A stretch of DNA of 50,108 bases from a virus. Made by a program: the position numbers and the translations under genes. The stretch is from positions 1 through 50,108 of IMG/VR virus record IMGVR_UViG_3300023223_000822. One strand, written 5' to 3'. This document shows positions 1 to 50,108 of this stretch, piece after piece. The notes beneath the pieces are model-generated. The model did not search any database. It was not told where the DNA came from and saw only the letters and a program-made list of their open reading frames with translations. The stretch's first letter is position 1; the number at the start of each line of letters is the position of its first letter.

Positions 1-121
1 CCTCCGTTAGTGCTCCGTTAGTCCTCCGTTAGTCCGGCGTTAGTCCTCCGTTAGTCCTCCGTTAGTCCGGCGTTAGTCCTCCGTTAGTCCTCCGTTAGTC
101 CGGCGTTAGTCCTCCGTTAGT
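1..121. repeat. 11-nt tandem repeat, 11 copies
   Basis: Eleven head-to-tail units, mostly CCTCCGTTAGT with variants CCGGCGTTAGT and GCTCCGTTAGT. From unit 3 the order CCTCC, CCGGC, CCTCC repeats as a 33-nt higher-order unit. Read on the coding (minus) strand each unit is ACTAACGGAGG, so most carry a perfect Shine-Dalgarno core (GGAGG) and a TAA. Because 11 is not a multiple of 3, TAA falls in all three frames within three units, so the array cannot be read through. It starts inside the 3' end of a duplicated small gene and may continue beyond the window edge. There are no spacers, so it is not a CRISPR. Confidence 0.95.
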
Positions 122-183
122 GCCAGCTTATTGAGATCACTGAGTCTTTTGATCGTCTCTTCGATAGCTTGGGATAGTTTCAT
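106..183 (-). CDS. 25-aa truncated paralogue running into the tandem repeat
   Basis: ATG at 183 overlaps the upstream gene's TGA (ATGA). The first 20 residues, MKLSQAIEETIKRLSDLNKL, match the N-terminus of the gene at 478-681 (KLSQAIEETIKRLDNLNKL), so this is a duplicated copy. After those residues the reading frame enters the 11-nt repeat, adds ALTED and stops at its first TAA. I read it as a broken or shortened duplicate; whether the 25-aa peptide is used is unknown. The upstream GGCAAGG is a weak ribosome binding site. Confidence 0.6.
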   Translation of the reverse strand: MKLSQAIEETIKRLSDLNKLALTED

Positions 184-350
184 GTTCGTCTAGCCTTGCC
201 TAAAGCCCGTCTACGACGTCGTTCTCTCCGCTTCAGGTGTTGTCCGCCCGGTATTGTGTTCGTGTTAAAACCCAACTCACAGTGGTCACAGTAACCGGGA
301 CCCCATCTTGATTGGATTATTCCGGTGTCCTGGCAGTGGTCACATTTCAC
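180..350 (-). CDS. 56-aa zinc-ribbon protein
   Basis: GTG start, with an in-frame TAG two codons upstream and GGAG 11 nt before the start. The start overlaps the upstream TGA (GTGA) and the stop overlaps the next ATG (ATGA). Two CxxC pairs (C3/C6 and C21/C24) make a small zinc ribbon, followed by a very basic tail rich in arginine (about residues 40-56). A nucleic-acid-binding or protein-binding peptide is the obvious guess; I do not recognise the family. Confidence 0.75.
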   Translation of the reverse strand: MKCDHCQDTGIIQSRWGPGYCDHCELGFNTNTIPGGQHLKRRERRRRRALGKARRT

Positions 351-481
351 GATCTAAACAGCTCCGTGACAGTAGGACTGGCCAAAAGGCCTACCATAAA
401 CATGATAGTCATCCCACCTAGAACCCAGAGACATCCATCTAGAAAGTTGTGTTTCCTGGCCCAATCACGGTACCATTTCAT
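347..481 (-). CDS. 44-aa single-pass membrane protein
   Basis: ATG 481 overlaps the TGA of the preceding gene (ATGA), and its own TGA overlaps the next GTG. A basic N-terminus (MKWYRDWARKH) precedes one hydrophobic helix, roughly residues 17-34 (CLWVLGGMTIMFMVGLLA), then a short C-terminal tail. The start is preceded by AGAGAAGG. Function unknown. Its position inside an unbroken chain of coupled small genes is the main support for it being real. Confidence 0.7.
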   Translation of the reverse strand: MKWYRDWARKHNFLDGCLWVLGGMTIMFMVGLLASPTVTELFRS

Positions 482-681
482 CCTTCTCTCCTCCGGACTG
501 ATAGTTGTCCATATTCTTCTATTTCAACATCGTCACGGCCGTCAAAGGATCGTAGTTTATGAATAGCACCATCGGCATGGTACATCCCTGTACTTATGTG
601 GTACCGGTATCCCTTTGGTATCAACTTATTGAGATTGTCCAGTCTTTTGATCGTCTCTTCGATAGCTTGAGATAGTTTCAC
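478..681 (-). CDS. 67-aa hypothetical, intact paralogue of the truncated copy
   Basis: I place the start at GTG 681, not at the longer ATG. GTG overlaps the upstream TGA (GTGA), has a strong GGGAGGAT just upstream, and aligns with the first residue of the paralogue at 106-183. The first 20 residues (VKLSQAIEETIKRLDNLNKL) form an amphipathic helix; the rest is polar and ends in RRREG. Function unknown. Confidence 0.75.
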   Translation of the reverse strand: MKLSQAIEETIKRLDNLNKLIPKGYRYHISTGMYHADGAIHKLRSFDGRDDVEIEEYGQLSVRRREG

Positions 682-890
682 GCATCCTCCCAAGCACATT
701 CGTTGGAACAGTAAACCGCGTAGTGGTCCGGAACCAACAGGTTAGGGCAGTCCCCTCTTAAACATTTACGTCCCTTCGGGTGCTCCTTGTCTAGCCATCC
801 ATTGTCTCCGCAAGTACCACACCCATTACCTCCACAGTCGTCACACTGTACTGCTCCCTCGGGCCAAGGCTTCACTTTAGGGATGTTCAC
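678..890 (-). CDS. 70-aa double zinc-finger protein
   Basis: Start chosen at GTG 890, which overlaps the upstream stop (GTGA). Residues 16-29 (CDDCGGNGCGTCGD) resemble the DnaJ-type CxxCxGxG zinc knuckle. A second Cys set, CLRGDC followed by CSNEC, lies in the C-terminal half. Probably a metal-binding accessory protein of the early small-gene cluster; family not identified. Confidence 0.75.
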   Translation of the reverse strand: MNIPKVKPWPEGAVQCDDCGGNGCGTCGDNGWLDKEHPKGRKCLRGDCPNLLVPDHYAVYCSNECAWEDA

Positions 891-1090
891 GGTAAGGAGC
901 TTCCTTTGTGAGCGTGACGGAACCAATGTAATTGTCCAGCTTCTATCGACTCGATGATAAAGGCCCCATGACCATCCTCGTGTGAAATAGCCATTCTGTG
1001 TTTCCTACAGACGTCTACGACCTCGTTGACAAAAGCGTCTATCTTCAGATCTTCCACGTCACTGCTGCGCTTGCTATCCCATCTCTTCAT
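887..1090 (-). CDS. 67-aa conserved phage hypothetical (SHEDGHGAF motif)
   Basis: ATG 1090 overlaps the upstream TGA (ATGA) and is preceded by GGTGGAAG. The core reads IDAFVNEVVDVCRKH then AISHEDGHGAFII, a pattern I associate with small conserved hypothetical proteins in many tailed phages. The His/Glu/Asp-rich turn could bind metal, but no function is known to me. Confidence 0.75.
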   Translation of the reverse strand: MKRWDSKRSSDVEDLKIDAFVNEVVDVCRKHRMAISHEDGHGAFIIESIEAGQLHWFRHAHKGSSLP

Positions 1091-1284
1091 CTTCCACCGT
1101 GCCTGTCTTGCCATCCCTCGGTGGTTCCCTTGATACTGCTCGATTGGACGCTGACTCCCCCTCGCTTACACTCCTCACATCCGGTTCCCATATCTCTTCG
1201 GATCTTACCATCCTTGTTGATCAGGGCGCCACAGTTCTTGCAGCGCTGCGTCCTCTGCTTCTCAGTTAGATACAGACTCTTCAT
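1087..1284 (-). CDS. 65-aa zinc-ribbon protein
   Basis: ATG 1284 has GAGAGG about 8 nt upstream and overlaps the preceding gene by 23 nt. CKNC and CEEC, 17 residues apart, form one four-Cys zinc site in a basic context (INKDGKIRRD). It is one of several mini zinc proteins in this cluster. Function unknown. Confidence 0.75.
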   Translation of the reverse strand: MKSLYLTEKQRTQRCKNCGALINKDGKIRRDMGTGCEECKRGGVSVQSSSIKGTTEGWQDRHGGR

Positions 1285-1438
1285 TCATAGCCTCTCGTAT
1301 TTCCTCGTCAGTGGCTTGAGCGAGCCAGGCTTGCGCCTCTAAGATCTCTTCCACGGGGACCGAGATTATTAGGTCAAATAGAGAGAGTGGGTTGCTCTTC
1401 AGCTGCTGGATCTTCGTCATCAGCTCTTGCGGGGTCAT
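1262..1438 (-). CDS. 58-aa hypothetical
   Basis: ATG 1438 overlaps the upstream TGA (ATGA), which decides the start over a longer unsupported extension. The predicted protein is helical and acidic at the C-terminus (ATDEEIREAMNEESVSN). Nothing recognisable. Confidence 0.65.
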   Translation of the reverse strand: MTPQELMTKIQQLKSNPLSLFDLIISVPVEEILEAQAWLAQATDEEIREAMNEESVSN

Positions 1439-1644
1439 GATAGGAAGTCCGGTATCCACTCTGGAAGAGTCGGTGGTTCGTGTCCACCTGCCACTGCTCC
1501 AATATGGGCGATTGAGAAGGCCAGAAAGAAGGCTCCGAAGCCCAACACCGTCACTAAGAAGACTCCACCAATCAAGTTGGCCATCCACGTTCCCAGAAAC
1601 CTGGCTAAGAGCCTACGCTTCACTGTTGACTTCCGTCCAATCAT
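1435..1644 (-). CDS. 69-aa membrane protein
   Basis: ATG 1644 overlaps the upstream TGA. A basic N-terminus (MIGRKSTVKRR) is followed by a long hydrophobic stretch at about residues 23-52, enough for one long or two short membrane helices, then a Pro-rich tail (PPTLPEWIPDFLS). Inferred to be an inner-membrane protein. A lysis role (holin or spanin-like) is possible but unproven; the endolysin is about 31 kb away. Confidence 0.65.
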   Translation of the reverse strand: MIGRKSTVKRRLLARFLGTWMANLIGGVFLVTVLGFGAFFLAFSIAHIGAVAGGHEPPTLPEWIPDFLS

Positions 1645-1778
1645 GAATCTAAATACCGATACAGCAGAAGGGCTCCATTGATCAGAGCACAAACGAGGGC
1701 TATGGTGGCGAACAACATCGCATTCTCCGCTGCCTTGGTTGCCTTCTCGACCAGCTCTTTCAGTTCCTTTTCGTTCAT
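1641..1778 (-). CDS. 45-aa single-pass membrane protein
   Basis: ATG 1778 overlaps the upstream TGA and the TGA at 1643-1641 overlaps the next ATG. An acidic/basic amphipathic N-terminus (MNEKELKELVEKATKAAE) precedes one helix (about residues 21-40) and a short tail. It resembles its neighbour at 1775-1927 (charged N-terminus, VEKAT/VEEAT, Ala/Ser-rich linker, one helix), so the two may be tandem paralogues. Function unknown. Confidence 0.65.
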   Translation of the reverse strand: MNEKELKELVEKATKAAENAMLFATIALVCALINGALLLYRYLDS

Positions 1779-1927
1779 CCTGATAGGGTCGAACAGACGA
1801 TAAATCCGGCCGCGAAGCCGATCACTAAAGTTAGTGATGTGATCACCATGCTGGCTAGCTTGGCGCTTCTTGTCGCCTCCTCAACCAGATAGATCGGTTC
1901 TTGTTCACCCAAGTCAAGGTCGTTCAT
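1775..1927 (-). CDS. 50-aa single-pass membrane protein
   Basis: ATG 1927 has AAGGAGAG about 8 nt upstream, a good ribosome binding site lying inside the end of the preceding gene. N-terminus MNDLDLGEQEPIYLVEEAT, then a hydrophobic helix at about residues 27-46 and a short tail. Likely paralogue of the gene at 1641-1778. Function unknown. Confidence 0.7.
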   Translation of the reverse strand: MNDLDLGEQEPIYLVEEATRSAKLASMVITSLTLVIGFAAGFIVCSTLSG

Positions 1928-2159
1928 TCTTAGCTCTCCTTCCGGTCCTCTGTCTCAGTCGATGAAATTGGTACTCCATGTCTCTTAATACCCAAACGCC
2001 ACCCACTGCTTCAACAGTCTTAGGGCAAGACTCTTGGAACGGATAGAACATCTCACTTAAACCTCTCGCCAAACTCGGTGTTACCTCGTAGACATCCGCG
2101 GGAGGTTGGTATTCCTCGTCCACTACCTCTAGGAGGTCCCTCAAACTCACTTCATCCAT
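1914..2159 (-). CDS. 81-aa protein with N-terminal SLRDLLEV motif
   Basis: The start is either ATG 2159 or GTG 2150; GTG 2150 makes a GTGA overlap with the upstream stop and begins directly at VSLRDLLEVVDEE. This is one of the shared N-terminal motifs (SL-basic-x-LL-x-V/I-acidic) found in seven proteins here. The rest is mixed alpha/beta with a basic C-terminus (RLRQRTGRRAKNERP). No known domain. Confidence 0.7.
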   Translation of the reverse strand: MDEVSLRDLLEVVDEEYQPPADVYEVTPSLARGLSEMFYPFQESCPKTVEAVGGVWVLRDMEYQFHRLRQRTGRRAKNERP

Positions 2160-2500
2160 CTAGCGACTACTTTCGATACCCCGGTGATTACCATGTCCTT
2201 AAAACGGACCTTCAGGGTCGGCTCCTTCAGCTCCGAATGCACGTCACTAATCCTAGTTGTGTCCACTGGTAGGTCTGTGAGGTTTGTAAACACCAGGTCG
2301 TCTAGGCTCTCGATTGGGTGGTTTGCGACCATAAGCTCTATAGCCTCCGTAGCTACTAGTTCACCCACAGCGTTGATGTCGGCCACATCCGAAAAGATTA
2401 GTGTTGCCGTCCCTTCTTCCAACTTCGGTTCTTCCGGCAGGTCTGGTGGATCCTCGACGTGAAGAAGGTCAAATAAAGTCGTCCCACTCGTCTTCTTCAA
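2147..2500 (-). CDS. 117-aa protein, TTG start, N-terminal LFDLLHVEDPP motif
   Basis: The start codon is TTG at 2500 with GGAG spaced 7 nt upstream, inside the preceding gene. The TTG is supported because it places the shared motif TLFDLLHVEDPPDLPEEP at residues 8-25. The remainder has an acidic beta-rich look (TATLIFSDVADINAVGEL). Function unknown. It belongs with the other motif-carrying proteins at 1914, 2469, 3008, 6922, 7425 and 7865. Confidence 0.75.
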   Translation of the reverse strand: MKKTSGTTLFDLLHVEDPPDLPEEPKLEEGTATLIFSDVADINAVGELVATEAIELMVANHPIESLDDLVFTNLTDLPVDTTRISDVHSELKEPTLKVRFKDMVITGVSKVVARWMK

Positions 2501-2768
2501 AGTGATACTCCAAAAGTAGTTGTTTTCTTTCGTTGGGAACAGACTTCAATTTCCATTGTCCCCTTGGGGTAGGGATAATGTGCTCCTTCCCCGGTTCATG
2601 CTTCCCAAACATGGCTTCTCCATCCTCTAGAGAGAGGACACCAAGCTCCTCCAGAGCTATAACGTGCTCCTCCAGTACTACTTTAGACCAATCTATTCGT
2701 TCTAACTCAAACTTCGGTTCCTCAAAGTTAAGAAGGTCTTTTAGGGAATCAGGTGTCGGGGTCTTCAT
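2469..2768 (-). CDS. 99-aa protein with SLKDLLNFEEP motif; paralogue of 3008-3289
   Basis: ATG 2768 has GAGGGG 7 nt upstream and overlaps the upstream gene by 20 nt. SLKDLLNFEEP occupies residues 8-18. The segment LEELGVLSLEDGEAMFG matches FKESGFMTVAEAELIFG in the gene at 3008-3289, and both then carry a beta-rich PxxGxWKL/AGTHKWVF segment, so they are diverged paralogues. Function unknown. Confidence 0.75.
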   Translation of the reverse strand: MKTPTPDSLKDLLNFEEPKFELERIDWSKVVLEEHVIALEELGVLSLEDGEAMFGKHEPGKEHIIPTPRGQWKLKSVPNERKQLLLEYHFEEDEWDDFI

Positions 2769-2994
2769 TTTGCCCCTCAAAAAGCAGGGCCTTGATCTCT
2801 TCGAGTTTGTCCGGCGATAATCCTTGTTTCTTCACTATTTCAAAGATCGCGTGCTTCAATCTCTCAATGTCCCCTTGAGCCTGTCGAAGGTCATTAACAG
2901 CTCTAACCACATTCCTCCTTGAGCTAACTACCGGGAGTGCCAGAAGAACTAAAACCACCATGGTGGCCAACATCCAAAACTGTGGTTCAGTCAT
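2749..2994 (-). CDS. 81-aa membrane-anchored coiled-coil protein
   Basis: ATG 2994 is preceded by GAGGAGAAGGG. Residues 8-24 (MLATMVVLVLLALPVVS) form a membrane helix. Residues 28-72 are a charged helix with heptad spacing (VVRAVNDLRQAQGDIERLKH). The layout resembles small phage membrane proteins of the i-spanin type, but there is no outer-membrane partner here, so I leave the function open. Confidence 0.7.
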   Translation of the reverse strand: MTEPQFWMLATMVVLVLLALPVVSSRRNVVRAVNDLRQAQGDIERLKHAIFEIVKKQGLSPDKLEEIKALLFEGQNEDPDT

Positions 2995-3007
2995 CCCTTC
3001 TCCTCAA

Positions 3008-3289
3008 CTACCATGGCGGAAGCTTACCGTCATCTAGGTTATACCTTAGCTTGGATCGGTGCGTCCTCACGTAACCCGGCTCTACAGCTCCGTGTATGGT
3101 AAACACCCACTTGTGAGTTCCAGCCTCTTCAAACACAGGGACTCGGGCTCCTGCCACCCTTTCGAGTGGTCCAAAGATCAACTCCGCCTCAGCTACCGTC
3201 ATGAAACCTGATTCCTTGAATTCATCCCACTTCCGCTTCTTCCGCAAAAGGGGGTCTTCTATCTTCAGAAGATCTCCCAGGTTTTTCAT
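3008..3289 (-). CDS. 93-aa protein with MKNLGDLLKIEDP motif
   Basis: ATG 3289 has AAGGAG upstream and gives the N-terminus MKNLGDLLKIEDPLLRKK, another copy of the shared motif. A longer 116-aa reading frame exists, but both the ribosome binding site and the motif point to 3289. It is paralogous to 2469-2768 through the (L/F)xExGxxxxxxxExxFG segment. Function unknown. Confidence 0.75.
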   Translation of the reverse strand: MKNLGDLLKIEDPLLRKKRKWDEFKESGFMTVAEAELIFGPLERVAGARVPVFEEAGTHKWVFTIHGAVEPGYVRTHRSKLRYNLDDGKLPPW

Positions 3290-3296
3290 GGCTCCT

Positions 3297-3587
3297 TCAA
3301 TTCCTCCGCATCCTCGCAATATCGGTAGCGTCCTCTTTACCCAAAACCGGTATAGCATTCGACTTGTGCATCGTGGCGATACCCATTACCAAAGTTCCTG
3401 TGTAGGTCTGCTTCTGTCGTGGCGGAGATGTTGCTTGAGTAGTTGAAACTCTGCTTGGGTACTGGCTAGCATCCGGAGCCCAGTGAGGGGCCTTGTACGA
3501 AGGCATTGTTGGGCTCTCTGTCCCACCGAGACGATCGAACCTGGAGTGCAGAGCAGCGTAGTCAAAAGAAGTGTTCTTCCGAGTCAA
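3297..3587 (-). CDS. 96-aa conserved phage hypothetical (GIATMHKSN type), TTG start
   Basis: TTG 3587 has AAGGAG with a 7-nt spacer; the nearby ATG 3592 is out of frame and stops at once. Residues 62-96 (YTGTLVMGIATMHKSNAIPV, then EDATDIARMRRN) match a short C-terminal module I recall in small hypothetical proteins of many unrelated tailed phages. The N-terminal half is low in structure. Role unknown. Confidence 0.75.
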   Translation of the reverse strand: MTRKNTSFDYAALHSRFDRLGGTESPTMPSYKAPHWAPDASQYPSRVSTTQATSPPRQKQTYTGTLVMGIATMHKSNAIPVLGKEDATDIARMRRN

Positions 3588-3588
3588 G

Positions 3589-3759
3589 TCATGACTCCTT
3601 CAATTCTCTCCCCTTCAAAAGGATCCAGCGGACATAGGCGAAGGACGCGATCACAAGGAAGATAAGGGCTTCCAGCTGCCAGGGCATGTCTCTTGGGTAG
3701 AAGTCGTAGAGTACTGCTACTCCCAAGGTACAGCCAAGGTGGTGGGTAGAGGCTTTCAC
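3589..3759 (-). CDS. 56-aa single-pass membrane protein
   Basis: GTG 3759 overlaps the upstream TGA (GTGA). A hydrophobic segment at about residues 28-48 (QLEALIFLVIASFAYVRWILL) is flanked by charges; the tail is KGRELKES. Too short for standard gene calling but fully consistent with the coupled-gene pattern. Function unknown. Confidence 0.65.
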   Translation of the reverse strand: MKASTHHLGCTLGVAVLYDFYPRDMPWQLEALIFLVIASFAYVRWILLKGRELKES

Positions 3760-3959
3760 ACTTTTAGCTTAAGGGTTCCTTCCCTCCTGTTCTTCTTCCG
3801 AAGTTCTTTGGCAATTTGCATTTCAACTAACACTGCCCGTTCCTCCACTGTCAATAGGGAGCACTCTTTAATCGACTCTCTCAAGTGTATACTTGATTGA
3901 TCCAAGTACGCCTTACACTCCGGACATCTTTTGTTCTTCTGGAAGCGGAAATCACTCAT
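3756..3959 (-). CDS. 67-aa small protein with a CxxC pair and basic tail
   Basis: ATG 3959, with a weak AAAGAG upstream. CPEC at residues 12-15 and a lone later Cys suggest at most half a zinc site, or dimeric metal binding. The C-terminal 20 residues are strongly basic (AKELRKKNRREGTLKLKV). Function unknown. The about 90 nt upstream (3960-4053) carry only very short frames. Confidence 0.65.
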   Translation of the reverse strand: MSDFRFQKNKRCPECKAYLDQSSIHLRESIKECSLLTVEERAVLVEMQIAKELRKKNRREGTLKLKV

Positions 3960-4053
3960 TTTGCTCTTTACTTCGACGTTAAGATGAGCTGGCCGGATTG
4001 GTCACCGGTCCAGGCTAAGCCCTACGTACAGTGCTCCGACCAACCCAAATCGA

Positions 4054-5043
4054 TCATTCCAGTTCCTCTTCTGCTCTTTCTAAATACCCTTCTGCCCGTT
4101 CTTTGACTTCCTGCCTAGCGTTGGCCTCTTTGATCATCTGACCCGGATCCTGGACCTCCAGGGCGACCCCCTTCAGGGTACTCATAAACTGGACCATCTT
4201 CTGTTCTTCTTCCCTCTTTTCCTCGTGCCTCTCGGTGTCAATGAGTTCTTCGATTGGGGGAAGCTTGGGCCGCAGTACATTGAATTTAATAGAGCCGCTC
4301 TTGTCCTCCACTCCGCTTCCTGTTTCGAACTCAAGGACTCCGGCGGAAGGGCGTCGTCGTAGATCATTAGCGTGGGCGCCAGTCCTCGTAATTGACCCGT
4401 GGCTGACATAAATCTTACCAGCGATCTCTCGAATTCCTTGGTCTTCGTGGTGGTGCCCGATAACGTAGACGTCAGCTTCCCCAGAGCCGAGGACATCCGG
4501 TCCGTAGATTGGTTCACCAAAAAAGTCGCCACTCTGGCTTCCAAACCAGAAATGTCCCACTGCGACAAGAGTATCCCCATGAGCCTTAAGTGCTCTCGTT
4601 GGCTCGGCTTGTCCGTGATGAAAAGAAGCTCCCGCAATCCGGACTCTTCGTCCCTCTTTCTCGATGACATAGTCGTTATCGTCCAGTAGGTGGTACAGCC
4701 CCGCCTCGATCAGGATACCGAGTGGTTGTCCCTCCAGCCCCTTCTCTATAGATCCATACAATATATCGTGGTTCCCCGCTATCCCTACGTTTGCCATCCC
4801 TGCTTCTTGGATCTTCTTCATGATCCTCATAACCTGCCGGATGAAAGAAAGGGGGTTTCTTGAGGAACTCTTCAGGTGGAAAATATCTCCGCCCCAAACA
4901 AAAGCGTCGACCTCATTCTTTATAGCCCAGTCTATGACTTTGTTGACCGATCCCTGCAAAACTTCCCAGTAGTCCATCTTGTATGATGCCGGTGAATGAG
5001 CACACAAATGGGGGTCCAGAATCGTTACTATTTTTATTGTCAT
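4054..5043 (-). CDS. SbcD/Mre11-like metallophosphoesterase
   Basis: A 329-aa calcineurin-like phosphoesterase. Metal-site motifs appear in order: D10-P-H12, GGDIFH (D53, H56), GNHD (residues 90-93), a His after GASFHHG, and IGHHHED near residue 197. This is the Mre11/SbcD nuclease layout (Mn-dependent DNA end processing), and the C-terminal about 70 residues form a charged helix. No SbcC/Rad50 partner is visible in the window; a stand-alone phage nuclease or a phosphodiesterase are both possible. The stop is followed at once by small genes. Confidence 0.85.
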   Translation of the reverse strand: MTIKIVTILDPHLCAHSPASYKMDYWEVLQGSVNKVIDWAIKNEVDAFVWGGDIFHLKSSSRNPLSFIRQVMRIMKKIQEAGMANVGIAGNHDILYGSIEKGLEGQPLGILIEAGLYHLLDDNDYVIEKEGRRVRIAGASFHHGQAEPTRALKAHGDTLVAVGHFWFGSQSGDFFGEPIYGPDVLGSGEADVYVIGHHHEDQGIREIAGKIYVSHGSITRTGAHANDLRRRPSAGVLEFETGSGVEDKSGSIKFNVLRPKLPPIEELIDTERHEEKREEEQKMVQFMSTLKGVALEVQDPGQMIKEANARQEVKERAEGYLERAEEELE

Positions 5044-5274
5044 TTACGTTTGCTTTGGACTTAGTCCCATATACGTATTTCGATAAATGTCTTTGATCTT
5101 CTCTAACTGGGCATCTGAAAACTTATCTTGATCGGCTACACTAAATAGGAACTCCACTTCCCACTCTGTGAACTCAGCTATCTCCACATCATCCAGGAGT
5201 TCTGCCAGCTTCTCCTTGGCATCCTCCTGCTCTCCAACAAAGTCACTCTCTCCGAACCCTACTTCGTCACCCAT
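5044..5274 (-). CDS. 76-aa acidic phage hypothetical
   Basis: It abuts the phosphoesterase start with no gap. It is very acidic, with a helical C-terminal module (FTEWEVEFLFSVADQDKFSD then QLEKIKDIY), a pattern typical of short phage hypotheticals. Upstream AAAGAAG is a weak ribosome binding site. KLAELLDDVEIAEF vaguely recalls the shared LL motif but lacks the Pro and is not N-terminal. Function unknown. Confidence 0.7.
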   Translation of the reverse strand: MGDEVGFGESDFVGEQEDAKEKLAELLDDVEIAEFTEWEVEFLFSVADQDKFSDAQLEKIKDIYRNTYMGLSPKQT

Positions 5275-5611
5275 ACTTCTTTAGGTCCCTTTGTACAATC
5301 TCCTCCGCCCGTTGCTCGATACCCCAAATGTCCTCGCCTCGTGCTATTTTCATAACCGAAGAGCGCCCTAGGAAGTCTATGACGACTGCCTGACCGCTCT
5401 GGTGAACCTCAATGAATTGGATGGTTGAAGGTGTACCCTTCTTGTCGGTACGAGTGTACCACATCGATTGGTCATGAGTACCATAAGCGAACTCTCCAAT
5501 AAAGTCGAGTTCAAGCTCTGGCTCCTCCTTTCTACGCCTCCACCTTCGAATTGTCACCAATTCTACCAGACTGGGTAGCAGTCGCTGCAGTAAGTGAGAC
5601 AAACGGCCCAT
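5267..5611 (-). CDS. 114-aa hypothetical overlapping its neighbour by 80 nt
   Basis: ATG 5611 has GGAG with a 7-nt spacer, so I keep it although the gene then overlaps 5532-5915 by 80 nt. GTG 5557 (VTIRRWRRRKEEPELELDF) is the alternative. An N-terminal leucine-rich amphipathic stretch and an Arg cluster are followed by a small beta domain (FIEVHQSGQAVVIDFLGRSS). Function unknown. Confidence 0.6.
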   Translation of the reverse strand: MGRLSHLLQRLLPSLVELVTIRRWRRRKEEPELELDFIGEFAYGTHDQSMWYTRTDKKGTPSTIQFIEVHQSGQAVVIDFLGRSSVMKIARGEDIWGIEQRAEEIVQRDLKKYG

Positions 5612-5915
5612 TCTTTCTCTCCGTTATCGCGTACACTCCTTGTTGCCCTGCTATCCGCTCGATACTCTTCTTCCGAGTCATGCGGTGTAGGGTAGCCACC
5701 ATTTGTTGTCGGGTCACTTCAAGTTCCGTCTTTCTCCAGTACCTGACCAGAAGTTGGTCTAAAGATGCTGCTCCTCCGTTCTCTGTCAGGACTTCTAGTA
5801 TCACTTGGTGTCTCTTCGCTCCGGCGAACTTCAGCTCCTGGAGTACAGAAAGGGGGAGATCTTCTAACTCCTCATCCTCCAGGCTAAAGCTTATGCCCCT
5901 GATATCAACCATCAC
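5532..5915 (-). CDS. Winged-helix DNA-binding protein
   Basis: 127 aa; GTG 5915 overlaps the upstream TGA, and ATG 5912 follows immediately. Residues 36-98 (HQVILEVLTENGGAASLDQL, then YWRKTELEVTRQQMVATLHR and QGVYAI) form a compact winged helix with a terminal wing strand. Such domains are common in phage regulators. The acidic N-terminus and Ser/Thr-rich tail look flexible. Likely a transcription regulator; target unknown. Confidence 0.7.
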   Translation of the reverse strand: MMVDIRGISFSLEDEELEDLPLSVLQELKFAGAKRHQVILEVLTENGGAASLDQLLVRYWRKTELEVTRQQMVATLHRMTRKKSIERIAGQQGVYAITERKNGPFVSLTAATATQSGRIGDNSKVEA

Positions 5916-6142
5916 ATGTGAGGGATCGAGGCCCTTAATGCTGCGTCCTTGCCTTCCAGCAGCTTCCGTAGTGCAACCGTCCTTTCCGCATTGCGCGGTA
6001 CAAACTCCACAATAAACTCCGCCAGCTCTGCGAACCTCATAGAGATAACCTGCAGTTCAAGCGGGAGATGTTCGTATTCGAACCACTGCAGCATTCTCTC
6101 CGGCTGAACCAGATCGGCAGGATCTGTGTCTTTGTTACTCAT
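5912..6142 (-). CDS. Acb2/Tad1-type helical-hairpin protein (candidate cyclic-nucleotide sponge)
   Basis: 76 aa, joined by a GTGA overlap downstream and an ATGA overlap upstream. The core LPLELQVISMRFAELAEFIV, then VPRNAERTVALRKLLEGKDA, is two helices joined at P-x-x-x-ERT. I recognise this as the small family related to the helical hairpin of Acb2 and Tad1. Those proteins sequester cyclic di-/trinucleotides or gcADPR and so blunt CBASS and Thoeris defence. Family recall is from memory and unverified; anti-defence activity of this branch is inference. Confidence 0.6.
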   Translation of the reverse strand: MSNKDTDPADLVQPERMLQWFEYEHLPLELQVISMRFAELAEFIVEFVPRNAERTVALRKLLEGKDAALRASIPHM

Positions 6143-6486
6143 GAACCTTCACCTATTCTCGGTGTACCCAATGGCCCCTCGTTCGGAGACGTGTCATCCA
6201 ACAAAGCGTAGGATTGCCTCTGCAAGGCTTCTGCCTGCCTCATAAGTCCAATGATCTGCTGGTTATTGTTATATACCGTCTTGGCGATCAGCCGAGGATC
6301 TCGTGCGATCTTCAAGCTCTTGTGCCACACTTCATCCTGAAGCTTTGAAAGCAGTTCCTCCAGCTTCCAACCGTTCACGTTAGTTGGACCCATCAGAATA
6401 GGGGTATTCTTCTCTTGCTCAGCCCCTAGCTTGAGGGCTGCTCCTACTCGGGCTGCTTCTTTCGGTGTCAATCTATCTTCACTCAT
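6139..6486 (-). CDS. 115-aa hypothetical
   Basis: ATG 6486 has AGAGGA with about 7 nt spacing and beats the longer ATG 6522. It is mostly helical (KLEELLSKLQDEVWHKSLKI and QQIIGLMRQAEALQRQSYAL), with an unstructured Gly/Pro C-terminus. It could be a coiled-coil scaffold; no family recognised. The stop overlaps the next start (ATGA). Confidence 0.65.
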   Translation of the reverse strand: MSEDRLTPKEAARVGAALKLGAEQEKNTPILMGPTNVNGWKLEELLSKLQDEVWHKSLKIARDPRLIAKTVYNNNQQIIGLMRQAEALQRQSYALLDDTSPNEGPLGTPRIGEGS

Positions 6487-6490
6487 AGCT

Positions 6491-6925
6491 TCATCCTCTT
6501 GCGTGCAGTGTCCAGTCATCATGATCGTAAACCCGAAACGCTACCGAAAAGCGCAGTGACGACGGCACAGCCTTAACCTCATGCTTAACACCTGGGTTTA
6601 GTAGGACCGCAGAGTCAGCCTCAACGATATGCGCCTTGTCGTCTATCCACACAGTACCACGCTCGTGGTTACCGAAGGTGACGTAATAGAGCAGGGTCCA
6701 CTCAGGGTGTTCGTGTTCTTTCAACGACTCACCTTGTTTCAGTACCACCGCTACTTCCGGTCTACCCCGGTGAGTCCAGGGCACTGGAATAAGACCCCGC
6801 ATCTGGCTCTTAAAGACGTCAAAGCTTGAATCAAGCAGGCCCGGTACGGCCAATCGCTTACGCGCAGCATGGTACCAGGTGTCAAGCAGAATATGTCTGA
6901 ACCCCAAATTACGAAAGTATTTCAC
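6491..6925 (-). CDS. Cupin-fold protein
   Basis: 144 aa from GTG 6925, which overlaps the upstream TGA and follows GGAAGGACAA. Cupin motif 1 is seen as GESLKEHEHPEWTLLYYV (two His and a Glu as metal ligands) and motif 2 as LLNPGVKHEV, with a beta-strand-rich middle. Likely a metal-binding small beta barrel. Whether it is an enzyme (for example an epimerase or dioxygenase) or a sensor cannot be told. An unusual companion for small early phage genes. Confidence 0.65.
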   Translation of the reverse strand: MKYFRNLGFRHILLDTWYHAARKRLAVPGLLDSSFDVFKSQMRGLIPVPWTHRGRPEVAVVLKQGESLKEHEHPEWTLLYYVTFGNHERGTVWIDDKAHIVEADSAVLLNPGVKHEVKAVPSSLRFSVAFRVYDHDDWTLHARG

Positions 6926-7449
6926 TTGTCCTTCCACCACGACTTCACCATGTCTCCCATATTCAGATTAACCTTTTTCGTGTCTGAGATCACCTTACCT
7001 GGTCCTGCCATTGTCGGTACGTTCGCTGGAGTAGGAGGGGCTAGAGCCTGCGTTATCACTGTTGAGCCATCCTGTTGATCTACATCCCAGTAAACGGTCC
7101 CCGCTGGAATGGCCGATAGTTGTCGGGTCTCTTCGTAAAGGGGTGTATTCTGCTTCCTCACTCTCAACGTGATCTTTTCTTTCCCCAACATTAGGCCTAG
7201 CATTATGCTTGCGTCCCCAGCGGCTTGCCCTACAGCTAGTCGCTCTCCCTTCTCATTCGAGACCAGCCACTTGCTCCCGTCTTCAATCCCTCTAAGTACT
7301 AGAGTAGTGTCTTTCCGCCAAGCTCCCTTTTCGAACTTTACATTCGGTTCAGCTTCTGGTAAAGGTGCTTCCGCTGTAATATCCGGCTCGGGGATTGGCT
7401 CGGGCTCCATATTAAGGAGACTTTTTAGGGAGTCTTTATCTTCAGGCAA
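6922..7449 (-). CDS. 175-aa protein with SLKSLLNMEPEP motif, TTG start
   Basis: TTG 7449 has GGAGG with an 8-nt spacer, and the resulting N-terminus MPEDKDSLKSLLNMEPEP carries the shared motif. A Pro/Glu-rich linker (residues 14-36) is followed by a beta-rich domain (about 40-130) and a Pro-rich then Lys-rich tail ending in WWKDK. Function unknown. The start overlaps the preceding gene by 25 nt. Confidence 0.75.
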   Translation of the reverse strand: MPEDKDSLKSLLNMEPEPIPEPDITAEAPLPEAEPNVKFEKGAWRKDTTLVLRGIEDGSKWLVSNEKGERLAVGQAAGDASIMLGLMLGKEKITLRVRKQNTPLYEETRQLSAIPAGTVYWDVDQQDGSTVITQALAPPTPANVPTMAGPGKVISDTKKVNLNMGDMVKSWWKDK

Positions 7450-7868
7450 AAACTGGCCCTCCGAAATTGGCCACGTCTCTCGACATTGAACACCACTGTC
7501 ACCAACGAATTCCCGTCAGCCTCCCAGGCTACTGACTCTATCCTGGCACAAAACGTAAACTCGTTTGGCGGATCGAACATATTTGGTTTCAGTACTATCC
7601 TTAGAAGGGGTGTTTGAACATCTCCAATCTTCTTGTTGCAAAATGCGCCGATTCTACCCAAAGGGTCGTCGTAAACCACTTCTACAGTCTCTGCTTTAGT
7701 ACGTTCTATTTGGTAATCTACGTAGGATCTCGCTGCGCGTGTTGTGCTGTAGCCATCCACCTTCAGGTCGTTAAAAGGATGGGTTGTGATCGCGGACAGA
7801 TCCGGTAAATCAACCCATTCCGGTAGTGGTGGATCCTCTATCTCAAGTAGTTCCTTAAGCCCTTTCAC
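7425..7868 (-). CDS. 147-aa protein with MKGLKELLEIEDPPLPE motif
   Basis: GTG 7868 overlaps the upstream TGA (GTGA). The cleanest copy of the shared motif is at residues 2-17 (KGLKELLEIEDPPLPE). The rest looks like a beta sandwich (LLRIVLKPNMFDPPNEFTF then SLVTVVFNVERRGQFRRASF), with no motif I recognise. Could be a minor virion or regulatory protein. Confidence 0.75.
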   Translation of the reverse strand: MKGLKELLEIEDPPLPEWVDLPDLSAITTHPFNDLKVDGYSTTRAARSYVDYQIERTKAETVEVVYDDPLGRIGAFCNKKIGDVQTPLLRIVLKPNMFDPPNEFTFCARIESVAWEADGNSLVTVVFNVERRGQFRRASFCLKIKTP

Positions 7869-8365
7869 GGTAAATCTTCTACCTTAAACGGAGAGTTCAC
7901 GCTGATGAACTCCGCCTCGACTCTCAAAAGGTCTTGCGGACTAGCGTCGACCCTCAAGTCGGTACACACCGCCTCCAAAACCACCATCCCTTGACTCATA
8001 GTTCTTAGTGACAGCTTAATATTCTTCCGCGCGTTACACACCGTCTGTATCGTTTCCAGCTCCCGCTTATTCTTGGGTAAATAGGTGACAGAAATGTCCA
8101 CCTGTTGCTGACCCAAATTGACCCCGACTGGACTGAGTTGTCCGATTCCCATTTGGACACGAGCGTTGTTCGTCAACACCATACTCCAATCGGCAACGTC
8201 CACGGCTGATAGTGGAAACATTCCTGCTAGGCCTGTAATCCCCTTCAATCCCGGGTCGTTTGGATCGGGTTCGAATTGAATTACAGCTGGAGGGTCAATC
8301 TGGAGTAGGCTCCGTAGCTCCTCAGCGTCTACGTCTCTCCACTTTACTAGCTTCGTCTGAACCAT
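7865..8365 (-). CDS. 166-aa protein with ELRSLLQIDPPAV motif
   Basis: ATG 8365 overlaps the SurE stop by one base (TAATG). The motif EELRSLLQIDPPAV is at residues 15-28, after a short charged lead. Residues 40-160 are beta-rich and contain VDISVTYLPKNKRELETIQT and LKVEDLP-like edges, which recall phage virion domains, but I cannot name the family. Confidence 0.7.
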   Translation of the reverse strand: MVQTKLVKWRDVDAEELRSLLQIDPPAVIQFEPDPNDPGLKGITGLAGMFPLSAVDVADWSMVLTNNARVQMGIGQLSPVGVNLGQQQVDISVTYLPKNKRELETIQTVCNARKNIKLSLRTMSQGMVVLEAVCTDLRVDASPQDLLRVEAEFISVNSPFKVEDLP

Positions 8366-9081
8366 TAGAATCTGACGGTGGGATTCACTCTCAACTGCAA
8401 CTCTGAAATCGTCACAAAACCTCTTTTCAAGAGCGTTATGTCTGACCTCTCGTCCTTGGCACGGGGAAGTTGTTCGATCGATGGAGTTCTCCAGTAGGAG
8501 TAGTGCGAGACCGGGGCCTCTTCATAACCCTTCGGTTCTCCCTCTGGAAAGTTGACGTTCCAGCACTCTCCTGGTTGAAAACTAGTCGATCGAACGAAGT
8601 CTTCGAGGTACTTGACCGACCCCTCGAAGTGTTTCCGGTCTTCTTTCTCGTCTCCTGGCTCCGTGGTAGGCATTTCCTGTGCGAAAGCGAAGGCTCCGAC
8701 ATTGTACTGTGTTGACGCGGTCATGGCCTGGGCTACTGTTCCTGAGTGATACACATCAGCCCCTACGTTGGCACCAAGATTCACACCACACAGTACTCCA
8801 TCAAACACTGTGCCTGGGGCTAGCCGATCCCCGTTCTGTAGGCAGAAGTGAATGATATCCGCGGGTCTGGCCCTCATCACCCAGAGTCGTTCGTCTCCTT
8901 GCTTCTCTGGCTCGAAGTCGTCTAACGGCTTCATTGACACTGCCGATCCGTGTCCTGACATTGGACGGTGGCTCACTACTGTGAAAAGGTTAGCGTTCTT
9001 GTAGCACTTCCTGGCAACTTCTCTCAAGATAGTCAAGCCAAAAGACTCAATACCATCGTCGTTCGTTATCAGTATGTTCAT
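8365..9081 (-). CDS. surE: SurE-type survival nucleotidase
   Basis: 238 aa. It opens with MNILITNDDGI (D8, D9), then SHRPMSGHGSAVSM (S42) and CGVNLGANVGADVYHSGTVA (N101): the four metal ligands and signature of SurE 5'/3'-nucleotidases, which dephosphorylate nucleoside monophosphates. Length is near the bacterial norm. It lies between RecA and a motif-carrying small gene, and the stop overlaps the next start. Phage-borne SurE is uncommon; a role in host RNA/DNA nucleotide recycling is inference. Confidence 0.92.
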   Translation of the reverse strand: MNILITNDDGIESFGLTILREVARKCYKNANLFTVVSHRPMSGHGSAVSMKPLDDFEPEKQGDERLWVMRARPADIIHFCLQNGDRLAPGTVFDGVLCGVNLGANVGADVYHSGTVAQAMTASTQYNVGAFAFAQEMPTTEPGDEKEDRKHFEGSVKYLEDFVRSTSFQPGECWNVNFPEGEPKGYEEAPVSHYSYWRTPSIEQLPRAKDERSDITLLKRGFVTISELQLRVNPTVRF

Positions 9082-9086
9082 AACTC

Positions 9087-10268
9087 CTATTCACCCGGTT
9101 CTACGGTGGGCATTCCACCATCAAAGCTTTTTTCATGGTCGTCCAAGATCATCGTATTGCCGTCCATTTCCTTAGCCTTTCCTGCTATCACTATCTTGTC
9201 TATTCCCAGGGCTGCAGCTTGCTCGTCTTGTAACTTCTGCAGGACTTTGTCTTCTATTTCTTGTTGGATTGCAGGGGACTCTTTTAATTTAGCGAGGAAT
9301 GCGTCCCGGCCCCTGCAGGAGAACGTATTTTCCTCGGTAGATCCTACGTAGTTAAAATACCCTGATCCGGACATGATGTCCAGTTTAGCCTCCGCTAGCT
9401 CTGCTATAGACACAAGGTTGTTTATGCCTTTCCCGAATTCAATTACCAATTGACCTCTTATCCAGGGGGGAGCTAACTTATTTTTGATACACGTCACCCT
9501 AACCCTGTTCTGGGTATAGAGTTGATCGGTAGCCTTAGTTCCTCTTCCACTGTCCCCTTCTGGTACCACTATTTCGAGGGAGAGTCTTATGGAGGAATAG
9601 AACTTGAGAGCCATTCCTCCCGCTGGTTGTTCTTTGGGTGCGTTCTTCTGCGGTCTACCCCCTATGCTAATCGCAGCTCTAGTTTGATTCAACACTACTA
9701 GAGCTGGTTTACGTCCTCGGTTGATCTGCTTCGTCACCCTCGTTAGGAACTGGGCCATCAAAGCTGCCTGGACTCCCTTCTGAGTACCCCCAGTACTGTC
9801 TATCTCACCCTCAAGCTCAGACCTGGGAGTCATCGCTGCCGCTGAGTCGATGACTATCATGTCCACTGTATCAGACACCAGAAAGTCTTCAATTATCCTA
9901 GCTCCCTGCTCGAAATACTCTGGTTGAGCAAAGATAAACTTGTCCGACGACAGGTCTAGACCAAGATTATGCGCATAGGTGGCGTCAAAAGCATGTTCAT
10001 AGTCCAGAAATAGAACTATCCCACCTTCGTTCTGAGCCGTGACAGCCACCTCGATCGCAATGGTGGTCTTCCCGGAGGAATAGGGTCCGTGAATCTCCGT
10101 TAGTCTGGACCTAGGGAAGCCCCCTACTCCTGTCACCACATTGATAATCGCGGAAGGGCTCTTAATGACATCAATCTGCTTGATCGTCGTGAAATCTGGG
10201 AATAACTCGGTACTGTCCTTGTACCTCTTCTCTAACTTCTTCCTGATATCCGCTACGGTTGCTGACAT
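9087..10268 (-). CDS. recA: RecA recombinase
   Basis: 393 aa from ATG 10268, preceded by GTGGAAG; a longer frame to 10322 lacks support. Walker A is GPYSSGKTT (residues 61-69), the catalytic Glu lies in FLDYEHAFD (E91), Walker B is DMIVIDS, and VVLNQTRAAISIG and PAGGMALKFYSS are the DNA-binding loop region. It is full length compared with bacterial RecA. It should catalyse strand exchange in phage recombination and repair, next to RuvC-like and candidate ssDNA-binding genes. The Tyr in Walker A (usually Glu) is a small oddity. Confidence 0.95.
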   Translation of the reverse strand: MSATVADIRKKLEKRYKDSTELFPDFTTIKQIDVIKSPSAIINVVTGVGGFPRSRLTEIHGPYSSGKTTIAIEVAVTAQNEGGIVLFLDYEHAFDATYAHNLGLDLSSDKFIFAQPEYFEQGARIIEDFLVSDTVDMIVIDSAAAMTPRSELEGEIDSTGGTQKGVQAALMAQFLTRVTKQINRGRKPALVVLNQTRAAISIGGRPQKNAPKEQPAGGMALKFYSSIRLSLEIVVPEGDSGRGTKATDQLYTQNRVRVTCIKNKLAPPWIRGQLVIEFGKGINNLVSIAELAEAKLDIMSGSGYFNYVGSTEENTFSCRGRDAFLAKLKESPAIQQEIEDKVLQKLQDEQAAALGIDKIVIAGKAKEMDGNTMILDDHEKSFDGGMPTVEPGE

Positions 10269-10822
10269 ACTATCTTCCACGGTATGAGGGCTGATTCCCT
10301 CGAAGGGAGGGGATAAGACCAAGACCCCTCCATCACATCCAAAGCCAACTGCCCAACCATAAAAGCATCCACCTTGTGTTGCGATATCCTTCCATTAGCC
10401 CACGGAGTCTTCTCATACTTCTCCTTAAAACTCTGGACTATCGTCGATGGCTTCGCTGTATCGAACCCGTGCCTCTTCTTCATGTAGGACTTCAGCTGAA
10501 CTGGCAGTGGCATCACAAACACAGGGTCCACTTGAAACTTCTCTACGTGGAATCTCCCTATTGTATCTAATACAACCATTTGTATGTAGAACATCAAAGA
10601 TGAAGTCTGGCCCCCAACCGAAAGTTGCTTTTCGATACCGTAGAGGGTACCAGGTTCCGCGTGGTTCGCCAGGAAGTTGTCCAGCTCTGCCTCGATCTGT
10701 CGACCTGAGGATAGGACGTCCCCCTTAGGCTGGATCTCGTGAAAGACCGGGGTCGATCCATAACAAAGCTCTGCTAGTCCAGTATGCCTTTGCGACGGGT
10801 CGATCCCAATCACTCGTTGCAT
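10253..10822 (-). CDS. ruvC: RuvC-like Holliday junction resolvase
   Basis: 189 aa. RNase H-fold signatures: RVIGIDPSQRHTGLAEL (D8), YGIEKQLSVGGQ (E64) and a C-terminal HKVDAF (H149, D152). These match the four acidic/His positions of RuvC. It should cut four-way junctions or branched DNA before packaging. No RuvA or RuvB is nearby, as usual for phage resolvases. It overlaps recA by 16 nt and shares one base with the stop of the next gene upstream. Confidence 0.88.
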   Translation of the reverse strand: MQRVIGIDPSQRHTGLAELCYGSTPVFHEIQPKGDVLSSGRQIEAELDNFLANHAEPGTLYGIEKQLSVGGQTSSLMFYIQMVVLDTIGRFHVEKFQVDPVFVMPLPVQLKSYMKKRHGFDTAKPSTIVQSFKEKYEKTPWANGRISQHKVDAFMVGQLALDVMEGSWSYPLPSRESALIPWKIVCQQP

Positions 10823-11511
10823 TACTCGTCGTCCATGATATCCGAAAGATCGAGATCACCAGCATTGTCCGTACTACCAGTCACCCCAGGTGTACTTACG
10901 CCCAGTAGAGTCTTGATCTCCTCGGAATCCATCTTCCGTCCCATCGCGAGTCCGAGCTTTGGCTGAGCGGCCCTTTCTCTCTCCTTCAGCTTCTTGAACC
11001 AATTCTCTTTCAACTTCCAATGAGCTTTAGGAGTAGGCGAGAAAGTCATCCTCTGGTACTGCTCTTCCGAGCATTGGATCATCAGGTCCGATTGCGGCTC
11101 TGTAAACCCGCTGTCCAACAAAGGAAACTGCTTGTGCATGTTCGAGAGCTCTTCGTACCTCGTCTCCGACATTCTCCAAATCTTGATCTTCCCTCTACAC
11201 CTAGTATCGTCCATCATCTCACCTGTCTCATCGGTCAAATAATGAAAAAGGATAAGTCCAAACCGCTGATCCGGCTCTCCAATAATTTCTCTGGTAAGTT
11301 CCAGTGTCTCGGGATCGGTCGGTGCTCGAAAGACAGCTTTCTGTGCACCTTTCTCGTAAAAGTACGTCCAAACTCGTACCAACGACGACGAGATAATTGC
11401 TACTCGATCCGTTACTCCCTTTCTGCCTTTGTAACGATCGAATTGTGACGTCTCTATCCTCTTGTCTCCAAAGCCAACAGGAAGTTCCGCCATCTTGGGG
11501 TCTTCAGGCAT
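10822..11511 (-). CDS. Candidate phage single-stranded DNA-binding protein
   Basis: 229 aa, ATG 11511 with GGAG and a 6-nt spacer. It has a compact N-terminal domain (KRIETSQFDRYKGRKGVTDR, then FHYLTDETGEM) and ends in an acidic tail (DLDLSDIMDDE), the layout of ssDNA-binding proteins whose tail recruits partners. It sits directly upstream of ruvC and recA. Near the C-terminus SEEIKTLLGV loosely recalls the shared LL motif. The fold is not proven; the call rests on tail, length and context. Confidence 0.45.
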   Translation of the reverse strand: MPEDPKMAELPVGFGDKRIETSQFDRYKGRKGVTDRVAIISSSLVRVWTYFYEKGAQKAVFRAPTDPETLELTREIIGEPDQRFGLILFHYLTDETGEMMDDTRCRGKIKIWRMSETRYEELSNMHKQFPLLDSGFTEPQSDLMIQCSEEQYQRMTFSPTPKAHWKLKENWFKKLKERERAAQPKLGLAMGRKMDSEEIKTLLGVSTPGVTGSTDNAGDLDLSDIMDDE

Positions 11512-11558
11512 TAGTTTCTCCAGTGTATTTCCAGGGTCCCTTTTAGGTAGGGCAGATA

Positions 11559-11625
11559 GGCGAAAACCGCTCCGGTACTGTTACACTCCGAAACGGTTTT
11601 TCCGCCTTGAGCCGTCCGAAGACGG
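11559..11625 (-). other. Intergenic hairpins: UUCG tetraloop plus long stem-loop
   Basis: Two nt after the HU-like stop codon, 11612-11625 reads CCGTC-TTCG-GACGG on the transcribed strand, a perfect 5-bp stem with a UUCG tetraloop. Next, 11594-11606 and 11559-11569 pair (GGCG, 2-nt bulge, AAAACCG with CGGTTTTCGCC). No T-run follows, so this looks more like an RNA stability or processing structure than a classic intrinsic terminator. It occupies most of the 116-nt gap. Confidence 0.55.
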
Positions 11626-11627
11626 TG

Positions 11628-12113
11628 CTAGTCCAGATCCAAGTCGTCATCCGCTTCAGCGGTCGCCGGTTCGGCCTTCGCTGCGGCCTCTTTCTTGTCG
11701 GCTGTTTTCGCAGGAGCCTTGGTCTCTGGGGGTTTCCGAGAACCGCGAGCTTTGAGGGCATCTTCCAGAACACCGCCATTACCGTTAAGGGCCTTGACAA
11801 CGACGCCTTCTTCGTAGCGCAACTTGGTCCGAATTCCGAACTTGGTTGTCGCACCACTGGGCAGTCGCCGTTCGCCGGCTTGGTATTGGCGCTGATGCAG
11901 CGCGCCGAACCCGCCATTGAATCGAAGGCTTCCGTTGCGAGCGGCTGCGGCAAAGACTTCATTGACCACGAGATCAAAGATCTCACGACCACCGGTCTTT
12001 CCGATGCGCTTACCCGTTTTCTCTTGTACGAGTTTGCCAATCTGGATGTAGATCGCCTCCTTCGCGGAAGGCTCTCGAACCTCGGTGGCTTCCTTGGTTT
12101 CTGCTTCACTCAT
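11628..12113 (-). CDS. HU-like DNA-bending protein
   Basis: 161 aa, ATG 12113 with AGAGGA upstream. Residues 13-112 follow the HU/IHF fold: the helix KEAIYIQIGKLVQEKTGKRI, then LRFNGGFGALHQRQYQAGER and a beta arm ending LRYEEGVVVKALNG. The C-terminus is Ala/Lys/Pro-rich and ends ADDDLDLD. The GC-richer base use of this gene stands out from its neighbours, suggesting separate acquisition. A 188-aa frame over the same DNA is a shadow. Expected role: DNA compaction or architecture during replication and recombination. Confidence 0.75.
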   Translation of the reverse strand: MSEAETKEATEVREPSAKEAIYIQIGKLVQEKTGKRIGKTGGREIFDLVVNEVFAAAARNGSLRFNGGFGALHQRQYQAGERRLPSGATTKFGIRTKLRYEEGVVVKALNGNGGVLEDALKARGSRKPPETKAPAKTADKKEAAAKAEPATAEADDDLDLD

Positions 12114-12137
12114 TTTTCGCGTCCTCTTCTGTTCGCG

Positions 12138-12689
12138 TTAATCGTCCAAATCAATACCCTGGTTACTTGCCGGGGGAAACGGTCGGGGATTAGCTCCTAC
12201 CCCAACTTTCGCTTCAAAGATCCGGGAATGGAGACGAAGGTCGGAATCCAGTCGTTTCATTGTTCCCTGTCGCTCGTTAACCGCATCTTTAACCTCTGAT
12301 ACAATGAAGGATAGTTCCATCCATTTGTCCAGCTCTCCCTTTCGCTCCAAAAGCTCGTTCTCTAGCCAAGGAGTCTTGATTGCCCTAGGCTGATCCGCAT
12401 ACTCTTCCGAGAGCTTAAGTTCCGTAGTGTAGGCCCGTAGCACTGATTCAGCTCTCTTCGAGGTCGTCTTCACGAAGATGTTGATCTTGGTCAGCTTCAA
12501 CTGAATATCGGAGAGCCTCTCCTGGAACACAGAACACTTCGCCAGCTTATTGGACAGGAAAGCTAGGTCATAATCCGTATCGTCCTCCGACAACCCAAGC
12601 TCCATGCTACCCGCTTGTTCCAGCAGATCCATGACGTCCAAGTTCATTCGAGCTATTCGCTCACTTACGGTTGAGTCGACCATATCCAT
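12138..12689 (-). CDS. 183-aa helical protein, possible UvsY-like recombination mediator
   Basis: Almost entirely helical. The C-terminal half (LSEEYADQP, then ERKGELDKWMELSFIVSEVK, then EAK) has the same order and spacing of features as T4 UvsY, which loads the recombinase on ssDNA. The last residues, GIDLDD, are acidic. Context is supportive: it lies in the HU/SSB-candidate/RuvC/RecA block. No firm homology can be claimed from eye alone. It overlaps the upstream gene by 29 nt. Confidence 0.4.
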   Translation of the reverse strand: MDMVDSTVSERIARMNLDVMDLLEQAGSMELGLSEDDTDYDLAFLSNKLAKCSVFQERLSDIQLKLTKINIFVKTTSKRAESVLRAYTTELKLSEEYADQPRAIKTPWLENELLERKGELDKWMELSFIVSEVKDAVNERQGTMKRLDSDLRLHSRIFEAKVGVGANPRPFPPASNQGIDLDD

Positions 12690-12936
12690 TATCTATCGCA
12701 GTTAATCTGTTCTGTAGTTCACTTTGGTCGATCGATCCCTTCAAGAATTCTGAAACTGCCACGAACCTAGCCAACTTCTTCTGCTCCTCGTGCAGTGCCT
12801 TTTTCAATTCTGGCTCTTCCATGTCTGGCGGCACAGTAAAGGTAACCCCCACGCCCGAACCACTCGTATATTCGAACGAGTGTTGCTTCTTCAAGTCGGC
12901 TTGGAGATGAATTGTCTTCGGAATAAGCCTGCTCAT
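12661..12936 (-). CDS. 91-aa hypothetical
   Basis: ATG 12936 after AAGAG. A short beta-rich N-terminus (SFEYTSGSGVGVTFTVPPDM) is followed by a charged helix (ELKKALHEEQKKLARFVAVS). No family recognised. Its position suggests a partner of the following helical protein. Confidence 0.65.
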   Translation of the reverse strand: MSRLIPKTIHLQADLKKQHSFEYTSGSGVGVTFTVPPDMEEPELKKALHEEQKKLARFVAVSEFLKGSIDQSELQNRLTAIDNGYGRLNRK

Positions 12937-12947
12937 AACTCTTAATA

Positions 12948-13484
12948 CTACTCTTCAGGAACTGCCATCAAATAGGGCAAGCTCCGGAAACTACCGCGGT
13001 AATCCATCCCACACCCAAAGACGTAAAGGTCGGGTACATCCCTTCCTACGTAATCTGGTTTAAATCCCTTGACCTTCCGATTGTGTAGTTTATTGAAAAT
13101 GCAGATGGTCCGATGTTGCTCCATGCCACGCTCCTCTAGCCTCGTCACTAGTTCCTTCAACGTCTTCCCTTCGTCGAAGATATCGTCGATGATAACCACC
13201 ATCTTCCCCACCAGATCAGCCTGGGGATACCTCTTCATCGTCAGCTGACCTCCGATCTCGTTCCGGTACCTCACCGCATGGATGTGGTCCGTTTCAAATG
13301 CTCCGTACACCATTTCCGTCAAATGAACAAAAGGATAAATTCCCCCGTACATCAGAGGCATCACCACACAAGAAAACTGGTTAACCAATAACTGTAGGTA
13401 GACCGCTAACCCCCTATAAATCTCCTCCATCTCCTTGTTAGAGACAATACACTCAGACCCTTCCGGGAATTGCGTGGTAGCCAT
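12948..13484 (-). CDS. hpt: Hypoxanthine phosphoribosyltransferase
   Basis: 178 aa. The PRPP-binding loop is VVIIDDIFDEGKTL (residues 96-109). The purine-site region is KVKGFKPDYVGRDVPDLYV, then GCGMDYRGSFRSLPYL, matching bacterial Hpt/HGPRT. It salvages hypoxanthine or guanine with PRPP to IMP or GMP. GGGGGAG lies just before the ATG. It sits directly after a SLOG-domain gene, so a purine-nucleotide theme with SurE is likely. Purine PRTases are rare in phages. Confidence 0.92.
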   Translation of the reverse strand: MATTQFPEGSECIVSNKEMEEIYRGLAVYLQLLVNQFSCVVMPLMYGGIYPFVHLTEMVYGAFETDHIHAVRYRNEIGGQLTMKRYPQADLVGKMVVIIDDIFDEGKTLKELVTRLEERGMEQHRTICIFNKLHNRKVKGFKPDYVGRDVPDLYVFGCGMDYRGSFRSLPYLMAVPEE

Positions 13485-13880
13485 CTACTCCCCCAAAACG
13501 TAGATCTTTCTTTCTCTCTTTCTCGCCTGACGAATAGTGTGCCATGTCCCTGACCGCCGACGCTCTTTTCCATTTGGAGTTGCGATCAGTTCGTCAGTTA
13601 CTTCAACGATGTGAACATTTCGGATCAGAGGCGGATATGTTTCAAGGTACTCATCCGCTGTGGCCTTTTGAGACTGTAATAGGGTTATCGTGCATGGATG
13701 TGCAATCACCCTTTGGCCCGGTCTCTTCAGAGCCATAACAATCAGGCCGGCATCTTCGTCCGATCCTATACAATTCCCGTGGTGGAATTCGCTCCACTCG
13801 GTATGTAAAATCCGCCGGACAAACTCGACCTTTTGTTCCCACGTCATCCCACTCTGGGAACCAGTAAATCCGTACTTCAC
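13485..13880 (-). CDS. SLOG (DprA/YspA-like) nucleotide-binding domain protein
   Basis: 131 aa from GTG 13880, which overlaps the upstream TGA; the longer ATG 13931 is less likely. Rossmann-like signatures are KYGFTGSQSGMTWEQ, HHGNCIGSDEDAGLIV, VIAHPC, and ELIATPNGKERRRSGTWHT followed by a basic helix and IYVL. This fits the SLOG superfamily, which binds nucleotides or nucleotide-derived signals. It may process or sense a purine derivative with the adjacent Hpt; this is inference. Confidence 0.7.
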   Translation of the reverse strand: MKYGFTGSQSGMTWEQKVEFVRRILHTEWSEFHHGNCIGSDEDAGLIVMALKRPGQRVIAHPCTITLLQSQKATADEYLETYPPLIRNVHIVEVTDELIATPNGKERRRSGTWHTIRQARKRERKIYVLGE

Positions 13881-14089
13881 ACTCGGACTCTCCAAATCTT
13901 GCCGCAATCTAAACAAACGTCCCGGCGCCATCGCTCTATACGAGAATCCGGATCGTGCTCACATTCATCTTCTTTGAGAATGGGTCCTGAAGACCAGAAG
14001 GTTGAAGTAACATTAGCCGGTTCCGGATCGGTCCATCGATCGCGAACCAACTCTACCAAGTCAAGAAATTTCTTCAGTAAATATTTCAT
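13877..14089 (-). CDS. 70-aa zinc-binding small protein
   Basis: ATG 14089 overlaps the ligase TGA (ATGA) and the stop overlaps the next GTG (GTGA), which fixes both ends. An amphipathic N-terminal helix (MKYLLKKFLDLVELVRDRW) is followed by CEHD (residues 48-51) and CLDCGKIW, a probable C/H/C/C zinc site. Function unknown. Confidence 0.7.
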   Translation of the reverse strand: MKYLLKKFLDLVELVRDRWTDPEPANVTSTFWSSGPILKEDECEHDPDSRIERWRRDVCLDCGKIWRVRV

Positions 14090-15288
14090 CCTGCCCACGC
14101 TGCTGCTTCTCGCAGATCCTTCATACTTGTTAGACAATCCTCGGCCATTTTGGAATCTGCCCCTTCGGCAGGTCTCCACCGATCAATCGTCGCATGAGAG
14201 AGACGAAGTGATCGACTCGAAACATCTTGACCCGATACTTCGGCCACTCGACCCAGGAGTCGTGGATCGAGGGAGACTTCGTCCGTTTCCGGATCGTAAA
14301 CCGTAATTTTCTCCCGAGTAGTCAGCTTCATATTAGTACACATCGCAATAGGGTGGAGACCCGATTCCGTTACCACGGAGAATTCCAAAGCCCCAACCAG
14401 GTTTTTCCAAGCAGTCCCCTCGTCACCCCGAATGAATCCGGTTACGAAGGCATCAAACTCGACCCGCTTTTTCACCTTAACCCAAGCATCCCGCCGGCGA
14501 CTGGAACTCGCAATATATCTTGAGTTCCGATTCTTCAGCATGATTCCTTCGCCGCCTTCCGCCACAATCTCTTCAAAAAACTCTCGCTTGTTAGAGACTT
14601 GGTACTTGGGAAACTCAAAAAGGTGACCCCACTCGGATTGGGAAATCATTTCCTCGAATAAATCCAACTTGGCGAGGCGATCCCAAAGTGGGAGATCTCT
14701 CAGATCCTGGCCTTGGCAACTTGTTATGTCAAAAACCTGGCAGATGAGAGGGGCATCTTGGTCAGTTTGCATCCTGCGAGAATTCTTGGCCTCAAGATGA
14801 AGAGCCGAAGTCGTCGAGTGCAAACTCGTTTTCGTAATTTCACCTTTAGTCGTATATTCCCGGGTGTCAATCGGCTTTTCGATTATCGCCTCGCAATCGA
14901 TTGTGGCCGAAAAGTTGGGAACGAAATCAAACCAGAGGAATTGATTCTGAAGTTCTTGGTACCGGTAGGATTGGACCGAAACCGTCCGGGAGTGGGCGAA
15001 CACCCCAACTCCGGCAACAAAATGGACGATCACTCGGCACCCGTTAATTTTCCTTTGGGCGATCCAGCTCGGGGAATCCCAAATCTTCCTTTGCTCTTCG
15101 GGTTTCAGATTCCATTCGGCGAACGCCAGCATGGGCGTCAATTCCTGGTAGGGCAGGCCGCCTTCGGGGAGAAAATGTTCCCGAAGAACTCGAACACAAT
15201 CCGCTTTACCGATCTTCTTGTTAGAGAGAATGACTTCCAGACCAAGTTCCTCACATTTCTCGATCAGCCTTTGGAGTTTTTGCAACAT
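14086..15288 (-). CDS. ATP-dependent DNA ligase
   Basis: 400 aa from ATG 15288. Nucleotidyltransferase motifs: I is QRKINGCR (K80 nucleophile, Asn in place of the usual Asp), III is TIDCEAII, IIIa is CQVFDI, IV is EGGEGIMLKN and V is AWVKVKK. An OB-like domain follows (FDAFVTGFIRGDEGTAWKN). It seals nicks with ATP. KxNG at motif I, the long C-terminal extension (last 80 residues) and the short N-terminal region differ from T4 ligase. The upstream site is weak (GGGGTATATAG). Confidence 0.92.
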   Translation of the reverse strand: MLQKLQRLIEKCEELGLEVILSNKKIGKADCVRVLREHFLPEGGLPYQELTPMLAFAEWNLKPEEQRKIWDSPSWIAQRKINGCRVIVHFVAGVGVFAHSRTVSVQSYRYQELQNQFLWFDFVPNFSATIDCEAIIEKPIDTREYTTKGEITKTSLHSTTSALHLEAKNSRRMQTDQDAPLICQVFDITSCQGQDLRDLPLWDRLAKLDLFEEMISQSEWGHLFEFPKYQVSNKREFFEEIVAEGGEGIMLKNRNSRYIASSSRRRDAWVKVKKRVEFDAFVTGFIRGDEGTAWKNLVGALEFSVVTESGLHPIAMCTNMKLTTREKITVYDPETDEVSLDPRLLGRVAEVSGQDVSSRSLRLSHATIDRWRPAEGADSKMAEDCLTSMKDLREAAAWAG

Positions 15289-15292
15289 GATT

Positions 15293-15475
15293 CTATATAC
15301 CCCGGATGTTCTTGGAAGCAAGGCTAACCGCTTCGTCTTTGGTCATTCCGAGACGTTCTGCCTCGATTTTAACCCGGCGTTCAAGTTCAGCTCGAATTTC
15401 CTGGATAACTTCCAGGGTCGGGCTGTTCATCAGAATCTGTTTGAGCTGCTGTTTGGTCTGGTCTTGGTATTTCAT
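15293..15475 (-). CDS. 60-aa helical hypothetical
   Basis: ATG 15475 follows GGAAGGTGAGGA and overlaps the preceding TGA (ATGA). One long charged helix (VIQEIRAELERRVKIEAERL), then MTKDEAVSLASKNIRGI. First substantial gene of the transcript from the promoter at 15562-15590. Function unknown. Confidence 0.7.
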   Translation of the reverse strand: MKYQDQTKQQLKQILMNSPTLEVIQEIRAELERRVKIEAERLGMTKDEAVSLASKNIRGI

Positions 15476-15537
15476 TCCTCACCTTCCTCTTGAGCCTTTC
15501 GGTTCGCTTCAAACCATTCCCAGTCTTTGTTCGTCAT
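15472..15537 (-). CDS. 21-aa peptide, first gene after the promoter
   Basis: MTNKDWEWFEANRKAQEEG plus EE, ending in an ATGA overlap with the next gene. I choose ATG 15537 over ATG 15555 because it places GACGAGGA exactly 7 nt before the start, as in two other promoter-proximal genes (18023, 27956), and because the predicted transcript start falls at about 15555. It may be a functional peptide or a coupling leader. Confidence 0.55.
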   Translation of the reverse strand: MTNKDWEWFEANRKAQEEGEE

Positions 15538-15561
15538 CTTCATATCCTCGTCCATATACCT

Positions 15562-15590
15562 ATTATAGCATACTGGCCTAAGGATGTCAA
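15562..15590 (-). promoter_or_regulatory. Sigma70-type promoter
   Basis: TTGACA (15590-15585), 17-bp spacer, TATAAT (15567-15562) preceded by TGC (extended -10). It drives the ligase-Hpt-RecA block. A 13-nt element, AAAGACTATAAGC, lies 5 bp upstream of the -35 (15596-15608) and is shared with the promoter at 24689. Confidence 0.9.
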
Positions 15591-15638
15591 CTACAGCTTA
15601 TAGTCTTTTGGACCTCAAGGTGGTCTTTTTATTCCTTG

Positions 15639-16706
15639 TTAGGCTGACTTGTTAGTGTCATCCGAACCAATCTTCAAATCATAGTCTCGGGTAATCACTC
15701 CCAAATCCTTATCACCACGCCATTGTGCCTTAACCCAAGTCCAATTCCTTCCCTTGTTAGGACCCGACTTAAGTGGCTTAGCATAATGACGAACAAAACC
15801 CCGCACTGGATGCAATCGACGAGGAGTGTAGGGTAAAGATCCTGTTCCCATCAGCATTTCATGATCCTTCAACTCAAGGACGTGATGTTCGTAGAACTTC
15901 CGCTCGGCGTATTTCGGCCGCTTGGTCTTAATCTTCTTCACTTCTGGTTTCGCACCAGATACAGTTCGAACGATCGTGTGGATCGACTTCAAACCGGCCA
16001 AGAACATGATCATCATTTCAACTATCGTCTGATACGTATCGGAAGATAGAAACGGCTCCGGACTGACCCCGGATAGTGGGGCCGGTAGTATACTTAGATC
16101 CGCAAATCCCTTCGCATCTCGCTCAATGAATTGCGGTAATGGAATATGAAGCTCAATCGGAAAATGAGAGATCTTGTCGGCTTGTCGCTCATCGTTAATC
16201 AATGTCCCGCGCTCGTTATAGGTCGAGAAGTTCACGCAAAGAAACTTGTCGCCCGGATTGATGCCCATTGCAACATAATTTAAGTTCGCCCCCACCGACC
16301 GATCAGCAATTCGCTCTTCTAACAAATACATCATAGACGACACATTCTCTGGTCGTGGGTCCATAATAATCTCAACGAACGTATCCGGAAAGGGAGGGTT
16401 CATTTCCGTACTCAGACTAGTCTTTCTTATAGCTTCCAAATCCAGAGCGTGAGTGCGGAACTTCATCGAAGAACGAAGATTGGGGGCAAGCGTCCCCTCT
16501 GCTCCAAACCACTCAATCAATCCCTTGGCTGTATCAATACCAGAACCTGGTTCTACCGGAAAGAAATCACTACGAATAGACATGTCTGGTGGAGGCTTTT
16601 TCGACTTGCCCAATATAAAAGCCTCGATTTTCTCCAGGTGTCGTAACCAATGATCAAAACCTGGGCTAAATGAAACGACTCGCTTTTTGCTCCGGCTCTT
16701 CCGCAT
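15639..16706 (-). CDS. 355-aa hypothetical with C-terminal RGF/HY and WRGD module
   Basis: Large soluble protein with no recognised catalytic motif. The C-terminal 100 residues (FYEHHVLELKDHE, HPVRGFVRHYAKP, WVKAQWRGDKDLGVITRDY) resemble a module I recall from phage and prophage hypotheticals. The N-terminus is basic. Its start lies just after a palindrome and a strong hairpin that follow the homing endonuclease. Possibly virion or host-takeover; unknown. About 48 nt of A-rich sequence separate its stop from the next promoter. Confidence 0.75.
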   Translation of the reverse strand: MRKSRSKKRVVSFSPGFDHWLRHLEKIEAFILGKSKKPPPDMSIRSDFFPVEPGSGIDTAKGLIEWFGAEGTLAPNLRSSMKFRTHALDLEAIRKTSLSTEMNPPFPDTFVEIIMDPRPENVSSMMYLLEERIADRSVGANLNYVAMGINPGDKFLCVNFSTYNERGTLINDERQADKISHFPIELHIPLPQFIERDAKGFADLSILPAPLSGVSPEPFLSSDTYQTIVEMMIMFLAGLKSIHTIVRTVSGAKPEVKKIKTKRPKYAERKFYEHHVLELKDHEMLMGTGSLPYTPRRLHPVRGFVRHYAKPLKSGPNKGRNWTWVKAQWRGDKDLGVITRDYDLKIGSDDTNKSA

Positions 16707-16713
16707 AATACCG

Positions 16714-16752
16714 TTGTATACAAGGAAAGGGTTGATTTCTCAACCCTCTCCT
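16714..16752 (-). other. Palindrome and 13-bp stem-loop
   Basis: 16723-16752 folds on the transcribed strand as AGGAGAGGGTTGA - GAAA - TCAACCCTTTCCT, 13 bp with one G-T pair and a GNRA tetraloop. It is followed by the 10-nt palindrome TTGTATACAA (16714-16723). There is no T-run, so either a weak terminator or an RNA-processing hairpin between the homing endonuclease and the 355-aa gene. Confidence 0.65.
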
Positions 16753-16771
16753 CTTACGGTGGTTCAATCCG

Positions 16772-17422
16772 CTACGCGAAGTAATCGAATGACTTTTTTC
16801 TCAGCTGAACCAACTCTGCCAACTTCTCCGCTTTCTTACCATGCAGGGGGATCATTTCCTGGAATCGAAGAATTTCCTTCCCCGGGATCTGTATTCTCCA
16901 TATTCCGTCTGCACCATTCTTCATTCGCCGTTTGTACGGATAAAAGTTCAGCGAATTAAGTAGGAAGATCGTGTCCTCCGCCAGTTGGTCCGACACCGTG
17001 TAGTATCGGACGGCCCTACTCATATAACCTCTTTTATCCACCCCTCCAGCAATAGTGCCATCTGTGTCCCACATTCCCGCTAGTAGGGAGGCTCTCTGGT
17101 CGACAGTACCCTCAAACACTCCGCGAGGGAGGCTCTTCGTGTGGGAGTTGGCTCGTGCGAAACCTAAATCCGAAAGGTAATGGTGGTGTCGTCGAGGCCA
17201 AGTCACTACCCATATCTGTTCGGACTGCTCGTGATTACGAAAGTTTGCCTTCATCCCCAGATCGTGGAAGCATAATCTTACAAGTTCCTGATACTGCCAC
17301 TGCCCTGCTAGTCTGATCTGAGGGCCGGCAGTCCAAGACCCATCGCCGACATAAAAGCCGGCGAGGTAATACTGAGAATCGAGATCGAAACTAAGCAAAA
17401 TCCAGAGACTTTTCGCGAACAA
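16772..17422 (-). CDS. LAGLIDADG homing endonuclease
   Basis: Up to 216 aa with both motifs: LAGFYVGDG (residues 20-28) and LLAGMWDTDG (113-122), so a monomeric two-domain enzyme that cuts a long DNA target. The start is uncertain: TTG 17422 overlaps the sigma-like gene by 32 nt, and TTG 17398 is an alternative. It appears free-standing, with an apparently complete gene on each side, rather than inside an obvious intron or intein. Likely a selfish insertion that spreads by cutting phages lacking it. Confidence 0.9.
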   Translation of the reverse strand: MFAKSLWILLSFDLDSQYYLAGFYVGDGSWTAGPQIRLAGQWQYQELVRLCFHDLGMKANFRNHEQSEQIWVVTWPRRHHHYLSDLGFARANSHTKSLPRGVFEGTVDQRASLLAGMWDTDGTIAGGVDKRGYMSRAVRYYTVSDQLAEDTIFLLNSLNFYPYKRRMKNGADGIWRIQIPGKEILRFQEMIPLHGKKAEKLAELVQLRKKSFDYFA

Positions 17423-18023
17423 AGCCCAACCAGTTGTGAATTGTGCTTGTGGTCACCCCGAATTTCTCACTCAGGAATTCGACATCCGGGCCGACATCAA
17501 GAATAGTTTCCAACATCGGAGAGATGGAGCGATCCCGCTTGCTCTTCGGTTTCGCCGCCAAATTCTCGGCCCAACCTAACAAGTGGCCAAATATCTCAGC
17601 CCTTTCGACTGTCAGTTCAATATCTTGCTGGCCATCTTCTTCCAAAATCCGATCCAGTTGGTAGGTTCCTACCACGAATTCGTCTTCCTCGCTGGTCTCC
17701 TGGATCGAACCTCCCCGGAGTTCCCCGAGAGGATTCCGGCTGTTCTTGCTCAGGTAGTTGACACAGATGGTTCGGGTCACGAAGAAGATGACCCCGCCGA
17801 AATTGGCTTTCTCGGGATTGAAGACCTTCAGCATATCCTTTTCCATGCAGCGGACGAAGGCGTCATTTACCAGGGTATCCCATTCTTCGGTATGACCGAA
17901 GGGGACAAAGTGACGAACTAGTTTGTGGGCCAAGGACGGGGCGTACTCATCCGTCATGTAGTAACGGTAGAGATCGTCGTAATCCTTGGGTACGTAATTA
18001 TTATCCGGTGTCAGGGTGGTCAT
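17391..18023 (-). CDS. Sigma-70-family-like transcription factor
   Basis: 210 aa. Residues 44-95 (TEEWDTLVNDAFVRCMEKDM, KANFGGVIFFVTRTICVNYL) follow ECF sigma region 2. The C-terminus (VEFLSEKFGVTTSTIHNWLG) is a helix-turn-helix in the region 4 position. The acidic linker is long. The protein ends right after the helix-turn-helix, at the edge of the homing endonuclease gene, so loss of a few C-terminal residues cannot be excluded. It is first in its transcript, behind a promoter with two CRP-type sites, and could redirect host RNA polymerase to later genes. Confidence 0.65.
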   Translation of the reverse strand: MTTLTPDNNYVPKDYDDLYRYYMTDEYAPSLAHKLVRHFVPFGHTEEWDTLVNDAFVRCMEKDMLKVFNPEKANFGGVIFFVTRTICVNYLSKNSRNPLGELRGGSIQETSEEDEFVVGTYQLDRILEEDGQQDIELTVERAEIFGHLLGWAENLAAKPKSKRDRSISPMLETILDVGPDVEFLSEKFGVTTSTIHNWLGFVREKSLDFA

Positions 18024-18055
18024 TGGTCTTTCCTCGTCTTTACTTCAGTATACTA

Positions 18056-18084
18056 ATTATAGCACATTTTGCATCCGAAGTCAA
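18056..18084 (-). promoter_or_regulatory. Sigma70-type promoter of the sigma-like gene
   Basis: TTGACT (18084-18079), 17-bp spacer, TATAAT (18061-18056) with extended TGC. Predicted start is near 18049. The leader ends GACGAGGA plus 7 nt plus ATG 18023. Two CRP-type operators lie upstream, centred near -60.5 and -100.5 by this estimate. Confidence 0.9.
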
Positions 18085-18101
18085 CATCTAGTTTCTTGTT
18101 T

Positions 18102-18117
18102 TGTGACGTAGATCACA
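18102..18117 (-). promoter_or_regulatory. CRP-type operator, proximal
   Basis: TGTGA-CGTAGA-TCACA, a perfect match to the two CRP half sites. On the coding strand the longer context AATGTGATCTACGTCACA differs from the ideal CRP site at only two central bases. Its centre is about 60-61 bp upstream of the predicted start, the classic class I activation position. Confidence 0.75.
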
Positions 18118-18141
18118 TTCTGTCGATGGCAATCCCCATTT

Positions 18142-18157
18142 TGTGACAAAGATCACA
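18142..18157 (-). promoter_or_regulatory. CRP-type operator, distal
   Basis: TGTGA-CAAAGA-TCACA, again perfect half sites, placed exactly 40 bp from the proximal site (same helix face). It overlaps the stop codon of the delta-like gene. The flanks TTTTGTGAC and AGATCACA are shared with the proximal site. Confidence 0.7.
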
Positions 18158-19037
18158 ATCTCTTCATACCGACTCCAGAATTGGCTACCAAAAGGGTCAA
18201 GGCTGCCTCTGGATGGCTCATGGCCATCCGATCTAGGTAAACCAGTCTCCTAGCCACAACCTCAAGATCATCTCCGTTCCACATCCTAGCCGATTCTTCA
18301 GTCTCCTCTAACCTTCGGTACCCCAGGGCAAGCTCTTTCCCTATTCTCTGGGGATCATTCCCCATCTGGTAGAGAGCCTTGAAATGGACAATCTCCGTCA
18401 ACCGAATTATCACCCGCCTCCAAGCAACGTCAAACCCAATCGTCCTGGCCACCAACAACAGTTCCTTGTGCTTTCCCCTCATGAACAAGGACATCAAATT
18501 ACCTTCGTAGGACTCCTGCAGGTAGTCCGCCACATTCTCCTCGTCCCAGCCAAGGATCTTCGCCCTTCTCAGGACTGGTTCAAAATCCTCCGGCTCCATG
18601 TCCCAGTCTAGTTTCAGCAGTCCTCTCAAGCCTAAGCTGGACCCCATCTGGCCTATCAGTACCTTCAAGACATCTCTTTTCACCCGGTACCTGGCTCCAA
18701 GCTTGGTGCTCAGTTCCCCTTCATCCGTTTCCGCCAGAACATAAGTCTCGGTCGGAATAGCCAGGCCACTCACGAACCTCTTGTTGAATCCCTCCAAAAC
18801 GTAAAGTACCACCCCAGAGTCGAAGATGCTGTGTTCTTCTATTCGACCTTTCGTTTCGTTCACTACATCCTTGCTGTAGGTGACAAAGTGGATTCTCGCC
18901 TTGATCTTCTTCCGGTACGCTCGGACTAGTAGATAGAACTGGTACTTCGAAGACTTACCTCGAGATACCGTCATCTTGTGGGGAAAGGCGCCCGTGTGAT
19001 TCTCCAACCAGAATAAGACTGACCCTTCCTCACTCAA
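18153..19037 (-). CDS. Clamp-loader delta-subunit-like protein
   Basis: 294 aa, TTG start overlapping the upstream TGA (TTGA). The C-terminal third (VIIRLTEIVHFKALYQMGND, LGYRRLEETEESARMWN, DDLEVVARRLVYLDRM) follows the collar domain of DNA polymerase III delta. No Walker A is visible, as expected for delta. It follows a delta'-like gene. Together they could load a host or phage clamp; no clamp gene is seen here. The stop codon overlaps a CRP-type site of the next promoter. Confidence 0.6.
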   Translation of the reverse strand: MSEEGSVLFWLENHTGAFPHKMTVSRGKSSKYQFYLLVRAYRKKIKARIHFVTYSKDVVNETKGRIEEHSIFDSGVVLYVLEGFNKRFVSGLAIPTETYVLAETDEGELSTKLGARYRVKRDVLKVLIGQMGSSLGLRGLLKLDWDMEPEDFEPVLRRAKILGWDEENVADYLQESYEGNLMSLFMRGKHKELLLVARTIGFDVAWRRVIIRLTEIVHFKALYQMGNDPQRIGKELALGYRRLEETEESARMWNGDDLEVVARRLVYLDRMAMSHPEAALTLLVANSGVGMKRL

Positions 19038-19750
19038 CTTCTTTTACTCATAAGATAAAGAACCAGCTTAGTTCTAGCCGGGTTGTCCTCTCGTTTCATA
19101 AATTCCAGTTCTTCCGGAAGGACCTTGTCCTTAATTGCTGGTGTCAAAGCCAGTCCGTTCACAATCTCGTTAGAGAACAAGGAAGTCAGGCCACGAGATC
19201 CTCCTTTAAGCTCGCGACGAATCTCGATCACCATGTCTTTCATCACCAAAGTGCGGATCGATCCGTCTAGAGTCCCATCGTATAGGTTCAAACGGTCCAC
19301 GGTCTTCGCATCGTAGTTAAGTCTTTGAAGATTTCCTAGTACTGCCTTCCTCGACAGGAATGGCAGTCGAACCACGTTTGACCTAGACATCAGAGTGTGT
19401 AGTTTCTCCGGTATGTCTTGAGCTTGAAAGATAAACCTGGTCCATCGCGCTTCTTCGGCAGCCTTCAACAAGGGTCCGGCTGAGTCGGTCGGTAACTTCT
19501 CCATTCCGGCCACAAAGACGTGACTCAATTGGGATCCTGCCCTGGGAGCTTTTCTTGCCTCCGCTTCAATCTCGCGGGCCTTCGCTTTCGTGACATTTTC
19601 TGCCTGGTAGGCGGTGTAGTCCTCGGGCGATGCTATTTTCTTCAGCGTCCTAGGCAGTAACATTCCCAAACCCAGGTCATTCGCACAAATCACAAAGAAA
19701 TTCGTTCGGTCCGGATAATTTACAATCCGTAGGAACTCTTGGATCCTCAA
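19034..19750 (-). CDS. Clamp-loader delta'-like AAA protein
   Basis: 238 aa, TTG start overlapping the upstream TGA. HVFVAGMEKLPTDSAGPLLK, then AAEEARWTRFIFQAQ and LMSRSNVVRLPF, reproduces the Walker B / sensor 1 / SRx arginine-finger run of DNA polymerase III delta'. The N-terminus is shortened and has no P-loop, so it would be an inactive AAA stator like delta'. It pairs with the delta-like gene downstream. Confidence 0.7.
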   Translation of the reverse strand: MRIQEFLRIVNYPDRTNFFVICANDLGLGMLLPRTLKKIASPEDYTAYQAENVTKAKAREIEAEARKAPRAGSQLSHVFVAGMEKLPTDSAGPLLKAAEEARWTRFIFQAQDIPEKLHTLMSRSNVVRLPFLSRKAVLGNLQRLNYDAKTVDRLNLYDGTLDGSIRTLVMKDMVIEIRRELKGGSRGLTSLFSNEIVNGLALTPAIKDKVLPEELEFMKREDNPARTKLVLYLMSKRS

Positions 19751-20052
19751 TCAATATCTCCGAGATCGACGTCTTCGGCCTTGACCTTCAGCTGGCCTTT
19801 ATCTCGCAACGCGGTTGTCCTTGCATCCTCAATAAGAGGACCCATAAGCAGTTGATCGGTCAACATTCCGATCCTGTCTGAGTCCGAATATTCTTGGTCC
19901 TCATAAGCGGCGGTCCGCAAGATCAGCTCTTCCAGGTATTTCGCCACCAAGGTATCACCGTGAGTCTGTGCAACAGCCCGGCATCTTTGCCGTAGATTAC
20001 ACATTGACCGGCACGTGACCTCTTTGTCATTGTAGAATCCGAAACAGTTCAT
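19747..20052 (-). CDS. 101-aa Cys-rich small protein
   Basis: ATG 20052 overlaps the VWA stop (ATGA), and the stop overlaps the next TTG. Four cysteines at the N-terminus (C3, C14, C18, C24) could hold zinc or an Fe-S cluster. The C-terminus is acidic (AEDVDLGDID), like several recombination proteins here. Function unknown; its place between the VWA and clamp-loader genes is tight. Confidence 0.65.
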   Translation of the reverse strand: MNCFGFYNDKEVTCRSMCNLRQRCRAVAQTHGDTLVAKYLEELILRTAAYEDQEYSDSDRIGMLTDQLLMGPLIEDARTTALRDKGQLKVKAEDVDLGDID

Positions 20053-21872
20053 GCCATTATTCCCTTCAAGATGGTAATAATCTTTGTCGGTAGGTCTTGT
20101 ATAGTAGATACCGAGACATGTTTGTCAGTGCAATTCTCCAGAGCGGAGCTTCCACTGTGTCCCACATAAAGACCCATCGTTTCGATTCTCAACTTCTTCG
20201 ATTTGACGTAAAGGCGATCCATCAACAAATAGTCACTGTGACTCCTGTCACCCACAGCAAATTGAGGAGACCCATCTGATATCAGCCAAAGAACTTTCCG
20301 CAATTCTTTTCTGATTAAAAGTTGCTCCATCCCATAACCATAAGCATCTCCAAGAGGAGTGTACCCTCCAGTTTTTAAGGATCCTAGCTTATCCTTGACT
20401 CGATCATAGGGCTCATCGAAGTCCTTAAAAGTAGTCATTACCATGGGTGATAGTCGGCCGACCCCTTTTTCGTTACCGTCATTATAATGACTGTAAATCT
20501 CCGTCGTCTTGAAACCGCTTATCTTCAGCTTCACTTCCCTTACGTTGGCCACCGCCTCCGCTACCAAAATAGCCGTTTGAGCAGTCAACTCTTGATTCAT
20601 GGACGATGATAAATCCACCACCAGATGGAGAGCAGTATTAATTCGCTTGGCCTGTCTCCTTTGCTTCGACAGCCGATTCGAAAAAGACAGGGAGTACAGC
20701 GCATCTTCGTCTAAATCCCCTTCTTCCAGACCTCGGTGCCATCCTCTCTTAGCCCTTGACTGAAGGTAGATATTCAACATCTTCTTCAACGCCGTAGCGT
20801 AAACTGAAATGGACGACCTGATACGAAGGAATTCACCAGTTTTTGGCTTTGCCTTCACTCCAATCTTGTCTTGGTTTAAACATCCTGGAGGTAAGACCAC
20901 CTGTCCTGACTTTCTCCTATGTCGACGCCTTCCTTTTCTGGTCCCTCCTCCACCCTTAGCCGGCTTACCTTTTAAATGCTCCGGCCAATCTCCCTCCAGC
21001 TTTTGATTCTCTTCGATCATGCCTTCGATCATTTCTTGAAAAGCACCCTGACGTTCGAATTCCTTGAGTAGCTTAGCTGCCGCTTCTTCGAGACCTTCCT
21101 TCCACTCCTTTTTCCTCTCGTCATCCGACTTTCCTCCGTCGGAACCTCCAGCTTCAGGCGGGCCTTGCTTTGAATCACCCTCACTAATTGGGGGAGGAGA
21201 TCCAAAACTGATCGAAGGAATACCGCCATCCTTTCCATCGCCAGGCTCATTATCCTCACCGGTTGGGGGAGGAGCATAGTCGACCAAAATTTGTGCAACG
21301 AATTCTGCAATTTTAATTGAATCTTTGGTGGACCTCACATTTTGCAAATCTTTCATCGCGGCCGCTACTTCAGGATAGTCTTCTTTCAAGTTCCCCGGTA
21401 TGACGTTAGTGTCAACCTTGCGGTACTCCAGATAGGCCTCTTTATAGACCTCTCGTAGAGCCTTGCTATATGGATCATCCGGAAACTGTTCTTCCGCGGA
21501 CTTCTCATCCACATAGACCGCCAAAGCATCTAGATAGGCCCGTGACCCCGGATAGACGCCGATTTGCGCGTTCTCCACGAAGATGTCCTCGAAGATCATT
21601 CGCAGGAATGAAGCGGTCTTGGAAGACGGTTTCACTTTCCAATCCGAAAAGTCGGTGTGGCGGCAATGACCTGCCTCGTGATCCAAATAACCGCCGTAAA
21701 CCTTCGCTTCCCAATCGGACATCACAGTCCCTGCTGGTAGCGAGGGAACTACAATGTGTTTACCATCCGTATAGGCTGTGTCTCCTCCAAAGGAGACAGT
21801 GATACCGTCCTTTCCTGACACAATCTGGGCCAGACGACTAGCATTAGCCTGAAATGATTCTTTCCTTCTCAC
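20049..21872 (-). CDS. CobT-like VWA-domain protein
   Basis: 607 aa, GTG start overlapping the AAA+ stop (GTGA). The VWA MIDAS motif is VDLSSSM (D420, S422, S424), with later GGYTPLGDA and ISDGSP. An N-terminal HEAGH (H65-H69) and downstream FEDIFVE look like a zinc-metallopeptidase or CobT-type site. The middle (about 200-330) is low-complexity and acidic, then very basic (RKGRRRHRRK). With the AAA+ partner it fits the MoxR/VWA or CobS-CobT pairing, which remodels or inserts metal into client proteins; the client is unknown. Confidence 0.82.
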   Translation of the reverse strand: MRRKESFQANASRLAQIVSGKDGITVSFGGDTAYTDGKHIVVPSLPAGTVMSDWEAKVYGGYLDHEAGHCRHTDFSDWKVKPSSKTASFLRMIFEDIFVENAQIGVYPGSRAYLDALAVYVDEKSAEEQFPDDPYSKALREVYKEAYLEYRKVDTNVIPGNLKEDYPEVAAAMKDLQNVRSTKDSIKIAEFVAQILVDYAPPPTGEDNEPGDGKDGGIPSISFGSPPPISEGDSKQGPPEAGGSDGGKSDDERKKEWKEGLEEAAAKLLKEFERQGAFQEMIEGMIEENQKLEGDWPEHLKGKPAKGGGGTRKGRRRHRRKSGQVVLPPGCLNQDKIGVKAKPKTGEFLRIRSSISVYATALKKMLNIYLQSRAKRGWHRGLEEGDLDEDALYSLSFSNRLSKQRRQAKRINTALHLVVDLSSSMNQELTAQTAILVAEAVANVREVKLKISGFKTTEIYSHYNDGNEKGVGRLSPMVMTTFKDFDEPYDRVKDKLGSLKTGGYTPLGDAYGYGMEQLLIRKELRKVLWLISDGSPQFAVGDRSHSDYLLMDRLYVKSKKLRIETMGLYVGHSGSSALENCTDKHVSVSTIQDLPTKIITILKGIMA

Positions 21873-23050
21873 GACTTGAACCCGACCGGAATTGGCTTGC
21901 CGGTTACTCTCGTAATTACGTCGTGAACCAGCTGTTCGTCATCTTCATCCACCCAGTTGAGCAGACTCAGTCGCATCGATTCCGACTCTCCGACTACCGC
22001 ACTCAACTCGAAGTACTCAATAAGTCTTCGAGTCGACATCGTTACGGCCAACAAACCCCGTTGAAAAGAACTCCGAACCTCGGTCGCAATAGCCACAACC
22101 TCGTTGATCTGATCCAAAGGAACACCCGGAAACCGGCGGTGCAACATCCCTGTTTCTTCCGACTTCGACAAGTATTCCATCTTCATCTTCAAACCAAACC
22201 GGTCGAGAAAGGCGCTATTCAGTACTTCCGTTCCGGTGTACACACCACGGGTATCTCCTTTACCACCAGTGTTCGCCGTTGCGAAGATCATGAACCCGTC
22301 TTCCGCGACAACCCTTTCACCAGTCTCCTCAATATATAGGGACCGGCCTGCTTCCGCAACTGAACTCATGGTCGCGATAACGTGGGGCGGGGCGTAATCA
22401 ACCTCATCCAAAAGAAGGGGGATCCCCGCTCTCATACAAAAGGGCATCGTTCCTTCGTCAAAATAGGTTCCCTTCTGGGGGTCTGCCTTCATTCGACCTC
22501 GGAAGGTCGCCGGTGTTACCTCACCGTTCAAGTTCAGTCGAACGATGGGGCGTTTCATCTCTGCAAAGATCTGCAATAACAGTTGCGTCTTACCGCAACC
22601 AGTGGGACCTTCCATGAAGGTGTTCTTTCTCAAAGCTAAACCAGCGAGAAGAGCCTTCGTCCGATCCATATCGAACACGAAAAAATCATCCCTCTCGGGG
22701 ATATGAGCAGCCACTCCCGGGTACGTCGAATCGGCCGCAAAATGCTTGCTCGTCTTATCGATCAGATCCGCGATAATGTAATCGTCAGCATCCTCTCCCA
22801 AAAAGGGAGCCAGAAACTTCTCAAGACCCGTACTCTTCGGGAGGGTAATTGGAGTTCTTTCGAACCGAGCCTGAATATCAGCTACTATCGGCGACTTCAA
22901 AACCGCATCAGGATGCCGCTTTAGGTATGCCGTTGGCGATATCTGATGGGCCCTGTCCAGATGCTCGGCCAAGGTGTAATCCTTGTGCCCACATAGGACG
23001 CACTTCACTTTTGTCTTTTCGATTTCTTCTCGGAACTGCTTTACGTCCAT
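21869..23050 (-). CDS. CobS/MoxR-like AAA+ ATPase with N-terminal zinc finger
   Basis: 393 aa. Residues 17-35 form a C2H2 finger (C17, C20, H30, H35), followed by a MucR-like ISPTAYLKRHPDA. The AAA+ module has Walker A GPTGCGKTQ (148-156), Walker B LLLDEVDYA (D215, E216), sensor IFATANTGG and an Arg finger near LDRFG. It is coupled by GTGA to the VWA gene. The leader AAAGACGAGGCAAG resembles the promoter-proximal leaders elsewhere, but no clear promoter is seen. Confidence 0.85.
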   Translation of the reverse strand: MDVKQFREEIEKTKVKCVLCGHKDYTLAEHLDRAHQISPTAYLKRHPDAVLKSPIVADIQARFERTPITLPKSTGLEKFLAPFLGEDADDYIIADLIDKTSKHFAADSTYPGVAAHIPERDDFFVFDMDRTKALLAGLALRKNTFMEGPTGCGKTQLLLQIFAEMKRPIVRLNLNGEVTPATFRGRMKADPQKGTYFDEGTMPFCMRAGIPLLLDEVDYAPPHVIATMSSVAEAGRSLYIEETGERVVAEDGFMIFATANTGGKGDTRGVYTGTEVLNSAFLDRFGLKMKMEYLSKSEETGMLHRRFPGVPLDQINEVVAIATEVRSSFQRGLLAVTMSTRRLIEYFELSAVVGESESMRLSLLNWVDEDDEQLVHDVITRVTGKPIPVGFKS

Positions 23051-23106
23051 GGTCTGGTACTTGCCTCGTCTTTATCCCTTAATACCAAGGATGATCATTC
23101 CATCCA

Positions 23107-23958
23107 TTACGTGCCCTTCTGCTTTCTCGCTGAGACCTTCACTTCTATGCCAAGTTGATCGCGAATAAACTTCGCATCTTCCGCTTGAATAGCCAAGGAT
23201 CTCCGCTCCAGTATGAGCGGCCATCGCATGAGTGCCTTGAACAAAGACTTGTGGTCCCATTTATGGTCAGCAAAGGCCGTATTGTGTCTATCTCTATTCG
23301 ATCCCAATAATACAATAGGGTCGGGAGAGTTCAAATGAACCAACTTAATGGCCGAGTGGTACCTATCTAGAAACTTCTCCCTAACCCTTTGATTCCAAAG
23401 ATCAATTCCTCTGGCGTACAAATGGACGGTGTCGATGCACATCGCGAACGGTTCTTGATTCAGCTCTTTCAACACTGTCTGAATAAATTCAGGGGAGCCG
23501 ACCGCAGATTGATTCTTCGATCCCGCATCTGTTTCCAACAATATCTTTATACGCCAGTCTTCGTTCCAGGACGAATCCAAAAACTCAACCAGATTATCCC
23601 TCGCTTCGTCTTCACTCAGTTCCTTTTTGAAGCCGGGATGGAGAACCACTGCCCTTGCACCAAGCTCATTAGCCAACTGACAGTGCTGACGAAACGCACT
23701 CTTGTAGAATCCTATTCTCTGCCTACGAGATTCGCAAGGATTGATCACATAGGGGAGGTGGACGTACGTGTTGAGGCCGAAAGACACTTTTCTGTATTCC
23801 TCGGTCGTTCCCGCTTCAAAGTCGTAGGGTTTGTAGTCCCGGCCGTTACTCAACATAATCTGCACTTGATCAAACTGCAGGGCTCGCGAATTTAGAACCA
23901 CATGACGAAGGCCATCGCTTGCCGACATGTGACCACCCAATTTCAGTTTCTTGTCCAT
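23107..23958 (-). CDS. nfo: Endonuclease IV (AP endonuclease)
   Basis: 283 aa TIM-barrel. Metal and active-site motifs: GGHMSASDGL, YVHLPYVINP, VVLHPG, LLETDAG, CIDTVHLYARGID, and KLVHLNSPDP with GSNRDRHNT. This is the complete Nfo set, cutting DNA at abasic sites. AGGAG lies 5 nt before the ATG, immediately after the tRNA. Likely protects phage DNA in repair; phage Nfo is uncommon but known. Confidence 0.92.
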   Translation of the reverse strand: MDKKLKLGGHMSASDGLRHVVLNSRALQFDQVQIMLSNGRDYKPYDFEAGTTEEYRKVSFGLNTYVHLPYVINPCESRRQRIGFYKSAFRQHCQLANELGARAVVLHPGFKKELSEDEARDNLVEFLDSSWNEDWRIKILLETDAGSKNQSAVGSPEFIQTVLKELNQEPFAMCIDTVHLYARGIDLWNQRVREKFLDRYHSAIKLVHLNSPDPIVLLGSNRDRHNTAFADHKWDHKSLFKALMRWPLILERRSLAIQAEDAKFIRDQLGIEVKVSARKQKGT

Positions 23959-23971
23959 CTTAGCTCCTGTT

Positions 23972-24055
23972 TGGTGCGAGAGGTTGGAGTCGAACCAACA
24001 CGCTCTAAGGCCACAGATTTACAGTCTGCTGTCCCACCACTAGGACATCTCCCGC
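23972..24055 (-). tRNA. tRNA-Tyr (GTA)
   Basis: 84 nt with encoded CCA. Acceptor GCGGGAG pairs with CTCTCGC (one G-T). D stem GTCC/GGAC, anticodon stem GCAGA/TCTGT with loop CTGTAAA (anticodon GTA), a 13-nt class II variable arm, and T arm GTTGG-TTCGACT-CCAAC. It starts 4 nt after the stop of the basic-protein gene and ends 13 nt before nfo, so it must be processed from an mRNA. Confidence 0.95.
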
Positions 24056-24059
24056 AATA

Positions 24060-24209
24060 CTAGCCGTCAATCGACAAACCCTGACCGTAGCCGCGGCGAG
24101 CGGCACTCATGGAGTCGCGCTTGACCGGGGCCTCGATGTCAAGAAGGTTGTGCTTCAAGCGAAACGCACGCTTCTTGGCAAGGCGACGATTTTGCTTCTT
24201 GGTAGCCAT
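24060..24209 (-). CDS. 49-aa basic protein
   Basis: ATG 24209 (MATKKQNRRLAKKRAFRLKH); GGAGG lies 11 nt upstream, rather far. The N-terminal half is strongly basic and the tail is Gly-rich (SAARRGYGQGLSIDG). A longer frame to 24269 is less likely. Nucleic-acid binding is a reasonable guess. Only protein gene between the long leader and tRNA-Tyr. Confidence 0.6.
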   Translation of the reverse strand: MATKKQNRRLAKKRAFRLKHNLLDIEAPVKRDSMSAARRGYGQGLSIDG

Positions 24210-24682
24210 CTTCTTACATACCTCCAAACTATTGGGGCTTTGTTTTGGACCTTCCCGATCGAACCGCATTCTTAATGTTCGGCTCTATTCCTTGGGTCAG
24301 CCCCGGCAGACCCTAACTGCCGGACGCTTTATTTTTTACTTGTCCGCCACGACAAGCTTTGCGCTGCTATTAGCCCCAAAGGGCTTTTGTAAGGCCACCG
24401 CTCGTCGCTCTTGAGAGGTCGTCGGTGCCGAGAGCGCATCCGGTTAAGGGAATCTACTCGGTAGGCCTGTGCGATGGTTGAACTTATCGGTTTCTATGTC
24501 TTCGTGTCCTCGATCACCTGTGATCAAAGGTTTTCAAAGATTCAATCTCCATCCCGTCGCTGACGGTACCCGTTTTAACCTTACAAAAGGCCTCTGAAAA
24601 GTTGGCCGGCGGGAGTAGAAACTTAGCTCCTTAACGCCAGCCTTCCTTCTCTATACATCCAGTCTCCTTTATCTCAACACAG
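24210..24682 (-). ncRNA. Hairpin-rich leader RNA (about 470 nt)
   Basis: Between the promoter and the basic-protein gene there is no frame of useful length beyond an 11-aa leader peptide. Perfect hairpins are CCGTC-AGC-GACGG (24554-24566), GATCAC-AG-GTGATC (24512-24525), AGCCC-TTTG-GGGCT (24372-24385), CTTGTC-6 nt-GACAAG (24339-24356) and CCGGCAG-7 nt-CTGCCGG (24303-24323). A GGGGCT/AGCCCC pair closes 24234-24304. It could be a regulatory leader or a stable small RNA. It is not a canonical tRNA, and I see no tmRNA tag. Confidence 0.5.
24623..24658 (-). CDS. 11-aa leader peptide
   Basis: AAAGGAG with a 5-nt spacer before ATG encodes MYREGRLALRS then TAA, starting about 24 nt after the predicted transcript start. 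Arginine codons are AGA, AGG, AGG (rare in enterobacteria), and Tyr is codon 2. It fits an attenuator-style leader peptide ahead of the structured RNA. Evidence is the ribosome binding site and position only. Confidence 0.4.
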   Translation of the reverse strand: MYREGRLALRS

Positions 24683-24688
24683 GACCTA

Positions 24689-24717
24689 ATTATAACATAT
24701 TAGACTCTCTATGTCAA
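24689..24717 (-). promoter_or_regulatory. Sigma70-type promoter
   Basis: TTGACA (24717-24712), 17-bp spacer, TATAAT (24694-24689) with extended TGT. AAAGACTATAAGC (24724-24736) lies 6 bp upstream of the -35, identical to the element upstream of 15590. It drives the leader, basic protein, tRNA, nfo and probably the AAA/VWA/clamp-loader genes. Confidence 0.9.
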
Positions 24718-24900
24718 CCCTAGGCTTATAGTCTTTATGATCTTGAAAAGGGCTTTTAATTCCAGCTGGGTGAACGGCTAGTAACTTGAGCTTTCACCTT
24801 CTCCCATCTCGCCAAACCCCAACCGCAATAGGATCAGTGCTCGGTGAATAAGAGCTACCTGTTATAGGTTAGGTCTCTACTGCGGCAGAGCCCAAACTGC
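24718..24900 (-). other. Intergenic region after the polymerase gene
   Basis: 183 nt with no frame of note. After the polymerase stop the transcript can fold as GGCAG-8 nt-CTGCC (24883-24900 region). Further on, GGTGAA, then GCT, a loop and AGC, pairs with TTCACC (about 24767-24796). No T-run is seen, so a terminator is possible but not evident. The last 20 nt hold the shared 13-nt upstream promoter element. Confidence 0.5.
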
Positions 24901-27141
24901 CTATCCGACGGCCTTGCTGCGGTTCGAGGTCCACTGCTTGACCGTAGAATCCTTTTTCTTAGATACCTTAACGTCGTTGGTCTCGAAATCCCAATCTTTC
25001 TGCTGGCCCCAGATCTTCCCTGCTTTGGCGCCAACCGTCAATTGAACGACCCATGACTTCACTTTAAATTCCATAAGGGCCTGAACTATCGGGATCAACT
25101 CTTTCAGCATGTCGTCTCTTATCAAGAATGACAACTCGTCATGGAGTTGCATCACCATCTTGATCTGCTTGTTAGTGTAACCCTTCTTTTTCAATCCTTT
25201 ATCAACCTTAACCATCGCGATTCTGGTAACTTCAGCACCCGTTCCTTGAACCGCGGTATTCACCGCTGATCGATCGGCAAACGCATGCATCTTCCGGTCG
25301 CTCGAATTATAGAACTGATGCAGGTATCTCTTCCGTCCGAAATAGGTTGTGGTGTAACCTTCCTTCCGAGCAAAAGAATGAACCTTCGCCATCCAATTAA
25401 AGAGAGTCTGCATTCCCTTCTTGAAGGAATCATAAATTGACTCCGCTGCCGCTTGTGTTATATCGGCCTTCCTTGCCAGAGTATATGCTGTCGCTCCGTA
25501 AAATGTGGCAAAGTTAAGTACCTTTCCGACGTTACGCCTTTTAATCTTGATATATTCCTCTTGATCATCCCATTTATCTAATGGGACCCCGAAAGCGTCG
25601 GATGCAGTAATCTTATGTAGGTCTTCCTTGTTCGCCAATGCTGTCAACCATTTCGGTTCTCCCGACAAGTTCGCTCCAATCACCATCTCCTGTCTGTCGT
25701 AGTCGAAAGACACCATGGTGTATCCTTCCGGAGCCTGGAACGATTGGCGTACCGAAGGGATCATTTTCACACCGCTCACAAGGCGCCTTGTTATGTCAAT
25801 CCCTTCCTCTTCGCAGTTTGCTGGGCACCCGTCGCACGTCTCCCTAAAACAAACCAAAGCTCCATCTTCAGTCTCCGATGTCCAAGCCAAATCCTCTTTC
25901 TTCCCCGTAAACAGCTGCTTCTTCTTGAGAACCTTCACCAAATTTGCATCTGCCCCTAACAAATCGTCCTCTTCGTCAAGATCGTACTTCTCCAGTGATC
26001 CTTTTATAGCAGAAAGGTTCACCGCCATTATATCTCGAGCTTCACCATTTGAGACTGCTTGGATATTCAGACCAGTTGCCCCGTCCTTCTTCGGATCACC
26101 ACCCGGAGCAGAAAGTCTAAACGTAGGTGCGGAGTACATGTTGAAATTAAAACGAACCGGCATCCCAGTTTGATCTAGATATTTCAGCTTGTCGAAGTAC
26201 GTTCTTTCTGCCTTCGACACCTTCCGGTATGAGATCACAAACTCACAGATCGGGTAGGTCTTGGCCAGTTTCTCGAGGTCTTCTGCACCCGTTCGATGTT
26301 GTGGTCTTTTTCCCCTTGTTAGACCCGGTGAGGGTATCCCTAAACGCTCGAACAGTATATCCCCTAACTGCTTCGGACTGTTAATCTCGAAAGCAACCCC
26401 TGCCATCCTATGAATCTGTTCCCGTAAGGCCTCTTCCCTAGCCCGCAGTTCCGTCACACACTGTTCGATGTAGTCGATATTCAGCTTCAGCCCACCGTTG
26501 TGTTCGATCTTCCGTATTACATCAACTAGATGGGTATCAATCTTAATTGCAAAAGGCTGCTCATCCAGCATATGTCGGTATTTTTCAAAAGCAATCAGCG
26601 TGACATCTGCATCGGCACACGCATAATCCGTACACCGAACAGGAGACTTCGTTGAAATATCCAAAACACCCGACTTGATCTCTTCCGCGGTAAAGATATC
26701 CTCGAACCGAGTCATATCGATACCCATCTCGGCCCCGATAATCTTCAAACCTTTTTGCTTCTTGTCGGGATTATCTAGGTAGACCAGTTCTATCCCATCA
26801 AGGTGCTTGTTAGGAATCCAACCAATATTTGCTTGCAGGATGTTTAGGTCGTACTTCGTGTTCCAGAAAATCGTCGTTGGGTCGTGCTCACCCCAATATT
26901 CGTTAAGCTTCTTCACCACCGCATCTTTCGGGAGATTAGTTCCAATCTGGTGGCCGAGCGGTATGTAAATTGCGGTCTTGGGGGTGTGACTGATCGAAAT
27001 CCCTGCTATCTTCGCCCGCCTAGTGTTGAGACTCGACGCTTCCGTATCCATCGCAATAAACTCACACCCTCTCGCAAATACCGGGGCAAGATAGTCGTCA
27101 ATATCTCGGAGTCTTTGAGCTAATCGATAGGTTGTTGCCAT
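24901..27141 (-). CDS. polA: Family A DNA polymerase with Cys-cluster insertion
   Basis: 746 aa from ATG 27141 (AAAGGA upstream). 3'-5' exonuclease: MDTEASSL (D32, E34), WNTKYDLNIL, YACADADV. Polymerase motif A is FDYDRQEMV (near residues 480-487), motif B is KRRNVGKVLNFATFYG and motif C is MQLHDELSF. Between LNIQAVSNGEA and SVRQSFQAPEG, normally about a dozen residues apart, lies an insertion of about 90 residues with Cys at 431, 436, 439 and 443. It should be the replicative polymerase. No 5' nuclease domain. Confidence 0.93.
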   Translation of the reverse strand: MATTYRLAQRLRDIDDYLAPVFARGCEFIAMDTEASSLNTRRAKIAGISISHTPKTAIYIPLGHQIGTNLPKDAVVKKLNEYWGEHDPTTIFWNTKYDLNILQANIGWIPNKHLDGIELVYLDNPDKKQKGLKIIGAEMGIDMTRFEDIFTAEEIKSGVLDISTKSPVRCTDYACADADVTLIAFEKYRHMLDEQPFAIKIDTHLVDVIRKIEHNGGLKLNIDYIEQCVTELRAREEALREQIHRMAGVAFEINSPKQLGDILFERLGIPSPGLTRGKRPQHRTGAEDLEKLAKTYPICEFVISYRKVSKAERTYFDKLKYLDQTGMPVRFNFNMYSAPTFRLSAPGGDPKKDGATGLNIQAVSNGEARDIMAVNLSAIKGSLEKYDLDEEDDLLGADANLVKVLKKKQLFTGKKEDLAWTSETEDGALVCFRETCDGCPANCEEEGIDITRRLVSGVKMIPSVRQSFQAPEGYTMVSFDYDRQEMVIGANLSGEPKWLTALANKEDLHKITASDAFGVPLDKWDDQEEYIKIKRRNVGKVLNFATFYGATAYTLARKADITQAAAESIYDSFKKGMQTLFNWMAKVHSFARKEGYTTTYFGRKRYLHQFYNSSDRKMHAFADRSAVNTAVQGTGAEVTRIAMVKVDKGLKKKGYTNKQIKMVMQLHDELSFLIRDDMLKELIPIVQALMEFKVKSWVVQLTVGAKAGKIWGQQKDWDFETNDVKVSKKKDSTVKQWTSNRSKAVG

Positions 27142-27956
27142 TCTGTCCTTTCGTCGTTCTTCAGTTCTGACTCCGTCATTTGAAACGAATTCTCTCCGAC
27201 CTCTTCTGGTTTTTTCCAGGTCCAAGCCAGGAACTCTCCCGCCTCATTATAACATACACAAATCAAGTGATCGGCCTTAGTTTTACCGTGAGCGCTGAAC
27301 TTCCAGTACCGTTCTTGTCCTCTTGACTTCGCTTTGAGTCGATGGGCCGAACTGGATTTCACATTCACCCTTCCGAACACATTGTCGAGGAAATCGTAAT
27401 CCGCCTGCGATCCTTCCTCTTCATTCATGTCCTTCAGAATTTGACTTTCCAACCTGGCTCCCGACCAGTCAAGTTCTGCTCGACGTCCCTTCCCCGTCTC
27501 GTGATTGGAGAACGCGTAGTCAACAAGAGCGGCCGGATCTTCGCCGCCTTCTCGTATCAAACGACGAGCTTCAGCTTCTGACAATTTCCTGTAATCCGTC
27601 ATTTCCAGATTAATGAACCGGACTGCCAATTTTATAGACTTGTATTTCTTCACCGAAGAAATCACATAGGCTGGTCCCAAAGTCTGGTCCCCTCTCTGGG
27701 AGAGATTCTTCTTCAGGAACGATTCGCTCACCCCAAGATGGATAGCCGCTCGTCGGATCGATCCTTCCTCGACGACCAGTTCCATCAAGTCAATAATCAT
27801 CAGACTCCGAGTGTACTCGGTAGGAGTGAGAAGATTCTTCTCCTTCCAAAGTTGGGCCGCAGGTACAGGGTCAAGACCCAAGTACAAAGCCCAAGCCCTC
27901 TTTGATCCCGTCATCAGGACCAGCTGTTGGTGTTCATCCGTGGTCAATTTCAACAT
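27120..27956 (-). CDS. 278-aa helix-turn-helix protein
   Basis: First gene after its own promoter, with GACGAGGA plus 7 nt plus ATG. Residues 66-88 (SIRRAAIHLGVSESFLKKNL) form a helix-turn-helix. The C-terminal part (HRLKAKSRGQERYWKFSAHG, then KADHLICVCYNEAGEFLAW) is an alpha/beta segment that could be a nuclease-like or ligand-binding fold, but I cannot name it. A DNA-binding regulator or endonuclease; undecided. It overlaps the polymerase start region by 22 nt. Confidence 0.65.
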   Translation of the reverse strand: MLKLTTDEHQQLVLMTGSKRAWALYLGLDPVPAAQLWKEKNLLTPTEYTRSLMIIDLMELVVEEGSIRRAAIHLGVSESFLKKNLSQRGDQTLGPAYVISSVKKYKSIKLAVRFINLEMTDYRKLSEAEARRLIREGGEDPAALVDYAFSNHETGKGRRAELDWSGARLESQILKDMNEEEGSQADYDFLDNVFGRVNVKSSSAHRLKAKSRGQERYWKFSAHGKTKADHLICVCYNEAGEFLAWTWKKPEEVGENSFQMTESELKNDERTEWQQPID

Positions 27957-27976
27957 AATACTTTCCTCGTCCCTCT

Positions 27977-28005
27977 ATTATACCATATTGGGCGAAGAAT
28001 GTCAA
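27977..28005 (-). promoter_or_regulatory. Sigma70-type promoter
   Basis: TTGACA (28005-28000), 17-bp spacer, TATAAT (27982-27977) with extended TGG. The -35 begins 3 nt after the stop codon of the preceding gene (TAATAG), so no terminator separates the units. It drives the helix-turn-helix gene and polA. Confidence 0.9.
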
Positions 28006-28008
28006 CTA

Positions 28009-28320
28009 TTAGTGGAGGATCCTGGGATTCTTTATTGAAGCCAATTCCTCGGCCACTATAATCTCCATCTGGATATCCCTGTCCACAGGTTTATACGTCA
28101 CTTGCACAACCCCGGTCTCCTCCGTTATCCTTACGAGAAGCAATAAAACCTCTTCCTCCATTAATACAAGAAACTTGCCATACTCTCCTTGCGATAACAC
28201 CAGCTTAACCTCCTTGTCCGCAACCTCGTCCAGAAGCTGCACATGCGGTCCTATCTCTAAAATATCTCCTCCTTCAACCTCGTAGATGCACAGCTCTCCT
28301 GGTCTGTAGCCTTCTCCCAA
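28009..28320 (-). CDS. Hypothetical, 103 aa (or 77 aa)
   Basis: TTG 28320 overlaps the primase-like gene by 64 nt. GTG 28242, with AGGA 6 nt upstream, is an alternative giving 77 aa (VQLLDEVADKEVKLVL...). Beta-rich and acidic, with a hydrophobic run (EEEVLLLLVRI). Function unknown. Last gene of the replication transcript before the promoter at 27977. Confidence 0.6.
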   Translation of the reverse strand: MGEGYRPGELCIYEVEGGDILEIGPHVQLLDEVADKEVKLVLSQGEYGKFLVLMEEEVLLLLVRITEETGVVQVTYKPVDRDIQMEIIVAEELASIKNPRILH

Positions 28321-28754
28321 GCCTCGTACCCCTTTTTAGTTTTGTCTAGAGAAGAAATCCCTCTCTCATAGCTCATTAGTATTAAATCTAGTTCTTCTGC
28401 TACTCTAGCGTGATCTTTGTATCCAAGACCTCTCTTAGCTTGTAGGAGGGCCTCTCCTTTCGATCTCATCCTCAACAACTCAGTTAGATCTAAAGGCTCA
28501 GCCTTCCTCTCGTTCGTCCAGATCCTATCAGTGGTCTTCCTAGCCTCTTGTATCGATATCTCCCTAAGCTTCGCGTAGAACCTATCCGGAGATAGAGTCA
28601 AACTACAGGCAAAGCAATGGAACAGTTCGGTATCCGTATAGAACCCTGATGAAGGATCTGTATCATCATGGAAGGGGCACAGCATCGAAAGGCGGCCCGT
28701 CTTCTCTATAAATTCGATCCCGCATTGATCTAGAAAAACGGTGAGTTCACTCAC
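28257..28754 (-). CDS. Stand-alone DnaG-type CHC2 zinc domain
   Basis: 165 aa, GTG start overlapping the helicase stop (GTGA). Zinc ligands C26, H29, C47 and C50 lie in CPFHDDTDPSSGFYTDTELF and HCFAC, the primase zinc ribbon. There is no TOPRIM catalytic domain; the C-terminal 100 residues are helical. It may act as a primase template-recognition subunit with the host or an unseen RNA polymerase domain. Being adjacent to the DnaB-like helicase is typical. Confidence 0.85.
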   Translation of the reverse strand: MSELTVFLDQCGIEFIEKTGRLSMLCPFHDDTDPSSGFYTDTELFHCFACSLTLSPDRFYAKLREISIQEARKTTDRIWTNERKAEPLDLTELLRMRSKGEALLQAKRGLGYKDHARVAEELDLILMSYERGISSLDKTKKGYEAWEKATDQESCASTRLKEEIF

Positions 28755-30193
28755 AACTCAACTTCATCCTCTCCATCCGACGCAGCTGTTGGTGCGTATG
28801 ACTGACCGCTCAAACCAGAGGTCATATCAAATATCCGTCGGCTGTCCGGTTCAATAAACACTGACACTGGATCTGCATTGGGCCTACCCCATCTCACTTT
28901 CAATAAACCAATCTTCGGCTCTGAGGTAGCTTGCTCATCCAAATCAAAGAACGTGTAGGAGATAAGATCTGCTTCCCTTTCCGCTGCGTTATAGGCTGCC
29001 AGAGCGGTAAGATCCATCCTTCCGTCTGAGGTCTTCGCCTTCCTGTACCCATCCCGGTTGATTTGAAAAGGAGAACAAACCGCCAATCCTTCCCCGTGAT
29101 TAAAACTCATCGCAAACCTTTTAGCATCGGCAATCGTCTCGTTCTTCGCTGTGGTTTGATCCATTCGAATATAAGCCGCATCGACGGGTAATCTGGTCAG
29201 ATAATCCATCCAAAGTATATCCACCTCTTCCTTTGCGTGCTCTCTTATGGTCCTCTGGCGGATGGACGAGAAAGAAATAAACTCGCCTGAATCAACCACT
29301 CGAATACTTCCATGACCTTTCGTCGTTAATAGGTCCTCTTTCACTATGGGAAAGAAAGCCTCCTCGTCTTTGTTCATCGCACCTAAAAGAAGTTGGAAAC
29401 TTCTCAAAGGACGTCCCACCCCATTAAACTTGGGATGTGCTGAATGGATTGCACACAGCATCAACTGGATATCATCCGCCGGCATCTCCGATGAGAACAG
29501 TATTATATTCCATCCGCCATCAACCGCGGCATTCAGAATCATGTTCATCATTAAGGTAGACTTCAAATGGCCACCAAATCCAGCTAGAAAGTAAAGCTGC
29601 TTCTTTTTAATCCCTGCGGCTGCCGCGTCAATCAAACCGTATCCTGTCAACGCTCCATAGGACTGCGATGGGTTGCTCTTCCTATCCGCATACAACTGAT
29701 CAAGGTACTTACTATTGTCTTTCAGAGAAATGGAAACTCCTCTACTCAAAGGAGGTTTCGGTTGGGCTGAACTCAGTATAAACTCCACTGCTGCGTCGTT
29801 GCCTTTCACAACAGCCCCGTTCACTCTCATCCCTTTGGTGGCAATCTCGTTCGTCTCTCTTAGAACACTTCTCAACTGAGCGATCGACTGTTCCTCAACT
29901 TCCTGCTCCACCCTGTCCGTAAAAGACGCATCCTGGTAAAAGGTCGCCGACAAACTCTCTTCAAGAAGAACCGTCTCCTCCGCTGCATTCGCCTTCTCGA
30001 AGTACCGATGCACCGTATTCAATTGAGGTGACTCTTGCGACTTCTCATAGAAATCTAACACGAACGCTACCACAACCTGCTCTGTGTCAGTCAAAGAAAC
30101 CAGCCTTTCCGAAGTAAAGTTCTGCAAGTTCTTCTTCGCCGAATCCTTCTCCTTATCATCTATCCAGCAAATTGACCGGATAACATCTCTCAT
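28751..30193 (-). CDS. DnaB-like replicative helicase
   Basis: 480 aa with an N-terminal helical domain (about 1-140) and a RecA-fold motor. Walker A reads GFGGHLKST (205-213), with Leu at the usual invariant Gly (position 210). Walker B is VDILWMDYL, followed by VCSPFQINRDGYRKAKTSDG (DnaB H3/H4-like, Q and R). The C-terminus is acidic (DGEDEVEL). It should unwind DNA 5' to 3' at the fork. It is coupled on both sides (ATGA upstream, GTGA downstream). Confidence 0.85.
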   Translation of the reverse strand: MRDVIRSICWIDDKEKDSAKKNLQNFTSERLVSLTDTEQVVVAFVLDFYEKSQESPQLNTVHRYFEKANAAEETVLLEESLSATFYQDASFTDRVEQEVEEQSIAQLRSVLRETNEIATKGMRVNGAVVKGNDAAVEFILSSAQPKPPLSRGVSISLKDNSKYLDQLYADRKSNPSQSYGALTGYGLIDAAAAGIKKKQLYFLAGFGGHLKSTLMMNMILNAAVDGGWNIILFSSEMPADDIQLMLCAIHSAHPKFNGVGRPLRSFQLLLGAMNKDEEAFFPIVKEDLLTTKGHGSIRVVDSGEFISFSSIRQRTIREHAKEEVDILWMDYLTRLPVDAAYIRMDQTTAKNETIADAKRFAMSFNHGEGLAVCSPFQINRDGYRKAKTSDGRMDLTALAAYNAAEREADLISYTFFDLDEQATSEPKIGLLKVRWGRPNADPVSVFIEPDSRRIFDMTSGLSGQSYAPTAASDGEDEVEL

Positions 30194-30744
30194 CCGCCCA
30201 ACCTCGCTTTCTTCGTCCTTTCTATCTGAGCTAGAACCTGTTCAGAATACTTCCTAGATATTTGACCCTTCTCCAAACCTAACACAGTCCAGGTTGGCTT
30301 TAACAACATATCTCTCCGCGCATAGGTCTGCATCAACAGCTCCGGAAGATACTTGTTAGGAGGGTCAGCAAACCCCAACAGAATAACCAATAAATCCACA
30401 TCTACCGCTACTGTAGTTGTTTCGATTTCCAAATCTTGTCGCAGAAATATCTCGATTAGTCGATAGGCATCAATAACTAGGTAGGACTCGTTCGCCTCCG
30501 ACATCTTGAGCAGAACAGACGCTATATGAGGTCTCAAACTGTCCAACGGTCCCTCTATAATCAGATCCGCATCCTTCGCAGATATCAGCTTGCTGTCCTT
30601 TATAGGATGGTCGCAATACATGGTTCCGAGCTTCCGCTTGTAAATCTCCAACTCCAGACATTTACATCTGACCCACCCGTCTTCCGTCAGCTTGTGTCCC
30701 GTTCGACCACAAATCTCGAAGTCCGAGCACTCCTCCCGCTTCAA
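30190..30744 (-). CDS. Degenerate DnaC/IstB-like protein, candidate helicase loader
   Basis: 184 aa from TTG 30744: TTGA overlap with the SNF2 stop and AAGGAGG just upstream; TTG 30768 is the alternative. Four Cys (C6, C12, C27, C29) with GRTGHKLTEDGWVRCKC mimic the zinc site of phage DnaC-like loaders. VDLLVILLGF, then NKYLPELLMQTYARRDMLLK and PTW follow the Walker B/sensor 1 run of DnaC. Walker A is absent (SEANESYLVID in its place). I infer a loader that lost ATP binding. Next gene is the helicase. Confidence 0.55.
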   Translation of the reverse strand: MKREECSDFEICGRTGHKLTEDGWVRCKCLELEIYKRKLGTMYCDHPIKDSKLISAKDADLIIEGPLDSLRPHIASVLLKMSEANESYLVIDAYRLIEIFLRQDLEIETTTVAVDVDLLVILLGFADPPNKYLPELLMQTYARRDMLLKPTWTVLGLEKGQISRKYSEQVLAQIERTKKARLGG

Positions 30745-32276
30745 GCTGCCTCCTTCATCGCCTTCCAAATCTCAGCCAGATCACTCTGTGTGGTTACAAT
30801 ACTCTCCGTATCATCTGTTATCGCTGCCCAAAGTTTCTGTTTCTTTAATACAGTATCGAGTGTGTGATGATCTATTGTTCGTCGTCCGCCTGCTGTGAAA
30901 GCGGTAGTCTCATGAAGCAATCCAAGCATACGGTATACAATCACTCTTCTGTGCTTCGATCCTGTCCTCTTCAGCCTGCCAACCATTTGCCGGTACAATC
31001 CGTACGACCAGGGGCAGTTGAACATAAACAAATGGTTCGCTATCTTCAGTCGATCCAACCCTTTCTGCATCGCCCTTGTTCCGAGAATTATATCCACATT
31101 CTCTTTAGTCCGATCGTTAAACCTTTCCTGAGCGTAATCCCTTTCATCCTGGTTCTCTTTCCCCGTTATCCTCGCGTAGGGGATCTTCGCTTTCACAAGC
31201 TCCTTGCAAATAGTGTCCACCGTAGATCTTAACTTAGAGAATACAACCACCTTCTGTCCTTTCAGGCTGTTTTGAACCATCTCGACCAGGACTTTCGTCT
31301 TCTCCCCCGCTATATCAAATCCAAGGGTTCGAGGATCGTCCGTCAACTGCTGCATCAGAATAAGAGATGGCAACAACTCCACTTGCTTAACCGATCCGTC
31401 CGGCATCTTAATCAACTTATCCATCGCCTCACGAACCTTTTCCGACTGAGCATAACCCATCGGAATGGGTAAGTCCTTCGTAACCACCTCTGGCAACTCT
31501 TGATCCACTTCCGGATCAGTTTGGAGTCGACCGTAAAACACTGGCTCAATCGTCTTCCTAAAGTCCCCTAAGTTCTTATACTCCGCTACCCACCGAATTC
31601 TCCCTCTCTTCCTCATTATGCAATGACGTTTCTCAAACTCTTTATAGGAGGAGAAGGTTCCTGGTGCAATAATCCTCAATATACCGACCGCCTCTTCGAG
31701 TTTGTTCTCTATGATCGTCGCGGTCAATCCGTATGCACGACAGCATCCCGTGTCTCCGTCGTTTATCATATCGTGGATCTTCTGATGGATTTGGGATGCC
31801 GGATTGGCAAAGTAATTGGGTTCATCAGCACAGAACACCCACCTCGGCTTCATTCCTTCTTGGATGTAATGCGAGTATTTGTACGCTTGACTGTAAGTCG
31901 TCAAGATAATATCCGCGGTATGTTGGCGGAACGCCCTTGCTCTCACATCTCGTTTGGGATGTGTCTCCGTCGAGATTATTTTCGAGGAAAGATTCACCGT
32001 CCAACGATCGATCTCGTCTTGCCATTGACCGAGAGTACCCCTCTCCGTCATAACAAGCATTCTAGTTTCTGGACGATGCGCTTTCAAATAGGTATAGGTA
32101 ACGATCGCTTCAAGCGTCTTCCCTATTCCTACATCGTCTCCGTTCACAAATCGTGGGTGTAAAAGCATCATGAGAACCATGCGCTTCTGATAGTGATAAG
32201 GGTCGTTCGGATCCTTAAGGTAGAGATTCGGCTTGAGAGTGATCTTCTGTTTGTTCTTGATCTCCTCTCGATCCAT
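30741..32276 (-). CDS. SNF2-family DNA helicase/translocase
   Basis: 511 aa. Walker A is GDDVGIGKT (46-54). Motif II is ADEPN (D151, E152; usual DEAH). Motif III is GLTATIIEN. C-terminal helicase motifs are KVVVFSKLRSTVD, GTRAMQKGLD and QMVGRLKRTG. All motor motifs are present although motif II is unusual. Likely a dsDNA translocase remodelling protein-DNA complexes at forks or recombination intermediates, as seen in other phages. Confidence 0.9.
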   Translation of the reverse strand: MDREEIKNKQKITLKPNLYLKDPNDPYHYQKRMVLMMLLHPRFVNGDDVGIGKTLEAIVTYTYLKAHRPETRMLVMTERGTLGQWQDEIDRWTVNLSSKIISTETHPKRDVRARAFRQHTADIILTTYSQAYKYSHYIQEGMKPRWVFCADEPNYFANPASQIHQKIHDMINDGDTGCCRAYGLTATIIENKLEEAVGILRIIAPGTFSSYKEFEKRHCIMRKRGRIRWVAEYKNLGDFRKTIEPVFYGRLQTDPEVDQELPEVVTKDLPIPMGYAQSEKVREAMDKLIKMPDGSVKQVELLPSLILMQQLTDDPRTLGFDIAGEKTKVLVEMVQNSLKGQKVVVFSKLRSTVDTICKELVKAKIPYARITGKENQDERDYAQERFNDRTKENVDIILGTRAMQKGLDRLKIANHLFMFNCPWSYGLYRQMVGRLKRTGSKHRRVIVYRMLGLLHETTAFTAGGRRTIDHHTLDTVLKKQKLWAAITDDTESIVTTQSDLAEIWKAMKEAA

Positions 32277-32282
32277 TAACCT

Positions 32283-32819
32283 TTATACCTCCGTATTTTC
32301 GTACCTCTCCTTCATAGCCTCGTCTATCTCCGGCCAAGTTCTTGAAGCACGGACACCATCCACCCGGTACTGAACGTGCACAGAATCCTTTCTTCTCCAG
32401 AAATGGCCAGCCACTAGTCCCAACTCTTTGGCAACCTCGGCATATCTCTGGTAACCCGGATGTTTTGAAGCCCAAATAGCCCTTTGTTCCGGTGACATTA
32501 AGAAGCAATCCAACGCCTCCCCCCAATTATGCCATGATTGCCCCGGTAGAGCGTTTGTCGCCCATCTCCCATGTTGAGGGCCAGCATTTATGAGTACTTT
32601 CGCTAGAAACTCTGCCCCTTCATGTACCAACCGATCAGCTGCCTTCCTCACTTCCACCGAGGAACGAGACTGTCTCCACAGCTTCGCCTGCTCAAAAACA
32701 TCTCTCTCGGTGTAGAAAGGACGGAACTCATAACTATCCTCCTCCGCCGCTAACCTATCTATCAACTCCTCGGCTAGAAGTCGAAACTCCGGAATCAGTA
32801 GTTCCATGTCTCTGCTCAT
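32283..32819 (-). CDS. M15-family peptidase endolysin
   Basis: 178 aa. Zinc site signature SWHNWGEALD (S95, H97, G100, D104) and KDSVHVQY (D145, H148), matching D-Ala-D-Ala carboxypeptidase / L-Ala-D-Glu endopeptidase lysins. It cuts peptidoglycan cross-links. No signal peptide, so a holin is needed; none is identified nearby. It overlaps the upstream gene by 65 nt (ATG 32819; ATG 32807 is possible). Confidence 0.85.
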   Translation of the reverse strand: MSRDMELLIPEFRLLAEELIDRLAAEEDSYEFRPFYTERDVFEQAKLWRQSRSSVEVRKAADRLVHEGAEFLAKVLINAGPQHGRWATNALPGQSWHNWGEALDCFLMSPEQRAIWASKHPGYQRYAEVAKELGLVAGHFWRRKDSVHVQYRVDGVRASRTWPEIDEAMKERYENTEV

Positions 32820-33141
32820 CTAGCGGTCCCCCCACTCTTCTTGTTCTTCTTTCTTTGAGCCTTTGTAAAATCCTGGGTAACAGAAGCAACTCAGTTCCAT
32901 ACTTGTACTCCATAAATATATTTATCAACGGTACTTCAATCAGCATCATAGGGTCAGGGCAGTTACGAAGTTGCACAAAAGTCCATCTAACGTGAACCTT
33001 TACCCGTATATTCCCTGGTCTCCTGCTGGTAATTCTATTAACCTGTCTCCACCAGTTCTCTCCCACAAAGAAAACTCTCTGTGGTCCAATATGAGATTTA
33101 GTTAAATCAATCGTGTCTGGTCTTTTAACTAAAATCCCCAT
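32755..33141 (-). CDS. 128-aa hypothetical between tail tip and endolysin
   Basis: ATG 33141 shares one base with the tail-tip stop (TAATG). Basic and aromatic N-terminal half (RVFFVGENWWRQVNRITSRR), then a hydrophobic segment (MMLIEVPLINIFMEYKYG). The C-terminal 22 residues are read over the endolysin start. Could be a tail accessory or lysis helper; not recognised. Confidence 0.6.
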   Translation of the reverse strand: MGILVKRPDTIDLTKSHIGPQRVFFVGENWWRQVNRITSRRPGNIRVKVHVRWTFVQLRNCPDPMMLIEVPLINIFMEYKYGTELLLLPRILQRLKERRTRRVGGPLDEQRHGTTDSGVSTSSRGVDR

Positions 33142-36100
33142 TAATGCAGTCCTGGATGTACTGCACGTCCCGCAGTATCATGTAGGGTGACTCTGGCCGC
33201 AGTTAGTTCGGTGTTGTAAATGGTGACTCCTTGCAACTTGCCGTTACCTTGAGCTTTCCCCACACTAGTTATATCAAACCCAATAGTGAAATCGAAGGTA
33301 GCGGTGGTATTAAGGGTAGTATCAGTTCCAGCCGTACCGATAGTTGTCTCTTCAACTCCATCAATATAAATATCGAAGTCGTGCAAAGAATCACCAGCGG
33401 CAGGAAGCAAGATAACCAAATGATGATCACCACCGGTGTCGAGAGCTGTCGTCCAGATTCGTTCATTACCTGCACCTCGAATGTGAATCGACACATCTCC
33501 TGATCCGTCCACACTCACTACAAGAGCTTGTGCATCCGTATCAGCCCCCATTGAATAAACCGTACCCGTGTACCCTTGTTCAATCCAACACTCGAAAGTC
33601 CGAGCCCCCGCCCCCGTCTGGTATCCGCTAAAATTAGTGTCTATATTGCCCGTTCCATCGAAATCTACGCATAAATCTTTGCGATTCGGTATCAGCCCGA
33701 GTGCCCCATGTGCTAATCCCGTACCAATCGCGTTATAGTCGTCGTTGAAACGGTCACGGAATCTCGTGTCCGTCAGGGAATCTACGTACTCTCCCAACAA
33801 CCATTGGGCTACCGGTGCGTCTTCAAAGGACACTTGCTCCCAAGCGGGTGGTCTCCCTGCCGAATAGATCTTCAAGACATCGGTGTCGGTAAGAGTCGCT
33901 TGCACACCCCACACAAGCTGGTACGAACCAGCAAAGTCTGTGTCTGGGCCTATGATTCTATTCACCGCAAACCGATCGAACGACGTGAGAATACCATCCA
34001 CATCCCGACTAGTCGTAAACTCTGTGTCAAACACCCCGTTGATATAAAGCCGCCGAACTGTGTCACTGATAAACCTAACGACAATGTGCACAAAGTCGCC
34101 CTGCGTCACTGTCACAGAACTAGCTTCTTCTACATCTGCCGCCCCAAGTCCCAAGTTGATTGCTGGATTACCATCCCGAATACCCACCGCAATGTACTCG
34201 TCTGTTTCAGTGGAATTACTGAATGCCATCTGCGCATCATCAGCTCCAGTATCTGCCCGAAACCACCCTCCAACCGTAAGAGGATAACTGGCATCTGCAA
34301 TAGCTGGAGCTGTCGTCTCAGCATAAATCCCCGAACCAAAAGTCGTAAACCGGAACAGTCCTTCCGACACTACACCTCTCGAGATAGTAGAGGCTCCTTG
34401 TTCAGCAAGGTTTTGAACCCCTGAATCATTAATCACCCAATTCTCAAACGAGGACGCACCAGGATCACGTTCATCTAGCGGAAACATAAACCCAACCTGT
34501 GAGAACGCCCCGTTATTATCTATATGCTTGTGAATTTCAAGCATCTCTCCCCTAAACCCTCTATAGGCTAGCTGCACTCTCCTCATAATCCTTGGGTCTA
34601 TTGACCTAGCCCAAGCGACAATAAACTGAGGATTACCGTCTAAGTCTTGATCCTGTGTACCTCTAGCCCCGATCCTGAACTCGTCCGAGGCCGCCCCTCC
34701 ATAAACATTGTTGGTGGTAACTTGGCTATCACGCTTAGCCTCCTTCCACCAGTCCCATTCATCCGTTCCTGCGTCTGTCTCAATTAGTCCGATGCAAAAC
34801 GCGTCAGTGTCCCCAACAAGAGGTCCAGCAATGTTAACACCCCCATTTAGAGACTCAAATGCAAGGCCAGCAAGAGATTGGTCGTATATAATCCGAAGAT
34901 TAGTATCAGTAACCGCGTCTGCAGTATTAAAATTAGCAAACAGGGTTACGTCCGCCGAGATATCCATCACTTGTCCGACAAATAGGAGGCTAAAATCCTG
35001 TAGTACTCCCGTACCCAAACTGTCTAAAAGTTGGGTTGTGTACGCCAGATCGTTTGTCCCATCGAACCTTTGCGGAAGGTTCGAGTCGTCCCATGCCATT
35101 GGCACTTCTTCTGCGGTAACGAATGTCCCCGTAGCTGTCGGAGACCCTACAATCCCACCTCGCAAATCCTCTACCGCGTTGTCATCTACTCGGAACAGGT
35201 TCTCTGGATTATCGTCCAGCAAAACGTCCGTGAAATCTTGGAACCCACGCTGCCATGAGGCATAATGGAGAACAATTTCATCGTCTGTCCAACGAGTTTC
35301 ACTCCAACCCCACGCGGTGATGTCCCCGACAAAATCTTTTACCGTCCCTGGGTTGTTCCAGAAATCGTAGTGCATCGTACTGGTACCACCACGATTCTCC
35401 ATGAACTGATCCACGTTCGGAGGCGTCCCGTTAACAGTCGTGTTCGTTAGTGTGTGTTCTACACCGTTGATCCAACAAGCAAACCCGGTCGTCGCTGAGT
35501 TGGTGACAACGATTTCATAAGGAGTATCTATGGCAATGGGTTGGTCCGTTGTCTCGTGTAGACGATTGTTCCCAGAACTCGGCTGAACGAAGATTTCGAC
35601 ATCACCGTCAGTCGCAATACGAATCTCGTAAAACTCTACATCCGTTGTCTGCCCAGCCCGAAACAAGTCAACATCAGCAGGGAGGATGTCTACCTCAAAT
35701 ATGCACCAGAACAAAAACTCTTGGGGACCATCCGTCGTATCATTTACGTTCAACCAATTGTCAGGTCCGCTTAAAAAATTGTTAGCTGGGTTCTTAAAGG
35801 ACAAAGAAAGAGAGCCGTCCAACACATGCCCCGCAAGCAACCGACTTGCCGCCACGACGTTGTTCTGGGAACTAAAGGTTCCCGCACCACCCGCAGACCC
35901 TACCCAATCTGCCTCGTTGAATGTCGCGTCCTCCGCGAAATCCGTAAAGTTTTGCTGGTTAGAGATCTGGCCTTGGTTCCCACGCAAGTATAGCTTCGTG
36001 GACATACCCAGAGTTTTGCGGGTGAAGGTGTACATCATCTCCGAATCAACAGCTACCCGCGCATAATCCGCTGGACCAAGAACTGCAGCTTGTAATCCGA

Positions 36101-39100
36101 ACAAGGCAAACCCTTGCTTGGCAAACCCCAACTGGCCGTCACCAGCACCCACCCTAAAAGCTTGGGCGTTGTTGATAACACTGAACGAGTCAGCGGTTCT
36201 AAGCATCAAGGATCCGTCAACCAGAAGTATCCGTGTGTTCGCGGTAACAGAGTCCAATTGAAACCAACAATAGTGCCAGCGTCCATCATCAAACTCATGA
36301 CCCATGCCAGCTAATGCTTCGTCAATCGCCGCCGTGTTATTGACCTGAGTGATGAAAGTCCCAAATTCATCCAGAGCCATGCTGTAGGCCCGTGTGCTCG
36401 TAGTCGCCTTGAGGAAGATTTGCCGATCTAGTGTCTGAGCATCCTTCACCATACGAAACCAAAAACCTATGGCAAAAACGTTTGTAATATCCGACCCCGT
36501 ACCATCTGGTATTTCCGCCGCGTTGTTGTCTACGCCAATAGTGATCAGAGAGAACGTAAGTGGATCAGGGCCAGGTGCGCCGTGTCCTACGGTACCGACA
36601 TCTGTTCCATCCGCTCCTGCCCCAACAGTTGCCTCGTAGGGAGGGCCTGCCTCTTCATTAAAGGGTTGGTATAAATTTGCTCCCTCTAACAAGATCGAGG
36701 TATAGGCTGGTCCCCTCGCTGTTAAACTAATGGGTACGATCACTTGTACCACTCTGATCACGTCTACTAAAGTCTGAATTGTTGGCGTTGCTATGTTCTC
36801 CACCACTCTCAACTCAAACCTAGTCAAAGCAAAAGGTCCGTTATCTGCTCCTTGTTTCGTAAAAGTATAGTCGTAAGTAGCTCCGTTACTGTCTTCAGTA
36901 GTAAAGGTGTCATCTCCAGCCGGTAGGACAGAAGATCCTGAGGGGCGTATCGTCCTCAACAGAGTTGATCCGGTATCGTCATAAATCTCCAGTTCGTACT
37001 CAAATCCCGTCTCTACCGCTGCATCTGACGCGTCCCCTTGAAACTTAAACGGATCTGTTAATTTATCTCTGTGTCGCCAAGACGCTTCTAAATCAGATCC
37101 AGCAGCAAAAGGTACTTGAGGGTACCTCAGAGCCTCCACTCTGAAGAATCCTCCTCCGTAGGGTCTGGCCACTCTGTTCCGGAAAGTAAGAACATGTGTC
37201 GTTCCTATCGACGCTGGGCCCTCCGAATTAACATTCTCCATCTGGAAATCAACAACATCCGTTGCACCATATTCTTCTTCTGAAGAGACTGGTCCTGGTA
37301 TCTCCAATCCTCTTAAAAAGAAAACCCTGTCTGCTGAAGCCCAAGGCACCGGCAAGGAATCCCATAGCCCTCTATGCACGTTATTCATCGTGACCGTGTT
37401 CCCCACAATAGTCAACGACTCGTAGGCTATGAACTCAGGCTCTTCACCTGTCGCAGTAACAATGCAAATATTCGTCCGTCCCAGCTTTATGTTAGCCGGA
37501 GTAACTGCGGTTGCATCCAACAATGCTGTGGTCACACTATCCACTTGTACAGTTGCTATTATATCATTCTCCCCTCCAGCATCTTCTGCTATCGCCACAT
37601 TCAATACGCCTTTCGGTACGTAGTCTCCTTGAAACTGAAAAGTATACGGGTCTGACCCTTGTCTTTGATAGAAGTTGAAGTACTTTGCGTTCCCCTGCGG
37701 TTGTCTTGCAGCACCATAAGACTGATTCGTACTCCCTGGTACTGTAGGTATGTCGCTTTCCAGGTTCATAAGGAAAGTCTGCTCCGCGACAAACTGGTCG
37801 GCTGCCGGTATGTCAATTGGAGCACCACCTGGAGAGGTGAAGAAGGTCGCTGGAGGAGTAGCAAAAATAGTGTCCCTTATGGCAAAAACATCTTGTACCG
37901 CCACTATTTGCATCTCTTGAAATTCATCATCCCCGTAACCCAAATCTACAATCCTCATCACTATCTGGGTTATACCTAGCTCCGGCCAAGCAAATACAAA
38001 TGGATCACCTGGTAGTAAGTCGAAAGCTTCTCTATTACACTTGAAATCCGCCTTTGCCAAAGGCACTCCAAGAGTAAACAGTTCTCTTGAAGCTATCTCA
38101 TTCGCAAGAGCAGAACTGTAAACCCCCGGCATCGTCAGTGATGCTATTTTCTGCTTGGATTCCAGTCTTATGTAATTCGATCGATTCTCCGCCATCGCTG
38201 GGGGTGGTGGGTCTATTTGACCCGCCTGAGTGTATTTTATCTCGATCTGATTGATCGTCTCGTCCCAGTTAGCACGACTGTAGTTCTCCAGACTCGTAAT
38301 ATTCGTCTCATCAAAGGTCTTCAACCCCGGGATCGAGTAGTCATTCCTCAGTAGTTTATATCCCCACTTCCCAGCAGAAGGGTCGTACCTTAAGGACCCA
38401 TCCACCTGCTTGTTTATCTGGTCTATTAGCTTGTCGATCGTCTGGTTCCGTGTCCATTTCAAACACATACCATTCTTTTCATTCTTAAGAGTGGTAGCTG
38501 CTGTTGAAAAGCTCGTTGAGTCTATTTCTCCTGGATCCATGTTAAACCCATAATCATCATCCGTCAGTACCTCGTACATAATCGACATGGGGTTTATCAA
38601 GTCGAAAAATGGAGTGTCATTACCTTCGTACTGCGCGGTACTTGCAGCCAAACCAAGTGGATTGGGGTAACGACTCACCTGAACTGCAATGTTCACTATA
38701 TTTGGAACTTCTCCAACTTCTACATTCTCCATCTGTAGGAAACTAGTCCATCTATAGGCTGGAGTCGGGGTTTGGAAACTCGCAAGGTATGCACTAACGT
38801 TCTGTGTTATTGACCCTCCGTAAAACCTAAATGTTCCTATTACCCCTCCGCCCTCTTCCCTTCCACCAAAGAAATCCGGGGCAGATAAAGTATTACTGAC
38901 TCCATCATCATCGTGATTGAGAGTTAGCAATACTAACTCACGATCGTCAAAATAAATGGTGTGTAATGTATCGGCCTTAGCACAAATTCCTAGCTGCATC
39001 CCTATAAAATATCGGTGTCCTATCGTTACCTTCACAGACTTGAAAATGGATACCTTTTGTTTCTTCTGTATAGGCACAGTGGTGTACTCCGTCACGTCCA

Positions 39101-39287
39101 TAACGTGAGGAGACCTTATATCCACCCTACCCCATATTATCGCTTGCTTCCTCGAAGGATCCGACAAAGGTAAGTTCACCTCCCCAAAAGGAGTAGCTTG
39201 TGCATCCTCAAAGTCGGGTGTTGGCCGCAGTAGCTCTCCTACTACAAAAAATACGGCTTGGATAAGATATAAAAGCCACCAAGGCAT
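33141..39287 (-). CDS. Tail tip / central fibre protein with five lectin-like domains
   Basis: 2048 aa. The N-terminus has a hydrophobic start (WWLLYLIQAVFFVVGELL), then a lambda J-like hub region (about 25-480: KQAIIWGRVDIRSPHVMDV, the TDDDYGFNMDPGEID block). Fibronectin-like segments cover about 480-870. From about 872 to the end come five concanavalin/LamG-like modules (about 872-1090, 1115-1340, 1360-1575, 1590-1800, 1824-2048), each ending in patterns like RRLYINGV or YINGVE. It probably contacts cell-surface glycans and fixes host range. Confidence 0.85.
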   Translation of the reverse strand: MPWWLLYLIQAVFFVVGELLRPTPDFEDAQATPFGEVNLPLSDPSRKQAIIWGRVDIRSPHVMDVTEYTTVPIQKKQKVSIFKSVKVTIGHRYFIGMQLGICAKADTLHTIYFDDRELVLLTLNHDDDGVSNTLSAPDFFGGREEGGGVIGTFRFYGGSITQNVSAYLASFQTPTPAYRWTSFLQMENVEVGEVPNIVNIAVQVSRYPNPLGLAASTAQYEGNDTPFFDLINPMSIMYEVLTDDDYGFNMDPGEIDSTSFSTAATTLKNEKNGMCLKWTRNQTIDKLIDQINKQVDGSLRYDPSAGKWGYKLLRNDYSIPGLKTFDETNITSLENYSRANWDETINQIEIKYTQAGQIDPPPPAMAENRSNYIRLESKQKIASLTMPGVYSSALANEIASRELFTLGVPLAKADFKCNREAFDLLPGDPFVFAWPELGITQIVMRIVDLGYGDDEFQEMQIVAVQDVFAIRDTIFATPPATFFTSPGGAPIDIPAADQFVAEQTFLMNLESDIPTVPGSTNQSYGAARQPQGNAKYFNFYQRQGSDPYTFQFQGDYVPKGVLNVAIAEDAGGENDIIATVQVDSVTTALLDATAVTPANIKLGRTNICIVTATGEEPEFIAYESLTIVGNTVTMNNVHRGLWDSLPVPWASADRVFFLRGLEIPGPVSSEEEYGATDVVDFQMENVNSEGPASIGTTHVLTFRNRVARPYGGGFFRVEALRYPQVPFAAGSDLEASWRHRDKLTDPFKFQGDASDAAVETGFEYELEIYDDTGSTLLRTIRPSGSSVLPAGDDTFTTEDSNGATYDYTFTKQGADNGPFALTRFELRVVENIATPTIQTLVDVIRVVQVIVPISLTARGPAYTSILLEGANLYQPFNEEAGPPYEATVGAGADGTDVGTVGHGAPGPDPLTFSLITIGVDNNAAEIPDGTGSDITNVFAIGFWFRMVKDAQTLDRQIFLKATTSTRAYSMALDEFGTFITQVNNTAAIDEALAGMGHEFDDGRWHYCWFQLDSVTANTRILLVDGSLMLRTADSFSVINNAQAFRVGAGDGQLGFAKQGFALFGLQAAVLGPADYARVAVDSEMMYTFTRKTLGMSTKLYLRGNQGQISNQQNFTDFAEDATFNEADWVGSAGGAGTFSSQNNVVAASRLLAGHVLDGSLSLSFKNPANNFLSGPDNWLNVNDTTDGPQEFLFWCIFEVDILPADVDLFRAGQTTDVEFYEIRIATDGDVEIFVQPSSGNNRLHETTDQPIAIDTPYEIVVTNSATTGFACWINGVEHTLTNTTVNGTPPNVDQFMENRGGTSTMHYDFWNNPGTVKDFVGDITAWGWSETRWTDDEIVLHYASWQRGFQDFTDVLLDDNPENLFRVDDNAVEDLRGGIVGSPTATGTFVTAEEVPMAWDDSNLPQRFDGTNDLAYTTQLLDSLGTGVLQDFSLLFVGQVMDISADVTLFANFNTADAVTDTNLRIIYDQSLAGLAFESLNGGVNIAGPLVGDTDAFCIGLIETDAGTDEWDWWKEAKRDSQVTTNNVYGGAASDEFRIGARGTQDQDLDGNPQFIVAWARSIDPRIMRRVQLAYRGFRGEMLEIHKHIDNNGAFSQVGFMFPLDERDPGASSFENWVINDSGVQNLAEQGASTISRGVVSEGLFRFTTFGSGIYAETTAPAIADASYPLTVGGWFRADTGADDAQMAFSNSTETDEYIAVGIRDGNPAINLGLGAADVEEASSVTVTQGDFVHIVVRFISDTVRRLYINGVFDTEFTTSRDVDGILTSFDRFAVNRIIGPDTDFAGSYQLVWGVQATLTDTDVLKIYSAGRPPAWEQVSFEDAPVAQWLLGEYVDSLTDTRFRDRFNDDYNAIGTGLAHGALGLIPNRKDLCVDFDGTGNIDTNFSGYQTGAGARTFECWIEQGYTGTVYSMGADTDAQALVVSVDGSGDVSIHIRGAGNERIWTTALDTGGDHHLVILLPAAGDSLHDFDIYIDGVEETTIGTAGTDTTLNTTATFDFTIGFDITSVGKAQGNGKLQGVTIYNTELTAARVTLHDTAGRAVHPGLH

Positions 39288-39288
39288 T

Positions 39289-40149
39289 CTAGAGGTACTC
39301 TATGTTATTCGTAAAAGGGTTCTTCGTCGGGGTAAACGGTGTTCCCCCAAAATTCTCTATGTTCGTATTGCTCGGATTCTCCGGATCTGTATTCGGATAT
39401 GCTGCGCAATCCACTGTATCATGAGCACAACCTTCGACCAAACTGACCAAGTCTCCTACCTTTATCTCCGTTATGGGGAATTGGACCGTAAAAGTATCAC
39501 CAGACTGTGCGACAATCATCCTCTTCTCGAATCCCGATGATTTCAACATGGTACCACCCTCCCACCTCACTGTAGGAGCTGAAATACCTGGTACGGTGTA
39601 AATCACTCCCGTAGAATCCAAAACAGTCACTGTCCCTATTTCTGTAAAATCATCTGCGTCTAAAGTACATTCTCTACCATAGTGCTTATGATTACAAACT
39701 GTTCCCCAATTCTTTCGAGGGCCCTGTAAGGTAAACCTGTTATCCAAACTCTTACAAAGTAAAGAGACTACGTTACCCTCTTCTACATAGTTAACAGACA
39801 CAACGAATCCAATCCAGAATACTATGGACCCTCCACCCGCCTCCGTATGGAATCTAAACAAAGTCACTTTTATCCGATCAACTTCGGGGGCAGCTTGTAT
39901 CCACTGGGTAGCAAAGGTGTTCGCTGAACTTTCGTCCACCCCTAAAAGGATCTCCACTTGTGATCCAGGCTCATCGTCGTTCACCCTCGGCTGGGTTCTA
40001 GAAATCTCTGTTGCCGAGTACAGCTGGGAACTAAAAGTCTCATCCTGATGACTATTAGTCAGTCTAGTTTCAGTTCCTCCGAACTCAAACTTGTAAAGCT
40101 CAATAGGGAACGCATCCTGTACACTCTGTTCGTGGTCGCCGAAAGCCAT
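39289..40149 (-). CDS. Minor tail protein L-like (Cys-cluster tip protein)
   Basis: 286 aa. Cys residues in WGTVCNHKHYGRECTL and EGCAHDTVDC, followed by ENFGGTPFTPTKNPF, match the phage BR0599/lambda gpL type, where four Cys hold a metal or Fe-S cluster. The N-terminus has FGGTETRLTNSHQDE and the DDEPGSQVEILLG beta domain. It sits between the distal tail protein and the J-like hub, its usual place. TAATG overlap upstream. Confidence 0.82.
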   Translation of the reverse strand: MAFGDHEQSVQDAFPIELYKFEFGGTETRLTNSHQDETFSSQLYSATEISRTQPRVNDDEPGSQVEILLGVDESSANTFATQWIQAAPEVDRIKVTLFRFHTEAGGGSIVFWIGFVVSVNYVEEGNVVSLLCKSLDNRFTLQGPRKNWGTVCNHKHYGRECTLDADDFTEIGTVTVLDSTGVIYTVPGISAPTVRWEGGTMLKSSGFEKRMIVAQSGDTFTVQFPITEIKVGDLVSLVEGCAHDTVDCAAYPNTDPENPSNTNIENFGGTPFTPTKNPFTNNIEYL

Positions 40150-41903
40150 TAGTCCACGATCTCCACTATAACTACTTTAACATCTCCGCCTGTCGTATAA
40201 TCATGACGAAAGGCAGAAATATCTTGTGCCAATCTATGTTTGATGAGCATCTCAATATGATCTATATTAGCCTGGGTTGGGGTCTGACTGAAAGAAGAGT
40301 CCACCTGAATTTCCTCATACGTCACGGTACTAATAACTGCTATCACTTCTCTGTAGTCCACAGTATCATCAGCGTAGAAGATGGCAATATCGATGTATTG
40401 ACCATCATCAAAGACATTCTTATAGTTGGCCGGAAAAACTCTTACTAAGGCTCCTGCCCCTAAATCTTGTTGAACTTGAAAGTCAACCCTTCTTGAGGTC
40501 ATCCAAAAATCCTTCTGTTGACCTCTCCTTGCCATCAGCCAATTCCTAGCTGCAACAAACTCCGTCTTACTGCTCCATGGCAGAAGGAATTCTGTCTCCA
40601 CCAGCGGGAACCTTCTCAAAGTTCTCCTACTTGAGATACTTACTGGTCCTCCCGTCTCAATCATTCTTGAGTCCCAGGACCTGTTATAAGTGTTAGATTC
40701 CAATCCCAACATGTCGGTAAACACTTTGCTACCTTTATAGGTTGGAAAGGACGACTCGTCTCCGTAATCCCTACCTGAGATTACGTCGAACTGAAGGGTA
40801 AAAGCTCTCATATTGATGGAGCCCAACTCTTGTTTCCAATTGTCCCTCAGGAATCCTGTTCTGACCGGATAAACGTCCGTTCCTACAGGCCAAGTGTTCA
40901 ACATCTTGTTTACCAAGGTCAAAGAGGTAGTCCCAATAGTCAGAACCTCGTTAGCCTCAAAATTCTCGTCCGTATCTAAAACAACAACTGCTCCTTGTTC
41001 CGAACCAGTCCGAAAATCTTTATCCACAGTTGACACCACATTTAACACAGTGTCGTTAACATTCACTACCTGAGTAAGAGTCGTCCTATCTAACCACCAA
41101 GGAATCGCCAGCCTCTGCTTACCAAAGACTCTTAAGAACATTTCTAAACGAACATTCACCCTTTCATCATCAAATTGATATTCGTAGATGATTGTCTGCT
41201 TCGGTAGGTGTCGGACCGCTATTCTTTGTTCCGTTCCATCTGCAGCTTGAATCAAACTCGTTAGCCATGCCCAAGTCTCTGTTACTGGTAGTTGGGGCTC
41301 GTGAGCTATCAGCAGAACCCTGTTGGCCGTAATAAAGAAAGAGAGTGTCGTCGCGCCAACGTCAGGAATAGTAAAATCATTGTCTATTTGCCCATTTACC
41401 GTAGGAGCGCCTTCTAAGGCTATCTCAAAAACAAAAGTTTCACTCCTTCCAGCACCAAACACAATAGGAGGCGTTACTCCTGACTCAATAGTCACCCCTG
41501 ATAAACTCACTAGCGTCTGCGTATCGAATGTTACCGACTTAAATCTAAAGGCGTTGTGAATTGTAAACGAACTTTGGGTGGGTGCTAGAATATTTCCTGC
41601 GTCAAACCTCGTCGGAATAATGTGCAGGCGATCAGTCCAGAATTCCTCGAAGAACCCTGGAATCCGAATCCCTGGGTTAGCTTGGAGTGGAACCAAAACC
41701 CTGTTCTGTTGTTTCTTATAGCTACCTCCCTTAGTAGCTGTGCTATCTGCCTCGTCTCCACTATGAAAATCAGTCGGTTGTGGTTGAAAGTGGCCTACTA
41801 CAGGTACATCAAATGCAGGTAGAGTCGTGTTCGGCGGCGGGTAAAAGGTATCCCCATCCGTCCCAGACGGAGACGGTATTCTAATACCGGGATTGTCGGC
41901 CAT
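40149..41903 (-). CDS. Distal tail / baseplate protein
   Basis: 584 aa. Two similar stretches carry the motif NPGIRIP (residues 4-10 and 76-82). The rest is beta-rich with a phage tail module (FRTGSEQGAVVVLDTDENFE, VGTDVYPVRTGFLRDNWK) and FPLVETEFLLPWSSKTEFVA, as in baseplate ring proteins. Function inferred from order: it lies between the minor tail protein and the L-like protein. TAATG coupling on both sides. Confidence 0.65.
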   Translation of the reverse strand: MADNPGIRIPSPSGTDGDTFYPPPNTTLPAFDVPVVGHFQPQPTDFHSGDEADSTATKGGSYKKQQNRVLVPLQANPGIRIPGFFEEFWTDRLHIIPTRFDAGNILAPTQSSFTIHNAFRFKSVTFDTQTLVSLSGVTIESGVTPPIVFGAGRSETFVFEIALEGAPTVNGQIDNDFTIPDVGATTLSFFITANRVLLIAHEPQLPVTETWAWLTSLIQAADGTEQRIAVRHLPKQTIIYEYQFDDERVNVRLEMFLRVFGKQRLAIPWWLDRTTLTQVVNVNDTVLNVVSTVDKDFRTGSEQGAVVVLDTDENFEANEVLTIGTTSLTLVNKMLNTWPVGTDVYPVRTGFLRDNWKQELGSINMRAFTLQFDVISGRDYGDESSFPTYKGSKVFTDMLGLESNTYNRSWDSRMIETGGPVSISSRRTLRRFPLVETEFLLPWSSKTEFVAARNWLMARRGQQKDFWMTSRRVDFQVQQDLGAGALVRVFPANYKNVFDDGQYIDIAIFYADDTVDYREVIAVISTVTYEEIQVDSSFSQTPTQANIDHIEMLIKHRLAQDISAFRHDYTTGGDVKVVIVEIVD

Positions 41904-43027
41904 TACGGATTAATTGTAACCGTCAAAGCAGGATTACGTATCAAAGCCCCAAATTTCTCCGAAGAGTTGGCACCTGATCCTGCTTTCGTCAAATACGGAA
42001 CTACCATGAACCTTTCCCCGTTAGCTTCTGAAAACACTCCATAGGAGGCTACGTTATTGATGTCCGCTATAAACAAATCTGGTAGAATCCCCATCGGGGC
42101 GTGTCCAAGATAACTGTTCTCGTGATCGTTCGACAAGGAGCCAAAAGCTACACAAGGCCAACGTTGTGATTGTAGACTAAATCCGGAAGGTGAGCGGGCT
42201 ATTAAATGGCCTAAGTTAGCCTGGGGATGGTACATAATACAGGGCCAGGTATTTTGTTGTAATCCTGGTGTCTGGTCACCAAATGAACTCATCTGCAACC
42301 AACCATTCCCACCAGTATCTGCTAGAGCGGGGCCCCAATCACTACTAAACACTGCTCCCGGCATTCCTCCGGCATTGGCACTGGACGCCAAAGCACCAAC
42401 AATCCCGCAACCTAGTAGTACTTGCATCCCTCCTTGCAAACCGAGGCTGGTAACCCTATTAAAGGTCTGAAAAAGTCCTCCGGCAAAGGGAACTAATTTC
42501 ACCATCTCTCCAAAACCAAAAGAGGTAAACTTATTGGTCTCCGTCTCTAAAACCACATAGAAGTATAATTCTTCCGCTGCCGAGGCAGTACCTGAACCTG
42601 GAGATGTAATCAGTCTAGCTCTTATATAGGGCGGCGTGGTAGCATCAAGTGCTAAACCTCCCGCAAAAGGAACACTGTCTGGAGAGGATGCCGGAGTCGT
42701 CCATCCTATAGGCGTACCAGTAAAATCTGCCCAAACTCTAGTATCAGTTGCTGAGGCTATATCGTAGGTCTCGTGCGTCAAAATAATCTCTAAGGACACA
42801 TCGTTAGGGGCTGCAGTTACTTTCCGAAAACCTACTGTTATCGGGACGTCCCCGTGAAAAGTGTTGGCCGCCGTTCTCTGTACCCACCTTTCTTTATCAT
42901 TCGATCCTACAGTACCGTTATCACGCTCGTCCACAAAATGATGGTTCGCAACCAACTCGTCGCAAATACCATCCAACAAGTCTGACTCGTTGTCCAGATT
43001 CGCTACTGCGATGTCAAATACAGGCAT
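41903..43027 (-). CDS. Minor tail / baseplate protein
   Basis: 374 aa, acidic beta-rich N-terminal half (VPITVGFRKVTAAPNDVSLE) and a Gly/Ser-rich C-terminal half with repeats of W/P/C-x-M/F patterns. No enzymatic motif. Tail location is inferred from position between the 750-aa and 584-aa tail proteins. TAATG start-stop coupling to the next gene. Confidence 0.55.
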   Translation of the reverse strand: MPVFDIAVANLDNESDLLDGICDELVANHHFVDERDNGTVGSNDKERWVQRTAANTFHGDVPITVGFRKVTAAPNDVSLEIILTHETYDIASATDTRVWADFTGTPIGWTTPASSPDSVPFAGGLALDATTPPYIRARLITSPGSGTASAAEELYFYVVLETETNKFTSFGFGEMVKLVPFAGGLFQTFNRVTSLGLQGGMQVLLGCGIVGALASSANAGGMPGAVFSSDWGPALADTGGNGWLQMSSFGDQTPGLQQNTWPCIMYHPQANLGHLIARSPSGFSLQSQRWPCVAFGSLSNDHENSYLGHAPMGILPDLFIADINNVASYGVFSEANGERFMVVPYLTKAGSGANSSEKFGALIRNPALTVTINP

Positions 43028-43036
43028 GTCTACTCC

Positions 43037-45289
43037 CTAATTCAAAAGAAAAGCCGCAAAGTCATCAGCTGACGTCTTTTCATGATTTCTACCAGTAATG
43101 TACACCTGATTACCAAGCAATATTCGATTCAAGGTCGTTTGTCCATCGTGAGGAGTGAAATACACTCCTCTCAAGTCAGCCACTATGTTTTGGCCTGGAT
43201 TCTGCATAAACAGAACACAAGGCAGCAGTGGAAACTGCCTATCTGGGTTAGGTGTTACCGTCGTTGGCGTTGCTACCATATCCTTTGTGAATCTTTCGTA
43301 AGCTCCGGGTTGATCTATCGTAGTCGACCCCGAAAGTACGATCGCTGTTCCACCGTCAATCTCCGGATTTACTGTAGCTCCACTTAAATTATAAGGCCAG
43401 ACCATCAAGTTCGATAGGACAGAAGTCAGCGTCTCCGGATTGTTACCGCTGTCCACTTGATCATTATATACTCCGTACCACGTCCCATCAGTCCACCTAA
43501 ACCAAGCACTCGAATCCGGAGGATCAACCTGTGGTGCAGAACTACCTGACCTTGACATGGGTTGGACAAAGAAAGTCTGTCTATCCGTCTGCGTAGTTCT
43601 ATCCGCGTTACTCTCAAACCCCATCCCTCCGATAAATATCGGCCGAGGGTGTGCCACACTCGAAGCATGCACATCCACAAACCCTCCGTACATCCACTCG
43701 GTAATCGATGATACGTCAACAAGAGACCTTACGTACTCTCCATCAGCCGCGAAGAAACTTTCCATACTTGGACTAAGATCAAGATACAGATAGGTTGGGG
43801 GACTTGCGTTACTCAGTGCACTAAAGTCGGAGTCTGAAACTGCGTCGAATCCTCTAACTTCAACATTCTGCTTCGTCGTTGTCGTAAATAGAGTCTGCCA
43901 TCCTATGAAGATCGTCTGGGGATTGTTGATTGGGTCGTTTCCAGGAGCAATAGCCACCCACTCTGACGTATAATTCCCGTTTGAATCTACAATCTGCGGT
44001 TGAGCCCCACTCGTTAAGTCTCGACCGGTAGAGTGCGAGGCTTGACTTGTTGCCACTCCAGTATAACGATGCTCGGTCCAAGCCTGTAAAGACGTATTCC
44101 TCGGAGTATGTGTAATCGTGTCTCCCGCTTCAGCTGCGATCGTCTCTCCCGAATCCAAAGTCAAAGTCAGAGCTACAACAGTGTCTACCAAGAAATAACC
44201 GTTGTTCCCCGGGTCCACCGCATTTGCTATCTCAATATGACCGCCAACTTCGTAGCCATCTGTAATCCAAGATCCACTTCCCCGCACCAACGTGTTTGCT
44301 GGCGTAGCAAACGTAACAGACTCAGTAAGCCTTGGAATTATCTCACACTCCACTGGTCCCTCTGCAGTCAGAGTAGCTGTAGCTAGGATTATAGTCCTCG
44401 CGGTAACAGCAGCCGTTATAGTCTGCTCGCCATTATTCGACGCGGTTCCCGATATATCGATTATTCCACCGTTAATGAAACCATCTCGAATAAATGACCC
44501 GTTATAGTCAGTCCTAGTGATAGTATCTGAACCACCACCTCCATCCACAAAAGTTACCGTCCTAGTTATCTCTTTGTCCTCGAATAGAGTAAACGGACCT
44601 CGTTCGAAAGTCCAGTCCGCGAAATCTCCGACAGCCCAAGCACCGCCGTTCCGCATAAAAGCCCACACCGAACCGTCTTTAGCTATCCCTTCTACTTCCG
44701 AGACAAACCAACCTTCATGGTTATTCCCCGACCCTTGATCTTCTATCAACTCGAACACCGCACCATTGCCAATAGGTGTCAGAGTTACGTCGTCGTTCAA
44801 GTCAGATGCCGATAGACTATCTTCAGTCCTTAGGGTAATTGTGTCGTTCGTCGTCGAAGTGGTTGTGATCGTCAGTATTCGAAAGACACCATTATTGCCC
44901 GCCGTAACTGCATCGTCGACCCTAACCAGATCCCCCACAGTAAAGTTAGTCGAGAAGTCGACGCTGTCGTCATTTATAATCGTTCGACCGCCCGTGTTAA
45001 AGTCGACCTGAATAGCTACTTCCTGCGTACCATACTGGCCCGCATTTCCCGCTACACGGCATATCATCCGGTGCGGGGTTAAAGGTGGCTCATCAGCTCC
45101 CGGAGAAGGAGCTAGATGCAATATATCCCCTGCCGGACGAGCACCGCCACCTGACAGTTCATAGCTCACTCCCAGGACATTAATGTTCTCGTGATCCGAC
45201 CGCACAACTCGCGGAGCATTCATGAGAAAACTCCTCAATTGACGAACGTACCCGTTATAGTCGTGAGAGAATTCAACTAGATGTGCCAT
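43037..45289 (-). CDS. Minor tail protein with repeated beta modules
   Basis: 750 aa. Three related modules in the first half: FSTNFTVGDLVRVDDAVTAG, FIRDGFINGGIIDISGTASN and WITDGYEVGGHIEIANAVDP, each followed by NNG and a strand of T/L alternation. These look like a tandem beta-sandwich repeat found in phage tail proteins. The C-terminal half is a separate beta-rich segment with Arg/His near the end. It follows the tape measure gene directly (TAATG), as expected for a tail-tip component. Confidence 0.7.
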   Translation of the reverse strand: MAHLVEFSHDYNGYVRQLRSFLMNAPRVVRSDHENINVLGVSYELSGGGARPAGDILHLAPSPGADEPPLTPHRMICRVAGNAGQYGTQEVAIQVDFNTGGRTIINDDSVDFSTNFTVGDLVRVDDAVTAGNNGVFRILTITTTSTTNDTITLRTEDSLSASDLNDDVTLTPIGNGAVFELIEDQGSGNNHEGWFVSEVEGIAKDGSVWAFMRNGGAWAVGDFADWTFERGPFTLFEDKEITRTVTFVDGGGGSDTITRTDYNGSFIRDGFINGGIIDISGTASNNGEQTITAAVTARTIILATATLTAEGPVECEIIPRLTESVTFATPANTLVRGSGSWITDGYEVGGHIEIANAVDPGNNGYFLVDTVVALTLTLDSGETIAAEAGDTITHTPRNTSLQAWTEHRYTGVATSQASHSTGRDLTSGAQPQIVDSNGNYTSEWVAIAPGNDPINNPQTIFIGWQTLFTTTTKQNVEVRGFDAVSDSDFSALSNASPPTYLYLDLSPSMESFFAADGEYVRSLVDVSSITEWMYGGFVDVHASSVAHPRPIFIGGMGFESNADRTTQTDRQTFFVQPMSRSGSSAPQVDPPDSSAWFRWTDGTWYGVYNDQVDSGNNPETLTSVLSNLMVWPYNLSGATVNPEIDGGTAIVLSGSTTIDQPGAYERFTKDMVATPTTVTPNPDRQFPLLPCVLFMQNPGQNIVADLRGVYFTPHDGQTTLNRILLGNQVYITGRNHEKTSADDFAAFLLN

Positions 45290-48200
45290 TAAGGTAGTCC
45301 CAATATCCGCTTTGTCTGCCGCCTGTCTGCAGAAACCCTATTCCTGTTCTCCTTCACCCCTGCTCGGGTCCTCAACACTTCAATAGTCGCACTGGGGTCC
45401 TGCTCGTTGTTATTGATAACCGTCAGTTCCTTATCTCGAGTAACCTGCAGTAGGTCTTGGAGTAGACCTTCGATGTTTCCGCCCGTCCCAGTTGAGCCTG
45501 GTTCTATTGGAGTGACCGATAGAGGTCTTGATCCGGCTGCTATAAATTCAGGTCCACTATCCCCCACTATCCCAAACTGGCCCGCTCCTAACGTACCTCC
45601 ATTCGCCATTGCGCCGCCAAACAAGCTTCCTATGAAGCCGGCTATTCCACCTCCGCCCCCTCCTCCACTAAACAATCCACCGATACCTCCCAACAGATCA
45701 CCAAATAATCCTCCAAATCCTCCTAGTACGTCCTCGAAGCTCAAATCCAACCCTTCGAGGAATGTATCTCCTCCTAAACTAAATCCTGTAGCAATTCCTG
45801 CTGCAGCACCTTCCTCTACCTGACCTCTCAAATTAGCTGCGGTACCTCCTTCATCAAGTGCCGCCGGAGTCGATGATGCCTCTGCAGCCGTAAACGCTTC
45901 AAATATTCCTCCACCGGATCTTCCTGTCTGTTCTCGTTCTGATCCCGTACCCCCAAAAGAGTTTCTCAGGAAGTCTTCTAAAGGCTCTAATAGGGTTATC
46001 TGGAGTATCAGATCACTTATTGTCCCCGCCAGATCTGAAAAGATTGATCTGATGTCCTTTCCGCCTTTCAAGAGGGCTCCAACTGAATCAGTGATCGCGG
46101 ATGCGAACCCGTCTGCCAACTCCGTTTGTCGGTCAAATTCTGGTCCTAGCAAGCCTAGTTCCTTCCTCATCTCAAACAGGGCTTGTGTCATTTGGGGTTG
46201 GGATATCAATTGCCGGTCTAATAGCAGATTGTAGCGAGCGGCTGCTTCATTGTATTGCTCTTGTGGACCCTTCAAGTCGGAGATGACCCGCTGTGCTTCC
46301 ACCCACAATGGATTTAGCCTGTTCTGGGCTTCTTCCATCTCCTTCGTTATTTCCGTGAACAACTGTAGGTCGATAGTTCCTGCTTCCAAGGCTTGGCCAT
46401 ACACGTCTAACTTCGTGTTAATCAACTCTTGATTCGGTATATACTTCTCTATCTCTGCTGTAGCGTCTTCTTGCGCCTTAACCAATTCCTTCTGCGCCTC
46501 CGCCGCCATATCCGCGGCTGTCGTCATCAGATCTAAAGTAGTCGTAAGAGAAGCAATCCTTTGTCCTAAATCCGTATCTAACGCTACATCCGCGTTCCTC
46601 AAGCTCTCGAATATATCTTGATCTAACTCCGACCTCGACATCTGCTCTATTTCAAACCTCAAGTCCGATATAATGTCTTTTGCAGCAGTTAGATCTTTGA
46701 TCTTACCTGGAACCTTGTCATCAGGATCAAGAGGTATCTCAATTTCCCCTTCAACAAGTTGTCGTGTAATCTCCACTACAGCGTTAAAGGAATCCAACTG
46801 ATTCTCTAAATCAAGTATAGCCTTCTCTTGTGCCTTTATCGCATCTAACCCTTTATCCGACGCCGCAAATATCGCCTGGCTCTTCTCTACATTTGCTCTA
46901 CCAAGAGGTAGGCCACCTCTTGCCGCCAGTTGTGCGTCCGATGGTCCTTTCGCTATCGTCGCAGCAGCACTCGCTCTCTGAACTTTCAGAGTCGCTAAAG
47001 CATCCTTCTCTTTCGCGATCGCTAATTGTAAGGTCTCAGTAGTAGCCTTTTTAAGTTCCTCTGTCTCTTTCGCAAGCGCCTTCAACCTATCAGCAGATGC
47101 CTTCACCGCTTCTGTCTGGATATCCTTTAAAGTGTTCGTGCTCGCCGTAAGAATATCCTGTGTTGTTGCAGCCTCCTCTACTTCATCTCTAAATAGGAAG
47201 TACGCCGTTCCCGCTGCTGTTATCGCCGCTATTATCAGTCCAATTCGGTTCCCACTCAAAGAGAAGTTAAAGGCAGTCATTGCCACCGTTGCCCCTTTAA
47301 TCCCTATTATCAGTCTCGGAAGCAGTCCTACTAACCCCAGTAGTGCGGAAGCTACCTTCCCGATCGCTAGACCAGCTAAAACTACTCCAAACACCCTCAA
47401 CACATCAGCAGCTATAAAGAACTTAGCGTTGAGTTCGTCAGTAGGGTCTAGCAAACCAGTCAAGGCCCTTAAAGTCCCTGTCAGAAAGTCGATGGTATCT
47501 CTCAAAGCTCCAGTCAGTCCAGCATCTCCAGTCTGAAGTATCAGTTCTTGGAGTACTGAAACAAAAGCCTTTCCAGCTCCCACCAAGTTATCTGACATAA
47601 TAGCCGCGGCTGTCACCAACTCCCCTCCAGAGTTTTTCGCCGCTTCCTCTAGTTTCTGCAAACGATCAATATTCTTGGTTAAGACTATCACCGCCGTACC
47701 AGCTCTCGCCTCGAATAATTTCGAAGCTTCTGCTACACCTAGGTTAGCGTCCCTCAGTTTTATCAATATCTCCGTTAGAGTGTTTGCCTCTGGATTAATA
47801 TCCTCGATAGTCAAACCCATATCAGATAGGGTGTCTCCAGCCTTCTTCCCTACGTTCGACATCTTCAACAATGCTTGACGAAGACCAGTACCTGCTAGGG
47901 ACGCTTGCAAACCAGCATCTGATAGAATACCTATTGCAGCAGCGGTTAATTCTATAGTCTGTCCAGTTGCTTCTGCCGCTGGGGCTGCAAACTTGAGTGC
48001 CTCTCCCAACTGACGTACGTTGGTGTTAGCTCTGGTGACAATAGAGGCCATCACGTCAGCTACTCTTGCAACCTCTCCCGCCTCGATGTTAAAGCCCGCC
48101 ATCACGTTCGACACAATGTCCGCTGACTCGGCTAGACTTAGCATACCAACTTGGGCTAATTTCAAAGACGGCCCGATCGCTGCTAGAATCTTGTCTACTT

Positions 48201-48588
48201 CAAAACCAGCTTGAGCCAAAAACCTCATACCATCCGCTGCTTGAGTCGCAGAAAATACGGTCGTAGCACCCATCTCTCTAGCTTTATCGGTCAAAGCCAC
48301 TATTTCCCGTGTACTACCCCTCGTCACGGCAGCCACTGCATCCATTGCCTTCTCGAATTTCGCTAGAGTAGCCACAATGCCAACAATGGCAAAAGCTCCT
48401 CCCAACGTAGCCAAAGTTCCTCGTAGGTTAGAGACTGCAGCAGTCGTACCTCGAAAAGAGGTATTCATCCTTGTCGCCGCAGCTTGAGCGGCTGCTCCAG
48501 TCTTCACTAACTCTGCTTGAGTAGCCTTCAGACCTCTCAGAGCTTGGGAGGACCTTACTACAATGTCTAAGCGGGCAACTTCTACCAT
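45289..48588 (-). CDS. Tail tape measure protein (TP901 family)
   Basis: 1099 aa. The N-terminal TP901-type core is clear (KAREMGATTVFSATQAADGM, LAESADIVSNVMAGFNIEAG, TNVRQLGEALKFAAPAAEAT). A hydrophobic segment at about 390-470 follows, then coiled coil (about 480-860), then Gly-rich hydrophobic repeats (GGLFGDLLGGIGGLFSGGGG) before a short C-terminal domain. At about 0.15 nm per residue this predicts a tail near 165 nm. TAATG overlap with the chaperone stop. Confidence 0.93.
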   Translation of the reverse strand: MVEVARLDIVVRSSQALRGLKATQAELVKTGAAAQAAATRMNTSFRGTTAAVSNLRGTLATLGGAFAIVGIVATLAKFEKAMDAVAAVTRGSTREIVALTDKAREMGATTVFSATQAADGMRFLAQAGFEVDKILAAIGPSLKLAQVGMLSLAESADIVSNVMAGFNIEAGEVARVADVMASIVTRANTNVRQLGEALKFAAPAAEATGQTIELTAAAIGILSDAGLQASLAGTGLRQALLKMSNVGKKAGDTLSDMGLTIEDINPEANTLTEILIKLRDANLGVAEASKLFEARAGTAVIVLTKNIDRLQKLEEAAKNSGGELVTAAAIMSDNLVGAGKAFVSVLQELILQTGDAGLTGALRDTIDFLTGTLRALTGLLDPTDELNAKFFIAADVLRVFGVVLAGLAIGKVASALLGLVGLLPRLIIGIKGATVAMTAFNFSLSGNRIGLIIAAITAAGTAYFLFRDEVEEAATTQDILTASTNTLKDIQTEAVKASADRLKALAKETEELKKATTETLQLAIAKEKDALATLKVQRASAAATIAKGPSDAQLAARGGLPLGRANVEKSQAIFAASDKGLDAIKAQEKAILDLENQLDSFNAVVEITRQLVEGEIEIPLDPDDKVPGKIKDLTAAKDIISDLRFEIEQMSRSELDQDIFESLRNADVALDTDLGQRIASLTTTLDLMTTAADMAAEAQKELVKAQEDATAEIEKYIPNQELINTKLDVYGQALEAGTIDLQLFTEITKEMEEAQNRLNPLWVEAQRVISDLKGPQEQYNEAAARYNLLLDRQLISQPQMTQALFEMRKELGLLGPEFDRQTELADGFASAITDSVGALLKGGKDIRSIFSDLAGTISDLILQITLLEPLEDFLRNSFGGTGSEREQTGRSGGGIFEAFTAAEASSTPAALDEGGTAANLRGQVEEGAAAGIATGFSLGGDTFLEGLDLSFEDVLGGFGGLFGDLLGGIGGLFSGGGGGGGIAGFIGSLFGGAMANGGTLGAGQFGIVGDSGPEFIAAGSRPLSVTPIEPGSTGTGGNIEGLLQDLLQVTRDKELTVINNNEQDPSATIEVLRTRAGVKENRNRVSADRRQTKRILGLP

Positions 48589-48995
48589 TATCTCCTACGC
48601 CTTCCAGACTTCGCTTTCGCTTGAGCAGCCTTCCGTTTGGACTCCGCTTCGGCTTTCTTCCTCTCGTCTGAGATTTTTCCCCTCATCAACTCCAACCACT
48701 TTGAGTCCATCGCTCGAATGTAAATCAGCATGTCTGATCTTATCGATTGTTCGTGAATTGAGTTCAAGTTCAAATGGGCTTGCAATTCCGAAGCTCCTAT
48801 TGCCATAGGCCCGTTCGCATCCCAATGCCTGGATTGGGATAAAAACCAAAAATGGTTGTAGTACTCTCGCTCGAACTGCGAAAGGAGTGGCTTCGCCGCT
48901 AAAGATGGCGGCATCTCTCCAGTCTCCTTGAATACTCCTACAAGGAAACTCTCTCGTCCTGCCCACTGGGTGTCCCACTCGATTCGCTGCTTAAG
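48588..48995 (-). CDS. Tail assembly chaperone, frameshift extension (gpT-like)
   Basis: Read only after a -1 slip at 49001-48995. The new frame is open at once (GGG AAA CTT AAG), giving KLKQRIEWDTQWAGRESFLV, then a conserved-looking MPPSLAAKPLLSQFEREYY, 135 aa in all. It ends in a Lys/Arg-rich tail (KAAQAKAKSGRRRR). It forms a 266-aa G-T fusion that binds the tape measure protein. ATG 48914 could also start a short product, but the open frame above it argues for the fusion. Confidence 0.8.
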   Translation of the reverse strand, partial: LKQRIEWDTQWAGRESFLVGVFKETGEMPPSLAAKPLLSQFEREYYNHFWFLSQSRHWDANGPMAIGASELQAHLNLNSIHEQSIRSDMLIYIRAMDSKWLELMRGKISDERKKAEAESKRKAAQAKAKSGRRRR

Positions 48996-49387
48996 TTTCC
49001 CATTTCTTGCTCCATCATCTGGGCGCGGAAACTAGCCATGTTATCAGCAAACGACTGAATCATGGTTCGGAAATCAGGGTATTCCAGCATGTACTCTTGA
49101 GCCTTTTCCTTCGAGTATGGAACTTCCTCTCCGTTATCGGTGAAGCCTTTCCAATCCAAAAGGACGGCTTCTGCCAGTACTTCGACGAGGATTTTCTCCC
49201 CTTCTTCCTCACTCATAGTACCCATATCAACCGCGGTACGATAGGGCTCGATGTGCTTCCGGAAGATTTCCCGATAACGAGTGGTGTTGGCTCTTGCAAC
49301 CTTAACTTCCCCTCCCTCTCCGAGAGGAAACCACTTCCCGGAGAGTTCAGCTTCTTTATCAGTCGCGAAAGTCTTCTTCAGTTCCAT
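48938..49387 (-). CDS. Tail assembly chaperone (gpG-like)
   Basis: 149 aa from ATG 49387 (GGAG with 6-nt spacer; TTG 49399 is less likely). Charged, helical (EEGEKILVEVLAEAVLLDWK), a typical G-type chaperone placed between the tail tube and the tape measure. The slippery heptamer lies about 20 codons before the stop, so most ribosomes should make this form and some the longer fusion. Confidence 0.85.
   Translation of the reverse strand: MELKKTFATDKEAELSGKWFPLGEGGEVKVARANTTRYREIFRKHIEPYRTAVDMGTMSEEEGEKILVEVLAEAVLLDWKGFTDNGEEVPYSKEKAQEYMLEYPDFRTMIQSFADNMASFRAQMMEQEMGNLSSESSGTPSGQDERVSL
48995..49001 (-). promoter_or_regulatory. -1 ribosomal frameshift site GGGAAAC
   Basis: On the mRNA strand G GGA AAC (frame 0: ATG GGA AAC TTA). 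Slipping back one base gives GGG AAA CTT, which stays open for 135 codons. It fits X XXY YYZ and is near-identical to the lambda G/T site GGGAAAG. Confidence 0.88.
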
Positions 49388-49413
49388 AATTAGCTCCAAT
49401 TATTGCGTTTTAT

Positions 49414-49428
49414 CTGAGTACTACTCAG
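49414..49428 (-). other. Small hairpin after the tail tube gene
   Basis: CTGAGT-AGT-ACTCAG on the transcribed strand (6 bp, 3-nt loop), between the tail tube stop and the chaperone start. No T-run. It may tune the tube/chaperone expression ratio or stabilise mRNA. Confidence 0.45.
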
Positions 49429-49447
49429 GTCAAGTTAGAAGAGTCGG

Positions 49448-50107
49448 CTATAAGCCCGCCTCTACTATATCGATCACCAGCACTGCTGATGTCGTCGCGT
49501 CCCTCACCGCGGTAAACTCTAACGGGAGAAGGACATCATCGTTTCCACCCTCTGCAGTAGGGTTGCCATCTGAGAAAAAGAGCTTCGGAATCGTGAACTC
49601 CATCACATTTCCGGTCGAACCGTCCCCGTCCGTGAACCTAAATCTCAGACTCGAAGACGTGTGGTTGATGAACTTCCGGTACAAGGCCATGTCTTGGAAA
49701 TAAGCCGTCACCGTACCGGTCACATCTACAAACCCGTAACCCACGTCAATAGGCGACTTAGATCCAATCTGAGGCTTCACCCGCAAGTTGTTTCCGATCT
49801 CCAGTTCAATGGACTGGAGTGCCGTTGTCAATGCAACACCAGCCTCTTCGATTGTCCCTAGATTTGTTGTACCGTTCAGTGGGTCGTTAACCGTTGAAGG
49901 AACAGTCTGGCCGGATCTTGATGCGGTCGGATCAACATCAAGGAGTGCTTCCTTTCCGTTAATCGTAAAGGCTCCATTCACGATCGATCCAGATTCCGCG
50001 GTAAAGGTCATCGTCGCGCCGCGGAGTCCGTTAAACCCCAGGTACTCTACGATATCCGAGAAAAACTTTTCCAGGACCAGGGACTTCCGCCCATTTCCGT
50101 TCTTCAA
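49448..50107 (-). CDS. Major tail (tube) protein, 5' end cut by the window
   Basis: 219 aa visible and open to the window edge, so the N-terminus is probably missing. Beta-rich with the tail-tube pattern: MTFTAESGSIVNGAFTINGK, IELEIGNNLRVKPQIGSKSP, FVDVTGTVTAYFQDMALYRK, FTIPKLFFSDGN, VLLPLEFTAVRD. It lies immediately upstream of the G/GT chaperones, the normal order in siphoviruses. It should polymerise around the tape measure protein. Confidence 0.85.
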   Translation of the reverse strand: MKNGNGRKSLVLEKFFSDIVEYLGFNGLRGATMTFTAESGSIVNGAFTINGKEALLDVDPTASRSGQTVPSTVNDPLNGTTNLGTIEEAGVALTTALQSIELEIGNNLRVKPQIGSKSPIDVGYGFVDVTGTVTAYFQDMALYRKFINHTSSSLRFRFTDGDGSTGNVMEFTIPKLFFSDGNPTAEGGNDDVLLPLEFTAVRDATTSAVLVIDIVEAGL

Positions 50108-50108
50108 C

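Follow-up and report, generated by a model that had tools for sequence, protein, structure and literature searches.

A short N-terminal peptide shared by seven unlike small proteins of a tailed phage is a probable docking tag

Seven minus-strand genes with a common N-terminal peptide

The DNA analyzed here (the window) is the whole of the complete IMG/VR record IMGVR_UViG_3300023223_000822, 50,108 bases in length, and represents a tailed phage with all of its evident genes on the minus strand. The tail genes are on the right (33–50 kb), a group of small genes fills the left, and between them lie the genes for DNA polymerase, helicases, ligase, and RecA. Because the right end breaks off within the tail tube gene, the record apparently lacks the head genes; no head gene, scaffold, or protease was recognized in its 50,108 bases. 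At the small-gene end of the genome, seven genes (positions 1914–8365, minus strand) encode a common peptide close to their N-termini. These genes form two clusters with overlapping ends, one comprising genes G, F, and E and the other comprising gene D together with genes C, B, and A. Both lie downstream of recA and surE, with which they are co-oriented, and they adjoin small membrane-type proteins and a cupin protein, with structural genes not adjacent. The same genome also contains another terminal tag, an acidic C-terminal tip found on SSB-like, HU-like, and neighboring proteins.

In the first cluster, gene G (7865..8365, minus strand, 166 aa) begins with ATG, carries the tag ELRSLLQIDPPA from residue 16 (8285–8320), and has a body that weakly resembles the phage tail tube protein. 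Gene F (7425..7868, minus strand, 147 aa) starts with GTG in a 4-base overlap with the stop codon of G, and its tag GLKELLEIEDPP extends from residue 3 (7827–7862). Gene E (6922..7449, minus strand, 175 aa) uses a TTG start with GGAGG upstream and has the tag SLKSLLNMEPEP from residue 7 (7396–7431). In the second cluster, the ATG of gene D (3008..3289, minus strand, 93 aa) is located at 3289 and is accompanied by GGAG, with the tag NLGDLLKIEDPL from residue 3 (3248–3283). An untagged gene between D and C (2749..2994, minus strand) encodes what reads from its sequence as one apparent membrane segment and a charged helix. Gene C (2469..2768, minus strand, 99 aa) starts with ATG at 2768 and carries SLKDLLNFEEPK from residue 8 (2712–2747), whereas gene B (2147..2500, minus strand, 117 aa) has a TTG start with GGAG upstream, first codons that overprint the end of C, and the tag TLFDLLHVEDPP from residue 8 (2444–2479). 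Gene A (1914..2159, minus strand, 81 aa) begins with ATG, overlaps the end of B by 13 bases, and carries SLRDLLEVVDEE from residue 5 (2112–2147). An initial annotation of this DNA had reported seven such peptides near the N-termini of these genes, and all seven were present on the minus strand. Its further claim that the GTG and TTG starts are backed by ribosome binding sites or gene overlaps was borne out for B (TTG with GGAG), E (TTG with GGAGG), and F (GTG in the 4-base overlap).

The tag, scored as 12 residues, follows the consensus [STNGE]-L-x-[DES]-L-L-x-[IVFM]-[EDV]-[DEP]-P/E and falls within residues 3–27 of the seven gene products, with 4–7 of the 12 residues common between copies. 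The residue preceding the first leucine is S in three copies and T, N, G, and E in one each, and the residue following the hydrophobic position is E in five copies, D in G, and V in A. Upstream of the tag, the frame of A closes after 6 codons and that of F after 9, which forces an N-terminal position on the peptide in these two cases. The first residues of the tag in B and E are encoded where the gene overlaps the end of its upstream neighbor.

Conservation of the tag beyond chance and at the protein level

The nine-column motif L..LL.[IVLMF][EDV][DEP] occurred at seven of the 67 N-termini, compared to an average of 0.035 and no more than two in any of 2000 shuffled sets. To correct for the picking of the motif, we searched over all three-residue spaced patterns; L..LL ranked first, with 13 N-termini versus a maximum of 10 in 200 shuffled sets. 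The equivalent test of four-residue patterns (five N-termini versus a maximum of five in 60 shuffled sets) was not decisive. When a profile was built from six copies, the seventh ranked above all 60 untagged proteins, irrespective of which copy was left out, and these leave-one-out scores were reached by none of 156,780 windows from shuffled proteomes. The profile made from all seven copies gave 25.2 bits for the weakest of them and at most 11.0 for the other 60 proteins, and it singled out genes D, C, B, A and G, F, E as the only seven carriers in the record. We also scored 9,996 stop-to-stop frames from 118 other phage loci (1.73 Mb), in which six windows reached 13.5 and the best scored 17.7; no locus possessed two copies or a comparable N-terminal one, and the best two matches were internal. 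A chance resemblance picked by eye, which could be argued from the abundance of leucine-rich helices and from the four-residue test taken by itself, is contradicted by the leave-one-out profiles, the shuffled proteomes, and the 1.73 Mb of other phage sequence, and it is the least credible explanation that we considered.

We also compared the copies at the codon level. First and second codon positions agreed in ∼60% of comparisons between tag copies, whereas third positions agreed in ∼30%, which is near random. Identical residues were encoded by the same codon in 36 cases, consistent with the 32.2 ± 5.1 expected from the codon usage of the genome (P = 0.25). The near-random third positions and the expected level of codon sharing show that what selection preserves is the peptide rather than the DNA. 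The codon test led us to reject a repeat or RNA signal; it is very unlikely that the tag arose as a DNA repeat, as an RNA element, or through recent duplication of the 5′ end. The related proposal that the 5′ coding sequence is kept as nucleic acid (a translation enhancer, a regulatory RNA, or a DNA site), with the peptide as a by-product, draws on the constant proximity of the tag to the start codon and on the several weak starts (TTG, GTG), but it is highly improbable given the same third-position and codon-sharing values.

Bodies behind the tag and searches in other genomes

After removal of the tag, Smith-Waterman comparison of the 21 body pairs against shuffled sequences revealed no significant pair (smallest p of 0.07), and none was significant by BLASTP or phmmer. 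The proteins had been described in the initial annotation as having unlike bodies, and this description stands, with no pair among the 21 being detectably homologous. The proteins range from 81 to 175 aa in length with body pI values of 4.4–9.5, and five of the seven bodies are acidic. Searches of Pfam, PHROGs, NCBIfam, and PADLOC with the seven tagged proteins yielded no significant match, 50,697 phage records contained no tblastn match to B, D, E, F, or G, and a PDB sequence search with G was likewise without a match. We built a tail tube profile from this phage and nine others, and among the seven bodies only G and, marginally, F stood out against it. The 8.3 bits of G placed it second of 67 in the window, behind the tube itself, and among 5,947 frames from other loci it was surpassed only by a true tube protein. 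F obtained 2.9 bits, a marginal score that ranked fourth in the window. These similarities are suggestive only, but G and F may possess tail-tube-like β folds. Single-sequence AlphaFold2 modeling gave models too poor to judge the folds, with a pLDDT of 36 for G and 63 for D; in the latter model, the tag formed a separate short helix, where the pLDDT was poor (46), and Foldseek found no match to it better than an E value of 0.4.

We looked for the tag and for relatives of this phage elsewhere. Three DNA pattern scans of IMG/VR (2.9 million viral contigs), using a few spellings of the motif, returned only unrelated matches, most of them within larger proteins. They pointed to 12 distinct loci, and in those examined the match was situated inside unrelated proteins or in apparently noncoding frames; none had a second convincing tag, and two (L126 and L127) lacked any frame that passed the cut-off. 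When G, the DNA polymerase, the SNF2-type helicase, and RecA served as protein queries against IMG/VR, and RecA also against GTDB genomes, a sole true relative emerged, IMGVR_UViG_3300031231_000005 (RecA 65% and helicase 50% identical). The genes following recA differ in this relative, and neither the tag nor homologues of the bodies were found in the 2 kb between recA and the contig end. Among the genes of this relative is one for a head maturation protease (phrog_1028, E value of 4e-11). Literature searches for a shared N-terminal motif of unlike phage proteins led to T4, P1, and SPN3US. These searches uncovered no other phage carrying such tags, and the tag is so far an orphan.

Candidate destinations of the tagged proteins

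We consider it likely, with a probability of roughly three in four, that the seven proteins carry a modular docking tag for a common partner, because the peptide is conserved as protein, is N-terminal, and precedes bodies without detectable common ancestry. A docking or targeting role had been proposed in the initial annotation, and it is the best reading of these properties and of the degree of sharing, which resembles that in T4. The tag would form a short helix of the form L-x-x-L-L-x-hydrophobic that is opened by S, T, N, G, or E and closed by an acidic, proline-rich cap, and it would serve as an address preceding unrelated working domains, with one partner probably recognizing the hydrophobic face of the helix. 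A similar layout, with a short amphipathic helix and a linker before unrelated cargo enzymes, is known from encapsulation peptides of bacterial microcompartments and encapsulins. The likeness extends to this arrangement of helix, linker, and unrelated bodies, whereas the sequence differs from the tag, and no microcompartment or encapsulin shell protein was recognized among the record proteins scanned.

Among the possible mechanisms, we tentatively place targeting to the virion first, ahead of docking within the infected cell and of old common descent. By analogy with known systems, virion targeting is the best single mechanism, although we hold it somewhat short of an even chance. The tagged proteins would be quickly changing accessory proteins that are packaged inside the virion and delivered together with its DNA, like the T4 internal proteins and P1 DarB, and the likeliest partner would be the prohead scaffold or inner surface. 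The closest parallel comes from T4, where IPI, IPII, IPIII, and Alt carry a capsid targeting sequence (CTS) that is likewise a short N-terminal peptide on otherwise unlike small proteins and likewise proposed to address cargo to one structure. In a control comparison, IPI, IPII, and IPIII shared 5, 5, and 11 of their first 12 residues and only 1–2 of the next 12, compared to 4–7 of 12 between the tags described here, a similar degree of sharing. The formal hallmark of the T4 system (a short shared N-terminal peptide on unlike bodies in one phage) is also found in this phage. The initial annotation had gone further in suggesting a new cargo-address system; such a system is possible, but shared N-terminal address peptides are already known from phage T4. 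The two peptides are unrelated in sequence (MKTYQEFIAEA in T4 versus SLKDLLNIEDPP here), with no homology of the tags to the T4 leader; by eye, the T4 leaders lack the L-x-x-L-L core and the tags lack K-T-[YF]-x-E-F. We do not assign the tag to the T4 class. In addition, T4 IPII and IPIII share codons, as recent copies do, whereas the tags do not.

Other aspects of the phage are also consistent with virion targeting. The genes occupy the part of the genome that is rich in small genes, a place where accessory genes would be anticipated, the relative possesses a head maturation protease, and the resemblance of G, and more weakly of F, to the phage's own tail tube protein would fit virion proteins. 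In P1, the N-terminal 30 residues of DarB suffice for capsid targeting, and the cargo consists of several accessory proteins (PMC9024508). No consensus is seen among the P1 Dar proteins, whereas the tags have a plain one, and their virion destination is putative. Giant phages use longer propeptides (PMC5694885). Several observations argue against the virion as the destination. The record contains no recognized head gene, scaffold, or protease. T4 tags begin at residue 1 and are removed by the prohead protease, whereas no tag here begins at residue 1 (the starts range from residue 3 to residue 16, the latter in G) and no constant protease site is apparent, given D in G and V in A. Five of the seven bodies are acidic, unlike the T4 internal proteins. 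Finally, the relative lacks tagged genes in its 2 kb beyond recA.

Docking to a hub inside the infected cell, rather than to the virion, is a serious competitor that we rank second. The hub could be a host protein, the replisome, a phage-made compartment, or a membrane hub, and the seven proteins would be takeover factors of the early or middle phase that are recruited to a single target of host or phage origin. The location of the genes agrees with this proposal, as they follow recA and surE in the same orientation and lie beside membrane-type and cupin proteins rather than structural genes. Helices of the LxxLL type often serve in protein docking, the acidity of five bodies fits, and the acidic C-terminal tips in the same genome make hub-and-tag wiring plausible. 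Against it, no partner is visible, and no annotated replication protein of the record carries the tag. The bacterial sliding-clamp binding motif (QxxL[FL] type) was rejected as an identity for the tag, which has no conserved Q before its hydrophobic core and never Q before the first leucine. In a more specific form that we regard as possible, if rather doubtful, a non-capsid hub encoded by the phage or the host would recruit seven or more orphan proteins with differing folds via the LxxLL-acidic-proline tag, and new effector genes would join the program by gaining a 12-residue leader.

Simple common ancestry, which would make the tag the best-kept part of an ancestral N-terminal domain in one old, very diverged family (or two or three) expanded in place, is unlikely and ranks third. 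The tandem arrangement in two clusters is in its favor, as is the weak likeness of both G (8.3 bits) and F (2.9 bits) to the tail tube family. C and D also appear alike by eye over 20 residues (LEELGVLSLEDGEAMFG and FKESGFMTVAEAELIFG, respectively), but homology of this pair was rejected as not significant (p of 0.15; phmmer E values of 0.12–0.17), and no other pair was significant. The widely different lengths and body pI values also argue against a single family, and the tag is the only part that aligns, mostly lying beside a proline-rich linker rather than within a domain.

A docking tag on unlike orphan phage proteins provides a handle where homology searches cannot reach, as the shared peptide says that these proteins act in the same place. 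Whichever reading holds, the tag peptide makes the question directly testable. If the tag is a virion address, the strategy of injecting accessory proteins known from T4 and P1 extends to an unrelated tailed phage. If it instead docks to an intracellular hub, it represents a new kind of wiring for takeover proteins, and a non-capsid address system, if true, would be new.

Genes beside the tagged genes

The gene for a cupin-domain protein (6491-6940, minus strand; PF07883, E 4e-7) comes directly after tagged gene E, one of the seven small genes with a common N-terminal peptide. The protein encoded at 6139-6522 (minus strand) matches phrog_26726 by sequence, with ∼55% identity to an unknown protein from Vibrio and Oceanospirillum phages, and VHML orf14 also matches it; apart from this, the phage has no close relatives. 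In a 76-aa protein (5912-6142, minus strand; phrog_1761, E 2e-20), the pattern FEYEHLP..ERTVALRKLLEGKDAALRA is reminiscent of anti-CBASS sponges of the Acb2 type. Assignment to that type is tentative, because the likeness to T4 Vs.4 (Acb2) was weak (E 0.026, single comparison) and Pfam returned no match for this protein.

SurE-family phosphatase and CobS-like ATPase

A SurE-family phosphatase gene (8365-9081, minus strand; Pfam E 8.5e-29) is unusual for a phage genome. Its product begins MNILITNDDG, including the DD metal site, and the copy in the relative IMGVR_UViG_3300031231_000005 (L006; 11188-11889) begins MNILLTSAEG, from which this site seems to have been lost. The window also encodes a CobS/CobT-like pair (20049-23050, minus strand), consisting of a CobS-like AAA+ ATPase (phrog_249, E 2e-53) and a phrog_1576 protein; this pair recurs in the relative.

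Acidic C-terminal tips

A second terminal tag, after the N-terminal one of the seven small genes, is an acidic [ILV]D[LI][DSG] tip that closes the SSB-like, the HU-like and two neighbouring proteins (10822-11511, 11628-12113, 12138-12689 and 19747-20052, all minus strand), whose C-terminal sequences include ..DLDLSDIMDDE, ..DDDLDLD, ..GIDLDD and ..VDLGDID. The tip is kept in three homologues of the relative (L006 7492-8058, 8084-8602 and 8681-9388), with C-terminal ends ..SSIDID, ..GGDLELD and ..GDVDLSDVIEEA. These acidic ends are reminiscent of SSB C-terminal docking tips.

Follow-up and report, generated by a model that had tools for sequence, protein, structure and literature searches.

Genes at the locus

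The window, i.e., the whole stretch of DNA that was analysed, covers a virus record of 50,108 bases encoding a DNA polymerase A, a DnaB-like helicase, a ligase, clamp-loader-like and CobS/CobT-like proteins, and siphovirus-like tail proteins. At the record end, positions 1–121 consist of a tandem array of the 11-bp unit CCTCCGTTAGT with a 33-bp higher-order period (98% matches). The locus of interest lies on the minus strand and comprises, in the direction of transcription, a gene at 18153–19037, two CRP-type operators, a sigma-70 type promoter, a gene for a sigma-like protein (17391–18023) and a LAGLIDADG homing-endonuclease-like gene (16772–17422; PF14528, E = 2.7e-13). The latter is located directly 3′ of the sigma gene and overlaps its end; in one relative (L001), a ligase gene directly follows instead. 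The gene upstream of the operators possibly encodes a clamp-loader subunit, as suggested by a weak holA match in a relative (L002; E = 0.029). Its product was conserved almost to the C-terminal residues in two relatives, and a single-sequence search of viral contigs with this protein returned no relatives.

The product of 17391–18023 (210 aa) was assigned, from a family model and its fold, as a divergent ECF-like protein of the sigma-70 type. Residues 30–199, including both halves, matched TIGR02937 with E = 9.6e-5, and the homologous proteins of two relatives matched it with E-values of 3e-4 and 9e-6. The scores were below the curated cut-offs (22.1 vs. 42.9 bits for TIGR02937 and 17.2 vs. 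21.1 for PF07638), as were the TIGR02937 matches of the two relatives' proteins, and the protein is therefore called sigma-like rather than a family member by sequence. The predicted structure was of modest confidence (pLDDT 69), and its best PDB matches were sigma factors in initiation complexes (Foldseek, probability 1.00), including Mycobacterium initiation-complex factors, E. coli sigma-E, and AlgU. Region 2 alone aligned with region 2 of E. coli sigma-E at 2.9 Å, and the predicted model contained the sigma region 2 and region 4 folds in that order. The gene downstream of the promoter had been described as sigma-like in the initial annotation, and the family (TIGR02937) and fold (Foldseek) evidence bore this out: in the model, the product is sigma-like by fold and domain order. 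It resembles ECF/sigma-70 and phage sigma factors in having a region 2-like half followed by a region 4-like half and in its fold matches, but differs from them in falling below the curated sequence cut-offs. Close relatives were detected only in two IMG/VR contigs; none were found in cultured phages or in genome contigs.

The promoter and the operator pair

The sigma gene is preceded by a sigma-70 type promoter, TTGACT-N17-TATAAT (18056–18084, minus strand), which matches the consensus at 11 of 12 positions and carries a TG ahead of the −10 element (TGC TATAAT; extended −10). The transcription start was assigned to A18049, 7 nt past the −10 element; this position is inferred, as are the distances counted from it. 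Three further sigma-70 promoters with an extended −10 element were found on the minus strand of the window (28005–27977, 24717–24689, and 15590–15562). Each matched the consensus at 12 of 12 positions; the sigma-gene promoter is the only one of the four with an imperfect −35 element. Two of the perfect promoters share an identical 12-mer, AAGACTATAAGC, that abuts the −35 element (15596–15607 and 24724–24735, minus strand) and is a possible shared upstream element. The promoters follow a house style of the phage group, TTGACA-N14-TGNTATAAT; in a 118-kb relative (G002), TTGACN-N14-TGNTATAAT occurred exactly 16 times. No house-style promoters were located within the tail-gene region of the window, an absence that would fit a phage sigma factor serving the late genes.

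Read along the minus strand from 18157 to 18049, the region consists of the distal operator TGTGATCTTTGTCACA (18142–18157), 24 nt, the proximal operator TGTGATCTACGTCACA (18102–18117), 17 nt, TTGACT, 17 nt, and TATAAT. Both operators are perfect TGTGA-N6-TCACA palindromes, as first annotated, and are the sole zero-mismatch matches in the 50,108 bases; both also contain the longer E. coli-type half TGTGATCT. Their separation of exactly 40 bp, start to start, was likewise confirmed, and with A18049 taken as +1, the annotated centres of −60.5 and −100.5 were reproduced. The 40-bp spacing had additionally been equated with about four helical turns; the spacing stands, and at 10.5 bp per turn it corresponds to 3.8 turns. 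The proximal site is thus an exact consensus site with its centre near the class I distance of −61.5. The stop codon of the upstream gene (18153–18155) falls within the distal operator.

Chance was excluded as the origin of the pair. A first-order Markov estimate put the expectation per window at 0.049 for single sites and at 5e-6 for pairs no more than 100 bp apart. With a symmetric 22-bp CRP matrix, which approximates the E. coli consensus, the pair scored 20.8 and 20.3, whereas no score in 40 simulated windows exceeded 15.9. Similarity between the two copies is confined to the operator core and a few adjoining bases (23 nt at 87% identity); because the 40 bp are not shared in full, the pair is no simple recent 40-bp duplication. 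A third high-scoring CRP-like sequence (49589–49610, score 18.5) occurs in a coding ORF and, as a probable chance match, was left out of account. As initially annotated, the other three promoters of the window have no CRP-like site: the best scores in the 130 nt upstream of them were 1.1–2.5, vs. 21.2 at the sigma gene.

Occurrence in relatives and in other viral contigs

The two IMG/VR contigs with a sigma homologue (48% and 44% protein identity) have a similar arrangement, in that a homologue of the 18153–19037 gene adjoins the sigma gene upstream and a TTGACA promoter with an extended −10 element precedes it. No CRP-like sites were detected in the 300 nt before their sigma genes (best scores 2.8 and 2.6). 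Conservation of both sites in related phages, which had been put forward as a check on their function, was thus not found: they were absent from two of two sigma-carrying relatives with intact promoters. Since the sites have no counterpart in either relative, they are lineage-specific; as the sigma proteins are merely 44–48% identical, their absence indicates lineage specificity rather than refuting a function. Two further relatives, recognised by their DNA polymerase, gave no sigma match and were uninformative, since each contig breaks off close to the polymerase gene. Across the 25 house-style promoters of the group (4 in the window and 21 in relatives), the sigma promoter of the window was the only one with CRP-like sites (21.2; next best 7.0). 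One CRP-type site in the 118-kb relative lies inside a 517-aa ORF and was taken as chance.

The combination of operator and promoter was scanned for in 2.9 million viral contigs with the pattern TGTGA-N6-TCACA, 15–20 nt, TTGACN, 16–18 nt, TATAAT. This yielded 14 further stretches (two of them, L011 and L023, being the same sequence), whereas a composition-matched control palindrome in the same pattern yielded none, from which it follows that phages do use the class I CRP-type architecture. Judged by this pattern, the architecture genuinely occurs in viral contigs, though seldom, and the window is not its only instance. Most of the 14 stretches directly precede an ORF, coding for, e.g., an anti-restriction protein, an amidoligase, or a terminase small subunit, and two, distinct from L011 and L023, are tandem, another perfect site being located 33 or 42 bp further upstream. 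The 48-kb contig IMGVR_UViG_3300045051_000520 (L022, L015) has three class I CRP-type promoters, to which every one of its three perfect CRP-type sites belongs, and may carry a phage CRP regulon. The exact 40-bp pair was found at five loci in viral contigs, several of them with arrays of motif repeats, and none of the five was a relative of the window locus. A wider tandem scan requiring only a −35 element gave two extra loci, which were discarded as they had no clear −10 element. In a 9.6-kb viral contig (L003), six TGTGA-N6-TCACA palindromes resembling TGTGAAAAAWTTCACA are clustered within 300 bp (positions 472–771), suggesting an array of operators or iterons.

Possible control by a host CRP-type protein

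No CRP-family protein was detected among those encoded in the phage record, so the candidate reader of the operators is a host protein. The tRNA-Tyr of the phage resembles those of Erwinia, Edwardsiella, Serratia, and Burkholderia phages, and a tail protein is distantly related to tail proteins of Pseudomonas, Vibrio, and Xanthomonas phages. Identities were low in both cases; together, these resemblances hint at a host among the Proteobacteria, in which CRP-type proteins with TGTGA-N6-TCACA specificity are common. A search of genome contigs with a DNA polymerase profile returned no relatives.

We consider it reasonably likely that a host protein of the CRP, Vfr, or Clp type binds the tandem sites in class I fashion and boosts transcription of the sigma gene. 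Both operators would be occupied by the cAMP-CRP of the host or by an orthologous protein (e.g., Vfr or Clp). With RNA polymerase positioned on the extended −10 promoter, the C-terminal domain of its alpha subunit would be contacted by the dimer at about −60.5, and a synergistic contribution would come from the second dimer, 40 bp upstream. High cAMP in the host would then lead to more transcription of the ECF-like sigma gene. The binding protein, the binding itself, and the sign and size of its effect are inferred.

The geometry can be compared with known CRP systems. At lac, the class I CRP site is located at −61.5 (PMC6728893). The candidate sites in the window share with lac-type class I promoters the operator core, a centre at about −60.5, and a sigma-70 type promoter just downstream; unlike at these promoters, the gene is a phage gene, the core promoter is near consensus rather than weak, and a second site lies 40 bp upstream. 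Busby et al. (1994, as cited in PMC4595672) are reported to have obtained the best synergy between tandem CRP sites when 40 or 50 bp separated the upstream site from the downstream one; in the case treated in the citing article the downstream site is class II, so this source supports the tandem spacing by analogy. The Vibrio tfoX promoter likewise has a pair of CRP-type sites upstream of it, separated by about 40 bp (43 bp between centres), but these lie at −84.5 and −41.5 (class I plus class II) as opposed to −60.5 and −100.5 here. Direct control of phage promoters by host CRP is known from phage T1, where it takes the form of repression (PMC6737242). T1 pir resembles the predicted situation in being a phage transcription-regulator gene under host cAMP-CRP, but in T1 the outcome is repression and pir controls prophage induction, whereas for the sigma-like gene the prediction is activation.

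The class I control proposed in the initial annotation thus agrees with published CRP systems in operator position and tandem spacing. Its claim that the host protein would switch on the sigma gene is probably too strong, because the promoter (11/12 with an extended −10 element) is near consensus unaided. With little room left for activation, modest stimulation by CRP is to be expected, and a boosting role is more likely than an on/off one. The points counted in favour of the boosting mechanism were the scores excluding chance, the class I distance, the restriction of the sites to 1 of 25 promoters, the imperfect −35 element found in this promoter alone of the four, the 14 vs. 0 stretches, the tandem spacing, the failure to detect a CRP-family protein in the phage record, and the precedent of host-CRP control in T1; those counted against it were the strong promoter, the lack of the sites in two relatives, the repression in T1, and the 3.8 turns.

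The strength of the promoter also bears on a rival account, in which host CRP does bind, with a negligible or even negative effect: an over-stabilised polymerase would be delayed in promoter escape, and sigma synthesis would be lowered or delayed in starved cells. An effect of this kind would be in line with the extended −10 element and 11/12 match, with the three site-less sister promoters, which are presumed to be active unaided, and with CRP repression of the T1 pir, dam, and recE promoters (PMC6737242). We regard it as unlikely, since the sites are at an activating class I distance and clear of the −35 and −10 elements, and their spacing is one at which tandem synergy was reported to be strongest. 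It is less likely still that the operators serve another dimeric regulator with the same half-site, i.e., either some other host member of the CRP/FNR family or a phage protein that escaped recognition. In other phyla, CRP-family members (e.g., of the GlxR type) use TGTGA half-sites as well, and several proteins of the window have no family match; against this, both copies contain the longer E. coli-type half, and the phage has no detectable CRP-type domain. That the two palindromes are a product of chance or have a non-regulatory role, e.g., as RNA hairpins ending the upstream gene, is very improbable: the distal copy does overlap the stop codon and each copy could form a 6–7 bp hairpin, but two perfect 10-base matches so spaced have a tiny probability, and the hairpin or terminator reading was rejected on account of ordinary folding energies (z = −0.3 and −1.0) and the absence of a T-run.

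Biological implications

Overall, the interpretation given in the initial annotation is plausible, unproven, and somewhat overstated. In its broadest form, which we put forward tentatively and with less confidence than the boosting mechanism itself, a phage of lytic type would have placed its own ECF-like sigma gene behind a tandem class I element and so enlisted the carbon-status regulator of its host as activator. The sigma-dependent programme of the phage would then rise and fall with host cAMP, and the same device would have evolved repeatedly in other phages, at other genes. The survey of viral contigs provides a list of promoters with the same geometry, with three of them on one contig. 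If the interpretation is true, a phage regulatory cascade would be wired to the nutritional state of the host via a textbook activator and not via a phage sensor, and whether the carbon status of the host paces the phage programme would become directly testable.
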